This document shows, one piece after another, positions 1 through 64,000 of a stretch of 64,000 bases of DNA. This DNA is from Mumia xiangluensis. GTDB lineage: Bacteria > Actinomycetota > Actinomycetes > Propionibacteriales > Nocardioidaceae. Both the position numbers and the translations under genes were made by a program. The number at the start of each line of letters is the position of its first letter. The first letter of the stretch is position 1. The stretch covers positions 1 to 64,000 of the forward strand of contig NZ_WJYO01000002.1 of NCBI RefSeq assembly GCF_010994095.1, written 5' to 3'. Below the pieces are notes generated by a model. That model was not told where the DNA came from, did no database searches, and saw only the letters and a list, made by a program, of their open reading frames with translations.

Positions 1-31
1 CGTCCTGAGCCAGGATCAAACTCTCCGTCGA
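1..31 (-). rRNA. 16S ribosomal RNA, 5' end only (partial)
   Basis: Read on the minus strand, the first bases of the window give the universal start of bacterial 16S rRNA, AGAGTTTGATCCTGGCTCAG. The gene runs off the left edge. The mature 5' end is placed near base 31 by counting seven bases upstream of AGAGTTTG, as in E. coli numbering. The rest of the rRNA operon lies outside the window. The gene lies downstream of tyrS on the same strand, an order seen in other actinobacteria. Confidence 0.93.
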
Positions 32-366
32 AAACCCAACCAAAGGCTGAGCCACAACATCAAACATTTGAACCCGGACTAACTATTTGCTGACAAATAA
101 TTTGTCACGGAATCATGACCCCAAAAAGGCCATACTGATTATCTCGTCGACTTTTAGCACACTGTTGAGTTCTCAAACATCAGACACACAAAACCCTCAA
201 CCCCAAACACAGGAGCATCAGACCAAGGCGCGACCCCCAAACCTACCAGAACTTTGCGCGGCGGCCAAGACGGCCACCGTTCGGTGGTCTCAGAGAGAGG
301 GGGGTTTGTCCGCCAGGGTCCGCGGGCCCGGCCTCTCGGCCTTGCCCGCCGCCGTCCCCGGCAACA
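32..366 (-). promoter_or_regulatory. rRNA operon leader with boxA-like element
   Basis: This AT-richer transcribed leader lies between the predicted promoter and 16S rRNA. On the minus strand bases 177-161 read TTTGAGAACTCAACAGT, which matches the conserved actinobacterial rRNA leader element containing a boxA-like antitermination site. A 15-bp near-perfect palindrome (GACAAAT, one base, ATTTGTC) at 92-106 could form a boxB-like or processing hairpin. The A+T content differs sharply from the surrounding genes, as expected of an rRNA leader. I see no protein gene anywhere in 32-551; the open frames through it are shadows. Confidence 0.7.
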
Positions 367-372
367 AGAAGA

Positions 373-401
373 AGATTACGCGGAGGAAAACAGGCGGTCA
401 A
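373..401 (-). promoter_or_regulatory. Strong consensus promoter of the rRNA operon
   Basis: On the minus strand TTGACC (401-396) is followed by exactly 17 bp and TAATCT (378-373). This is close to the sigma-70/HrdB consensus, and transcription would start near base 366. It is the only strong promoter I see upstream of the 16S gene in this window. Confidence 0.75.
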
Positions 402-473
402 ATCGAGGCGATGTGCCCTGGCTCACAACGACTGTTCGTGCAGGTCAGGCCCACTTTTCGGGCCGAAACGCCG

Positions 474-504
474 GGGCCCGCCGACGCAGTGCGTCGACGG
501 GCCC
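474..504 (-). terminator. Hairpin between tyrS and the rRNA promoter
   Basis: GGGCCCG (474-480) followed by CCGACGCA pairs with TGCGTCGACGGGCCC (490-504) with one mismatch, forming a very stable stem about 48 nt past the tyrS stop. No U-run follows on the minus strand. It is therefore a likely but unproven terminator of tyrS, insulating the rRNA promoter. Confidence 0.45.
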
Positions 505-551
505 GGTGGACGTCTCGGACATCTCCGGACAGACCGGTCAGACGCCGTCGG

Positions 552-1811
552 TCAGGCCTTGACGAGCTCGGCGCCGGCGACCGACTTCTTGCCCTTGCGC
601 AGGACGACCAGGCCCCCGTGGAGGGTGTGCCCGTCGAGGACCGCGTCCGGATCCTCGACGCGGACGTTGTTCACGTAGGCACCGCCGTCGCTCACGGCCC
701 GCCGCGCCGCGGACTTGCTGTCGACCAACCCCGACACGACCAGCGCGTCGACCAGGGGCGTACCTGGATCGACGGTGACGAGACCGGCCTCCGTCAGCGC
801 GGCGCGCAAGGTCGACTCCGGGAGGTCCTCCAGCTCGGCCCGGCCGAACAGGGCGGCGGACGCCTGCTCGGCGGCGCGCACCTCGTCCTGACCGTGCACG
901 AGCGCCGTCACCTCCGCAGCGAGCCTGCGCTGCGCGATGCGCAGCCCGGGACGCTCGGCCGACTCCGCCGCGATCGCCTCGATCTCCTCGAGCTCGAGGA
1001 AGGTGAACTGGCGCAGGTACTCGATGACCTTCGAGTCCTCGGCCTGGATCCAGGTCTGGTAGAAGGCGTACGGCGAGAGCATCTCGGGGTCGAGCCACAG
1101 CGCTCCCCCGGTCGACTTCCCGAACTTCGTCCCGTCCGCCTTCGTGATCAGCGGCGTCGACAGGGCGTGGACCTTGGCGCCCTCAGCGCGCCGGATCAGC
1201 TCCACACCGGCGGTGATGTTGCCCCACTGGTCGCTGCCTCCGGTCTGCAGTGCGGTGCCGTACCGCCTGTACAGCTCGAGGTAGTCCATCGACTGCAGCA
1301 GCACGTAGCTGAACTCGGTGTAGCTGATGCCCGTCTCGAGGCGGCTCGCGACCACCTGGCGGTCGAGCATCCGGTTGACCGGGAAGTGCTTCCCGATGTC
1401 GCGCAGGAAGTCGATGACGTTGACGTCCTTCGTCCAGTCGAGGTTGTTCACGACGCGCGCAGCGTTGTCGCCCTCGAACGAGACGTACTGCTCGACCTGC
1501 GACCGGATGCGCCCGACCCAGTCGGCGACGGTCTCGCGACTGTTCATCGTCCGCTCCCCCACGTCTCGCGGGTCACCGATGAGTCCGGTGGAGCCACCGA
1601 CGAGGATCAGCGGCTTGTGTCCCGCCAGCTGGAGGCGACGCGCGGTGAGCAGCTGCAGCAGGTTGCCCATGTGCAGGCTCGGAGCGGTCGGGTCGAAACC
1701 CACGTAATACGTGACCGGCCCCGCGGACAGATCGGCGCGCAAGGCGTCTCGGTCTGTCGAGTGCGCGACGAGTCCGCGCGCCTCGAGGTCGTCCAGGACG
1801 TGGGTGGTCAC
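552..1811 (-). CDS. tyrS: Tyrosyl-tRNA synthetase
   Basis: Charges tRNA-Tyr with tyrosine in the cytoplasm. The 419-residue class I synthetase shows the HIGH-type signature PSLHMGN (about residues 45-50), the tyrosine-site region YVGFDPTAPS, the KMSKS-type loop KFGKS (229-233) and a C-terminal S4-like RNA-binding region (about 350-415) ending near GKKSVAGAELVKA. Length is normal for bacterial TyrRS. I chose the GTG start at 1811 because GAGGAGA precedes it by five bases and homologues begin near this TTHVLDDLEARGL segment; an upstream in-frame start would add 28 residues of non-conserved sequence. It is followed by the rRNA operon on the same strand. Confidence 0.96.
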   Translation of the reverse strand: MTTHVLDDLEARGLVAHSTDRDALRADLSAGPVTYYVGFDPTAPSLHMGNLLQLLTARRLQLAGHKPLILVGGSTGLIGDPRDVGERTMNSRETVADWVGRIRSQVEQYVSFEGDNAARVVNNLDWTKDVNVIDFLRDIGKHFPVNRMLDRQVVASRLETGISYTEFSYVLLQSMDYLELYRRYGTALQTGGSDQWGNITAGVELIRRAEGAKVHALSTPLITKADGTKFGKSTGGALWLDPEMLSPYAFYQTWIQAEDSKVIEYLRQFTFLELEEIEAIAAESAERPGLRIAQRRLAAEVTALVHGQDEVRAAEQASAALFGRAELEDLPESTLRAALTEAGLVTVDPGTPLVDALVVSGLVDSKSAARRAVSDGGAYVNNVRVEDPDAVLDGHTLHGGLVVLRKGKKSVAGAELVKA

Positions 1812-1833
1812 GGTGTTCTCCTCATGGCTCCTG

Positions 1834-1870
1834 CCCGGTCGGTGCTCGACCGGGTCCCGCAGCCAGTCTG
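1834..1870 (-). promoter_or_regulatory. Possible tyrS promoter and leader hairpin
   Basis: On the minus strand CAGACT (1870-1865) could be a -10 box with a start near 1858. The transcript would then begin with a perfect 8-bp hairpin (CCCGGTCG, five bases, CGACCGGG, 1854-1834) just upstream of the Shine-Dalgarno sequence. No convincing -35 and no T-box sequence (GGUGG with a specifier loop) were found. Confidence 0.3.
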
Positions 1871-1894
1871 CCGCACCCGTGCGCACCCCCAGCA

Positions 1895-1944
1895 CGGGAC
1901 GGGGTCGTCGGTCGCCCCCCGGTGGACCGACGACCCCTGTCCCG
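1895..1944 (-). terminator. Terminator after the FAD oxidase gene
   Basis: GGGGTCGTCGGTC (1901-1913) pairs perfectly with GACCGACGACCCC (1925-1937). The stem extends through CGGGAC (1895-1900) and GTCCCG (1939-1944) around a one-base bulge. It begins six bases past the stop of the minus-strand oxidase gene. There is no U-tract, which is common for actinobacterial terminators. Confidence 0.6.
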
Positions 1945-1949
1945 CGGTC

Positions 1950-3347
1950 TCAGGAGAGGCCGACGGCAGCGCGGAACACTCCCGTCGGGTCCTGCTCTGC
2001 CATCACGTCCGCCAGCCGCTCGCGGTCGGCGAAGGAGGTGCTGCGGTTGAGCGTGTCCCACGCCGCGACCAGCGTCGAGCCCACCGCGCCCGCGGTCCAC
2101 GGTCGCAGCGCCGCGGCCACCTCCGCGAACGCGTCGCGGACCATCGGCTCCAGCGCCGGGTCGGGCAGGAGCGAGAGTGCGACGGCGATGTACTCGGACG
2201 GGACCTCGGTCATCAGGCCGGGACGACGTGCCGTCCGGCCCGCTCCGAGGTGACGCACCTGAACCTGGAGGATCGCGCCGGGCTTCCCAGCGACCTCCAG
2301 CAGCGCGTCGATCGTGGCGGGGGTCAGCTCGCCCAGCCCCATCCCGCTGTGCGCCGCCGGCATCGGGTCGACCGGCTCCTCACAGATGTCGCCCACCTCC
2401 GAGGCGGTCCGCTCGCCCACCGTGTCGTACACGAGGACTCCCGCGGCACGGATCGGCGAGAGCGCCTTCTCGAGCCCGGCGAGCCCCTCGGTGGTGCAGG
2501 ACTCGACCACCACGAACGACTGCCCGCGGACCTCCTCCGGCATGAAGTCGAGGTTCGGGACGTGGACGAGCGAGGCCCACAGCGAGATCGCCTCACCCGC
2601 GGTCCGGGTCGCGTCGGCGAACGCGTTGAGGACGCTGCGCGCGTCCGCGATCGGGAACAGCATCCGGCCGCCGGCGATGGCGGGCGCGGGGTGGAGGTCG
2701 ATCTCCACCGACGTCACGTAGGCGAGGTTGCCACCGCCCCCGCGCAGGGCCCACATCAGCTCGGCGTCGGTCTCGTCGTCGACGTGGCGTACGACGCCGT
2801 CGGCGTCGACGATCTCCGCCGACCGCAGCGAGTCGGCGCCCATCCCGAACGGACGGGTGAACCAGGAGTAGCCGCCCTGCAGGGTGTAGCCGACGACCGA
2901 GACGTCCGGGTTAGACCCGATCATGCCGGTGAGTCCGGTGCCGTCGAGGGCCGCCTGGAGCGCGCCCCAGCGCACACCTGCACCGACCCGAGCCGTACGG
3001 GCGTCGGTGTCGATCTCGATCGTGTCGAGGCCGCTGCTGCGGACGACGATGCTTCCGACCAGGCGTGCCGAGGCACCGTGGCCGCCGGCCTGCGGAGCGA
3101 CGGCGACGCCGTACGCACGACCGAACCGGACGGCGGCTGCGACGTCGGCGGCGCTCTCGGCGAGGACCACCGCGGAGGGCGACTGGTCGACCGCGAGGTT
3201 CCAGGCGAGGCTGACCTCCGCCCACCCGGGGTCACCGGGAAGGACGAGGCGGTGGCCGATCTGGGCCCGCAGGGCGTCGAAGTCGACGGCTCCGGGCTCG
3301 AGGTGACGACTCGGTCGGGTCTCGATCGTGTCGGTCAGTGTGGTCAT
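1950..3347 (-). CDS. FAD-binding oxidase of the berberine-bridge (BBE/PCMH) family
   Basis: A flavin-dependent oxidase of unknown substrate, 465 residues. The PCMH-type FAD domain covers about 35-215, and GGHGAS at 88-93 contains the histidine (His90) that normally binds FAD covalently. GGYSWFTRPFG lacks the second, cysteine attachment site of bicovalent members, so a single covalent link is expected. The C-terminus (ADRERLADVMAEQDPTGVFR) resembles the BBE tail. No signal peptide is seen, so it is probably cytoplasmic. The ATG at 3347 is preceded by AAGGAAG; longer frames upstream run through the operator. It is divergent from the SARP-like regulator and shares its control region, with four CTTGGG repeats 73 bp upstream. 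The reaction cannot be inferred from sequence. Confidence 0.85.
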   Translation of the reverse strand: MTTLTDTIETRPSRHLEPGAVDFDALRAQIGHRLVLPGDPGWAEVSLAWNLAVDQSPSAVVLAESAADVAAAVRFGRAYGVAVAPQAGGHGASARLVGSIVVRSSGLDTIEIDTDARTARVGAGVRWGALQAALDGTGLTGMIGSNPDVSVVGYTLQGGYSWFTRPFGMGADSLRSAEIVDADGVVRHVDDETDAELMWALRGGGGNLAYVTSVEIDLHPAPAIAGGRMLFPIADARSVLNAFADATRTAGEAISLWASLVHVPNLDFMPEEVRGQSFVVVESCTTEGLAGLEKALSPIRAAGVLVYDTVGERTASEVGDICEEPVDPMPAAHSGMGLGELTPATIDALLEVAGKPGAILQVQVRHLGAGRTARRPGLMTEVPSEYIAVALSLLPDPALEPMVRDAFAEVAAALRPWTAGAVGSTLVAAWDTLNRSTSFADRERLADVMAEQDPTGVFRAAVGLS

Positions 3348-3420
3348 GGTGCTTCCTTGCTTTCGTGGCCGACGGCTCTGTCGGCGTGGTGATGAACGAG
3401 TCCCACCGTGCGCCCGCGCC

Positions 3421-3460
3421 CTTGGGGAGTCCTTGGGATCGCCTTGGGACGCGCCTTGGA
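3421..3460 (-). promoter_or_regulatory. Array of four CTTGGG direct repeats (SARP/AfsR-type operator)
   Basis: CTTGGG(G/A) or CTTGGA begins at 3421, 3432, 3443 and 3455, giving spacings of 11, 11 and 12 bp. Direct heptamers spaced one helical turn apart are the known binding pattern of SARP/AfsR winged-helix regulators. Read toward the oxidase gene they are CCCAAG repeats. Ten bases past the last repeat is CACGGT, a candidate weak -10. The same repeat recurs at 9221-9249, before the exporter. The array lies between the oxidase and the regulator, so it may also affect the regulator's own promoter. Confidence 0.65.
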
Positions 3461-3509
3461 CCCGCCTCCGTGTGCAGTGAAAAGCCCGACCCGAGGTCCG
3501 CGCCGGACC

Positions 3510-3515
3510 TATGCT
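3510..3515 (+). promoter_or_regulatory. -10 box for a probably leaderless regulator transcript
   Basis: TATGCT ends 7 nt before ATG at 3523, so the predicted first base of the mRNA coincides with the start codon. No Shine-Dalgarno sequence precedes any of the three in-frame ATGs (3511, 3517, 3523). Confidence 0.45.
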
Positions 3516-3522
3516 CATGGCC

Positions 3523-6500
3523 ATGTGGCTCGCAGTCCTCGGCCCGGTGGAGGCACACCGCGAGCAGGCATCGCCGCCGGTCGCGCTCGGGACGCGCAAG
3601 CACCGCGTCCTGCTCGCTGCGCTCGCGCTCGGAGTCGGCAACGTCCAGAGCGTCGACACGCTGATCGACTACCTGTGGGGCGACTCCCCTCCCGATGGCG
3701 CGCTCGGCACGCTCCAGTCGTACGTCTCGGGTCTGCGCCGCGCGCTGGGCACCGCGCTCGCCCCGGGAGAGGAGCTGCCGCTCCGGACGACCGGTGGCGG
3801 CTACGTGCTCGACGCGAGCGCGGTCACCGTCGACGCCTCCGCCACCACGGCGCTCCTCCAGTCCGCGCACCGGGCACTGGGACCGCTCGCACGCGACGCG
3901 ATCCCAGGTGCCGGGGTGCTCGACGACGCGGTGCTCGAGCAGATCGGTCACGACCTCGAGACGGCGACGACGACCTGGCGCGGACGTGCGTACGACGAGC
4001 TGGCCGACCACCCTCAGGCGATGGCCGAGCGCGCCCGGCTGGACGAGCTGCGGCTCGTGGGGCTGGAGGACCTCGCGGTTGTACGTCTCGCGCGGGGCGA
4101 GCACGCGACGGTGGCCGCCGAGCTGGAGTCGCTCTCGACGCAGCACCCGTTGCGGGAGCGGCTGTGGACGCTGCGCGCCGTGGCGCTCGCTCGTACGGGT
4201 CGTCAGGCCGACGCGCTGGAGGTCGTGCGCCGGCTCACGACGACGCTCGACGAGGAGCTCGGGCTCCAGCCGACGGCGCTGGTACGGGACACGCAGACCG
4301 CGATCCTGCGGCAGGACCCGCTGGTGGCGTGGGCGGAGCAGCCGGTCCCCGCAGGCGCGGTGGGGGCTCCGGCAGCACCGACGGCGGCTGCCGTGGCCGG
4401 TGACCCCCCGGGTGTGCCGCCGAGCGCCACGACCGCGCTCTCCGCACCGGTCCCCCGGTCCGAGCACCGGCTCCCGACGTTGCCGACGTTGCCGCCGTGG
4501 CCGATGGTCGGGCGCGACGCGGAGCTCGGCGAGCTGCTGGCGAAGCTCGACCTGGCGGACGCCGGTGAGCCGCAGTTCGCCTCCGTCGTGGGCGAGCCCG
4601 GGATCGGCAAGTCGCGTCTGGTCGCCGAGCTGATGGCGCGAGCGCGCTCCCGGGGTGCGCACGTGCTCGTCGGGAGGTGCTCCTCCGACAGCGGCGCGCC
4701 GCCGCTGTGGCCGTGGGAGTCCGTCCTCACCGGCATCGGCAGCGTCGTGCAGGAGGCGAGCCCCGACGCCGCCGATCCCGACGGGGGGCGGTTCGCCGCG
4801 TGGGACCACATCTGCCGCCAGCTCCTGTCGGCCGCCGCCGACCAGACCGTCGTGGTGGCGCTCGACGACCTGCAGTGGGCCGATCCGTCCTCGCTGCGCG
4901 TCCTCAGGCACCTGTGCACGATCGCCGACCAGGCACGGCTACTGCTCCTCGTGACGATGCGCGCCCACCCCGAGCCGCGCGGCCAGCTCGCAGAGACCAT
5001 GGAGACGCTCGCACGACGCCACGCTGCGACCGTCCGCCTCCGGGGCCTGACGGTCGCCGACACCGCGCAGGTGCTCGAGGCCGTCGCGGACCATCCGGTC
5101 TCCGAGGGCACGGCGAGCACGATGCGCGACCGGACCGAGGGCAACCCGTTCTTCGTCGTCGAGTACGCACGCCTGCTCGCGGACGAGGGCGACCTCGACG
5201 CCGAGCCACCGACCGCGGTGTCCGACGTCGTACGCCGGCGGCTGGGGGCGGTGCCTGAGCCCACGCTCGACGTGCTCCGGCACGCCGCGGTCGTGGGCCG
5301 CCGGTTCGACCTGGGGACGGTGATGGCGAGCACCGGGCTCACCGACCTCGACGTCCTGGACCGCCTCGAGCCGGCCACCGCGGCGGGGATGCTGCGGGAC
5401 GAGGGCGACGACCGGTTCCGCTTCTCGCACGCGCTGGTGCGCGACGCCGTCTATGCCTCCCTGTCCCCGTCGCGTCGGCAGCGGGTGCACGGACGGATCG
5501 CCGAGACGATCGCCTCCGGACCGCAGGCGTCGGCCCGCGTGGCCGAGATCGCCCGGCACTGGGCGGAGGCCGGCGCCGACCACGCCGGGCAGGCGTGGAC
5601 CTCCGCGTACCGCGCGGCGCTCGCGGCGCAGCAGCGGCACGGCTACGACGAGGCGGCCGACCTCCTCCATCTCGCCCTCACCAGGATCGACGTCGATCCG
5701 GACGCGTCACCGGGCGACCGGTACGAGCTCCTGCTGGCCCTTGCCGACGCGACCCGGTGGGCTGCCCGGTGGGACGAGCTGACCGACGCCGTCGAGGAGG
5801 CGATCTCGGTGGCGGACGCGATCGGCGACACCGCCCTGCTCGCCCGCGCCGCGGTCGCCACGACGCGAGGGGCGCTGTGGCAGACGCGGACGTTCGGCGA
5901 GACCAGCGACACGATCGTCGACGCCCAGCGACGTGCGCTCGCCGCGCTACCGGCCGACGACTCCGCGATCCGGTGCACCCTGCTGATCAGCCTCGCGAAC
6001 GAGCTCTACTACACGGCGAGCGAGGAGGAGTGCCAGCAGCTCGTCACCGAGGGGCTGGACATGGCGCGCCGCCTGGCCGACGACGCGCTCCTGATGGACA
6101 TGTGCACGGCCGCCTTCATCGCGATCTGGCACCCGTGGACCGCGCGACAGCGGCTCGCGCTCGCCGACGAGGCCATCACGCTCGCCGGACGCGTCGGTGA
6201 CCGCAGGGTCGAGGCGATCGCGCTCGCGCAACGGGCGACGGCACGCAGCGACCTCGGCATGGTCGCCGCGATGGAGGAAGACCTCGAGCGGGGCCGAGAC
6301 ATCGCTCTCGAGCTCCAGCTCCCGTACACGCTCTGGTTCCTCGACTGCATGCGCATCCCGTGGCTCGCGATGCGCGGCGACCTCGACAGCGCGCGCAGCT
6401 CGCTGGACGAGCTCTTGCGGGTGGTCGACACCATCGCCGTACCCCACAAGTACGACGCGTTGAGCGGCCTGATGCTGGTGCTCGCGATCTGGCGCGGCCA

Positions 6501-6966
6501 GGCGCAGGACGAGGACGGCGACCGGGCCGACAGTGCGCTCGACGCGCTCGTCCGCACGTCCTCGGTCCCGATCCACATGGCGGCGGCCGGGTTCCTCGTG
6601 CGCCGCGGGCGGATCGACGACGCACGGACGCTGTACGCGCGGACCACCCCGACCATCGAGGACTCCAGCTGGATCGCGCCCATGATCTGGGGCTTCGGTG
6701 CCGAGGTCGCGCTCGCGCTCGACCTTCCCGACCTGGCCTCGAAGGCGTACACGCTCCTCGCGCCGCTGGCCGGCGGTGTGCTGAGCGCGGGATCGACGAT
6801 GGCGCTCGGACCGGTCGACGCCTACCTCGCCCTTGCCAGCGCCGCGTCGGGCCGGCCCGAGCAGGCATCCCGGCACGCCGACGACGCCCTCGCGCTCGCC
6901 GCGACGTGGAACATCCCGCTGGTCGAGGAGTGGATCCTCCACCAGCGGGATGCGTACGGGTTCTGA
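3523..6966 (+). CDS. AfsR/SARP-like transcriptional regulator with BTAD, AAA ATPase and TPR-like regions
   Basis: A large regulator of 1147 residues. The order is an OmpR-type winged-helix DNA-binding domain (about 5-95), a bacterial transcriptional activation domain (about 100-245), a proline/alanine linker, an NTPase domain with Walker A GEPGIGKS (about 357-364) and Walker B VVVALDDLQWAD (about 443-454), then a long helical repeat region resembling TPRs (about 700-1140). This is the layout of AfsR and LAL-type activators of secondary metabolism, in which ATP and a ligand or partner control DNA binding. The ATG at 3523 (MWLAVLGPV) is chosen because a -10 box lies 7 nt upstream; 3511 is an alternative. 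It is divergent from the oxidase and convergent with the MMPL gene, 6 bp away. The CTTGGG arrays are its likely targets (inference). Confidence 0.88.
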   Translation: MWLAVLGPVEAHREQASPPVALGTRKHRVLLAALALGVGNVQSVDTLIDYLWGDSPPDGALGTLQSYVSGLRRALGTALAPGEELPLRTTGGGYVLDASAVTVDASATTALLQSAHRALGPLARDAIPGAGVLDDAVLEQIGHDLETATTTWRGRAYDELADHPQAMAERARLDELRLVGLEDLAVVRLARGEHATVAAELESLSTQHPLRERLWTLRAVALARTGRQADALEVVRRLTTTLDEELGLQPTALVRDTQTAILRQDPLVAWAEQPVPAGAVGAPAAPTAAAVAGDPPGVPPSATTALSAPVPRSEHRLPTLPTLPPWPMVGRDAELGELLAKLDLADAGEPQFASVVGEPGIGKSRLVAELMARARSRGAHVLVGRCSSDSGAPPLWPWESVLTGIGSVVQEASPDAADPDGGRFAAWDHICRQLLSAAADQTVVVALDDLQWADPSSLRVLRHLCTIADQARLLLLVTMRAHPEPRGQLAETMETLARRHAATVRLRGLTVADTAQVLEAVADHPVSEGTASTMRDRTEGNPFFVVEYARLLADEGDLDAEPPTAVSDVVRRRLGAVPEPTLDVLRHAAVVGRRFDLGTVMASTGLTDLDVLDRLEPATAAGMLRDEGDDRFRFSHALVRDAVYASLSPSRRQRVHGRIAETIASGPQASARVAEIARHWAEAGADHAGQAWTSAYRAALAAQQRHGYDEAADLLHLALTRIDVDPDASPGDRYELLLALADATRWAARWDELTDAVEEAISVADAIGDTALLARAAVATTRGALWQTRTFGETSDTIVDAQRRALAALPADDSAIRCTLLISLANELYYTASEEECQQLVTEGLDMARRLADDALLMDMCTAAFIAIWHPWTARQRLALADEAITLAGRVGDRRVEAIALAQRATARSDLGMVAAMEEDLERGRDIALELQLPYTLWFLDCMRIPWLAMRGDLDSARSSLDELLRVVDTIAVPHKYDALSGLMLVLAIWRGQAQDEDGDRADSALDALVRTSSVPIHMAAAGFLVRRGRIDDARTLYARTTPTIEDSSWIAPMIWGFGAEVALALDLPDLASKAYTLLAPLAGGVLSAGSTMALGPVDAYLALASAASGRPEQASRHADDALALAATWNIPLVEEWILHQRDAYGF

Positions 6967-6972
6967 CGACGG

Positions 6973-9171
6973 TCAGCCGCGCGCGGGCTGTCCCTCGTCG
7001 AGCTCGTCGGGCTGGGCGGCGCCATCCGGTCGGGCAGCGCCGTCCACCTGGCCGGCGGCCGGCCGTACGGCGTCGTCCGGCGCGATCTCCGCCTCGACCT
7101 GCACGTGCGGGAGCAGGCGGTCCAACCAGGCCGGCAGCCACCAGTTCCAGCGCCCGAGCATGCTCATCGTCGCGGGGACGAGGACCAGCCGTACGAGGGT
7201 GGCGTCGAGTGCGACCGCGGCCGCCATCGCCACCCCGAGCATCTTCACCGTCACGGCGGACTCGGTGGCGAACCCGATGAACACGGCCACCATGATCGCC
7301 GCCGCACTCGAGATGACGCGGGCGCTCGAGGCCAGCCCGGTGACGACGGACCCCCGGGCGTCGCCGGTACGCAACCAGGCCTCGCGGATCCGCGAGAGCA
7401 GGAACACCTCGTAGTCCATCGAGAGCCCGAACAGGATCGCGAAGGTGAGGATCGGCACCCAGCTCGACACCGGCACGGTGTGGTCCATGCCGAGCAGGGA
7501 CAGGCCCCACCCGTGCTGGAAGACGAGCGTCACCACGCCGTACGCGGCGCCGATCGACAACAGGTTCATCGCCGCAGCCTTCAGCGGCACGACGACCGAC
7601 CGGAACATCACAGCCAGCAGGATCATCGACAGCAGCACGACGAATCCGACCACGACCCAGATCCGCTCGGACAGCATCTCCGAGATGTCGGTGAGCACTG
7701 CCGTCGTGCCCGTCAGCGCGACGCCGTCCGGCAGGACGTCGGCACGCATCGACGTGATCAGGTCGGTCGTCCGCTCGTCCTGAGGACCGAACGCCGGCTG
7801 GGCGTCGAACACCGCGATCGCCCCGTCTGCGGACGTGACGGGCTCCCCCACCGCCACGATGCGCGGATCCTCCGCGAGCGTCGTACGCAGCTGGGCGAGG
7901 TCGTCGCCGTCGACGGCGGCCAGGTCGGCGACGAAGGTCAGCGGACCGTTCGCCCCCGGACCGAACTCGTCGGCCACCACGTCGTACGACTGACGCGTCG
8001 TGAAGCTCGTCGGCTCCGCGCTGGCGTCCTGCGGGAAGGTCCGCATGCCCAGGGCGGGGGCGGCGAGCGCCACCATCACCACGAGCGCGGCGAGCGCCCA
8101 CGGCAGCGGGCGGGCACCGACGCGTGCCGCCCAGCGGGCAGTCAGCGTCGTACGGGCAGAGTCGGTGGTCCCTCCCTTGCGGGCCTTGCGCGAGACCAGG
8201 CGGTGGCCCGCCAGCCCGCACAGCGCGGGCACCAGCGTCAGCGCGGCCGCCATCACGCCGAGCACGGTGATGCCGGTGGCCATGCCGAACGCCGAGTACG
8301 TCGGCAGGCCGGCGAGCCCGAGCCCCATCAGCGACACGAGGACCGTCAGTCCCGCGAACAGCACCGCCCGCCCAGCGGTCGCGGTCGCGTGGCCCGCGGC
8401 CTCGGCACGGCGGTGGCCAGCCTGCAGGAACTCCACGAACCGGGTGACCAGGAGGAGTGCGTAGTCGATGCCGACACCGAGGCCGACCATCGTGGCCACG
8501 GTCGGTGCATCGCTGCTCACGTTGGTGGTCGCGGCGAGGAGCGTGACTCCCGCGGACCCGAGCGCGAGGCCGAACAGCGCGACGGCGATCGGGAGCCCGG
8601 CAGCGACCACCGACCCGAAGGTCAGGACCAGCAGCACGAGCGCGACTCCAACGCCGATCAGCTCGCCTCGGCCGTTCATCTCCATCGCCGTCCCGGGGAC
8701 CTCGCCGCCGAAGTCGACGTCGACTCCACCGAGATCGGCCTCGGAGACGGCATCCTCGAGCGGCGCGAGCTCGCCCATCACCTCGGTGTGGGTGACCGGG
8801 ACGTCGTAGCGGACCGAGAGCAGTGCGGTGTCGCCGTCGTCGGACAGGCGCGGCGCAGAGACGGCGATGACGTGGGGGACGTCGCCGACGCGGTCGGCGA
8901 GACGCTCCAGGTCGCCGGCAGGAAGCCGGTCGCCGTCGTCGTCGTGGACGCTGATCAGTGCGGTCGCACCGCCGGCGTCGGGCATGTGGGCGCGCAGCTG
9001 GTCGAGGCCGGTCTGGCCTTCGGCTCCGGGTACGTCCCAGTCGTCCTGGAAGGTGCCACCGACGCTCGAGGCGAGGGCGAAGACACCGACGAGGACGACG
9101 ACCCAGGCGCAGATCGTGCGCCACGGGTGAGCCGCGGTCGTGTGGCCGAGGCGGTAAAGCAGGGTGGACAT
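6973..9171 (-). CDS. MMPL-family (RND-type) membrane transporter
   Basis: A 732-residue integral membrane exporter of the MMPL/RND superfamily, which moves lipids, siderophores or antibiotics across the membrane using the proton gradient. The order is one N-terminal helix (TICAWVVVLVGVFALASS), a periplasmic loop (about 45-180), a cluster of helices (about 180-360), a second loop (about 380-530) and a last cluster (about 540-690) with GLSMDYEVFLLSRIREA, the MMPL signature. The C-terminal tail is short and acidic. GAGGAG lies 6 nt before the ATG at 9171. Three CTTGGG repeats 50 bp upstream match those before the oxidase, so it is probably co-regulated with that gene by the adjacent SARP-like protein. 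The substrate is unknown. Confidence 0.9.
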   Translation of the reverse strand: MSTLLYRLGHTTAAHPWRTICAWVVVLVGVFALASSVGGTFQDDWDVPGAEGQTGLDQLRAHMPDAGGATALISVHDDDGDRLPAGDLERLADRVGDVPHVIAVSAPRLSDDGDTALLSVRYDVPVTHTEVMGELAPLEDAVSEADLGGVDVDFGGEVPGTAMEMNGRGELIGVGVALVLLVLTFGSVVAAGLPIAVALFGLALGSAGVTLLAATTNVSSDAPTVATMVGLGVGIDYALLLVTRFVEFLQAGHRRAEAAGHATATAGRAVLFAGLTVLVSLMGLGLAGLPTYSAFGMATGITVLGVMAAALTLVPALCGLAGHRLVSRKARKGGTTDSARTTLTARWAARVGARPLPWALAALVVMVALAAPALGMRTFPQDASAEPTSFTTRQSYDVVADEFGPGANGPLTFVADLAAVDGDDLAQLRTTLAEDPRIVAVGEPVTSADGAIAVFDAQPAFGPQDERTTDLITSMRADVLPDGVALTGTTAVLTDISEMLSERIWVVVGFVVLLSMILLAVMFRSVVVPLKAAAMNLLSIGAAYGVVTLVFQHGWGLSLLGMDHTVPVSSWVPILTFAILFGLSMDYEVFLLSRIREAWLRTGDARGSVVTGLASSARVISSAAAIMVAVFIGFATESAVTVKMLGVAMAAAVALDATLVRLVLVPATMSMLGRWNWWLPAWLDRLLPHVQVEAEIAPDDAVRPAAGQVDGAARPDGAAQPDELDEGQPARG

Positions 9172-9220
9172 GTGTGCTCCTCATTCGTCTCTCTGACGAG
9201 GAGGAGCCTCGCGGTGACCC

Positions 9221-9249
9221 CTTGGGGATCGCTTGGGAACGGCTTGGGG
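9221..9249 (-). promoter_or_regulatory. Array of three CTTGGG direct repeats before the MMPL gene
   Basis: CTTGGGG, CTTGGGA and CTTGGGG begin at 9221, 9232 and 9243, exactly 11 bp apart, in the same orientation relative to the target gene as the array at 3421-3460. GAGGCT, ten bases beyond the last repeat toward the gene, is in the same place as CACGGT at the oxidase promoter and may be a -10. Confidence 0.65.
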
Positions 9250-9278
9250 CGCCTCCGGACCAGGTCCGGAGACGCCCC
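9246..9278 (-). terminator. Terminator of the sugar ABC operon
   Basis: GGGGCG (9246-9251) and CTCCGGACC (9253-9261) pair with GGTCCGGAG (9263-9271) and CGCCCC (9273-9278) around one mismatch and a one-base centre. The hairpin lies about 50 nt past the permease stop and overlaps the last CTTGGG repeat by four bases. Confidence 0.55.
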
Positions 9279-9325
9279 GCCGTCGTACGCACGCGGGGGG
9301 TCGCGCGTACGAGATCGTGCGGCCG

Positions 9326-10555
9326 CTAGGCCGTACCGCTGCTTCGCCGCGCTCGACGTGACAGCGAGTCGATCGTCACTGCGAGGAGCAGGACGATGCC
9401 GGTGACGATGTAGCGCACCTCGGCCTCGACGCCGATGAGGTTCAGGCCGCTCGTGATCGACTGGAGCACGAGCATGCCGAACAGCGCCGCGTACGCCGAG
9501 CCGCGCCCGCCGAACAGGCTCGTCCCGCCGATCACCGCAGCCGCGATCGCCATCAGGTTGGTGTCGGTGCCGCCGCTTGACTGCGCGACGGACTGGAGAC
9601 GGCCGGCTGCCAGGATGCCGCCGAGGACCGCGAAGGTCGAGCACGCCGCGAACACGGTGATGTAGACCTTGTTCACCGCGACACCCGCACGCCTCGACGC
9701 CTCCTCGTTGCCGCCGACCGCGAACACCGATCGGCCGAAGCGGGTCTTGCGCAGGATGAGGTCGACGGTGACGATCGCCGCCACCCAGAAGAGCGGCATG
9801 TAGCCGACGCCGCGGTCCTGGTTGAGGTACCACGCGCCGAACAGCATCGCCGCGACCATGACGGCGGAACGGATCACCGCTCCCTGGAACGACGGAGCCG
9901 AGAGGTTCGCTGCGCGGCGCCGCTGGATCGTGCGCAGCCGCGTCACCAGGTAGACCAGGCCGATCGCGACCGCGAGGACGTACGACGCCAGCGGGGACAG
10001 GAACTTGAAGTTCGCGAACTCGATGAGCCACGAGTCGACCGGCAGGTTCACCGTGCCGCGGCTCCCGAGCACCCACAGCTGCACGCCGAGGAACGCGAGC
10101 AGACCGGCCAGCGTGATGACGAAGCTGGGAACCCCGAACTGCGTGAAGAGCAGGCCGTAGAACAGCCCGATCGCCACGCCGACCGCGAGCGCCATCAGGA
10201 TCGCCGCCAGGAGCGGCCAGCCTTGGTAGACCAGCAGGACAGCCATGATCGAGCCGCCCACGCCGCTCACCGAGCCGACCGACAGGTCGATCTCGCCGAG
10301 GAGGAGGACGAGCACGATCCCGAGCGAGATCATGCCGATCGTCGCCGAGTCGAGGCTCAGGTTGACGAGGTTGCGCGAGGACAGGAAGCGGTCGTTCTGG
10401 AGGAAGAAGATCACCCAGATCACGACGAGGCCGATGATGACCGGGGCCATGCCCAGGTCGCCGGACCGGATCCGGCGTCCGAACGCGCCCAGTGCTGCGC
10501 GAGGTGTCCCCGCCTCGACGAGACGCTCGTCGCTCTGGTCGTACGCGGTGCTCAT
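9326..10555 (-). CDS. Sugar ABC transporter permease (XylH/FrcC type)
   Basis: The membrane subunit of a CUT2-family sugar importer, 409 residues with about ten hydrophobic helices. Family features include the LGEIDLSVGSV segment near residue 95 and the EAA-like loop ending GGNEEASRRAGVAVNKVYI (about 290-310), which contacts the ATPase. It is longer than RbsC because of an extra loop and helices in the middle (about 215-265), as in XylH. It is last in the operon SBP-ATPase-permease; its ATG overlaps the ATPase stop as ATGA, indicating translational coupling. The sugar is not certain; xylose or a related pentose is the best guess from similarity to XylH. Confidence 0.88.
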   Translation of the reverse strand: MSTAYDQSDERLVEAGTPRAALGAFGRRIRSGDLGMAPVIIGLVVIWVIFFLQNDRFLSSRNLVNLSLDSATIGMISLGIVLVLLLGEIDLSVGSVSGVGGSIMAVLLVYQGWPLLAAILMALAVGVAIGLFYGLLFTQFGVPSFVITLAGLLAFLGVQLWVLGSRGTVNLPVDSWLIEFANFKFLSPLASYVLAVAIGLVYLVTRLRTIQRRRAANLSAPSFQGAVIRSAVMVAAMLFGAWYLNQDRGVGYMPLFWVAAIVTVDLILRKTRFGRSVFAVGGNEEASRRAGVAVNKVYITVFAACSTFAVLGGILAAGRLQSVAQSSGGTDTNLMAIAAAVIGGTSLFGGRGSAYAALFGMLVLQSITSGLNLIGVEAEVRYIVTGIVLLLAVTIDSLSRRARRSSGTA

Positions 10556-11436
10556 GCGTCGCGCTCCTCGTCCGAGTCGGGTGTGGTGCCGGTGCCGGGC
10601 GCGTGGTGGCCGTCCGGCAGCACGGCGTCGGGATCGATGTCTTCAGGGGCGATCGTCGCCCCCGTCTTGTCGCGCGCCGCTCGCTCGGCGACCACGTTGT
10701 CGGACGCACCGGTGATCGCGGCCACGAGCTGCTCCGTGGTGACCTCGCCGATCTCGAACTCCGCGCCGTTGCGTCCGAGACGCAGCACGTAGATCCGGTC
10801 GGCGACCGCCTGGACGTCGGCCATGTTGTGGCTGATCAGCACCACGCCGAGCCCGCGCGAGCGCAGCCGCTCGACGAGGTTGAGGACCTCCGCGGTCTGG
10901 GCGACGCCCAGGGCAGCGGTCGGCTCGTCGAGCATGACGACCTTCGGCTCGCCCACGAGGCTGCGGGCGATCGCGACGGTCTGGCGCTGACCGCCGGACA
11001 GCGAGGCGATCGGGATGCGGACGGACGGGATCTTGGCGGAGAGCTGGCGGAGCAGCTCCCACGAGTGGCGCTCCATCTCGACCTCGTCCAGCACGCCGGC
11101 GCTGGTGCGCTCGTGCCCGAGGAAGAGGTTGGCGACGACGTCGAGGTTGTCGCACAGCGCGAGGTCCTGGAAGACCGTCGCGATGCCGAGCGACTGCGCG
11201 GCCTTCGGGCCGTTGATCGACACCTGACGACCGTCGAAGGTGATCTCCCCGCCGTCGGGCTGGTAGACGCCGGACATGATCTTGACGAGGGTGGACTTCC
11301 CTGCGCCGTTGTCCCCCACGAGTGCGACCACTTCTCCGGGTCGCACGTCGATGGAGACGTCGCTGAGGGCTTGCACGGCGCCGAAGCGCTTGTCGATGCC
11401 GCGCAGCGAGAGGATCGGCTGACTGCCGTCGTTCAT
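10552..11436 (-). CDS. Sugar ABC transporter ATPase (single-domain, XylG/FrcA type)
   Basis: Energises the sugar importer by hydrolysing ATP at the inner face of the membrane. The 294-residue protein has Walker A GDNGAGKS (about 38-45), Q-loop TVFQDLAL, signature LSGGQRQ (about 144-150), Walker B KVVMLDEPT and switch histidine LISHN. Only one ATPase domain is present, as in FrcA-type systems; RbsA and E. coli XylG have two, so this one should dimerise. The last 45 residues are an acidic, probably disordered tail. The ATG at 11436 is preceded by AAGGA; longer frames would run into the intergenic gap. It is followed by the permease with a 4-nt overlap and preceded by the binding protein, 82 bp away. 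Confidence 0.9.
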   Translation of the reverse strand: MNDGSQPILSLRGIDKRFGAVQALSDVSIDVRPGEVVALVGDNGAGKSTLVKIMSGVYQPDGGEITFDGRQVSINGPKAAQSLGIATVFQDLALCDNLDVVANLFLGHERTSAGVLDEVEMERHSWELLRQLSAKIPSVRIPIASLSGGQRQTVAIARSLVGEPKVVMLDEPTAALGVAQTAEVLNLVERLRSRGLGVVLISHNMADVQAVADRIYVLRLGRNGAEFEIGEVTTEQLVAAITGASDNVVAERAARDKTGATIAPEDIDPDAVLPDGHHAPGTGTTPDSDEERDA

Positions 11437-11518
11437 GGTGTCCTTCGCTGGTCGTGGGAACGGGAACGGTCCGGGTGGCCACGGCGAGCGTGACCACCCG
11501 GACCCGGGTGGCAGCAGG

Positions 11519-12577
11519 TCAGCTGAGGCCCGCGGCCGCACAGGCGTCCGCGTACTCAGCCGTGCAGATGTCTTCCACCGAGTAGAACCCATCGGCCACG
11601 ACGGTGTCGTTGACGTTGTCCGTCGTGACGACCACCGGGTCGAAGATGAACGACTTGACGCCCTGGAAGTCCGTCGTCTCGCCCACGTCGTCCCCGTTGA
11701 CCAGCGCGACCGCGACCTCGGCGGCCTTCTCGGCCTCGGTCTTGATCGACTTGTAGATGGTCATGAACTGGTCGCCGGCGACGATGCGCTGGATGGCGGC
11801 GAGCTCGGCGTCCTGGCCGGTGACCGGCGGGAACTTCGTCAGACCGTCAGCACGGAGGGCGGCGATCACGCCACCAGCCTGACCGTCGTTGGCAGCGTAG
11901 ACACCGGCCAGCGAGGCCGCGTCGATGTTGTTGAGCTGCGACGTCACGAACTTCTGCGCGTTGTCGGGGCTCCAGTCCGGGTTGTCGAACTCAGCGACGA
12001 CGTTGAGGCCGCTGGCGTCGATGGCCTTGTGCGCTCCCGTCTTGAACTGGGCGGCGTTCGGGTCGGTCGGCGCGCCGTTGAGCATGAGGATGTCGCCCGA
12101 ACCACCGGTCGCCTCGACGAGGGCCTCGCCCTGGAGCTCGCCCACACGCTCGTTGTCGAACGACATGTAGTAGTCGGCGCCCTCGATGAAGCGGTCGTAC
12201 GCGATGACCGGCACGTCGGAGGACTGGGCCGACTTCACGATGCCGACGGCGGCCTCGCTGTCGACCGGGTCGAGCACGAGAACGGCAGCGCCGTCGGTGA
12301 TCGCCGACTCGGCCTGCTGCTGCTGCTTCGAGGCGTCCTGGTCAGCGTTGAGGTACTTGACTTCGCAGTCGTCGCAGAGCTCCTGGACCTTCGCCTCGAA
12401 GAGCGGCTTGTCGAACGCCTCGTAGCGGGTGGTCTTGGTCTCGGGGAGCAGGAGCGCGATGGTCTTGCTGTCGCTGCTGCTGCCGCCTCCATCGTCGTCG
12501 CCTCCGCAGGCGCCCAGTGCGGCCGCGAGCACCACGACCGACGCCGCCCCTACAGCGGTGCGGGCAAACTTCTTCAC
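11519..12577 (-). CDS. Sugar ABC transporter substrate-binding lipoprotein (XylF type)
   Basis: The extracellular binding protein of the importer, 352 residues. A signal peptide (KK then a hydrophobic core) ends in the lipobox LGAC, with lipidated Cys24 followed by a glycine/aspartate/serine linker. The mature part is a periplasmic-binding-protein-1-like sugar binder: IALLLPETKTTRYEAFD at the N-lobe, ITDGAAVLVLDPVD, VPVIAYDRFI, and AANDGQAGG in the hinge region. The GTG at 12577 is chosen because GGGAGGA precedes it and the signal peptide starts there. It is the first gene of a three-gene operon reading from the promoter at 12633-12661 and is divergent from the ROK repressor, its likely regulator. 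Confidence 0.9.
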   Translation of the reverse strand: MKKFARTAVGAASVVVLAAALGACGGDDDGGGSSSDSKTIALLLPETKTTRYEAFDKPLFEAKVQELCDDCEVKYLNADQDASKQQQQAESAITDGAAVLVLDPVDSEAAVGIVKSAQSSDVPVIAYDRFIEGADYYMSFDNERVGELQGEALVEATGGSGDILMLNGAPTDPNAAQFKTGAHKAIDASGLNVVAEFDNPDWSPDNAQKFVTSQLNNIDAASLAGVYAANDGQAGGVIAALRADGLTKFPPVTGQDAELAAIQRIVAGDQFMTIYKSIKTEAEKAAEVAVALVNGDDVGETTDFQGVKSFIFDPVVVTTDNVNDTVVADGFYSVEDICTAEYADACAAAGLS

Positions 12578-12632
12578 GTTTCCTCCCCAGGAAGATGATG
12601 TGACGCAGAGAACTCCACGTCCGTCGATCCAC

Positions 12633-12661
12633 AGTCTTGGCATCAACCGAGAAATCGTCAA
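12633..12661 (-). promoter_or_regulatory. Promoter of the sugar ABC operon
   Basis: On the minus strand TTGACG (12661-12656), 17 bp, then AAGACT (12638-12633), predicting a start near 12626 and a 49-nt leader. The -35 sequence, with the bases after it, also occurs in the divergent repressor promoter (TTGACGATTT in both). Confidence 0.5.
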
Positions 12662-12695
12662 GTTCTGAACATAAGAGCGTTGCAGAACCGAAACA

Positions 12696-12744
12696 TTCAC
12701 GTGAAAGGTTCACCTCTTGACGATTTGCCAAATCCGACTAGGTT
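12696..12744 (+). promoter_or_regulatory. Leaderless promoter of the ROK gene with operator-like palindromes
   Basis: TTGACG (12717-12722), 16 bp, TAGGTT (12739-12744), then 6 bp to the ATG at 12751, so the mRNA should start at or next to the start codon. A perfect 10-bp palindrome TTCACGTGAA lies at 12696-12705. An ATTTG-C-CAAAT inverted repeat at 12723-12733 fills the gap between -35 and -10. Either could be the repressor's own operator. Confidence 0.5.
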
Positions 12745-12750
12745 GACCCC

Positions 12751-13884
12751 ATGCGTCCCACCGGATCGACGTCAGCGCTGCGCTCAGCGAACCTGGCGCG
12801 TGTCGTGACGGTGCTCCGAACCGACAGCGAGCTGAGCCAGGCAGAGATCGCCCGACGGACCGATCTCGCGCCCGCAACCGTCTCCAACATCGTCCGCCAG
12901 CTGGTCGCCAGCGGGCTCGTCGAGACGGCCGGGAGCGGCGGTCGCGCGGGTCTCACCGTCAGCATCGCGCGTGGCGCCGGGCTGGTCGCAGGCATCGACT
13001 TCGGCCACTCCCACCTCGAGGTCGCGCTCGGGGACCTCGCGGCCCGACCGCTGATCACGTCGCGACGCAAGCTCGACAACGACCACGCGTACGGCGACGG
13101 GCTCGCGCTCGCCGACGAGCTCCTCGACTCGCTGCTGACCGAGCTCGGCGAGGACCGCTCGCACGTGCATGCGGCCGGGCTGGGGCTGCCCGCCCCGATC
13201 ACCAAGGACGGGCGGATCACCGCCGGGTCCATCCTTCCCGGCTGGGTCGGCGTCGCTGCCGCCGACGTCGCGTCGAAGGCGCTCCAGATGCCCACGCTCG
13301 TCGACAACGACGCCAATCTCGGCGCGCTCGCCGAGCACAGCGACCACCCCGAGGTCAGCACGCTCGCCTACCTCAAGGTGTCGTCGGGCATCGGGTGCGG
13401 CCTCGTCCTCGACGGCACCCTCTACCGCGGCGGTCTCGGCACGGCCGGCGAGCTCGGCCACATCACGCTGGACGAGACAGGGCCCCTCTGCCGGTGCGGC
13501 AGTCGCGGCTGCCTCGAGGCGTACGCGGGTGGCTCCGGCCTCGTCACCCAGCTGCACAGCCGGATCCCGGACCTGGCCGTCCACGACCTCGTCGACCTCG
13601 CCGACGCCGGCGACGCCGGTGCGCGCCGGCTGCTCGAGGACGCCGGGCGTGCGCTCGGCCAGGGCTCCGCCATCCTCGCCAACCTGCTGAGCCCCGAGCT
13701 CATCGTCGTCGGCGGAGACCTCGCGTGCGGCATCGTCGTCGACGGGATCCGGGACGGGCTCCGGCGTCACGCGGTCGACGGGCTCGGCGGCGAGATCGCG
13801 GTCCGGGTGTCCGAGCGCGGCGACCAGGCGTCGGTCGTCGGAGCGCTCGTCACGGCGCTCGACGCCGTCGCGCTCCCCCTCTGA
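12751..13884 (+). CDS. ROK-family transcriptional repressor (XylR type)
   Basis: A 377-residue repressor that probably senses a sugar. An N-terminal winged helix-turn-helix (about 12-70; SQAEIARRTDLAPATVSNIVRQL) is followed by a ROK sugar-kinase-like domain. The ROK domain shows GIDFGHSHLEVA (about 83-94), GLGLPAPI, DNDANLGALAEH, GCGLVLDGTLYRG, GELGHI and the zinc-binding CRCGSRGCLE (about 248-257). It is divergent from the sugar ABC operon, so repression of that operon relieved by the transported sugar or its phosphate is the likely role. The start is supported by the leaderless promoter. It is convergent with the DsbA-like gene across a 31-bp tandem repeat that includes its stop codon. Confidence 0.88.
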   Translation: MRPTGSTSALRSANLARVVTVLRTDSELSQAEIARRTDLAPATVSNIVRQLVASGLVETAGSGGRAGLTVSIARGAGLVAGIDFGHSHLEVALGDLAARPLITSRRKLDNDHAYGDGLALADELLDSLLTELGEDRSHVHAAGLGLPAPITKDGRITAGSILPGWVGVAAADVASKALQMPTLVDNDANLGALAEHSDHPEVSTLAYLKVSSGIGCGLVLDGTLYRGGLGTAGELGHITLDETGPLCRCGSRGCLEAYAGGSGLVTQLHSRIPDLAVHDLVDLADAGDAGARRLLEDAGRALGQGSAILANLLSPELIVVGGDLACGIVVDGIRDGLRRHAVDGLGGEIAVRVSERGDQASVVGALVTALDAVALPL

Positions 13885-13945
13885 CGTCTGGCGTCAGGCG
13901 ACGTCCGCCGTGCTCTGACGTCTGGCGTCAGGCGACGTCCGCCGT
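13881..13945. repeat. Two tandem 31-bp repeats, each with a hairpin, between convergent genes
   Basis: Identical 31-bp copies begin at 13881 and 13915 (period 34). Each contains CTGACG, five bases, CGTCAG, so each can form a short stem. The pair fills the whole 60-bp gap and includes both flanking stop codons (13882-13884 and 13945-13947). It may serve as a two-way terminator. Confidence 0.7.
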
Positions 13946-14634
13946 CAGACGACCTCGCTGCCGAGCATCGCCTCCAGCTCGGCGGTCGTCGGGATCTGCT
14001 CGAGCGGGCGACCGTCGACGACCACCGCCGGCGTGCCCGAGATCGCCTTGAGCCCGCGTTCGGACAGGTCCGAGACGAGGTCGGCATGGACCTCGTCGCG
14101 GATGCAGGCCTCGGTGCCGTCGTCGCCGAGGTCGTCGGCGAGGTCGACCAGCTCGTCGTCGGACATGCCGCCCGGCTGCTGGTTCTCGAGCAGCGAAGCG
14201 ACGTACGCCTCGTACGCGGCTGGGCCTCCCGCGGCGGACACGCACAGGGCGGCGTTGACGCTGCGGGCGGACGCGCGGTCGGTGCTGCCGTTGTCGAGGA
14301 ACGAGACCAGGCGGTACTCGAGGGTGATCGAGCCCGCGGCGAGCCGTGCGGCCAGCAGCCGTCCCTGGTCGGCGGCGAACGCGCCGCAGTGCGGGCACAG
14401 CGGTTCGACGTAGACGGCGACCGCGACCGGGTCGTCCGGATAGCTCCCGGTCGGGTCGAGGTCGTGCGCGGTGACCACGATCCCGCCGTCTGCCGTCAGC
14501 GGAAGGCTCGCTCCCGCGGTGCCCCACGCGCCGCCGCCGGACTGCTTCACCACGTCCGCGGCGCTCCCGCACGAGACGAGCAGCAGGGACAGGAGCGCGG
14601 CGGCGAGGCCGGGAAGGAGCCGGGTGCGGTGCAT
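13945..14634 (-). CDS. DsbA-like thioredoxin-fold lipoprotein
   Basis: A probable extracytoplasmic thiol-disulfide protein, 229 residues. A signal peptide ends in the lipobox LLVSC (Cys22). The thioredoxin-fold domain carries CPHC at 80-83 after VAVYVEPL, and GTPAVVVDG near the C-terminus supplies the cis-proline. An inserted helical region (about 100-190) is as in the DsbA/thioredoxin_4 family. The ATG at 14634 is chosen over one at 14643 because AGGATGAG lies at a workable distance; the earlier ATG would touch the Shine-Dalgarno sequence. The preceding glycosylase gene ends five bases upstream, so the two are probably co-translated. The redox partner is unknown. Confidence 0.83.
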   Translation of the reverse strand: MHRTRLLPGLAAALLSLLLVSCGSAADVVKQSGGGAWGTAGASLPLTADGGIVVTAHDLDPTGSYPDDPVAVAVYVEPLCPHCGAFAADQGRLLAARLAAGSITLEYRLVSFLDNGSTDRASARSVNAALCVSAAGGPAAYEAYVASLLENQQPGGMSDDELVDLADDLGDDGTEACIRDEVHADLVSDLSERGLKAISGTPAVVVDGRPLEQIPTTAELEAMLGSEVV

Positions 14635-14639
14635 GGCGC

Positions 14640-15221
14640 TCATCCTCGCGCAGCGTCTGGTGTGCCGGCACGGGGGCTCCGGCGGTACGCCGACACGGTG
14701 GGGTCGCCGGTCAGCCAGAACCGCCAGGGCACGTCTGCCGCCTGTGAGACTCCCACCCTCGGGCCGCAGCTCACCGCCGCTGCGGGCCCGGCGGGACGGC
14801 GCAGCACGACCTCGGGTCCGGCGAGCGCGGCGCCGTTGTGCGCGAGCGCGAGGCCGAGTGCGCGGGTGAGGTTCGCCGGCCCGCGGGCGAGACGGACGTC
14901 GGGCACGTCGGTGCCGCGCCGGATGCGCGCGAGCTCGATGCCGGCGACGACCTCGCCGGCTCGCAGCAGCACCGCCGAGGCGTCGCCGTCCTTGCCGACG
15001 ACCACGTTCGCGCAGTGGTGCATCCCGTACGACAGGTAGACGTACAGCACGTCCGGCGGGCCGAACATGATCGCGCTGCGCGGCGTCGGTCCCCGCGCCG
15101 CGTGGGACGCCGGATCACCGACGCCGCCGTACGCCTCGACCTCGGTGATCCGGACGCTCACACCGTCGTGGGTGAGCGTCGCGCCCAGCAGGGCACGTGC
15201 CTCGGTCTCGACGGTGTCCAC
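14640..15221 (-). CDS. mpg: 3-methyladenine (alkyladenine) DNA glycosylase, AAG family
   Basis: Removes alkylated purines from DNA as the first step of base-excision repair. The 193-residue AAG-fold protein shows ITEVEAYGGVGDPASHAARG (about 26-45; catalytic Glu and the Tyr-Gly region), RSAIMFGPPDVLYVYLSYGMHHC, and GPANLTRALGL. Length fits the family. The GTG at 15221 gives the conserved N-terminus VDTVETEARALLGATL, but the ribosome site (GGGCGAC) is weak and a start further upstream would cross the inverted repeat. It lies after argH; in Mycobacterium this gene is also near argH and tyrS. Confidence 0.88.
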   Translation of the reverse strand: MDTVETEARALLGATLTHDGVSVRITEVEAYGGVGDPASHAARGPTPRSAIMFGPPDVLYVYLSYGMHHCANVVVGKDGDASAVLLRAGEVVAGIELARIRRGTDVPDVRLARGPANLTRALGLALAHNGAALAGPEVVLRRPAGPAAAVSCGPRVGVSQAADVPWRFWLTGDPTVSAYRRSPRAGTPDAARG

Positions 15222-15244
15222 GTCGCCCAGTCTGCCTCGTCCTC

Positions 15245-15320
15245 CCCGTCCCCGATTTGTGGACTTTGGCAAGGAATCCCACCGGTGATTCATTGCCAAA
15301 GTCCACAAATCGGGGACGGG
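15245..15320. repeat. Perfect 28-bp inverted repeat (76-bp palindromic element)
   Basis: Bases 15245-15272 are the exact reverse complement of 15293-15320; the 20-base centre itself contains CACCGGTG (15280-15287). It lies between argH and mpg on neither coding sequence. Its AT-containing arm (GATTTGTGGACTTTGGCAA) is unlike the surrounding GC-rich DNA. It could be a REP/MITE-like element or a strong transcription terminator after argH. No target-site duplication is obvious. Confidence 0.85.
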
Positions 15321-15335
15321 ACGGGTGAGACCCGG

Positions 15336-26504
<11,169 letters not shown>

Positions 26505-26505
<1 letters not shown>

Positions 26506-27608
26506 CAGATCTCAACTCCGAACGGCTCGGTGAAACGGATGTCGCCGTCGAACAGGTCCCGCAGGTCGGCGATGTCGTACCGGCCCGTGATCGTCCGGTC
26601 GAGCCCGATCCCGAAGGCGAACCCCGAGTAGCGCTCGGGGTCGACGCCGTTGGCGACCAGGACGCGCGGGTTCACGACGCCGCAGCCGCCCCACTCGACC
26701 CAGCCCTCGCCGCGGCACGTGCGACAGTCGGCGACCTCGGCCGGGTCGTTGTGGCAGACGTAGCAGAGCAGGTCCATCTCGGCGCTCGGCTCGGTGAACG
26801 GGAAGTACGACGGGCGGAAGCGCGTCGTCATGCCCTCGCCGTAGATCGCCTGGGCGAAGTGGTCCAGGGTGCCCTTGAGGTGGGCCATCGAGAGCCCCTC
26901 GTCGATCGCGAGCCCCTCGACCTGGTGGAAGACCGGCGAGTGGGTGGCGTCGAGCTCGTCGGTACGGAACACCCGGCCGGGCGCGATCACGTAGATCGGC
27001 GGCTTGCGGGTGAGCATCGTGCGGGCCTGCACCGGCGACGTGTGGGTGCGCAGCACCATCGCGGCCTTCTCGGGGGTCACCCAGAAGGTGTCCTGCATCG
27101 TGCGCGCCGGGTGGTCCGGACCCAGGTTCAGCGCGTCGAAGTTCAGCCACTCGGCCTCGACCTCGGGACCCTCGGCCACCTCCCAGCCCATCGCGACGAA
27201 GATGTCGGCGACCTTCTCCTGGATGGTGGTCAGCGGGTGCCGTGCCCCGGCCGGCGTACGGTCGGTCGGCAGCGTGACGTCCACGGTCTCGTCAGCGAGC
27301 ATGCGCGCCTCGGCCTCGACCTCGAGCGCGGCGGTGCGCTCGGCGATCGCCTCGGACACCGCCTTGCGGGCCTGTCCGACACGCATCCCGGCGTCCTTGC
27401 GGGCCTGCGGGGGCAGCGCGCCGATCTCACGGTTGGCGAGCCCGAGCGGCGAGCGGTCGCCGGCGTGGTCGAGGCGTACCTGCTTCAGCGTCTCGAGGGT
27501 GTCGGCGGCGGCGATGGCTGCGAGAGCCGCGTCACGCATGGCCGCAACCTCCTCCGCGTGGAGCGGCGAGACCTCCACGGGGTCGTAGTCGCTGTTGGGT
27601 CCGGACAT
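26505..27608 (-). CDS. pheS: Phenylalanyl-tRNA synthetase alpha subunit
   Basis: Catalytic alpha subunit of PheRS. 367 residues: N-terminal helical coiled-coil (about 15-95) that binds tRNA, then the class II catalytic core with motif 2 region RVFRTDELDATHSPVFHQVEG, RFRPSYFPFTEPSAEMD and motif 3 GFAFGIGLDR. Four cysteines (CYVCHNDPAEVADCRTC) form a zinc-binding insertion. ATG at 27608 is supported by AAAGGTG; a GTG six bases earlier would overlap that site. Weak -10 TAGACT (27660-27655) lies 47 bp upstream over a perfect CGAGTACTCG palindrome. Confidence 0.95.
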
Positions 27609-27708
27609 GGTCACCTTTCATCGGGCACGCGGCGGCACGGCCGAGTACTCGTCCAGTCTAAGGAGGTCGTCGAACGCCTTTTCGGTGCGGTCTGTGTGGG
27701 AGCGCTGC

Positions 27709-28758
27709 CTAGGGGCGCGGGCTGTCGCGTAGGACGTCGGGGACGTTCTCGGGGAACCACACGCCGACACAGGCCCCGCCCCGGTCGCCGTCGCAGACCT
27801 CGATCTCGCCGCCGTGCGCGTCGACGACGCCCTTGACGATGTAGAGGCCGAGGCCGGTGCCTCCGCGGTCCCCCGACCTCCAGAACCGCGTGAACACACG
27901 TGTCCGGATCTCCTCCGGGATGCCGGGGCCGAAGTCGAACACCTCGAGCGCGACCCCGTCGGGGAACCGGGACGGACGGCGTACGACGACCTCCCGCACG
28001 CCGAGTCCGTGCCGCTGGGCGTTCTCGAGGAGGTTCGTGACGACCTGCGCGAAGCGGTCGGGGTCGACCCAGACCCGCGGGAGGTCGGTCTCCGCGGTGA
28101 CCTCCATCCGCAGGCCGCTCCCGGCGGCGACGTTCTCGAGGATCCGCCGTGTCGCCTCGACGAGGTCGACGGGCTCGGGACGCAGGACCAGGCGACCGGA
28201 GTCGATCCGGGCCGCGTCCAGCAGGTCCGTGATCAGGCGCGACAGCCGGTCGGCGTCGGAGTCGACGGTCTCCAGCATGAGCTGGCGCTGCTGGTCGGAG
28301 AACCGGTCCCAGTTGTTGAGGAGCGTGGCCGTGAAGCCCTTCACGCCGGTCAGGGGCGACCGGAGCTCGTGCGCCACCGTCGCGACGAGGTCGGAGCGGG
28401 CGCGGTCGCGCCTCGCGCGCGACTTCGCCGTCCGCAGGGACACCACGAGCTGACGCACCTGGCCACGGCGCTCGTCTCGCACGAGCGTCGCGGTCACCAG
28501 GAGCTCGACGCCCTCGTGCGTGTGCCAGCTCGACTCCGACAGGCGGGTACGGGTGGACAGGCCGGAGTACGGGCGCATGCAGTCGAACCACGTGTTGCCG
28601 GCCAGGTCGTCGAGCGGCAGCGCGTCGGAGATGTGCATCCCGAGCAGCTTCTCGGCCGGCCGGTCAAGCATGCGTACGGCAGCAGCGTTGACCCGGAAGA
28701 CCGTGCCGTCGGCATCGGCGAGCACCACGCCGTCGGGCAGGAGGTCGACGTCGATCAC
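27709..28758 (-). CDS. Orphan PAS-domain sensor histidine kinase
   Basis: A cytoplasmic two-component sensor, 349 residues, no membrane helix. PAS domain (about 1-115; LLPDGVVLADADGTVFRVN), HisKA with the phospho-acceptor in VAHELRSPLTGVKG (about 130), and HATPase with N-box NLLENAQRHG, G1 DFGPGIPEE and G2 GGTGLGLYIVKG. No response regulator gene is adjacent, so the partner is unknown. GTG at 28758 is chosen because GGAGG precedes it by 6 nt and lies just past the tsnR stop; a GTG at 28815 would force a 46-nt overlap. A kinase between tsnR and pheS also occurs in Streptomyces, so the position is conserved. Confidence 0.88.
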   Translation of the reverse strand: MIDVDLLPDGVVLADADGTVFRVNAAAVRMLDRPAEKLLGMHISDALPLDDLAGNTWFDCMRPYSGLSTRTRLSESSWHTHEGVELLVTATLVRDERRGQVRQLVVSLRTAKSRARRDRARSDLVATVAHELRSPLTGVKGFTATLLNNWDRFSDQQRQLMLETVDSDADRLSRLITDLLDAARIDSGRLVLRPEPVDLVEATRRILENVAAGSGLRMEVTAETDLPRVWVDPDRFAQVVTNLLENAQRHGLGVREVVVRRPSRFPDGVALEVFDFGPGIPEEIRTRVFTRFWRSGDRGGTGLGLYIVKGVVDAHGGEIEVCDGDRGGACVGVWFPENVPDVLRDSPRP

Positions 28759-28769
28759 GGCGGCCTCCG

Positions 28770-29597
28770 TCAGTCCCTCGCCGGATGTGCGGTACGCGCG
28801 GAAGCGTACAGGCACACGGCCGCGGCGGTCGCGAGGTTCAGGCTCTCGGCGCGGCCGAAGATCGGGACGGACACGACCGTGTCCGCCAGGGCGCGGGTGG
28901 GTTCCGGCAGCCCCCAGGCCTCGTTGCCGAACAACCAGGCGGTCGGCCCGTCGAGCAGCCCGCCGCGCTCGGCGTCGAACAGGTCGACGTCAGCGACGCC
29001 GTCGGCGGCCAGCACGCGCAGACCTGCTGCGCGTACGGCGGCGACCGCCGCAGCGGTGTCGCGCTCGACGACCACGTCGAGGTGGAAGATGCTCCCGACG
29101 CTCGCACGGACGGCCTTCGGGTTGTAGGGGTCGACCGAGTCACCCAGCAGCAGGACGGCGTCCGCCCCGGCAGCGTCCGCGCAGCGGATGACGGTGCCGG
29201 CGTTGCCGGGGTCCCGCACCTCCGCGCAGACCGCGAGCAGCCGTGGCACACCGGCGAGGACGTCGGCCAGCGGCCGGTCGAGGTAGTCGCACACGGCGAC
29301 GACGCCCTGCGGCGCCACCGTCTCGCTGATCGCGGCCACCACCTCGTCGTCGACGACGTGCCAGAGAGCTCCGGCAGCCGCGACCAGGTCGGGATAGCGC
29401 TGCGTGACGGCCGCGGTCGCGTAGACGTCGTGGACCAGCCCGGGGCGTCGCGAGGCCAGCTCGAGCGCCTCCCGCACGGCCTGCGGGCCCTCCGCCAGGA
29501 ACGCGCGCTCCTTCTCCCGGAAACGCCGCGTGGCGAGCCGCCGAGCAGCCTTCACCCGCCCCGTACGGGGGGTGAGGACGTGCTCAGGACTCGCCAC
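28770..29597 (-). CDS. SpoU/TrmH-family RNA methyltransferase (TsnR-like)
   Basis: A 2'-O-ribose methyltransferase acting on rRNA or tRNA with S-adenosylmethionine. 275 residues: an N-terminal substrate-binding region (about 1-95), then the knotted SPOUT domain with NAGTVIRCADAAGADAV (motif 1), WLFGNEAWGLP (motif 2) and VPIFGRAESLNLATAAAV (motif 3). The usual assignment of this genomic position is tsnR/rlmB-like; the exact nucleotide cannot be told from sequence. The GTG at 29597 has only a poor ribosome site. It lies 27 bp after rplT and is coupled to the downstream kinase. Confidence 0.87.
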   Translation of the reverse strand: MASPEHVLTPRTGRVKAARRLATRRFREKERAFLAEGPQAVREALELASRRPGLVHDVYATAAVTQRYPDLVAAAGALWHVVDDEVVAAISETVAPQGVVAVCDYLDRPLADVLAGVPRLLAVCAEVRDPGNAGTVIRCADAAGADAVLLLGDSVDPYNPKAVRASVGSIFHLDVVVERDTAAAVAAVRAAGLRVLAADGVADVDLFDAERGGLLDGPTAWLFGNEAWGLPEPTRALADTVVSVPIFGRAESLNLATAAAVCLYASARTAHPARD

Positions 29598-29624
29598 GTG
29601 CGTGTCTACGCGGAAGCAGCCGGA

Positions 29625-30020
29625 TCAGGCGGCGGCGTCCGACGCCTTCGGCTTGTTGACGTCAGCCGGGAGGCTCGCCTTCGCGGTCTCCACCAGCGCG
29701 GCGAACGCGTTCGCGTCGTTGACGGCGAGATCCGCGAGGATCTTGCGGTCGACCTCGACACCAGCAAGGCGCAGGCCCTGGATGAAGCGGTTGTAGGTCA
29801 TCCCGTGCGCGCGGACACCGGCGTTGATGCGGGTGATCCAGAGGCGACGGAAGTCGCCCTTCTTGGCGCGGCGGTCACGGTAGCTGTAGACCAGCGAGTG
29901 GGTGACCTGCTCCTTGGCCTTGCGGTAGAGGCGCGAGCGCTGTCCGCGGTAGCCGGATGCGCGCTCGAGCGTCTCGCGACGCTTCTTCGCTGCGTTGACG
30001 GAACGCTTCACGCGTGCCAT
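29625..30020 (-). CDS. rplT: 50S ribosomal protein L20
   Basis: Binds 23S rRNA early in 50S assembly. 131 residues beginning [15 protein letters not shown], with the family segments [19 protein letters not shown] and [20 protein letters not shown] lies 7 nt before ATG. Third gene of infC-rpmI-rplT. L20 represses this operon in several bacteria by binding the leader or mRNA; the leader here could serve that role. Confidence 0.97.
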
Positions 30021-30082
30021 GGGTTAACTCCTCGTTCGGTAAGTCTCGGGTGCGGCAGATTCTTGACGGCTCAGCGGGCTGG

Positions 30083-30280
30083 TCAGAGACCGAGCATGCG
30101 CTTGACGCGGGGGACGTCGGCCTTCGCGATCGGCTGGTCGCCGTTCTCGAGGCGGGTGCGCGCCGTGTTCGACTTCTGCATCATGTGGGTGCGGCGACGA
30201 CCGTGCTTGTGCACGAGCTTGCCGGTGCCCGTCACCTTGACGCGCTTCTTCATGCCCGAGTTGCGCTTCATCTTCGGCAT
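30083..30280 (-). CDS. rpmI: 50S ribosomal protein L35
   Basis: Small basic 50S protein, 65 residues, MPKMKRNSGMKKRVKVTGTG at the N-terminus and HMMQKSNTARTRL in the middle, typical of L35. ATG at 30280 with GGAGG six bases upstream; the infC stop is one base from the start. A 62-bp gap precedes rplT. Confidence 0.96.
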   Translation of the reverse strand: MPKMKRNSGMKKRVKVTGTGKLVHKHGRRRTHMMQKSNTARTRLENGDQPIAKADVPRVKRMLGL

Positions 30281-30281
30281 C

Positions 30282-30971
30282 TCATGCCTCCATGTCTGGG
30301 TCGATGTTCTCCGAGCGCTTGCGGGGCTTCTTCGCAGAAACCGGCTGCTCGCTCGCCTCGCGCTGCGCCTTCTCGTACGCAGCGTCGGCATCACGCTCGG
30401 CAGCCCGCTCGGCCATTTGGCGATCCTTCGCCTCCTTGGCCTCCACGCGGGCTTCGGACTTCTTCTTGTGGGGTGCGACGACCATCGTCATGTTGCGACC
30501 GTCCTGTCGCGGCGACGCCTCGATGAAGCCGAGCTCCTCGATGTCAGCCGCAAGGCGCTGCAGGAGACGGAAGCCGAGCTCCGGGCGGCTCTGCTCACGA
30601 CCACGGAACATGATCGTGATCTTGACCTTGTCGCCCTGCTTCAGGAACCGCTCGACGTGACCCTTCTTGGTGTCGTAGTCGTGCTGGTCGATCTTCGGCC
30701 GCAGCTTCATCTCTTTGATGATGGTGTGGGTCTGGTTGCGCCGGGACTCGCGCGCCTTCTGGGCGGCCTCGTACTTGAACTTGCCGTAGTCCATCAGGCG
30801 GCACACCGGCGGACGGGCCGTCGGGGCGACCTCGACGAGGTCGAGGTCGGACTCCTGTGCCAGGCGCAGCGCATCGTCGAGTCGGACGATGCCGACCTGT
30901 TCGCCGTTGGGACCGACGAGGCGCACCTCGTTGGCGCGAATGCGGTCGTTGACGCGAAGCTCTGTGGTGAT
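30282..30971 (-). CDS. infC: Translation initiation factor IF-3, starting with an AUC codon
   Basis: Keeps 30S subunits free and proofreads start codons. 229 residues: IF3-N domain (about 1-75; [26 protein letters not shown], here cited in part as [13 protein letters not shown]), linker and IF3-C domain (about 85-165) with [10 protein letters not shown], then a charged tail of about 60 residues. The perfect Shine-Dalgarno AGGAGG (30981-30976) lies 4 nt before ATC at 30971-30969, which aligns with the usual N-terminus (ITTELRVND). No ATG or GTG fits as well; an upstream GTG at 31016 would add 15 residues and ignore the ribosome site. Rare AUU/AUC starts of infC allow IF3 to repress its own translation in E. 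coli; the same is inferred here. Confidence 0.93.
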
Positions 30972-31021
30972 GGGTCCTCCTGGGTTCGTACTGGTCAGTC
31001 GTCGTGCGACGACCACCAGAG

Positions 31022-31054
31022 ACGAAAAATGGCCTTCGCTTCGAAGCGAAGGCC
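31022..31054 (-). terminator. Intrinsic terminator in the infC leader (attenuator)
   Basis: A perfect 24-bp palindrome, GGCCTTCGCTTC and GAAGCGAAGGCC (31031-31054), is followed on the minus strand by ATTTTTC (31030-31024). This is a classical Rho-independent terminator placed about 50 nt upstream of infC, inside a predicted leader of about 200 nt. A premature stop here would make infC-rpmI-rplT expression depend on antitermination. Confidence 0.7.
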
Positions 31055-31174
31055 ACCGGAACCGCGCACCAGGTGCACGCTGCTCGTCGGTCTCCCCGGG
31101 ACGGGAAGCTCTCAGAGCAGGACCCGACGACCCTCAGATCGCCCAGGTGGGAGTGGACTCCACTTCGACGGCCA

Positions 31175-31180
31175 ACGGTA
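31175..31180 (-). promoter_or_regulatory. Possible -10 box of the infC operon
   Basis: TACCGT on the minus strand, with TTTCGG 18 bp upstream as a poor -35. It would give a start near 31168 and place the leader terminator within the transcript. No gene is seen in 30972-31260, which otherwise holds the leader, its terminator and a CCCGGG-flanked hairpin (31226-31247). Confidence 0.35.
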
Positions 31181-31260
31181 GCAGACGCCCCGCCGAGACC
31201 GAAATCCGGCGGCAACCCCGAGGATCCCGGGTGTTAACAGGCCCGGGCGAGCATGAGCGC

Positions 31261-32307
31261 ATGCTCTACCGCGTCCGCACCACCATCAAGGATCGCCCCG
31301 GTGTCCTGGCCTCTCTGGCACGGTCGTGCGGCGACGCGGGCATCAACATCCTGAGCCTCCAGGTGTTCCCGGCGCACGACGGGGTCACCGACGAGCTCGT
31401 CGTGAGCGTCGGGCCGACCTGGACGGAGGTCCGGGTGCACGAGCTCGTCCTGGCCGCCGGCGGCGAGCAGGTGAGCGTGACGCGGTGCACGGCGCGCTCG
31501 CTCCACGACGCCCCCACGAGCTATCTGCAGGCCGTGACCAGGGTGGCTGCGGGGCGTACCCGGCTCGTCGACGAGCTCACGCGCCTGCTCGAGACGGACC
31601 CGCCGGACGTCGCCGACTACGCGGGGCACGACCTGGTCGTGCTGCCGGGCGAGGGCACGATCGCCCGTGCCGTGCCGTTCACGTCCGTCGAGCGCGCCCG
31701 CGCGGAGGCTCTCGTCGAGCTCGTCGGCGTCGTGTCACGAGCGGCGTCGCACAGCCGTACGCCGGCCACGGCGATCGAGCGCTTCAGCGGGCCTGCCGGC
31801 AACGGGTCCGGCGACGGCGAACGCCCCGCGCACGAGGACCCCCACGTCCGCGTCGCCGTTCCGGAGGACACGCCCGCGCTGGTCGACCTCCACGCGCGGT
31901 GCAGCGAGGCCACGCTCTACCGCCGCTATCACGCACCGATGACCGGCGTGATCCACCGGCGGATGGCGCGACGCCTGGCCGCCCCGGTCGACGGTGTCGC
32001 GCTCGTCGCCGAGATTCGCGACGCGGTGGTCGCGCACGCGGTCGCCGCGCCGCTCGACGAGGAGACCCCGCGCACGTGGGAGGTCGGCGCGATCGTCGAG
32101 GACGCCTGGCAGCGACGCGGGGTCGGGACGGCGCTCGTCCGGCACGCCGCCCGGGTCGCCCGGCGGAACGGCGCCGACGAGATCGTCGTCGTCAGCCAGC
32201 CCGGCGACGACGCGGTGCTCAGGACGATCGGCCGGGCGGGTTTCGTGGCCCGGATCGCGCGCGCGGACAACACGGTGCGGATCACCGTCGACGTACGCCT
32301 TTGCTAG
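31261..32307 (+). CDS. ACT domain fused to a GNAT-type acyltransferase domain
   Basis: A 348-residue two-domain protein of unknown substrate. The N-terminal ACT domain (about 1-75; MLYRVRTTIKDRPGVLASLA, then GINILSLQVFP) normally binds amino acids. The C-terminal GNAT N-acetyltransferase domain (about 195-345) shows VRVAVPEDTPALVDLHARCS and the acetyl-CoA loop EDAWQRRGVGTALVRHAAR (R-R-G-V-G-T-A). The region between (80-190) has no domain I recognise. It may be an amino-acid-regulated acetyltransferase, as described for some actinobacterial lysine acetylases with other sensor domains (inference). ATG at 31261; an in-frame GTG at 31231 is possible. Divergent from infC. Confidence 0.75.
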   Translation: MLYRVRTTIKDRPGVLASLARSCGDAGINILSLQVFPAHDGVTDELVVSVGPTWTEVRVHELVLAAGGEQVSVTRCTARSLHDAPTSYLQAVTRVAAGRTRLVDELTRLLETDPPDVADYAGHDLVVLPGEGTIARAVPFTSVERARAEALVELVGVVSRAASHSRTPATAIERFSGPAGNGSGDGERPAHEDPHVRVAVPEDTPALVDLHARCSEATLYRRYHAPMTGVIHRRMARRLAAPVDGVALVAEIRDAVVAHAVAAPLDEETPRTWEVGAIVEDAWQRRGVGTALVRHAARVARRNGADEIVVVSQPGDDAVLRTIGRAGFVARIARADNTVRITVDVRLC

Positions 32308-32353
32308 GCTTCCGCGGTCCCGCCCCCCACGGGTCACAGACCGAGGAGCAGTC

Positions 32354-32650
32354 GTGAGGATCCCCGTTCGCGCCCTGGCCGTCTGCTGTGCCGTGGTCCC
32401 CGTGATCGCCGCGTGCGGCAGCGACCCGATCGACACCGCCCGGCTCGAGCAGCGGATCAAGGTCGGCTACGAGCGCCAGGTCGACGGCACCAGCGTGAAG
32501 TCCGTCACCTGCCCGACGACGATCGAGCGCGAGCCCGGTGTCACGGCGACGTGCCGGCTCACCCTCTCGACAGGGGTCTCGGGCAAGATCGACATCAGGG
32601 TCCGCGACGACCGGCGGATCGAGTGGGAGGTCGCCGGCAAGGTCGGCTGA
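32354..32650 (+). CDS. Small DUF4333-like lipoprotein
   Basis: A 98-residue exported lipoprotein of unknown function. Signal peptide VRIPVRALAVCCAVVPV ends at the lipobox VIAAC (about Cys21). The mature domain is short with two cysteines (SVTCPTTIE and ATCRLTL) that probably form a disulfide, as in the DUF4333 family common in actinobacteria. GTG at 32354 follows AGGAG. Its last codons and stop are repeated just downstream (32653-32670). No clear partner gene nearby. Confidence 0.75.
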   Translation: MRIPVRALAVCCAVVPVIAACGSDPIDTARLEQRIKVGYERQVDGTSVKSVTCPTTIEREPGVTATCRLTLSTGVSGKIDIRVRDDRRIEWEVAGKVG

Positions 32651-32670
32651 AGGCCGGCAAGGTCGGCTGA
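32633..32670. repeat. 18-bp direct duplication of a gene end
   Basis: GCCGGCAAGGTCGGCTGA occurs at 32633-32650 (last five codons plus stop of the lipoprotein gene) and again at 32653-32670. A recent slippage duplication is likely. Confidence 0.8.
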
Positions 32671-32690
32671 GGGCGTCGGCGGGCCGTCGG

Positions 32691-33176
32691 TCAGGACCGC
32701 TTCGACCAGGCCCACGTAGCCCCGACGCCGACCAGGTCGTCGCCGTCGGCGAGGTGCTGGAGGTCTTCGGTCTCGACCACCGCGCGTACGGGCCCGGCGA
32801 GGTCGAGGAGCAACGCCGTCGCCCCCTCGGCGAGCGCGGCGCGCGCAGCCTCCCGCGCCCAGACCGGCACCGGGCGGGCCTCGGGGCGCCACGCACCCAG
32901 GGTCTCCACCGAGCTGAACGCCAGCAGCGCCTTGCGGCCGTCGGCGCCGGTGAGCATCACGGTGGCCATGTCGGCCTCCTTGTCGGTGCCCGGTGTCGCG
33001 TGCTCGCCGAGGACGGCGACGACGGGGACGAGCACCCGTGCCGACCCGAGTGCGACCAGGACCGGACCCAGGTCGCCGCTCGTGTCGTACGCCGTCAGCG
33101 CTGCGGTGAGAGCAGCGTCGGCCGATCCGTCGTCGCCCGGGAACGCGGGTTCTGCGAGTGATGCCACGCTGTCCAC
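32691..33176 (-). CDS. SseB-family protein
   Basis: A 161-residue protein resembling the SseB N-terminal domain: GPVLVALGSARVLVPVVAVLGEH followed by the acidic TDKEADMATVML segment and a GRKALLAFSS strand. No catalytic motif is visible and the function in actinobacteria is unknown; a soluble cytoplasmic protein is expected. The start is uncertain between GTG at 33176 and GTG at 33167; a TAGCGT -10 box (33180-33175) is placed for a leaderless mRNA at 33167. It commonly sits near infC in this group. Confidence 0.75.
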   Translation of the reverse strand: MDSVASLAEPAFPGDDGSADAALTAALTAYDTSGDLGPVLVALGSARVLVPVVAVLGEHATPGTDKEADMATVMLTGADGRKALLAFSSVETLGAWRPEARPVPVWAREAARAALAEGATALLLDLAGPVRAVVETEDLQHLADGDDLVGVGATWAWSKRS

Positions 33177-33220
33177 GCTAGCCGGTGGCTCCGCGGCTCC
33201 CGGGTACGAGGTCCGTGAGG

Positions 33221-33226
33221 CAGACT
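33221..33226 (+). promoter_or_regulatory. -10 box for a leaderless small membrane protein mRNA
   Basis: CAGACT followed by 6 nt and ATG at 33233; the GGAGG immediately touching the ATG is too close to act as a normal Shine-Dalgarno sequence. Confidence 0.4.
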
Positions 33227-33232
33227 GGAGGG

Positions 33233-33682
33233 ATGAACGACGTCATGCTCCTGCCCTGGGCCGTGATCCTGTCCGCGCTGGCGCTGTTCTTCGCGTGGCG
33301 CGCGAGCCGCGCAGGCGACCGGGCAGCCGTCGTACGCCGCCTCGGCTGGGCGCTCGTCCCGTGGGCGTTGTGGATGGTCGGCGCCCTTCGCCTGGTCGTG
33401 CGGATCGCCGACGCCGTCGCCGACTGGGCCGCAGGGTTCGTGTTCCGGCCGAGCGTCTGGCTCGGGATCGTCGTCGGGATCGTCGCCGTCGTGATGATCG
33501 TCGCCGGCACCCGGGCCAAGGGCCGCTCCAAGGCGCGCGCCGAGGTCGGGGGCACGACCGCGCAGCCCGAGGTCAGCGCGTCCAAGCGAGGTGCGGGACG
33601 CAGGTCTGCAACCCCGAAGGCCGCACAGGACGACGACATGTCGGAGATCGAGGACATCCTGCGCCGGCACGGGATCCAGTAG
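33233..33682 (+). CDS. Small conserved membrane protein, function unknown
   Basis: 149 residues with three hydrophobic helices: LLPWAVILSALALFFAW (about 6-22), WALVPWALWMVGALRLVV (about 39-56) and WLGIVVGIVAVVMIVAG (about 76-92). A basic, alanine-rich cytoplasmic tail ends in the acidic helix DDDMSEIEDILRRHGIQ. I do not recognise a named family. The conserved-looking C-terminal helix suggests a protein contact. It is divergent from the SseB-like gene with a 56-bp gap. Confidence 0.72.
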   Translation: MNDVMLLPWAVILSALALFFAWRASRAGDRAAVVRRLGWALVPWALWMVGALRLVVRIADAVADWAAGFVFRPSVWLGIVVGIVAVVMIVAGTRAKGRSKARAEVGGTTAQPEVSASKRGAGRRSATPKAAQDDDMSEIEDILRRHGIQ

Positions 33683-33709
33683 ACCCCGCGCCGGCGCAGC
33701 GGATCCCGG

Positions 33710-34171
33710 TCAGGAGTCGGACTCGAGCATCCGCTCCCGCAGGTACCAGACGGCGTCACGGACCCGCGGCCCGTCGGACGCCGGGATGCCGACCATCATG
33801 ATCCTGCGGTCGTCGCGGGTCTCGAGCGTCGGCCACGGGGCGCCCGCGGTGTAGGCGACGTCCAGCACGTCGGACCACGCCAGGTGGTGGGTCCGGTAGC
33901 CGTTGCGCACATGGATCCCGTCGTCGTCGGCGACCACCCGGCTCCGAGCGATGCCCCACAGCAGCGCGTCGACGAACAGCAGGAACAGCACGAGCGTGCC
34001 GGTCTGCAGCACGGTGAACTCGGAGCGGACCTCGTCGGGGAGCGTCAGGGCGATCGCGAAGAACAGGACCCACAGGCAGGCCCCCGCGACGACGGAGACG
34101 ATCGCCGGCCCCACCGGCCGGAAGACGCGGCGCCCGTCCGGACCGGGACCAGCCTCCGATCCCGAGCTCAC
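33710..34171 (-). CDS. PH-domain membrane protein encoded after hisG
   Basis: 153 residues: two membrane helices (GPAIVSVVAGACLWVLFFAI about 21-40 and LQTGTLVLFLLFVDALLWGI about 54-73) followed by a bacterial PH-like domain (about 80-140; VRNGYRTHHLAWSDVLDVAY). GTG at 34171 overlaps the hisG stop as GTGA, so it is translated with hisG; a membrane protein also follows hisG in mycobacteria. The function is unknown and may be unrelated to histidine. Confidence 0.8.
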   Translation of the reverse strand: MSSGSEAGPGPDGRRVFRPVGPAIVSVVAGACLWVLFFAIALTLPDEVRSEFTVLQTGTLVLFLLFVDALLWGIARSRVVADDDGIHVRNGYRTHHLAWSDVLDVAYTAGAPWPTLETRDDRRIMMVGIPASDGPRVRDAVWYLRERMLESDS

Positions 34172-35013
34172 AGGCGACACGCCAGGATGTCGGTCACGAG
34201 CGTGCCCCGGGCACCGAGCGACCACAGCTCGTCCATCACCTTCTGGGCGGCGTCGCGCGGCACCATCGACCGGACTGCGACCCACCCTTCGCGATGAAGC
34301 GGCGACACCGTCGGCGACTCGATGCCGGGGGTCAGGGCGACGGCCGCCTCGACCTGCTCGACGCGGATGTCGTAGTCCATCATCACGTAGGTCCGCGCGA
34401 CGAGGACGCTCTGCAGGCGCCGCTCGAACACGGCGAACCCCGCCGGCGTCGGTCGGTCCTTCGGTCGGATCACGACGCCCTCGGAGGCGAGGATCGGGGC
34501 ACCGACGATCTCGAGCCCGGCCTGACGCAGCGTCGAGCCGGTCTCGACGACGTCCGCGATCAGGTCGGCGACGCCGAGCCGGACCGACGACTCGACGGCA
34601 CCGTCCAGCCGGATGACCTTCGCGTCGATATCCCGCTCGGCGAGCCAGGCCTTGACGATGCCCGGGTAGGAGGTCGCGATCGTCCGGCCGGCGATCTCGG
34701 CGAGGTCCGCGAGCGTGCCGACGGGTGCGGCGAAGTGGAAGCTCGACGCCCCGAACCCCAGCGAGAGGATCTCGTCGGCGGAGGCTCCGGAGTCGAGGAG
34801 GAGGTCACGGCCCGTGATCCCGATGTCGAGGGTCCCCTCCCCCACGTAGATCGCGATGTCACGCGGACGGAGGTAGAAGAACTCGACGTCGTTCTCGGCG
34901 TCGATGGTGACCAGGTCGCGGCTGCTGCGGCGCTGGCGGTAGCCCGCCTCGACGAGCATCTGGGCGGCGGACTCGGACAGCGAGCCCTTGTTGGGTACGG
35001 CGACTTTCAGCAT
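34168..35013 (-). CDS. hisG: ATP phosphoribosyltransferase (long form)
   Basis: First committed step of histidine synthesis: joins ATP and PRPP. 281 residues, long-form hexameric type. Catalytic lobes run to about 205, with LKVAVPNKGSLSE at the N-terminus and the PRPP region DLIADVVETGSTLRQ (about 150-165); a C-terminal ACT-like regulatory domain (about 210-281) suggests feedback by histidine. ATG at 35013 gives the family N-terminus. HisE is 102 bp upstream and the rest of the pathway is elsewhere. Confidence 0.95.
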   Translation of the reverse strand: MLKVAVPNKGSLSESAAQMLVEAGYRQRRSSRDLVTIDAENDVEFFYLRPRDIAIYVGEGTLDIGITGRDLLLDSGASADEILSLGFGASSFHFAAPVGTLADLAEIAGRTIATSYPGIVKAWLAERDIDAKVIRLDGAVESSVRLGVADLIADVVETGSTLRQAGLEIVGAPILASEGVVIRPKDRPTPAGFAVFERRLQSVLVARTYVMMDYDIRVEQVEAAVALTPGIESPTVSPLHREGWVAVRSMVPRDAAQKVMDELWSLGARGTLVTDILACRL

Positions 35014-35085
35014 GACGGTCTTCCCGGTTCGGATCTGGTCTCGCCGGGGCAACCGTGCCCGGCGGACGTGCTGTAGGGCGAAGGC

Positions 35086-35116
35086 ACGGGCAAGCAGGAC
35101 GGGGCGGCTTGCCCGT
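35086..35116 (-). terminator. Hairpin directly after hisE
   Basis: ACGGGCAAGC (35086-35095) pairs perfectly with GCTTGCCCGT (35107-35116), so the stem starts at the last base of the hisE stop codon. A second hairpin, GCCGGGGC with GCCCGGC, lies at about 35043-35063. No U-tract; it may only reduce readthrough into hisG. Confidence 0.45.
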
Positions 35117-35379
35117 CACAGATGCGCGTAGACGTCCTCCAGCGTGAGTCCCTTGGCCAGCATCATCACCTGCACGTGGTAGAGAAGCTGGCTGAGCTCC
35201 TCGGCCGCCCGCTCGGGCGACTCGTGCTCGGCTGCCATCCACGACTCGGCTGCCTCCTCGACCAGCTTCTTGCCGATCGAGTGGACGCCGCCGTCGAGCT
35301 CTGCGACGGTGCGCGAGCCCTCAGGGCGGGTGGCCGCCTTGTCGCTCAGCTCGGAAAAGAGCGCGTCGAAGGTCTTCAT
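35116..35379 (-). CDS. hisE: Phosphoribosyl-ATP pyrophosphohydrolase
   Basis: Second step of histidine synthesis. 87 residues, all-alpha NTP pyrophosphohydrolase fold with [15 protein letters not shown] and [18 protein letters not shown] carrying the metal-binding acidic residues. Stand-alone HisE is usual in actinobacteria. A TACGCT -10 box (35393-35388) overlaps the ribH stop and lies 8 nt from the ATG, suggesting its own promoter. Confidence 0.94.
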
Positions 35380-35385
35380 CGAGGC

Positions 35386-35859
35386 CTAGCGTACCGATCG
35401 CAGGACACGCGCCGTCGCGACGGCTGCCTGCGCGGCCTCACGACCCTTGTCCTCGCGACTGTCGGTGAGGCCCGCACGGTCGAGCGCCTGGCTCTCGTCG
35501 TCGCACGTGAGCAGACCGAACCCGACCGGCACACCCGTCTCCAGTGCCACCCGCGACAGACCGTCCGTGGCGGCCGCGCAGACATAGTCGAAGTGCGGGG
35601 TGCCGCCACGGATCACGACACCGAGCGCGACCACCGCGTCGTACCCGGAGCGCGCGTACGCCTGCACGACCGGCGCCAGCTCGAACGACCCGGGCACCCG
35701 GACGAGGATCGGCTCCGGGGCGCCCATCTCCGACAGTGCGCGCGTCGCGCCCCCGATCAGCCCGTCCATGACGACGGTGTGCCACGAGGACGCGACGATC
35801 GCGACCTTGAGGCCGCTCCCGTCGGTGCTCGCCAGGTCGGGCGAACCGTGTCCGCTCAT
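35386..35859 (-). CDS. ribH: 6,7-dimethyl-8-ribityllumazine synthase
   Basis: Penultimate step of riboflavin synthesis; condenses the pyrimidinedione with DHBP. 157 residues: [31 protein letters not shown] and [21 protein letters not shown], the last holding the catalytic His. ATG at 35859 overlaps the ribBA stop (ATGA). Last gene of the rib operon. Confidence 0.96.
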
Positions 35860-37166
35860 CGGGTGCTCTCCTTCGTGTCCGCAGCCGAGCTGTTCAGCTC
35901 GGCAGTCTCGATCTCGACCAGGTCAGGCAGGTGGTGGCCCATCCGCTCGGCCTTGGTCTGCAGGTAGCGCAGGTTGTCGTCGGTCGGGCTGATCGCCAGC
36001 GCCACGCGCTCGGCGACGGGCACGCCGTAGCGCTCCAGCGCCTCGACCTTGTCCGGGTTGTTCGTGAGCAGACGCACCGACGTGACGCCGAGGTCGCGCA
36101 GGATCTGCGCACCGTCCGCGTAGTGACGCGCATCGATGGGCAGGCCGAGGGCGAGGTTGGCGTCCACGGTGTCCTGGCCACCGTCCTGCAACGCGTACGC
36201 CTGGAGCTTGGCGAGCAGCCCGATCCCCCGGCCCTCGTGGCCGCGCAGGTAGACGATGACGCCGGAGCCGTGCTCGGTCACCGCCGCCATCGACGCCTGC
36301 AGCTGGGGCCCGCAGTCGCACCGCTGCGAACCGAGGACGTCGCCGGTCAGGCACTCCGAGTGGACCCGCACCAGGACGTCGGCGCCGTCGCCGAGGTCGC
36401 CGTACACGAGAGCGACCTGCTCGTTGCCGTCGACGATGTTGCGGTAGCCGTACGCGACGAAGGTGCCGAACTCGGTCGGCAGCCGTGTCTCGACCGCGCG
36501 CTCCATCTGCGACTCGTGACGGCGGCGGTACGTGATGAGGTCCTCGATCGAGATCATCGCCATGCCCTGCTCGTCGGCGAACTCACGCAGCCGCGGCGCG
36601 CGCATCAGGCTGCCGTCGTCGTTGATGAGCTCGCCGATGACGCCGGCCGGCGTGAGCCCGGCGAGCCGGACGAGATCGACCGCCGCCTCCGTGTGGCCGG
36701 CGCGGGCGAGGACGCCCCCCGGCTTCGCGCGCAGCGGAAGGATGTGGCCCGGCTGGATCAGCTCGAACGGCTCGGTGGCCGAGTCCGCGAGGACACGCAC
36801 GGTGTGCGCACGGTCGGCCGCGGAGATGCCGGTCGTGACGCCGTCGCGGGCGTCGACGGAGATCGTGTACGCGGTCTTGAGCCGGTCGCGGTTGTGCGGG
36901 GTCATGAGCGCGATGCCGAGCCGGTCGAGGATCTCGCCGGTCACCGGCGCGCAGACGTACCCGCTGGAGTAGCGGACCATCAGCCCCATCAGCTCGGGCG
37001 TCGCCTTGCTCGCCGCGAAGATCAGGTCGCCCTCGTTCTCGCGGCCCGGGTCGTCGACGACCACGACGGCCTTTCCCGCCGCCACGTCGGCGATCGCGCG
37101 CTCGACGGTGTCGAGACGGACCGCGTCCAGCTCGTCGTACGGGTCGATGCCCTGCTCTGCGCTCAT
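35856..37166 (-). CDS. ribBA: Bifunctional 3,4-dihydroxy-2-butanone 4-phosphate synthase / GTP cyclohydrolase II
   Basis: Makes both riboflavin precursors. 436 residues: the DHBP synthase domain (about 1-215) has [11 protein letters not shown] and [11 protein letters not shown]; the GTP cyclohydrolase II domain (about 225-430) has the zinc cysteines in [17 protein letters not shown] and [11 protein letters not shown]. Both active sites look intact. ATG at 37166 overlaps the ribM stop (ATGA), with GGAGG at a longer than usual distance. Confidence 0.96.
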
Positions 37167-37858
37167 GCGCCCACCACCTCCGGTGCTCGGTCCTGGTTCG
37201 GCGCTTCGGCGCGCGCCACGCGTAGCCACACCACGAACCCCCAGACGACGAAGCCCGCGTAGACCGCGTACAGCACCGCCGAGGGGTAGTAGTGGAAGTA
37301 GATGAGCTCGGGGACCCCGACCAGGTCGACCGCGAGCCAGACGAGCCAGAAGTCGACCCACCCGCGCGCCATCGCGAAGGTGGCGAGGATCGAGCCGACG
37401 AAGATCCAGGCGTCCGCGACGTAGTACCAGGAGGGGGCCGGCCAGCCCGCGCCCACCTGGGTGAACAGCCACGCGCAGAAGACCACGCCGACGCCGGCGG
37501 CGAGCAGGTACGCCGTCCGCTCGCGCGTCGTCGCCCAGCGCGGCACCACCGCCGGCGCGTCGGGCGTGGTGCGGGTGCTCCGCCAGCGCTGCCAGCCGTA
37601 GATCGACACCGCGACGAAGAACACCTGCCGTGCGGCCTGCCCGAACAGCGGGGCGCCGTGGCCGCCGAGGGCGGTGCCGAGGAACACGGTGAACAGCAGC
37701 ACGTTGCCGACGATGCCGACCGGCCACGCCCACACCTTGCGACGCATCCCGCCGATCGCGGACGCGAGCCCGAACGCGTTGCCGACGATCTCGCGCCACG
37801 CGATGGCGTGCCCGCCGATCGTCAGGTGCGCGTCGTACAGGTCCGTGAGAAGGCTCAT
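37163..37858 (-). CDS. ribM: RibM/PnuC-family transporter, probably for riboflavin
   Basis: 231-residue membrane protein with about seven helices, PnuC fold: [27 protein letters not shown] near the N-terminus and [18 protein letters not shown] then [20 protein letters not shown] at the C-terminal half. PnuC proteins import vitamin precursors by facilitated diffusion. Its place between ribE and ribBA in an FMN-riboswitch operon matches ribM (pnuX) of Streptomyces and Corynebacterium, a riboflavin uptake protein, rather than a nicotinamide riboside carrier. ATG at 37858 overlaps the ribE stop (ATGA). Confidence 0.86.
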
Positions 37859-38442
37859 CGCTGCATCATCTTCTCGACGTACTTGGCGAGGACATCCACC
37901 TCGAGGTTCACCGGTGCGCCCGGCTGCTTCGTCCCGAGGGTGGTCGCGTCCAGCGTCGTCGGGATCAGCGACACGGTGAACGAGTCGGGTCCCACGTCGA
38001 CGACCGTCAGCGACGTCCCGTCGACCGTGATCGACCCCTTCGGCACGAGGTAGCGGCCCAGGTCGGCGGGGAACGCGACCTCGACGACCTCCCAGTGGTC
38101 GCTCGGCGTCCGCGAGCGGACGACACCTGTGCCGTCGACGTGTCCCTGCACGATGTGGCCGCCGAACCGTCCGTCCGCACGCATCGCCCGCTCGAGGTTG
38201 ACGGGGTCGCCGACCGCGAGCGCACCGAGCGACGTCTTGTCGAGCGACTCCTTCATCACGTCGACCGTGAACGTCTCGGCGTCGTGATCGGTCACCGTCA
38301 GGCAGCAGCCGTTGACCGCGATCGAGTCCCCGTGCGCGGCGTCCGACACGACGAGGGGGCCGCGGACCGTGAGGCGGATCGCGTCCGCCTGCTCCTCGAT
38401 CGCGGCGATGCTGCCGAGCTCTTCGACGATTCCGGTGAACAT
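37855..38442 (-). CDS. ribE: Riboflavin synthase alpha chain
   Basis: Dismutates two lumazines to riboflavin. 195 residues, two tandem lumazine-binding barrels (about 1-97 and 98-190), [10 protein letters not shown] at the N-terminus, [12 protein letters not shown], and [11 protein letters not shown] in the second barrel. ATG at 38442 shares one base with the ribD stop (TGATG). Confidence 0.95.
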
Positions 38443-39491
38443 CAGGAGCGGTCCTCATCTGTGGGTGCGAGCGGCCGGGGTCGTGCGGTGATCCGCAGGT
38501 CCGGGCCGACGTGGGTGGTGTCGGTGACGTCGAGCTGCACGGCGTCGGCGAGCGTCTGGATGCCCGTGCCGCTGAGCGCGGTGGCACCGGCGCCCAGCAG
38601 GGTCGGTGCGACGTAGGCGACCACCTCGTCGACCGCGCCCGCAGCGAGGAACGCTCCCGCGAGGCGTGGACCGCCCTCCAGCCAGACGTGCCGGATCTCG
38701 TGCTCCGCCAGCGCGGCGAGCGCCGCGTCGACGTCGCGGGTCACCAGCTGCAGGAACGGCGCGTCGTCGTCGCGGACGCGGGCGTCTGCAGCGACCAGCC
38801 GCTCGCCCATCACGACCCGGGTGGGCTGGACGGCGTACGGCAGCGGGGCGTTCTCGTCGTCGCGCAACGTCAGGCGAGGGTCGTCAGCGACCACGGTGCC
38901 GGTGCCGACGAGGATCGCGTCGCAGGCGGCGCGCAGCCGCTGCACGTCGAGGCGTGCCTCGGGGCCGGTGATCCACTGGCTCGACCCGTCGGCGGCGGCG
39001 CTGCGCCCGTCGAGGGTCGCGGCGAACTTCCAGGTGACGAACGGGCGGCCGGTGCGTACGGCGTGGGTCCACGCCACGTTGAGCCGCTCCGACTCGCCGG
39101 CGAGCAGGCCGCCCTCGACGTCGACGCCCGCTGCGCGAAGCCGGTCGGCTCCCCCGGAGGCGACCGGGTTCGGGTCGTCGGCGGCGTACACGACACGCAC
39201 GACCCCGGCCGCGATCAGGGCCTCCGAGCAGGCGCCCGTACGGCCGGTGTGGTTGCACGGCTCCAGCGTGACGACCGCGGTCGCGCCGCGGGCCCGGTCG
39301 CCGGCCCTTGCGAGGGCGTCGGCCTCGGCGTGCGGCGTACCGGCTCCACGGTGTGCTCCGACCGCGACGACCGTGCCGGCGGGATCGAGGATCACGCAGC
39401 CGACGCGCGGGTTCGGGAGCGCCTTGTCGACGGCCTCGCGCGCAGCGTCGAGTGCTCGGCGCATCGCCGTCTGCTCGTGGTGATCTGCCAC
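38442..39491 (-). CDS. ribD: Riboflavin biosynthesis deaminase/reductase
   Basis: Deaminates then reduces the GTP cyclohydrolase product. 349 residues: a zinc deaminase domain (about 1-140) with HAEADAL and PCNHTGRTGAC, and a reductase domain (about 150-340) with FVTWKFAATLDGRSAA and LEGGPRLAGAF. GTG at 39491 is inferred from the domain start and AAGGG upstream; an ATG nine codons in is an alternative. First gene after the FMN riboswitch; a helix that encloses the ribosome site lies at 39491-39527. Confidence 0.94.
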   Translation of the reverse strand: MADHHEQTAMRRALDAAREAVDKALPNPRVGCVILDPAGTVVAVGAHRGAGTPHAEADALARAGDRARGATAVVTLEPCNHTGRTGACSEALIAAGVVRVVYAADDPNPVASGGADRLRAAGVDVEGGLLAGESERLNVAWTHAVRTGRPFVTWKFAATLDGRSAAADGSSQWITGPEARLDVQRLRAACDAILVGTGTVVADDPRLTLRDDENAPLPYAVQPTRVVMGERLVAADARVRDDDAPFLQLVTRDVDAALAALAEHEIRHVWLEGGPRLAGAFLAAGAVDEVVAYVAPTLLGAGATALSGTGIQTLADAVQLDVTDTTHVGPDLRITARPRPLAPTDEDRS

Positions 39492-39527
39492 CGGAGCGCC
39501 CTTCCGTCGTCGTGACGCGGGCTCCGG
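39491..39527 (-). promoter_or_regulatory. Helix enclosing the ribD ribosome-binding site
   Basis: In the mRNA CCGGAGC (39527-39521) can pair perfectly with GCTCCGG (39497-39491), which includes the first base of the GTG start; GGAAGGG lies in the loop. It could be the expression platform by which the upstream FMN riboswitch blocks translation. Confidence 0.4.
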
Positions 39528-39588
39528 GGATGACGAGACCAGCACCCCGTCCTGACGGGTCGACGGGCGACCTGACAGCACGAGGTGT

Positions 39589-39719
39589 TTGCGCGTTCCT
39601 CCCATCCGGACTTTCACCGTCGGTCCTGGAGTTCCACCAGGTCAACCAGTCACCCGAAGGCTCGTGGCTCGCGGACTGTCACCGCCGGCTCGGAATTGCA
39701 CCGACCCCGGAGCACGCAA
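39589..39719 (-). ncRNA. FMN riboswitch (RFN element)
   Basis: On the minus strand the sequence carries the conserved RFN blocks in order: GGGGTCGGTGCAATTCC, CCGGCGGTGACAGTCCGCGA, GACCTGGTGGAACTCCAGG, GACCGACGGTGAAAGTCC and GGATGGGAGGAACG. The P1 stem is closed by TTGCGTGCTCC and GGAACGCGCAA with two wobble or mismatched positions. It lies 98 nt upstream of ribD and should lower rib operon expression when FMN is plentiful. No U-rich terminator follows, so translational control is more likely. Confidence 0.95.
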
Positions 39720-39732
39720 TGCTCTTGCGCCC

Positions 39733-39738
39733 AGTGTA
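39733..39738 (-). promoter_or_regulatory. -10 box of the rib operon
   Basis: TACACT on the minus strand predicts a start near 39726, just before the riboswitch. The -35 region is weak (GCCGTG at 17 bp). Confidence 0.45.
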
Positions 39739-39792
39739 CGAGGGTGCGAGAGCCGCACGGCACCGGTCCCGGCCGATGAGACGTGGGTCGCC

Positions 39793-40464
39793 TCAGGCGT
39801 GTCGGTGCGTCGCCTCCGCGGCCCGGTCGCGCAGCTGGTCGACCATCGCGCCCGGATCGTCCGCCCCGAACACCGCGGACCCGGCGACGAAGGTGTCGGC
39901 ACCTGCCTCGGCGCACCGCTCGATCGTGTCGGCGGAGACGCCACCGTCGACCTGCAGCCAGATGTCGCCCCCGTGCTTGTCGAGCAGCGCGCGCGTCCGG
40001 CGGATCTTCGGAAGCATGATGTCGAGGAACGCCTGACCGCCGAACCCCGGCTCGACCGTCATCAGGAGCACCATGTCGAGCTCGGGGAGGAGGTCCTCGT
40101 ACGGCTCGATCGGCGTCGCCGGCTTCAGCGCCATCGACGCGCGGGCGTCCTGGGCACGCAGCTCGCGCGCCAGCCGCACGGGAGCGGCGGCGGCCTCGAC
40201 GTGGAACGTCACGCTCTGGGCGCCGGCCTCGGCGTACGCGGGTGCCCAGCGGTCCGGGTCCTCGATCATGAGGTGCGCGTCCACCGGGACGTCGGTGACC
40301 CTGCTGATCGCCTCGAGCACTGGGAGGCCGAGCGTCAGGTTGGGGACGAAGTGGTTGTCCATCACGTCGACGTGGACCCAGTCGGCTCCCGCGATCCGTG
40401 TGACGTCGCGCTCGAGGTTCGCGAAGTCGGCGGAGAGGATGCTCGGCGAGATGCGGATGCCCAT
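39793..40464 (-). CDS. rpe: Ribulose-phosphate 3-epimerase
   Basis: Interconverts ribulose- and xylulose-5-phosphate in the pentose phosphate and Calvin-type pathways. 223-residue TIM barrel: [14 protein letters not shown] (start of strand 1), [12 protein letters not shown] and [12 protein letters not shown] with the metal-binding residues, [12 protein letters not shown] and VDGGVSADT. The start at 40464 is supported by TAGCCT 7 nt upstream, so the mRNA is probably leaderless. It lies upstream of the rib operon, a common actinobacterial order, and supplies ribulose-5-phosphate used by RibB. Confidence 0.95.
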
Positions 40465-40471
40465 GGACGAC

Positions 40472-40497
40472 AGGCTAGTCGGGTGCGCCGTTACGCT
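40472..40497. promoter_or_regulatory. Back-to-back leaderless promoters of rpe and the SDR gene
   Basis: TAGCCT (minus, 40477-40472) lies 7 nt from the rpe ATG; TACGCT (plus, 40492-40497) lies 6 nt from the GTG at 40504. The two promoters share a 39-bp gap and must exclude each other sterically at least in part. Confidence 0.5.
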
Positions 40498-40503
40498 GCG
40501 CAG

Positions 40504-41238
40504 GTGAGTACCCCGGGCGTCATCGTCGTGACAGGAGCCTCTCGTGGCCTCGGCGCCGCGATCGCTCGCACGCTGGCGGCCGACGGGAGGCCTGTGGCGG
40601 TCAACTACCGGCGGGGCCGCGATGCCGCGCACGGCGTCGTCGAGGACATCAGAGCGTCGGGGGGCGAGGCGGAGGCGTTCGCGGCCGACGTCGTCGACGA
40701 GGACGAGGTGTCGCGCCTGTTCAGCGACATCGAGGACCGGCTCGGACCCGTGACGGCGGTGGTCGCCAACGCGACCGGCCCCCAGCCGTCCGCCGCTGTC
40801 GACGAGCTCACCTGGCGTGCCCACCTCGACCAGCTCGAGTTCTTCGTCAAGAGTCCGACGCTGCTCGTCCAGGCTGCGCTCCCCGCCATGCGCGCAGCGG
40901 GCGGCGGCCGGGTCGTGATGATCGGGTCCGACATGACGGCGCGGGCGCTGCCGCGCGCCTCGGCGTACGTCGCGGCCAAGACCGCGCAGATCGGCCTCAC
41001 GAAGGTGTGGGCCAAGGAGCTCGGCCCGCTCGGCATCACGGTCAACCTCGTGGAGCCGGGCTGGATCCCGGTGGAGCGGCACGCGGGCGCCGACACGACG
41101 ACGTACGCGGCTGAGGTCCCGATGGGGCGGATGGGGACCCCCGACGACGTCGCGGCCATGGTGTCTCACCTCGTCTCCGACGCCGGTGGCTTTGTCACCG
41201 GGCAGCAGATCACCGTCAACGGGGGCCACGTCCTCTGA
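40504..41238 (+). CDS. Short-chain dehydrogenase/reductase (FabG-like)
   Basis: An NAD(P)H-dependent oxidoreductase, 244 residues, classical SDR: cofactor motif TGASRGLG (about 10-17), NAT after ANATGPQ, catalytic Ser in MIGSDM and YVAAK (about 157-161). It resembles 3-oxoacyl-ACP reductase FabG, but no fatty acid genes are near and the acceptor is unknown. The GTG at 40504 is supported by a leaderless -10. Convergent with rsmB. Confidence 0.88.
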
Positions 41239-41269
41239 CGGTGGCGACGCCGGACCCGACCCGGCGCGG

Positions 41270-42640
41270 TCAGGGAAGGCGGCGGAGGACGGCGACGAAC
41301 ATCGCGTCCGTCCCGTGCAGGTGCGGCCACAGCTGGGCGTACGGCGCGGACCGGTCGAGGTGCGGCACGTCCGGGAGGACCGCGGTGGCGTCGAGGACCT
41401 CGACGTCGTCACGCGCGGAGATCACCGCGTCGACGATGTCCCGGGTCTCGCTGAGGTGGGGTGAGCACGTCGCGTACGCGACCACGCCACCGACGCGTGT
41501 CAGGTCCAGCGCATGCTCGAGCAGCGCCTTCTGCAGCGCCGTCAGCGACTCGAGGTCCGACGGCTGGCGCCGCCAGCGGGCCTCCGGGCGCCGCCGCAGG
41601 GCACCGAGACCGGTGCACGGGGCGTCCACGACGACCCGGTCGTACGGCGTCGCCGACTCCAACGTGCGCCCGTCGTGGACGGTGACCTCCGTGTTGTCGA
41701 GGAGGCGGACCGCCGAGCGTACGAGGTCTGCCCGGTGCGGGGTCACCTCGTTCGCGACGAGCGTCCCGCCGCGTCCGGCGGCGATCGCACCGAGCAGCGC
41801 CGCCTTGCCCCCGGGCCCGGCGCACAGGTCGAGCCAGCGCTCGTCGGGTCCGTCGACCGGCACCGACGCACCGACGATCGCGACCAGCTGCGAGCCCTCG
41901 TCCTGGACGCCGACCCGCCCGTCGCGCACGGCGGGGATGCCGCCGGGATCGCCGCCGGCGAGGCGGAACGCGTACGGCGACCACTCCCCCGGCTCACCGT
42001 CGACGCCGTCGAGATCTCCCGGCTCAGCGAGACCGGGTCGCGCCACGAGGGTCACCTGCGGGGGCTCGTTGTCCGCGGCGAGCAGCGCGCCCAGCTCGCC
42101 GTCGTGCTCACCGAGCGCGTCGCGGAAGGCCTCGACGACCCATCGCGGGTGGGCGTGGACGACGGCGAGGTGTCCGACGGGGTCCTCGGCGTACGGCGGC
42201 GCGACCCGTGACACCCACGTGTCCAGGTCGGCGGCCGCGACCTTGCGGAGGACGGCGTTCACGAAGGACGCGGGGCGGTGCCCGATGACGGCACGCGTCA
42301 GGTCGACGCTCGTCGAGACGGCGGCGTGGCTGGGGACCCGCATGGCGAGGAGCTGATGGGTGCCGAGCCGCAGCACGTCGCGTACCGGGGCGTCGATCCC
42401 CTTCGGCGCGAGCGTGTCGAGCACGGCGTCGTACGTCCGCGAGCGGCGGATCGTGCCGTGCGTGAGCTCGGTGGTGAACGCGGCGTCGCGGCCGGTGATG
42501 CCGTGGTCCCGCAGCAGGCCCGGCAGAAGGAGGTTGACGTAGGCGTCCTGCTCCTCGACGGCCCGCAGCACCTCCCACGCGACCTTGCGGGTGGGATCGA
42601 CGCGCTGGCGGGTCTGCGGCCGGTCACGACGCTCAGCCAA
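41270..42640 (-). CDS. rsmB: 16S rRNA (cytosine-967-C5)-methyltransferase RsmB
   Basis: Methylates C967 of 16S rRNA. 456 residues: NusB-like N-terminal domain (about 12-150), then a Rossmann methyltransferase with the SAM motif [13 protein letters not shown], motif [21 protein letters not shown] and motif VI cysteine in [18 protein letters not shown] at 42640 is chosen because GGAGC lies 7 nt upstream, giving an 8-nt overlap with fmt; an ATG at 42688 would be deep inside fmt. Follows fmt, the usual order. Confidence 0.92.
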
Positions 42641-43556
42641 GGCGTGCTCCGGGCTCGGGGCGCACACCGCGCGCCCAGTCGGCGGCACCCATGGCCTTCT
42701 TGCCGTGCGGCTGGACCTCGCCGAGGCGGACGTCGGTCGTCCCCGTGCCGACGCGGACCTCGGACTTCGTGGTCGCGATCTCCCCGGGCTTGAGCGTGGT
42801 CTCGTCGAGGACGCTGACCGGGCCGAGCTTCAGCCGCTCGCCCGCGTAGGTGGTCCAGGCGCCCGGCGCGGGGGTGCACCCGCGGATCCTCCGGTCGACA
42901 CCGAGCGCCGGGACGGTCCAGTCGACCTCGGCGTCCTCGGTGGTGAGCTTCGGGGCGTACGACAGCCCGTCCTCGGGCTGCGTGCGCGCCTCGATGTCGC
43001 TGGCCTCGAGGTGGTCGATCACGTCGACGAGCAGTCCGGAGCCGACGTCGGCGAGGCGGGCGAGCAGCGTCCCGGCCGTGTCCTCCGGGCGGATGCGCTC
43101 GGTCAGGAGCCCGAACACCGGGCCCGCGTCGAGCTCGGCCACCAGCGAGAACACCGAGGCTCCGGTGACCTCGTCGCCCGCGATCAGCGCATGCTGGACC
43201 GGTGCGGCCCCGCGCCACGCGGGCAGGACGGAGAAGTGCAGGTTCACCCATCCCAGGCGCGGGATGGTGAGGACGTCGGCCGGGATCAGCCCGCCGTAGG
43301 CGACGACAGGCGCACAGTCCGGCGCGATCTCGCGCAGCCGCTCCACGAAGGCCGGGTCGCTCGGGCGAGAGGGTCGGAGCACCTCGATCCCGAGCTCGAG
43401 CGCCCGCTCGGCCACCGGCGACGGGCGGAGCGTACGACCTCGGCCGGCGCGGGCGTCCGGACGGGTGACGACCGCGGCCACGTCGTGGTCGCTGGCGACG
43501 AGGGCGTCGAGGGAGGGCAGCGCGACCTCGGGGGTCCCGGCGAAGACGAGTCTCAC
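42633..43556 (-). CDS. fmt: Methionyl-tRNA formyltransferase
   Basis: Formylates initiator Met-tRNA using 10-formyl-THF. 307 residues: [17 protein letters not shown] at the N-terminus, catalytic [18 protein letters not shown] (Asn-His-Asp site region), DAGPVFGL and a C-terminal beta-barrel (about 205-300). GTG at 43556 has TAGGCT 7 nt upstream (43569-43564), suggesting a leaderless transcript; no Shine-Dalgarno is present. Confidence 0.95.
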
Positions 43557-43563
43557 GACCCCC

Positions 43564-43569
43564 AGCCTA
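43564..43569 (-). promoter_or_regulatory. -10 box for a leaderless fmt transcript
   Basis: TAGGCT on the minus strand followed by 7 nt and the GTG start codon. Confidence 0.5.
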
Positions 43570-43629
43570 GGGGGCGGTCGACAGCGGAACTCGGTCGCTC
43601 TCGGGCCGCGTCGGTGGTGGAGTGACGGT

Positions 43630-44685
43630 ATGCACCCGCCGGAGCACAGAATCGTCCGCCCGCCGAAGCCGCGCCCCGGGGACCGCATCGCCGTGGTCTC
43701 CCCGTCGTGGGCCGCCCCGGCGCACTTCCCCGCGCTCCACGAGCAGGCGCTGCGGCGCCTGCGTGAGGTCACCGGCCTCGTCCCCGTCGAGTACCCGACG
43801 ACGCGGGCCGACTCCTCTCCCGAGGCGCGGGCGCACGACCTCGAGGCGGCGTTCGCCGACCCTGAGATCCGTGCCGTCGTCGCCACCATCGGCGGCGACG
43901 ACCAGATCACCGTGGTCCGCCACCTCGATCCGGAGGTCGCCCGCGCCGACCCGAAGCCGTTCGTCGGCTACAGCGACAACACGAACCTCCTGAACTGGCT
44001 CTGGGTGAACGGCGTCGGCGGCTTCTACGGCGGGTCGACGCAGGTCCACCTCGGCGCCGGACCGGGGGTCGACGCCGTGCACGCAGCATCGTTACGGGCC
44101 GCCCTGCTCGACGGAGGGACCCTGGAGGTGACCGACCCCGGCGTGTCGGAGGACACCGGCGTGCCGTGGACGGACCCGGCCTCGCTGACGTCGTACGGCG
44201 AGCGCGACGCCACCGAGCCGTGGTCGTGGCACGGCCCTCCGCGGATCGTTACCGGGCGCACGTGGGGCGGCTGCCTGGAGATACTCGAGTGGATCCTCAC
44301 CGCGAACCGGTTCCCGTTGCCGCCGAGCGTGCTCGAGGGTGGCGTCCTGCTCGTCGAGACCTCCGAGGAGCTGCCGTCCGCGCAGACCGTAGGCCGGATC
44401 CTCCGCTCGATCGGCGAGCGCGGCCTCCTCCGAGCGGTCGACGCCGTCCTCGTCGCCCGACCTCCGACCTCCGACCTCGAGCAGCGTCCGCCGGAGGACG
44501 AGCGTCGACGTCTTCGCGACGCGCAGCGCGAGGCAGCGGTCGCGACGATCGCGGCGTACAACCCGGACGCGGTCGTCGTCGTCGGCATCCCCTTCGGCCA
44601 CACTCGCCCGCAGTGGATCCTCCCCTACGGCGGCACCGTCACGGTCGACGGCGTACGGCAGCGGGTGGTCGCCGACTACGCGTGA
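43630..44685 (+). CDS. S66-family LD-carboxypeptidase / MccF-like peptidase
   Basis: A serine peptidase of family S66, 351 residues. The nucleophile is the Ser in [11 protein letters not shown] (about residue 118), the Glu/His partners lie in VLLVETSEE and [10 protein letters not shown] near the C-terminus, and [13 protein letters not shown] opens the fold. S66 members trim the D-Ala of peptidoglycan tetrapeptides or cleave microcin C7-like aminoacyl nucleotides; which applies here is unclear. No signal peptide, so cytoplasmic. ATG at 43630 has GGAG eight bases upstream. Confidence 0.86.
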
Positions 44686-44722
44686 CGCCCCGCGCCGCCC
44701 TGCGTACGGCGGCGCGCCGGCG

Positions 44723-46747
44723 TCAGCCGAGCGACTGCGGGTCGACGGTGATCCGGTACGGCCGGAGCTTGCGGACCGACCGCTCGGACTGTGCCACCTG
44801 CAGACGGCGTGCGAGCGCTGCCCCCTCCGCTCGCGGGACGGCGACGATGAGCCGACCCCACGGATGCTCCTCCTCGGGGTCGGCGGCGCGCAGCTCGACG
44901 GGACCGAGCACCTGCGCCGGCTGCGGCCATGGGCCCGCGGCGAGGTCGCGCAGTGCGGGGAGCTCGCCCTCGACGGCGGCGAGGCGTACGGCGGGCGGAA
45001 GGCGGGCATCGAGCCGCGAGGCCAGCTCACGCTCGGCGTGGCCGACCGGGTCCGCACGGACCAGGGCCTGCAGCACCGGCAGCGCCGGCTCTCCGACGGC
45101 GACCACCCGGCCGCCCGCACCCGACGGGCGGACCAGCGCGGCGGCGTTCAGCCAGCGACGCAGCGACTCCTCGTACGTGCGGAGGTCGGGCCGGGCGAGG
45201 GCAGCACCGGTGTCGAGCAGGAGCGCGGCGGCGTACCCGCCGTCGGCGTGCGGCTCGGCGCCGGGGGTCGCCACGACGATCGCCGGCTCCGCCGGGACCT
45301 CGGTGAGCACGGCATCCCCGACCGAGCTGCGCACGCGCACGCCGGGGAACGCGCGGCCGAGCTCCTCGGCGGTCCGCCGCTCCCCCGCGACCGGGGCACG
45401 CAACCGACGTCCGCCGCACGACGCGCAGGCCCAGTCCATCGCGGCCGTGCCGCACCAGCGGCACCGCGGCACGTCCCCCGCGCCGGTCTGCGCGAGCGGG
45501 CCCGTGCACTGCGCGCAGCGTGCGGGCGTACGACAGTCCTGGCACGCGAGCGCGGCACGGTATCCGGCGCGCGGCACCTGGACCAGGACCGGTCCGGACT
45601 CCAGCCCTGCGCGCACCGCCGCGAACGCGGCACCAGGGATCCGGGCGGCCTGCAGGGCGCCCGCGCCCGCGTCGATCGAGAGGCGGGCCCAGCTCGCCCG
45701 GCGGCGTGCCATCGGTGCTGTCAGGGAGGCGCACCACCCGGACGCGACCAGCTGCTGCGCCTCCGCCGTACGGGCGTGGCCGCCCACCAGCACCGCACAG
45801 CCGCTGTCCCACGCTCGGGTGAGCAGCACCTCGCGTGCGTGCGGGTACGGGGCACGGGGCTCGGCGAGCAGGTCGTCGCCGTCGTCCCAGACCGCGACCA
45901 GGCCGAGGTCGTGCACGGGCGCGAACGCGGCCGCCCGCGTGCCTACGACGGCACGGACCTGCCCTCGGGCGAGCGCCAGGAAGGCTGCGTAGCGTGCGGA
46001 CGGCCCGAGGTCGGCCGTGAGCACCACGTGGCGGCCCGGGCCGAGGACGTCACGGAACGCCGCGTCGGCACGCGCGACGTCGCTCACGTCGGGCACGCAC
46101 ACCACCGCACCGCGCCCCGAGCGCAGCGTGGCGTCGACCGCCTGGGCCAGTGCTCGCTCCGGCGGCTCCGGCGGCACCGCGCTCCACACCGCCCGCGGCG
46201 ACTCCCCCGCGGCGAGCGCGGCGACGTACGCCGCCCCACCGGCGTACGGCTCCCACGCGTCGTCCGCAGGCGGACCGAGCGGATCGGTCGCGACGTCGGG
46301 ACCCGCCTTCTTCTCGGCTCGGGCGTGCCTCGGAGGGACCGCGAGGCGTACGACGTCGGCGAACACGCCCGCGTACCGGTCCGCGACCTCACGGCACAGG
46401 CGTACGACGTCGGGCCGCAGGACGACCTCCGGCGACAGCACGCGTGAGATCCGGCCGAGCCGACCGGTGTGCTCGGTCGAGGCGACGCGCTCGAGGACGA
46501 AGCCTCCGACCTGCTTGCCCGCGAACCGCACGATCACCCGGCAGCCAGGGACCGCGTCCTCGTCGAGATCGGCGGGGACCAGGTAGTCGAACGGCCGGTC
46601 GAGGTGCGCGAGGCTCACGTCGGCCACGACGCGGGCGATCGGCAGGTGCTCGGCGGCGCCGACGAGACGCGGGTCGGACGCAGACGGCGCCGGCGCAGGA
46701 TCCATGTCCTGCACCAGCGCCGGCTGTGCGTCGTGGTTGTCCGTCAC
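44723..46747 (-). CDS. priA: Primosomal protein N' (PriA), degenerate helicase
   Basis: Replication-restart protein, 674 residues. The N-terminal DNA-binding region (about 38-140; VSLAHLDRPFDYLVP) and the zinc module with paired cysteines (CQDC, CAQC, CRWC, CASC; about 419-460) are intact. However, the ATPase region lacks a GxxGxGKT Walker A, and the DEAH box reads WDDGDDL. Actinobacterial PriA proteins are often like this, so it is probably an active structural version and not a pseudogene: the frame is open and the zinc site is kept. The GTG at 46747 has no good ribosome site; an ATG at codon 15 is an alternative. It follows metK by 11 bp. Confidence 0.88.
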   Translation of the reverse strand: MTDNHDAQPALVQDMDPAPAPSASDPRLVGAAEHLPIARVVADVSLAHLDRPFDYLVPADLDEDAVPGCRVIVRFAGKQVGGFVLERVASTEHTGRLGRISRVLSPEVVLRPDVVRLCREVADRYAGVFADVVRLAVPPRHARAEKKAGPDVATDPLGPPADDAWEPYAGGAAYVAALAAGESPRAVWSAVPPEPPERALAQAVDATLRSGRGAVVCVPDVSDVARADAAFRDVLGPGRHVVLTADLGPSARYAAFLALARGQVRAVVGTRAAAFAPVHDLGLVAVWDDGDDLLAEPRAPYPHAREVLLTRAWDSGCAVLVGGHARTAEAQQLVASGWCASLTAPMARRRASWARLSIDAGAGALQAARIPGAAFAAVRAGLESGPVLVQVPRAGYRAALACQDCRTPARCAQCTGPLAQTGAGDVPRCRWCGTAAMDWACASCGGRRLRAPVAGERRTAEELGRAFPGVRVRSSVGDAVLTEVPAEPAIVVATPGAEPHADGGYAAALLLDTGAALARPDLRTYEESLRRWLNAAALVRPSGAGGRVVAVGEPALPVLQALVRADPVGHAERELASRLDARLPPAVRLAAVEGELPALRDLAAGPWPQPAQVLGPVELRAADPEEEHPWGRLIVAVPRAEGAALARRLQVAQSERSVRKLRPYRITVDPQSLG

Positions 46748-46758
46748 CCGGTGTCGGA

Positions 46759-47952
46759 TCAGGCCCCTGCGGCCGCGCGGAGCGCGTCGGCGCGGTCGGT
46801 GGCCTCCCAGGTGAACTCCGGCAGCTCACGGCCGAAGTGGCCGTAGGCGGCGGTCTTCGCGTAGATCGGGCGCTTGAGGTCGAGATCGCGCACGATGGCG
46901 GCCGGACGCAGGTCGAACACGTCGAGGACCGCCTTGCGGATCTGCTCGACCGGGACCGTCTCGGTGCCGAAGGTGTCGAGGTAGAAGCCGACCGGGTGAG
47001 CCTTGCCGATCGCGTACGCGACCTGGACCTCGACCTTGCGGGCGAGACCGGCGGCGACGATGTTCTTGGCGACCCAGCGCATCGCGTATGCGGCGGAGCG
47101 GTCGACCTTGCTCGGGTCCTTGCCGGAGAACGCGCCGCCACCGTGACGGGCGTAGCCGCCGTAGGTGTCGACGATGATCTTGCGACCGGTCAGGCCAGCG
47201 TCGCCCATCGGGCCGCCGATCTCGAACTTGCCGGTCGGGTTGACCAGGAGCCGGTAGTCGGAGTGGTCGATCGAGAAGCCGTCCAGGACCGCGTCGACGA
47301 CGTGCTTCTTGATGTCCGGCGCGAGCATCGCCTCGAGGTCGATGTCGGCGGCGTGCTGCGTGGAGACCACGACCGTGTCGATGCGCACCGGCACGTCGTT
47401 GTCGTCGTACTCGATGGTGACCTGGGTCTTGCCGTCAGGGCGCAGGTAGGGCACGGTCCCGTCCTTGCGGACGGCGGTGAGCCGCTCGGCGAGGCGGTGC
47501 GCGACCGTGATCGGCAGCGGCATCAGCTCGGGCGTCTCGTCGCACGCGAAGCCGAACATCAGGCCCTGGTCGCCGGCGCCCTGGCCGTCGAGCGGGTCGC
47601 CGGACCCCTCGGCACGCTCCTCGTAGGCAGCGTCGACGCCCTGCGCGATGTCGGGCGACTGCTGGCCGATCGTGACCTGGACACCGCACGACTCACCGTC
47701 GAAGCCCTTGGTCGACGAGTCGTAGCCGATCTCGAGGATGCGGTCGCGCGCGATGCGCGCGATGGGCGCGTAGGTCTTCGTCGTCACCTCGCCACCGACG
47801 AGAACGAGTCCCGTGGTCACGAAGGTCTCGCAGGCCACGCGCGAGTGCGGGTCCTCGGCGAGCAACGCGTCGAGCACGCTGTCGCTGATCTGGTCAGCGA
47901 TCTTGTCAGGGTGACCCTCGGTCACGGACTCGGAGGTGAACAGGCGGCTCAC
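46759..47952 (-). CDS. metK: S-adenosylmethionine synthetase
   Basis: Makes SAM from methionine and ATP. 397 residues: [20 protein letters not shown] at the N-terminus, [16 protein letters not shown], and the phosphate loop [22 protein letters not shown] at 47952 follows AAAGGA, part of a hairpin. A -10 box (TATAAC) overlaps the coaBC stop, giving metK its own promoter inside the mihF-gmk-rpoZ-coaBC-metK-priA series. Confidence 0.97.
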
Positions 47953-47960
47953 GGATTGTC

Positions 47961-48000
47961 CTTTCGGCTGCCGAAAGTGGTGGAGACGGCCAACGTTATA
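47961..48000 (-). promoter_or_regulatory. metK promoter and leader hairpin over the ribosome site
   Basis: TATAAC (48000-47995) is a good -10 and predicts a leader of about 36 nt. In that leader CTTTCGGC, A, GCCGAAAG (47977-47961) forms an 8-bp stem whose last four bases are part of the Shine-Dalgarno AAAGGA. Strong folding could limit translation; I cannot match it to a known SAM riboswitch. Confidence 0.5.
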
Positions 48001-49237
48001 CCCGGGGCGGCCACGAATCACCCTTGTCCACGCGCTGAGCGACAGAATCCCAGATCGCGTGCGCGACGGTGAGCTTCGCGCCGAGCGGAACCTCGGTGAC
48101 GGTGCCGTCCTTCCCGAGGAGGACGACCTCGTTCTCGGGGCGGTCGAAGGCCTTGCCGTCGCTGACGTCGTTGACCACGAGCAGGTCGCAGCCCTTGCGG
48201 GCCAGCTTGGCCCGCGCGTGCTCGAGCACGCCGGCGGTCTCGTCGCCGGTCTCGGCGGCGAAGCCGACGATCAGCGGCATGCGGCGATCCTGGCGCTCGT
48301 CGACCAGCGCACGCAGGATGTCGGGGTTCTGGACGAGGGTGACGTCGGGGACGGTGCCCTCGTCGTTCTTCTTGATCTTGGTGGTCGCGACCGACGCCGG
48401 CCGGAAGTCGGCGGGTGCGGCGGCCATCACGACGGCGTCGGCGGCTCCGCTGCGTTCCAGCATCGCGTCGTACAGCTCGGCCGTCGTCTCGACGCGGACG
48501 ACGTCGACCCCGGCGGGGACCGGCACGGCGACGTTGGCGGCGACCAGCGTCACCTTCGCGCCGCGTGCCGCGGCCGCCTGTGCGAGCGCGACTCCCTGCC
48601 GGCCGGACGACCGGTTGCCGAGGTAGCGGACCGGGTCGAGGTATTCACGGGTGCCGCCGGCGCTGACCAGGACTCTCAAGCCCGCCAGGTCGGCCGTACG
48701 CGCTTCGCCGCGCTCGAGGACGGCCATCGCCGTCTCGACGATGTCGGCAGGCTCCGGGAGTCGCCCCTTGCCGGTGTCCTTGCCGGTGAGGCGCCCGACG
48801 GCGGGCTCGAGGACGACGACGCCCCGCGCCCGCAGGGTCTCGACGTTGGCCTGCGTCGCGGGGTGCTCCCACATCTCGGTGTGCATCGCCGGCGCCATCA
48901 CGATCGGGCACCGGGCGGTGAGCAGCGTGTTGGTGAGGAGGTCGTCGGCCAGGCCGTGTGCAGCCTTGGCGAGGAGGTCGGCGGTCGCTGGTGCGACGAC
49001 GACCAGGTCCGCGCCCTGACCGATCGCGACGTGCGGCACCTCGGGCACCGACGTGAAGACGTCGGTGCTGACGGGTTGACCCGACAGTGCCTCCCACGTC
49101 GGCGCTCCGACGAACTTGAGCGCCGCCGTGGTGGGGACGACCCGCACCCGGTGGCCGGACTCGGTGAAGCGACGAAGGATCTCGGCGGCCTTGTAGGCGG
49201 CGATCCCGCCGCCCACGCCCAGGACGACCGTGCTCAT
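47996..49237 (-). CDS. coaBC: Bifunctional phosphopantothenoylcysteine decarboxylase / phosphopantothenate-cysteine ligase
   Basis: Two steps of coenzyme A synthesis. 413 residues: N-terminal flavin-dependent decarboxylase (about 1-180) with [34 protein letters not shown] and [15 protein letters not shown]-terminal ligase (about 190-405) with [29 protein letters not shown] and KIKK. Actinobacterial coaBC proteins have His at the Asn position of the PxMNxxMW motif, as here. ATG at 49237; the stop overlaps the metK -10 box. Confidence 0.96.
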
Positions 49238-49258
49238 CGGCTGCAGGCTGCCGTCAGG

Positions 49259-49546
49259 TCAGGCCTGCTCGGCGTCCTGGCCCTCCGCGGGCTCCGCCTC
49301 GGTCTGGAGCAGACCGCCGTCGATCTCGCGCAGCGCGATCGAGAGGGGCTTCTCCTGGACGTGGGTGTCGAGGAGCGGGCCGACGTACTCGAGGAGCCCC
49401 TCACCCAGCTGGGCGTAGTAGGCGTTGATCTGACGGGCGCGCTTGGCGCTCACCAGGACGAGCTCGTACTTCGAGCCGACCTTGCCGAGCAGATCGTCGA
49501 TGGGCGGGTAGGTGATGCCTTCAGGGGCAGCCTGGGTGCCGGACAC
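49259..49546 (-). CDS. rpoZ: DNA-directed RNA polymerase omega subunit
   Basis: Stabilises the beta' subunit in RNA polymerase. 95 residues with the omega core [33 protein letters not shown] and [10 protein letters not shown] (cited as separate segments), then a short acidic tail. Start is GTG with GAGG upstream. It lies between gmk and coaBC, as in most actinobacteria. Confidence 0.95.
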
Positions 49547-49555
49547 GTGGTGGCC

Positions 49556-50179
49556 TCACAAGGGAGTCGTGGGTGTTCCCCGAACGATGTCGGGGGGATT
49601 CTCGATCAATGCTACCAACTCGGCACACGCCTGGCGGACCTCGGCGTTGACGACCGTGACGTCGAACTCGTCCTCGGCCGCCAGCTCGACCTCGGCGGTG
49701 GCGAGACGGCGGGTGCGCTCGGCCTCGTCCTCGGTGCCTCGACCGACCAGCCGGCTGACCAGCTCGTCCCACGACGGGGGCTTGAGGAACACGAACAGAG
49801 CGTCCGGCATGGCCTCTCGGACCTGCCGGGCGCCCTGGAGATCGATCTCGAGCAGGGCGGGGACGCCCGCGTTCAGGTGGTCGACGACCGGCTGCCGCGG
49901 CGTACCGTAGCGGTTCGTGCCGTGGACGACCGCCCACTCGAGCATCTGCCCCTCGTCGACCAAGCGGTCGAACTCCTCGGGCGTCACGAAGTGGTAGTGG
50001 ACACCGTCGACCTCACCGGGCCGCGGCGCACGGGTCGTCGCCGACACCGAGATCCAGATCTCGGGGTGCGCGGCACGCACCGCGGCGGCGACCGTGCCCT
50101 TGCCGACGGCGGTCGGGCCCGCGAGCACGACGAGCCGGCGAGGCACCGGCCCGCCCGCTGGGGTCACCGCATCAGCCAC
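49556..50179 (-). CDS. gmk: Guanylate kinase
   Basis: Phosphorylates GMP to GDP. 207 residues: P-loop GPTAVGKGT at 21-29 (Thr where Ser is more usual), [21 protein letters not shown] for GMP binding, [11 protein letters not shown] and a lid segment [20 protein letters not shown] at 50179 overlaps the mihF end by 8 nt, and the frame through [13 protein letters not shown] ends 10 bp before rpoZ. Confidence 0.95.
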
Positions 50180-50492
50180 GATTCGCGAACTCGTGCTCCA
50201 GAGCCGCGATCTGCTTGACCCCGAGGCCGCGCACCCGGCGCGACTCCGCGATGCCGATCTTCTCCATCAGCTGGCGGGCCCGGATCTTGCCGAGCCCGGG
50301 CATCGACTGGAGGAGGTCGTAGACCTTCATCTTGCCGACCACGTCGTTGGTCTGGCCCTCTTCGAGAACCTCTGACAGGGATGCGCCGGAGCGCTTCAGA
50401 CGGTTCTTGATCTCAGCGCGCTCCCGGCGCGCGGCCGCAGCCTTCTCCAGCGCGGCCTGGCGCTGTTCAGGGGTGAGCGGAGGAAGAGCCAA
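50172..50492 (-). CDS. mihF: Integration host factor, actinobacterial type (mIHF)
   Basis: A nucleoid-associated DNA-bending protein needed by phage integration in mycobacteria. 106 residues: N-terminal helix ([20 protein letters not shown]), basic stretch [33 protein letters not shown] and the helix-two-turn-helix end [19 protein letters not shown]. The start is TTG at 50492 with AGGTG eight bases upstream; homologues begin (V/M)ALP at the same point. First gene of the series to coaBC. Confidence 0.94.
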
Positions 50493-50528
50493 CGTGGGTC
50501 ACCTCGTACGGGTCGGGTCGATGCAGTG

Positions 50529-50558
50529 AACTTAGCGAGAGCGTCCGCGCGGCGGCAA
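50529..50558 (-). promoter_or_regulatory. Promoter of the mihF-gmk-rpoZ-coaBC operon
   Basis: On the minus strand TTGCCG (50558-50553), 18 bp, TAAGTT (50534-50529), predicting a start near 50522 and a leader of about 30 nt with AGGTG. Confidence 0.55.
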
Positions 50559-50650
50559 CCAGAAGTCGCCGCGTCGTTCGCGAGCCGCCGACAGCCTAGT
50601 CGGCGAGCGGAGGATCAGCGCGCAGAGGGGTCGAGCGGGGGCGACTGCGC

Positions 50651-50681
50651 AGCGGCCCTCCCGGAGTCCGGGAGGGCCGCT
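50651..50681 (-). terminator. Strong hairpin terminator after the small lipoprotein gene
   Basis: A perfect 14-bp stem, AGCGGCCCTCCCGG (50651-50664), loop AGT and its complement (50668-50681), 12 bases past the stop codon. No U-tract. Confidence 0.65.
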
Positions 50682-50692
50682 GTCGCGGTCGG

Positions 50693-51055
50693 TCAGTTGA
50701 GCTCTTCGAGGTTGATGTCGCAGGTGTCCTTGACCTGCTTGACGATCTGGTCGCTCGCGTCCTTGATCTTGTCCTGGTCGAGGTCCTCGGCGCTGCTGGC
50801 GTCGCCGCCCTGGAGGGTCTCGATCGAGGTGATCAGCGTGTCCCAGTTCTCCTTGGTCTCGCCCGACGCCTCGTCGCGGACCTTCTTGAGGCTGTCGATC
50901 GCGTCACCGAGGTCGTCGGCAGCAGCGACGTCGCTCAGCTTCTTGCCGGCGGCGTCGACGGCGTCGCAGTAGGCCTCGTCGCTGTCCCCGCCGCAGCCGG
51001 CGAGGGTGGCGACGGCGAGCGTGGCGCTCGCGAGGGCGAACGTGAATCGGCGCAT
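50693..51055 (-). CDS. Small secreted lipoprotein, function unknown
   Basis: 120 residues. Signal peptide MRRFTFALASATLAVATLAG ends at the lipobox LAGC (Cys21). The mature protein is acidic and helical with two cysteines (YCDAVDAAGKKL and VKDTCDINLEELN) that may bridge its ends. I recognise no domain; similar short lipoproteins are common in Nocardioidaceae. ATG at 51055 has AAGGAG eight bases upstream. A TAGGGT box (51173-51168) may be its -10, leaving a leader of about 105 nt. Confidence 0.74.
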   Translation of the reverse strand: MRRFTFALASATLAVATLAGCGGDSDEAYCDAVDAAGKKLSDVAAADDLGDAIDSLKKVRDEASGETKENWDTLITSIETLQGGDASSAEDLDQDKIKDASDQIVKQVKDTCDINLEELN

Positions 51056-51206
51056 GGGTGGTGCTCCTTGGTGTGCGGCCGCAGCGCGGCCAGGTGTGGT
51101 CGGAATCCGCGTCAGCGGAGCCCTGCACAGCGACCGGGTCGAGGGACGTCGCCGCACGGCGGTTGTCACCCTAGCGGGACGCCGGCTCAGCGAGCACGGG
51201 TGCCCG

Positions 51207-52019
51207 TCAGGCGAGCTCGTCGCGGACGGCACGCGCCGCCCGGCGCAGCGACGCCACGTCCGGCCCGGCGGCGAGGATGCCGCGCGAGCTGGCCGGCAGG
51301 ACGTGCTCCCACACCGGTCCGAAGAGGCGTCGCAGATCGGCCACCGTGCCGCCCTGAGCCCCGAAGCCGGGGATCAGCAGCGGGCCGTTGATGTCCACGT
51401 CCTCGGTCAGCTCGCCGACCGTCGCGCCGACCACGGCGCCGTACGAGCCCTGCGGAGACGCCTCCGCGTTGCGCTCCCGGAGGTGGTCCAGCATCGCGCC
51501 GGCGACCGTACGCTCTCCGATCCGGGCGTGCTGGACCTCGGGGCCCTCGGGGTTGGAGGTCAGCGCGAGGACGAAGACGCCTCCCCCGTTGCGCTCCGCC
51601 GTCGCCAGGAAGGGCTCGAGCGAGCCGAAGCCGAGGTACGGGCTGACCGTGACCGCGTCGACCTGCATCGGCGAGGCGGCGTCGAGGTACGCGTCGGCGT
51701 ACGCGGCGGCCGTCGACCCGATGTCTCCGCGCTTGACGTCGAGGAGCACGAGGAGACCCGCGGCACGGGCGTCCTGGATCGTGCGCTCGAGGACCGCGAC
51801 ACCCGCGGCGCCGTGGCGCTCGAAGAACGCCGACTGCGGCTTCACGACGGCGACCTCACCGGCGAGCGCCTCCACGACCGTCGACGCGAACGTCTCGAGC
51901 CCGGCCACGTCGTCGGTCAGTCCCCAGTCCGCGAGCAGCGACGCGTGCGGGTCGATGCCGGCGCACAGCGGACCGTACGCGCTGACTGCCTCGCTGAGGC
52001 GGGCTCCGAACGGGGTCAC
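51207..52019 (-). CDS. pyrF: Orotidine 5'-phosphate decarboxylase (mycobacterial-type)
   Basis: Last step of UMP synthesis. 270 residues, the longer subfamily 2 enzyme: PLCAGIDPHASLLADWGL at the N-terminus, VAVVKPQSAFFERHG, catalytic DVKRGDIGSTAAAYA and GFGAQGGTVADL. The GTG at 52019 is chosen because AAGGAG lies 6 nt upstream; an ATG at 52037 is possible. Ends the pyr operon, 10 bp after pyrD. Confidence 0.95.
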   Translation of the reverse strand: MTPFGARLSEAVSAYGPLCAGIDPHASLLADWGLTDDVAGLETFASTVVEALAGEVAVVKPQSAFFERHGAAGVAVLERTIQDARAAGLLVLLDVKRGDIGSTAAAYADAYLDAASPMQVDAVTVSPYLGFGSLEPFLATAERNGGGVFVLALTSNPEGPEVQHARIGERTVAGAMLDHLRERNAEASPQGSYGAVVGATVGELTEDVDINGPLLIPGFGAQGGTVADLRRLFGPVWEHVLPASSRGILAAGPDVASLRRAARAVRDELA

Positions 52020-52029
52020 GTCTGCTCCT

Positions 52030-52995
52030 TCAGCCATGTGCTGCGTTCCTGACCGTGTCGAGCGACCGGATGCCCCGGACGGCGAGCTCGTCGCGCAGCT
52101 CGCGCACGACACGCATCGGCGCGCCCGGGTCGTTGAAGATGACGGTGCCGACCTGGACGGCGTCGGCGCCGGCGAGCACGAACTCGAGGGCGTCGAAGCC
52201 GGTGCGGATGCCGCCGACGCCGAGGATCGGCAGGTCGGGCAGGGCCTTGCGGATCTGCCAGACCGCGCGGACGGCCACCGGCCGCACCGCCGGCCCGCTG
52301 AGGCCGCCGGTGACGCCGCCGAGGCGGGGTCGAAGGGTGTCCGGGTCCATCGTGAGCCCGAGCAGCGTGTTGATGACCGTGACACCGTCGGCGCCCGCGT
52401 CGGCGACGGCTCCGGCGATCGTCGCGATGTCGGTGACGTCCGGCGTCAGCTTCGCGAACACGGGGATGTCGTCGGGGATGTGCGGTCGGCACTCCTCGAT
52501 CACGCGGTACGAGGACTCCGCGTCGCAGGCGAACACGAGGCCTCGGTTCTCGACGTTCGGGCACGAGATGTTGACCTCGATCGCGGCGACGCCGGGCGCC
52601 TGACCGACGCGACGGGCGAGCTCGACGTAGTCGGCGGGCTTGTCACCCGCGATCGAGACGACCGCGCGGGCACCGCGCTGGACGAGCCACGGGAGGTCGC
52701 GGGCGAGGAACGCGTCGATGCCGGGGCCCTGCAGGCCGATCGAGTTGAGCATCCCCGAGGGCGTCTCCGCCATCCGCGGGGTCGCGCGGCCGGAGCGCGG
52801 GTTCAGCATGATCGACTTCGTGACGATCGCGCCGAGCTCGGCGACGTCGAAGAACTGGTCTAGCTCGCGTCCCGCGGCGGCGCACCCCGAGGCGGTCATG
52901 ACCGGGTTGGGCAGCGCGACGCCGCACAGGTCGACCGAGAGGTCGACCTCGTCGGGCGAGATCGGGCCGCCGAAGTCGTGCGGGGCGTAGCTCAT
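52030..52995 (-). CDS. pyrD: Dihydroorotate dehydrogenase, catalytic subunit (class 1B)
   Basis: Oxidises dihydroorotate to orotate with FMN. 321-residue TIM barrel: NPVMTASGCAAAGRE (about 30-44), PRMAETPSGMLNSIGLQGPG, and the catalytic Cys in NISCPNVENRGLVFA, typical of class 1 enzymes. The ATG overlaps the pyrK stop, and with PyrK it forms the NAD-dependent class 1B heterotetramer. Mycobacteria use the quinone-linked class 2 enzyme instead. Confidence 0.95.
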   Translation of the reverse strand: MSYAPHDFGGPISPDEVDLSVDLCGVALPNPVMTASGCAAAGRELDQFFDVAELGAIVTKSIMLNPRSGRATPRMAETPSGMLNSIGLQGPGIDAFLARDLPWLVQRGARAVVSIAGDKPADYVELARRVGQAPGVAAIEVNISCPNVENRGLVFACDAESSYRVIEECRPHIPDDIPVFAKLTPDVTDIATIAGAVADAGADGVTVINTLLGLTMDPDTLRPRLGGVTGGLSGPAVRPVAVRAVWQIRKALPDLPILGVGGIRTGFDALEFVLAGADAVQVGTVIFNDPGAPMRVVRELRDELAVRGIRSLDTVRNAAHG

Positions 52996-53837
52996 CGCGG
53001 GCCTCCGAGCGTCCCCGGCGGGATGGTCCCGACGGCGTCCCATCGCACGCGGTCCCCACGGAAGACGGGCCCGTCGACACAGCTGCGCACCATCCGGACG
53101 ATCCCGTCCTCTCCCTCGACGGGCAGGACGCAGGTCATGCAGACCCCGATCCCGCAGGCCATCGACTCCTCGACCGCGCACTGGCTCCAGGCACCGTTGT
53201 CCTCGGCGACGTCGGCCACCGCGCGCAGCATCCCCATCGGACCGCACGCGTACACGACGGCGGCGTCGGTGGTGTCGACGAGGTCGCCGAGCACGTCCGT
53301 GACGCGACCACGGGTGCCGGTCGATCCGTCCTCGGTGGTCACGTGCACCGACGAGCCGACCTTGTTCGCGTCGGACAGCCCGAACAGTCGAGGGGTCGTG
53401 GCGGCACCGAGCACCAGGTGTGCGGGGCAGCCGCGGTCGCGCAGGGCGGTCGCGAGCGAGAACATCGGTGCGGACCCGTAGCCGCCGCCGACGAGCACGC
53501 ACGAGACGGGCTCCTTCGGGAGCGCGAACGGGCGGCCGACCGGACCGACGACGTCGATCGGGTCGCCCGGCGCGAGGTCGGCCATCCATCGGGTGCCCTT
53601 GCCGTGCGCCGCGAACACGATCTCGACGGTCTCGCCGTGCCGCCCGGTGGTGGACGTGCGGTAGATCGAGAACGCGCGCCGCAGCAGCATGCCGCTGTCG
53701 ACCCCGCCGATCGCCAGCGCCACGAAGTGGCCCGGACGCGCATGTTCGGCGATGCCCTCCGCGGCGATCACCAGGTGGTGGTAGTCGCCGACCGGCGTGC
53801 GGGAGACGACCGTCCCGGCGGACTGCGTGGCACTCAC
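52992..53837 (-). CDS. pyrK: Dihydroorotate dehydrogenase electron transfer subunit
   Basis: Passes electrons from PyrD to NAD+ through FAD and a 2Fe-2S cluster. 281 residues: FAD region with LLRRAFSIYRT, NAD-binding GGGYGSAPMFSLA and ACGPMGML, then the cluster cysteines in CAVEESMACGIGVCMTCVLP and a last cysteine in RSCVDGPVF. GTG at 53837 follows a weak AGG site. Order pyrK-pyrD-pyrF in the pyr operon. Confidence 0.94.
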   Translation of the reverse strand: MSATQSAGTVVSRTPVGDYHHLVIAAEGIAEHARPGHFVALAIGGVDSGMLLRRAFSIYRTSTTGRHGETVEIVFAAHGKGTRWMADLAPGDPIDVVGPVGRPFALPKEPVSCVLVGGGYGSAPMFSLATALRDRGCPAHLVLGAATTPRLFGLSDANKVGSSVHVTTEDGSTGTRGRVTDVLGDLVDTTDAAVVYACGPMGMLRAVADVAEDNGAWSQCAVEESMACGIGVCMTCVLPVEGEDGIVRMVRSCVDGPVFRGDRVRWDAVGTIPPGTLGGPR

Positions 53838-53919
53838 GCCGCACCTGCCTTGCCCGAGCGCTCGGGTACCTTGCCCCGGCACACCTCGGACCTCGGCGTG
53901 CCTCCGCTCCGGTTCGCGC

Positions 53920-57236
<3,317 letters not shown>

Positions 57237-57237
<1 letters not shown>

Positions 57238-58397
57238 CAGAGCGCCGTCCCTTCGGTCGTCTCGGAACCGGCACGCGCGAGCATGAGCTCGGCGAACCGG
57301 TCGAAGAGGTACTCGGCGTCGTGCGGGCCGGCCGCCGCCTCCGGGTGGTACTGGACGCTGAACGCCCGCAGACCACCCTCGGCGTCGCGGACCTCGAGGC
57401 CCTCGACGACGTCGTCGTTCAGGCACACGTGGCTCACCGAGGCCTCGCCGTACGGCGTCTCGACGGCCGTCTCGAGATCGGTCGGCCACGCCACCGCGAA
57501 ACCGTGGTTGTGCGCGGTCACCTCGACCTTGCCGGTGGTGCGGTCCATCACGGGCTGGTTGATGCCGCGGTGGCCGTACTTGAGCTTGAACGTGTCCAGC
57601 CCGAGCGCACGCCCGAGCATCTGGTTGCCGAAGCAGATGCCGAAGAACGGCGTCCCGTCCGCGAGCACGTCGCGCAGCAGCGCGACCGCCTCGGTGGCCG
57701 CGGCGGGGTCGCCAGGACCGTTCGAGAAGAAGACGCCGTCCGCGCCGGTCGCCCGGACCTGCTCGAGCGTCGTGTCGGCGGGCAGCACGTGGACCTCGAT
57801 GCCGCGCTCGGCCATCCGGTGCGGGGTCATGGCCTTGATGCCGAGGTCGACGGCGGCGACGGTGAGGCGCTTGTCTCCGACGGCGGGGACGACGTACGGC
57901 TCCGCCGTGGTCACCTCTCCCGCGAGGTCCGCTCCGCTCATCTGGGGTGCGGCCTGCACCGTGGCCAGGAGGGCGTCGGCGTCCTCCGACACCGTGCTGA
58001 TGCCGACGCGCATGGCCCCGCGCTCACGCAGGTGGCGGGTCAGCGCGCGGGTGTCGATGCCGCTGATGCCGACGATCCCCTGCTCGACGAGCTCGTCCTC
58101 GAGCGTGCGGGTGGCGCGCCAGCTGCTCGCGACCCGGGCGGGGTCGCGGACGACGTAGCCCGCGACCCAGATGCGGCCGGACTCGGGATCCTCGGGGTTC
58201 ACACCGGTGTTGCCGACGTGCGGGGCCGTCATGACGACGACCTGACGGCGGTACGACGGGTCGGTGAGCGTCTCCTGGTAGCCGGTCATGCCCGTGGAGA
58301 ACACCGCCTCGCCCACGGTCTCGCCGAGGGCGCCGTACGACTCGCCACGGAAGGTGCGCCCGTCCTCGAGCACGAGGATCGCGGGAACCCGGGTCAT
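57237..58397 (-). CDS. carA: Carbamoyl-phosphate synthase, small (glutaminase) subunit
   Basis: Releases ammonia from glutamine for CarB. 386 residues: N-terminal domain (about 1-150) with [15 protein letters not shown] and the C-terminal class I glutamine amidotransferase with nucleophile Cys in [12 protein letters not shown] and His in [13 protein letters not shown] at 58397 overlaps the pyrC stop (ATGA). Confidence 0.97.
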
Positions 58398-59710
58398 GCC
58401 GACACCTCCTCAACACTCGCCTCATCAACAACGGTGCCGTCAAGGACGGTAGGTCTCCCGCGCAGGAAGGTCGCGACGACCTTGCCCGGCAGCTCGATGC
58501 CGCGGTACGGGGTGTTGCGAGACATCGACACGGTGTCCTCCGGTCGGACGACGCGGCTCGCGCTCGGGTCGTACAGGACGATGTTGGCGGGCTCGCCGAC
58601 GGCGAGCGGGCGGCCGTGGGACGCGACCCGCCCGATCGCGGCGGGGCGTGCGGACATGCGGTCGGCGACGCCTGCCCAGTCGAGCAGGCCGGTGTCGACC
58701 ATCGTGTGCTGCACGACCGACAGCGCGGTCTCGAGGCCGATCATGCCGAACGCCGCGGCGGCCCACTCGCAGTCCTTGTCCTCGCTGGGGTGCGGGGCGT
58801 GGTCGGTGGCGACGATGTCGATGACGCCCTCGGCGAGGGCCTCGCGCAGCGCGGCGACGTCGTCGGCGGTCCGCAGGGGCGGGTTGACCTTGTAGATCGG
58901 GTCGTACGTCGCGGCGAGCTCGTCGGTCAGCAGCAGGTGGTGCGGGGTGACCTCGGCGGTGACGTCGATGCCGCGGGACTTCGCCCAGCGGACGATCTCG
59001 ACGGAGCCGCGGGTCGAGAGGTGGCAGACGTGCAGGCGGGACCCGACGTGCTCGGCGAGGAGGACGTCGCGCGCGATGATCGCCTCCTCGGCGACTGCGG
59101 GCCAGCCGGTGAGGCCGAGGACGCCGGACAGCTCGCCCTCGTTCATCTGCGCGCCCTCGGTGAGCCGCGGCTCCTGCGCGTGCTGGGCGATGACGCCGTC
59201 GAACGCCTTCACGTACTCCAGTGCCCTGCGCATCAGCACGGCGTCCGAGACGCACTTGCCGTCGTCGGAGAACACCCGGACGCGGGCGGCGGAGTCGGCC
59301 ATGGCGCCGAGCTCGGCGAGCTTCTCCCCCGCCAGGCCGACGGTGACGGCGCCGACGGGCGCGACGTCGCAGTAGCCGTGTTCACGACCGAGCCGCCACA
59401 CCTGCTCGACGACGCCGGCGGTGTCGGCGACCGGGTCGGTGTTGGCCATCGCGTGGACCAGGGTGAAGCCGCCGGCGGCAGCCGAGCGGGTGCCCGTCTC
59501 GACCGTCTCGGCGTCCTCGCGGCCGGGCTCGCGCAGGTGCGTGTGGAGGTCGACCAGACCCGGGAGGGCGATCAGGCCGTCGGCGTCGATCACCTCGACG
59601 TCCGAGGTGTCGAGCGTGGTGCCGATCTCGGCGATGACGCCGTCGACGATGCGTACGTCCGCGACGTCCGCGCCGAGGATCGATGCGTTGCGGATGACGT
59701 AGGCGGTCAT
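58394..59710 (-). CDS. pyrC: Dihydroorotase
   Basis: Closes carbamoyl aspartate to dihydroorotate. 438 residues, class I amidohydrolase: zinc ligands in [13 protein letters not shown] (about 54-66), the conserved FSDDGKCV and [16 protein letters not shown]. The lysine of the metal bridge is replaced in the usual class I manner. ATG at 59710 overlaps the pyrB stop (ATGA). Confidence 0.95.
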
Positions 59711-60693
59711 GCCTGTCCTTCTGTGAGGTCTGCGGTGGTCGCTGGGGAGGTGGTCGCGGCATCGCGTGCGCCGCTGAGGAGGAGGTAGAGCGCGGCCATC
59801 CGGACGGCGACGCCGTTGGTGACCTGCTCGACGATCACCGAGCGCACCGAGTCGGCGACGTCGGCGGTGATCTCCATGCCGCGGTTCATCGGCCCGGGGT
59901 GCATGACGATCGCGTGCTCGGGAAGCTTGGCCATGCGCCTGCTGTCGAGGCCGTAGCGCCGGCTGTACTCGCGGGCGCTGGGGAAGAACGCGGCGTTCAT
60001 GCGCTCGGTCTGGACGCGCAGCATCATGACGGCGTCGGACTTCGCGAGGACGGTGTCGAGGTCGTACGAGGTCTCGACCGGCCACGACTCCACGCCGTAC
60101 GGCATGAGGGTGGGCGGAGCGACCAGCGTCACCTCGGCGCCGAGGGTCGCGAGCAGCAGCGCGTTGGAGCGGGCGACCCGGCTGTGCAGGACGTCGCCGA
60201 CGATCGCGACGCGGCGACCCTCGAGGCTCCGGTCGCCGCTCGGGGCGAGGTGGCGGCGCATCGTGAACGCGTCGAGGAGCGCCTGGGTCGGGTGCTCGTG
60301 CGAGCCGTCGCCTGCGTTGAGGATCGCCGAGTCGATCCATCCGGCCCGAGCGAGGCGGGCCGGCGCACCGGAGGCGCCGTGGCGGATCACGACCGCGTCG
60401 GCGCCCATCGCCTGCAGGGTCAGCGCGGTGTCCTTGAGGCTCTCGCCCTTGGAGACGCTCGACCCCTTGGCGGCGAAGTTGATGACGTCGGCGGACAGGC
60501 GCTTGGCCGCCGCCTCGAACGAGATGCGGGTGCGGGTCGAGTCCTCGAAGAACAGGTTGACGACCGTCTGGCCACGCAGCGTCGGCAGCTTCTTGATCGG
60601 GCGCTGCGCGACGCTCAGCATCTCCTCGGCGGTGTCGAGGAGGAGGACCGCGTCGTCGCGGCTCAGGTCGCCCGTGGAGAGGAGGTGTCGCAT
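59707..60693 (-). CDS. pyrB: Aspartate carbamoyltransferase, catalytic subunit
   Basis: Condenses aspartate with carbamoyl phosphate. 328 residues with [12 protein letters not shown] (about 49-60), [13 protein letters not shown] and the aspartate-loop [12 protein letters not shown]. No regulatory subunit gene is present, so control is by PyrR. ATG shares a base with the pyrR stop. Confidence 0.97.
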
Positions 60694-61301
60694 CAGGCGC
60701 CCTCCCCCGGAACGGTCCTGGCTGCGGAGACGATCCGGACCTCGTCCCGCTCGTCGACGCCGCTGACCGTGACCTTCACCTGCTCGGCGAGCGACGTCGG
60801 GAGGTTCTTGCCGACGAAGTCCGCGCGGATCGGCAGCTCGCGGTGGCCCCGGTCGACGAGGACCGCGAGCTGGACCGCACGGGGGCGGCCGAGGTCGTTG
60901 AGGGCGTCGAGAGCGGCGCGGATGGTCCGGCCGGAGAAGAGGACGTCGTCGACGAGGACGACGACGCGGTCGTCGAGGTCGACGGGGATGTCGGTGCGTT
61001 CGAGGGCGCGGGCCGGCTTGAGCCGCAGGTCGTCGCGGTACATCGTGATGTCGAGCGAGCCGTACGGGACGGGGTGTCCGTCGACCTCGCTCATGCGCTC
61101 GGCGACCCGGCGACCGAGCTCGACGCCGCGGGTCGGGATGCCGAGGACCACGACCTGGGAGGCACCGCGGTTCTTCTCGATGATCTCGTGGGTGATCCGC
61201 GTCAGAGCGCGGGAGATGTCACCTGCATCGAGGACGACGGTGGACGATGTGCCGAGGGTGCCCGACGATGGGGGCACGGAATCAGGGGTGTGCGCAGACA
61301 C
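60693..61301 (-). CDS. pyrR: Bifunctional pyr operon RNA-binding regulator / uracil phosphoribosyltransferase
   Basis: Binds UMP or UTP, then the pyr mRNA leader, and lowers expression; also converts uracil and PRPP to UMP. 202 residues, phosphoribosyltransferase fold with PRPP loop [19 protein letters not shown] (about 114-132), [18 protein letters not shown] and [15 protein letters not shown] at 61301 follows a perfect AAGGAGGT that lies in a hairpin with the PyrR recognition loop. First gene of the operon. Confidence 0.95.
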
Positions 61302-61307
61302 CGACTG

Positions 61308-61347
61308 ACCTCCTTCTCCGCCTCACGGGACGGTGGTTAAAGGATGT
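61308..61347 (-). promoter_or_regulatory. PyrR-binding hairpin that sequesters the pyrR ribosome site
   Basis: In the mRNA ACATCCTT (61347-61340) can pair with the Shine-Dalgarno AAGGAGGT (61315-61308) at seven of eight positions. Between them lies GTCCCGTGAGGC (61331-61320), matching the PyrR loop consensus UCCNGNGAGG. Folding would hide the ribosome site, and PyrR binding would stabilise it. This is like the translational control described in mycobacteria; no separate attenuator terminator is seen. Confidence 0.65.
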
Positions 61348-61359
61348 CTTTCGCTCGTC

Positions 61360-61365
61360 AGCCTA
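61360..61365 (-). promoter_or_regulatory. -10 box of the pyr operon
   Basis: TAGGCT on the minus strand, predicting a start near 61353 and a leader of about 52 nt that begins just before the PyrR hairpin. The -35 is weak. Confidence 0.45.
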
Positions 61366-61397
61366 CACGTGTGAGGCAGGTCTCTCGGGGGCGCGGT

Positions 61398-61421
61398 GGC
61401 CTGGTGTCACTCGACCAGGCC
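61398..61421 (-). terminator. Hairpin at the end of the binding-protein gene
   Basis: GGCCTGG (61398-61404) pairs with CCAGGCC (61415-61421) across the stop codon of the betaine-binding protein gene, upstream of the pyr promoter. Modest support. Confidence 0.35.
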
Positions 61422-62408
61422 CTGTTCCCGCAGCCAGTCACGGGCGACCAGGGCGGGCTCTCCTCCGTCGACGTCGACCTGCGCGTTCAGCTCCAGCAGC
61501 ACCTCGTTCGTGAGCAGCGGCTGCAGCTGCGCGAAGACCTCGGCGATCTCCGGGTGCTGCTCGACCAGGTCGGTCTGGATCACCGGAGCGAGGTTGTACA
61601 GCGGGAAGAAACCCTTGTCGTCCTCGAGCACGGCGAGGTCGAGCGCGAGGATGCGCCCGTCGGTCGTGAACACCTCGCCGAAGTTGCATTCGCCGCGGGC
61701 GGTCGCGTCGTACACGACGCCGGTGTCCATCCGCAACACGTTGCCGGCCGGCACGTCCTTGCCGTACTCGAGCCCGTACGTCGCGAGCATCGGCTGGAAC
61801 CCGTCCTCCCGGCTGAAGAACTCGTCCTCCACGCAGAACGTCCGCTCCGCGACCGGCAGGTCCTTGATCTCCGACAGGCTGGTGATGCCGAGCTTCTTGC
61901 TCGCGTCCGGCCCCATCGCGAACGCGTACGTGTTGTTCACCGGGCTGAACGGTAGCCAGGTCAGGCCGTTGCCGAGGTCCTCGTCGTGGACCGCCTGCCA
62001 CTGCTCCTGCTCGCCCTTGACGGGCTTGTCGTGACCGAGATAGCTGATCCAGCCGGTGCCGGTGTACTCCGGCGAGACGTCGACCGACCCGTTGAGCAGC
62101 GCGTTGCGGACACCGACGCTGCCCGCGATGTTGCTGCGGTTCGTGACGGTCGCGCCGGCGGTCTGCAGCACGGTGGCGTACATGTTGCCGAGGATCAGCT
62201 GCTCGGTGAAGTCCTTCGACCCGACGGTGATCTCGACCCCCTCGAGCGAGTCGTGCTGCTCGATGGCGGCAGGCTCGGCGGGGGCGATGTAGCCGTTGGC
62301 GTTCTCGAGGCCGCAGCCTCCGATCATCGCGGCCGCGGTGACGGCGGCGACGCCGGCGAGCGTACGGCGCAGCAGGGTGACGCGGGGACGGGCGTCTGGG
62401 GTACGCAT
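61407..62408 (-). CDS. Glycine betaine/choline-type ABC transporter substrate-binding lipoprotein
   Basis: Osmoprotectant-type binding protein (OpuAC/OpuCC family), 333 residues. A signal peptide with MRTPDARPRVTLLRRTL ends at the lipobox IGGC (about Cys32). The mature domain has GVEITVGSKDFTEQLILGN, ALLNGSVDVSPEYTGTGWI and YGLEYGKDVPAG, typical of QAT-family binders. Ligand-cage aromatic residues cannot be assigned from sequence. It follows the permease by 5 bp and is last in the transporter operon. Confidence 0.88.
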   Translation of the reverse strand: MRTPDARPRVTLLRRTLAGVAAVTAAAMIGGCGLENANGYIAPAEPAAIEQHDSLEGVEITVGSKDFTEQLILGNMYATVLQTAGATVTNRSNIAGSVGVRNALLNGSVDVSPEYTGTGWISYLGHDKPVKGEQEQWQAVHDEDLGNGLTWLPFSPVNNTYAFAMGPDASKKLGITSLSEIKDLPVAERTFCVEDEFFSREDGFQPMLATYGLEYGKDVPAGNVLRMDTGVVYDATARGECNFGEVFTTDGRILALDLAVLEDDKGFFPLYNLAPVIQTDLVEQHPEIAEVFAQLQPLLTNEVLLELNAQVDVDGGEPALVARDWLREQGLVE

Positions 62409-62413
62409 CGGAG

Positions 62414-63214
62414 TCAGAGTCCCTTCGGCGTCGCCGCCATCTCGATGATGCGGGCGAGCCAGTCGATGAACAGGGCGAGGGCCGCGATCGCCAGCGCGCC
62501 GACGATCAGGACGTTGTCGAGGCCGAGCTTGATGCCGGTGTTGACCAGCGTCCCGAGGCCACCGGCGTTGACGAAGCCCCCGAGGGCCGCGGTGCCGGTC
62601 ATCAGCACCAGCGCCGTACGGACGCCGGTCATGATCACGGGGATCGCCAGCGGCAGCTCGACGCGTACGAGCGTGCTGAACGCCGACATCCCCATGCCGC
62701 GGGCGGCCTCGACGAGACGCGGGTCGACGCCGTCGATGCCGGTGACGACGTTGGCGAGGACCGGGAGGATCCCGTACACCGCGAGGGCGCAGACGAACGG
62801 GAACCGACCGGTGCCGAAGTAGAGCGCGGCGATCACGATCAGGCCGATCGCCGGGGCGGCCTGGCCGAAGCCGGCCACGGCGGTGATGGGCGTGGAGAAG
62901 CGCCGCATCGGGCCGCGGGTCAGGAGGATCCCCAGCGGGATCGCCAGCACGATCACCAGCAGCGCAGCGGCCATCGCCAGCAGGAAGTGCTGCCAGGACA
63001 GGGTCAGCAGCCGCGTGGTGCTCAGGTTTCGGGCCTCGACCGACGACAGGTCGGCGACCGCGACGTAGACGAGGAGCGCTCCGAACACCGCGAGGCACGC
63101 GACGAGCTGGCCGACTGCGCGGCCTCGACGCATCGGCGCGGCGCCGTCGGCCGTCGTCGTGGTGCTCGCGTCGGCGACGTCCTCCGTGGCCGCGGGGCCG
63201 GTGGCGATGCTCAC
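62414..63214 (-). CDS. Glycine betaine-type ABC transporter permease (OpuCB type)
   Basis: Membrane subunit, 266 residues with six or so helices. The binding-protein-dependent permease loop is at DPRLVEAARGMGMSAFSTLVRVELPLA (cited in parts; about 165-190). GTG at 63214 overlaps the ATPase stop (GTGA). QAT systems often have two permeases; only one is seen here and a second would lie upstream, outside the window. Confidence 0.86.
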   Translation of the reverse strand: MSIATGPAATEDVADASTTTTADGAAPMRRGRAVGQLVACLAVFGALLVYVAVADLSSVEARNLSTTRLLTLSWQHFLLAMAAALLVIVLAIPLGILLTRGPMRRFSTPITAVAGFGQAAPAIGLIVIAALYFGTGRFPFVCALAVYGILPVLANVVTGIDGVDPRLVEAARGMGMSAFSTLVRVELPLAIPVIMTGVRTALVLMTGTAALGGFVNAGGLGTLVNTGIKLGLDNVLIVGALAIAALALFIDWLARIIEMAATPKGL

Positions 63215-64000
63215 CGCGTGACCCGCCCGGCCTCGTGGGCCGGGGACTGCAGCCCTTGCATGGCCTCCATGACGGTCTCGATCCGGACGACGCCTTCGTA
63301 GCGGCCCCGGCGGCCGGTCACCACCACGACGCCGTGCGACGACGTCAGCATCTCGTCGAGCGCGTCGTTGAGGGTGGAGGCGAGACTCACGGACTCGAGG
63401 TTCTCGTCGCGAGCGACCCGGGTGAGCGCGTCCGGACGGCGCAGAGCCCGCAGCGGCAGCCAGCGGAGGGGGCGGCCCGCGCCGTCGAGGACGATGACGT
63501 GCTCGCGACCGAGCTCTTCCGCCGCGGCGACGGCCTGCGCCGGGTCGTCGCCGACGCGGGCGACGGCCGCCTCGTGGAGGTCGACGTCACGCACCCTGGT
63601 CAACGTCAGCTGCTTGAGCGCGGCGCCGTGACCGATGAAGCCCTCCACGAACTCGTTGGCCGGGTTGGCGAGGATCGCCTCCGGGGTGTCGTACTGAGCG
63701 ATCGCGGAGCCGACCTGGAGGATCGCGATCCGGTCCCCCAGCTTCACCGCCTCGTCGAAGTCGTGGGTGACGAACACGATCGTCTTGCGCAGCTCCTCCT
63801 GCAGGCGCAGCAGCTCGTCCTGGAGCCGCTGCCGCGTGATCGGGTCCACCGCGCCGAAGGGCTCGTCCATCAGCAGCACGGGCGGATCGGCTGCGAGAGC
63901 CCGCGCGACGCCGACCCGCTGCTGCTGCCCGCCGGAGAGCTCCCGCGGATAACGGCTCGCGTACTGGTCAGGCTCCAGGTTGACCAGCTCGAGCATCTCG
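63211..64000 (-). CDS. Glycine betaine-type ABC transporter ATPase with CBS domains (partial, cut by window end)
   Basis: C-terminal part of the transporter ATPase; the frame is open through the window edge, so Walker A is missing only because of truncation. Signature LSGGQQQRVGVARALA, Walker B PVLLMDEPFGAVD and switch VTHDFDEAVKLGDR are present. After about 140 residues past the ATPase core is a CBS-like pair (DAVSL-type repeats within TLNDALDEMLTSSHGVVVVTG and GVVRIETVMEAM), which in OpuA senses ionic strength. The GTGA overlap couples it to the permease. Confidence 0.88.
   Translation of the reverse strand, partial: EMLELVNLEPDQYASRYPRELSGGQQQRVGVARALAADPPVLLMDEPFGAVDPITRQRLQDELLRLQEELRKTIVFVTHDFDEAVKLGDRIAILQVGSAIAQYDTPEAILANPANEFVEGFIGHGAALKQLTLTRVRDVDLHEAAVARVGDDPAQAVAAAEELGREHVIVLDGAGRPLRWLPLRALRRPDALTRVARDENLESVSLASTLNDALDEMLTSSHGVVVVTGRRGRYEGVVRIETVMEAMQGLQSPAHEAGRVTR

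Follow-up and report, generated by a model that had tools for sequence, protein, structure and literature searches.

A large SARP regulator in Mumia xiangluensis and the 11-bp repeat arrays that may place an oxidase and an exporter under its control

The window analysed here is a stretch of 64,000 nucleotides at the start of contig NZ_WJYO01000002.1 of Mumia xiangluensis (GCF_010994095.1), from an assembly of 4.62 Mb in 9 contigs that is 98.6% complete. It contains a regulator gene with an oxidase gene divergent from it and an exporter gene convergent with it:

1950..3347, minus strand: FAD-dependent oxidase, 465 residues (PF01565 over the cut-off; PDB matches)
3523..6966, plus strand: SARP-type regulator, 1147 residues (Pfam Trans_reg_C, BTAD and AAA_16; PDB relatives; Walker A motif)
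6973..9171, minus strand: MMPL-family exporter, 732 residues (PF03176, E 1.8e-74; MmpL3; Asp-Tyr pairs)

The regulator begins with the OmpR-type winged helix and BTAD domain that mark the SARP family (PF00486, Trans_reg_C, and PF03704, BTAD), followed by an AAA_16 domain, all over their Pfam cut-offs, and has a Walker A motif, GEPGIGKS, at residue 357. Residues 1-270 matched EmbR (E 1.2e-27) and AfsR (E 3.4e-25) in a phmmer search of the PDB; residues 301-1147 matched no solved chain at E 0.001, and the long C-terminal part had no Pfam match. A first-pass annotation of this DNA described an AfsR-like regulator of 1147 residues between two repeat arrays. Its length and position hold, but the likeness to AfsR is limited. 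The protein lacks the AfsR-type pairing of an NB-ARC-type NOD with TPRs, in that no NB-ARC or TPR model was found at E 0.001 (a divergent TPR region is possible), and the NCBIfam AfsR model covers residues 3-286 only, far below its cut-off. With an AAA_16 ATPase in place of any NB-ARC match, the regulator is by its domains nearer to the SARP-LAL class of PimR, with which we compared it by description only, than to AfsR. As in that class, a SARP part is joined to an ATPase half without a LuxR HTH (no LuxR-type HTH model matched). The seat in, and control of, an antibiotic cluster that also belongs to the class was not seen among the nine neighbouring genes.

The closest solved relative of the oxidase is mitomycin radical oxidase (9r43, E 1.9e-51), followed by EncM (E 1.2e-40). 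The phmmer alignment to the former extends over residues 36-460 of 465, at an identity that is low as judged by eye, and includes His 90, at a position that we take, from EncM, to be that of the flavin-linking histidine. Mitomycin radical oxidase protects its host, and the likeness hints at detoxification. The exporter has an MMPL domain (PF03176) and two Asp-Tyr pairs, at 236 and at 586, which in MmpL3 have a role in proton relay; MmpL3 is also its PDB match (E 7e-48). The best NCBIfam match of the oxidase (BagG/FevA2) and that of the exporter (TIGR00833, actII) both fall below their cut-offs.

Nine neighbouring genes were examined, out to 18.8 kb, with tyrS on one side of the module and, on the other, a sugar ABC transport and ROK set, a DsbA-like protein, a methylpurine glycosylase, argH and argG. 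None of the nine has the look of secondary metabolism, all being housekeeping, transport or repair genes. The start of the window is the start of the contig, which ends beyond tyrS. An operon of the oxidase with its downstream gene was considered and rejected; that gene is tyrS, found there in 5 of the 41 regions compared below, all within the genus.

Two repeat arrays precede the oxidase and exporter genes:

3421..3448, minus strand: operator before the oxidase, CCCAAG three times in 11-bp steps (CTTGGG on the plus strand), from exact sequence and searches
3455..3460, minus strand: degenerate fourth unit, TCCAAG (CTTGGA on the plus strand), 12 bp from the third unit
9221..9248, minus strand: operator before the exporter, CCCAAG three times in 11-bp steps, from exact sequence and searches

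On the plus strand CTTGGG starts at 3421, 3432 and 3443 and again at 9221, 9232 and 9243, in exact steps of 11 bp. Four such units had been claimed before the oxidase and three before the exporter. The three on the exporter side are all present and three of those on the oxidase side stand, but the fourth, at 3455, reads CTTGGA and is offset by 12 bp rather than 11. The common orientation toward the targets is confirmed, both arrays being read on the minus strand with CCCAAG as the unit. The exact pair CTTGGG-N5-CTTGGG occurs four times in the window against 0.00 expected from shuffles; with two mismatches the pair is not unusual there (5 observed, 2.54 expected). A genome-wide search found the exact pair nowhere else in the assembly, its 4 matches all lying at the two arrays, and the reversed-pattern control matched once in the whole assembly.

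Three hexamers near these arrays and the regulator start resemble -10 elements:

3405..3410, minus strand: CACGGT, putative -10 for the oxidase, separated from the operator by 10 bp
9205..9210, minus strand: GAGGCT, putative -10 for the exporter, separated from the operator by 10 bp
3510..3515, plus strand: probable own -10 of the regulator gene, TATGCT, 7 bp before the ATG at 3523

Read toward the target, both promoters have the same order, namely CCCAAG repeated three times every 11 bp, then a gap of 10 bp and a weak nAnnnT hexamer. The earlier reading of this hexamer as nAnGnT, 10 bp past the last unit, is true of both promoters, but the fourth base varies in relatives and the motif relaxes to nAnnnT. 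When arrays that had been found without using the -10 were read by eye, nAnnnT stood at exactly 10 bp in 21 of 22. It is there in all 9 divergent rows and in 12 of the 13 on the convergent side, which include L177 with its hemerythrin gene; the miss is L178. This reading took in 22 of 24 arrays, and the two left out, L180 and L193, both have nAnnnT at 10 bp in the full scan. With the hexamer set at -12 to -7, the two promoter-proximal units would occupy -39 to -34 and -28 to -23, inside the two repeats of the AfsR box. Direct repeats of 11 bp at a short fixed distance before a weak -10 are a feature of SARP targets. In the AfsR paper the repeats lie 8 bp before a weak -10 (PMC10936776), as against 10 bp here, and the 2-bp difference is a matter of where one places the end of the unit.

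The regulator is present in all six genomes of the genus. A genome-wide search of these for the whole structure, with at most three mismatches, gave 12 matches (11 distinct) covering 6/6 genomes, against 0 for the reversed control, and by position the matches precede only the MMPL gene of the module (6/6 genomes) or its FAD orthologue (5/6). In G038 the region read (L166), which begins 2 kb before the regulator at a contig end, holds no FAD gene and the exporter site only. Identity between species is 90-95% in the hexamers, 74-75% in the spacers and 39-49% in the 10-bp gap; the A and T of the -10 are 100% identical, which is partly built in, as the scans reward those bases. The first-pass annotation had made its idea hinge in part on the repeats being kept before orthologous oxidase and exporter genes. 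They are kept in these six genomes, and the idea survived this test.

Across the family, the search that guided the choice of regions had matches in 33 of 149 genomes, and 40 regions were taken, 39 for these matches (some regions hold two listed matches) and one for the exporter of G021, which is on a different contig from its regulator and was counted without it (L168). Left out of the region counts were G050:C1:740197, G053, G070, G086, G124 and G142, as well as G067:C13:337096 (L217). The exact CTTGGG triple has 10 matches in 8/149 family genomes (control, 0/149), and each of the 10 lies ahead of one of the module's MMPL, FAD or hemerythrin-HHE genes. A full scan of the 41 regions (the window and the 40) at a score of at least 17 returned 47 sites, of which 45 are distinct, two being register shifts of a neighbour; the reversed sequence gave 2 sites and ten shuffles gave 0-5. 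Forty-one of the 45 precede an MMPL exporter, FAD oxidase or hemerythrin-HHE gene and four precede other genes (in L180, in L188 and two in L197), and in 8 of the 41 regions no site reaches score 17. The comparative search thus found the architecture recurring across the family beside the regulator, with MMPL, FAD or hemerythrin genes as its partners.

Outside the genus the threshold was reached before 24/40 MMPL, FAD or HHE genes versus 3/362 others (Fisher p 6e-25, a value that ignores relatedness). Gene calls in these regions are mechanical. MMPL starts were called too far upstream in L164, L174, L181 and L184, so that per-gene counts are low and the full scan recovers the sites; in L172 and L199 the target genes were missed by the gene caller and the reading was checked separately. 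The optimum outside the genus is again a spacing of 11 and a gap of 10; among the 40 genes, other gaps at spacing 11 reached the threshold in 5-9, other spacings in at most 2 and 25 permuted motifs in at most 2. The spacing of the arrays and their distance from the -10 are constrained, and the operators belong to the neighbours of the regulator.

These controls bear on whether the arrays could be chance or low-complexity repeats, a reading that has some appeal in that the CTTGGG triple occurs elsewhere in bacteria and several of seven such contexts resemble longer tandem repeats. With the shuffled, reversed and permuted controls all against it, and with conservation at a fixed promoter position refuting it, we consider that reading practically dismissed.

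Hemerythrin-HHE genes stand beside the regulator, with operator and -10, in L171, L177, L180, L182, L188, L190-L193, L198 and L199, the domain being confirmed in L177, L188, L198 and L199 and the remainder assigned by clustering. Judging from these promoters, hemerythrin may be a third target class in addition to the oxidase and the exporter. In L180 a site at 7227 on the minus strand (score 21) precedes an open frame of 2396 residues that resembles a secreted repeat protein and is possibly an extra target. The same region has, at 8119-14905, a tandem pair of regulator copies, the second with an internal TGA.

The position of the oxidase-side array between two divergent starts, with CTTGGG on the plus strand reading toward the regulator, could suggest that it serves mainly the regulator gene, by autoregulation, or both divergent genes. 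We regard this as improbable. None of the 41 regulator genes has an operator on its own strand at the threshold, the fixed-distance -10 is on the oxidase side, the second array of the window lies 2.2 kb past the regulator end, and the one species without the oxidase at the locus is also without the array there. Since TATGCT lies 7 bp before its ATG, the regulator gene is probably transcribed independently of the arrays from a leaderless promoter of its own; TA-rich boxes were seen by eye just ahead of the regulator start in several relatives. The promoter of the regulator gene itself thus seems not to be among those that the arrays control.

It is even less probable that another regulator binds the arrays. 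Only four BTAD proteins were found in the source genome, so that there are three besides the regulator to choose from, and binding by the adjacent one is a prediction. Against a different binder stand the confinement of all 10 exact triples in the 149 family genomes to the module and a unit spelling that differs among regulator groups.

We therefore favour, at a probability of about 0.8, the reading in which the regulator is a large SARP activator with the oxidase and exporter genes as direct targets, acting through the repeat units at promoters that would lack a -35 element and presumably gated by its ATPase half. Conservation and homology support the small activator-controlled regulon that had been proposed from the window. 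In this scenario monomers of the regulator would line up along one face of the helix, the N-terminal domains of each occupying one CCCAAG unit of the 11-bp series. The place of the afs box (-40 to -19) would be taken by the two units nearest the -10, which would also substitute for the absent -35, with the third contributing cooperativity, and the bound regulator would recruit RNA polymerase to the weak nAnnnT -10. Activity would presumably be gated by the C-terminal ATPase half in response to a signal that it senses. Binding, activation, polymerase recruitment and position relative to the start site are what we infer by analogy with AfsR and PimR.

As for the output, the first-pass annotation pictured one protein oxidising and the other exporting a compound, as may be the case. 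We lean, at slightly less than even odds, toward tolerance of a redox-active toxic compound, with oxidase and exporter working in parallel; we favour this because the oxidase resembles a self-protection enzyme, an exporter is present, hemerythrin genes occur in exchange for the other targets and the neighbours are of the kind described. The same wiring could instead be biosynthetic, the FAD enzyme being an EncM-like tailoring oxygenase and the MMPL protein exporting its product. EncM as second closest solved relative of the oxidase, the BagG/FevA2 and actII matches (both below cut-off) and the activation of antibiotic production by SARPs in the cited papers all speak for it. The character of the nine neighbours, tyrS and the sugar transport to argG set, speaks against it. 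So do relatives in which the locus lacks the oxidase or exporter, or has hemerythrin substituted under the operator, which would be odd for a fixed pathway. We consider biosynthesis the less likely alternative to tolerance.

Among proteins with solved structures, EmbR of Mycobacterium (PDB 2fez) is the closest to the DNA-binding and BTAD part of the regulator, and it differs in having an FHA domain where the Mumia protein has an ATPase half. EmbR is a SARP-like regulator outside antibiotic clusters. DnrI, by comparison, is a small SARP of the daunorubicin cluster. It is said to bind the exporter and resistance genes drrAB/drrC, and is in this respect similar (a title cited in PMC10972967).

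The AfsR box at the afsS promoter of Streptomyces coelicolor consists of two 11-bp repeats at -40 to -19 (PMC10936776). The Mumia module shares with it the SARP domain (E 3.4e-25), direct repeats of 11 bp, the inferred register of -40 to -19 and a weak -10, CACTGT at afsS and CACGGT or GAGGCT here. It differs, so far as that source describes AfsR, in having AAA_16 and no NB-ARC or TPR match instead of NOD and TPR domains, three units of another sequence, Gly in place of Arg 92, and an oxidase and an exporter as targets (PMC10936776). PimR, SanG and PolR likewise join a SARP part to an ATPase half without a LuxR HTH (PMC5930380, PMC3367932). The PimR operator, too, is described there as having three units in a divergent intergenic region, built of heptamers that end in CAAG (CGGCAAG for PimR, NCCCAAG here) and are set apart by 4-bp spacers. 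That operator is clear of the -35 and belongs to a single regulator gene in the pimaricin cluster, whereas here the operators overlap the -35 position and precede an oxidase and an exporter (PMC5930380, PMC3367932). SARPs with 11-bp repeats are already known, and it is the spelling of the operator, the targets and the setting that differ here. Among the papers listed, none links SARP regulators with this module, a weak negative as subscription journals are poorly covered.

The spelling of the unit varies by regulator group. In L169, L172, L178 and L187, whose regulators have YVAG in the recognition helix, CCCCAG-type units replace CCCAAG. The base-contacting Thr 88 and Arg 92 of AfsR align with Ser 66 and Gly 70; given that Arg 92 is Gly 70 here, recognition would not be transferable from AfsR and the contacts must differ. 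By class of residues 69-70, SG goes with C at operator position 2 in 69/93 units, AR with G in 15/27, and SV and SA with T in 9/12, and AG goes with C at position 4 in 11/12. Contrary classes with C at position 2 are AH (3/3), SQ (3/3) and AS (5/6). In an information scan residue 59 ranked highest for position 2, where residue 70 came fourth, and residue 69 came second for position 4. This covariation, uncorrected for shared ancestry, is only suggestive, and in view of the contrary classes and the rank of residue 59 we do not claim a recognition-helix code as proof of binding.

We also entertain a broader conjecture, a little more loosely than the tolerance reading. A whole lineage of large SARPs may consist of dedicated one-component tolerance switches rather than activators of antibiotic clusters, each coupled through a shared promoter grammar to one or two effectors (McrA-like oxidase, MMPL exporter, hemerythrin-HHE), and with paralogues kept apart by the spellings CCCAAG, CCCCAG, CTCAAG and TGCAAG matched to their recognition helices.

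In the order, 3 of 196 genomes have the exact structure, all three within the family, and it was not found outside the family among them. The regulator is present in 7 of 57 sampled order genomes at E 1e-80, two of them outside the family. In G183 an FAD gene has CCCGAG, CCCAAG and CCCAAG units with GACTGT. In G171, where the scan missed what was seen by eye, a hemerythrin gene has two units with GACCGT, and the divergent gene, which has no Pfam match, has two CCCAAG units with GATGCT. Regulator relatives near an FAD gene in L215 and L216 have no operator at the threshold used. The CTTGGG triple was rejected as a stand-alone marker, there being at least 118 stretches with it across all bacteria, mostly non-actinobacterial among those listed. 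A comparison of the three window proteins with these stretches turned up a single distant FAD match (L083) but neither the regulator nor the exporter, in a scan from which close relatives of the source genome may be absent.

In the cited papers, large SARPs are activators of antibiotic production, whereas the regulon suggested here is small and apparently closed. With its exactly defined operator and predicted start sites, the locus also supplies natural variants on which specificity can be studied. What the ATPase half may sense becomes assayable, by seeking the compound that induces the oxidase and the exporter, and hemerythrin-HHE proteins become tied to a similar kind of switch.

Two further elements were noted in the window. 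An inverted repeat at 9238-9284 on the minus strand, after an ABC permease gene, has a folding energy of -42.3 kcal/mol (z -5.1) and overlaps the distal operator unit; though without a T-run, it is possibly a terminator that insulates the exporter promoter. In L163, L166 and L168 palindromes of different sequence seem, by eye, to occupy the corresponding place. Elsewhere, at 39590-39718 on the minus strand, lies an FMN riboswitch (93.5 bits).
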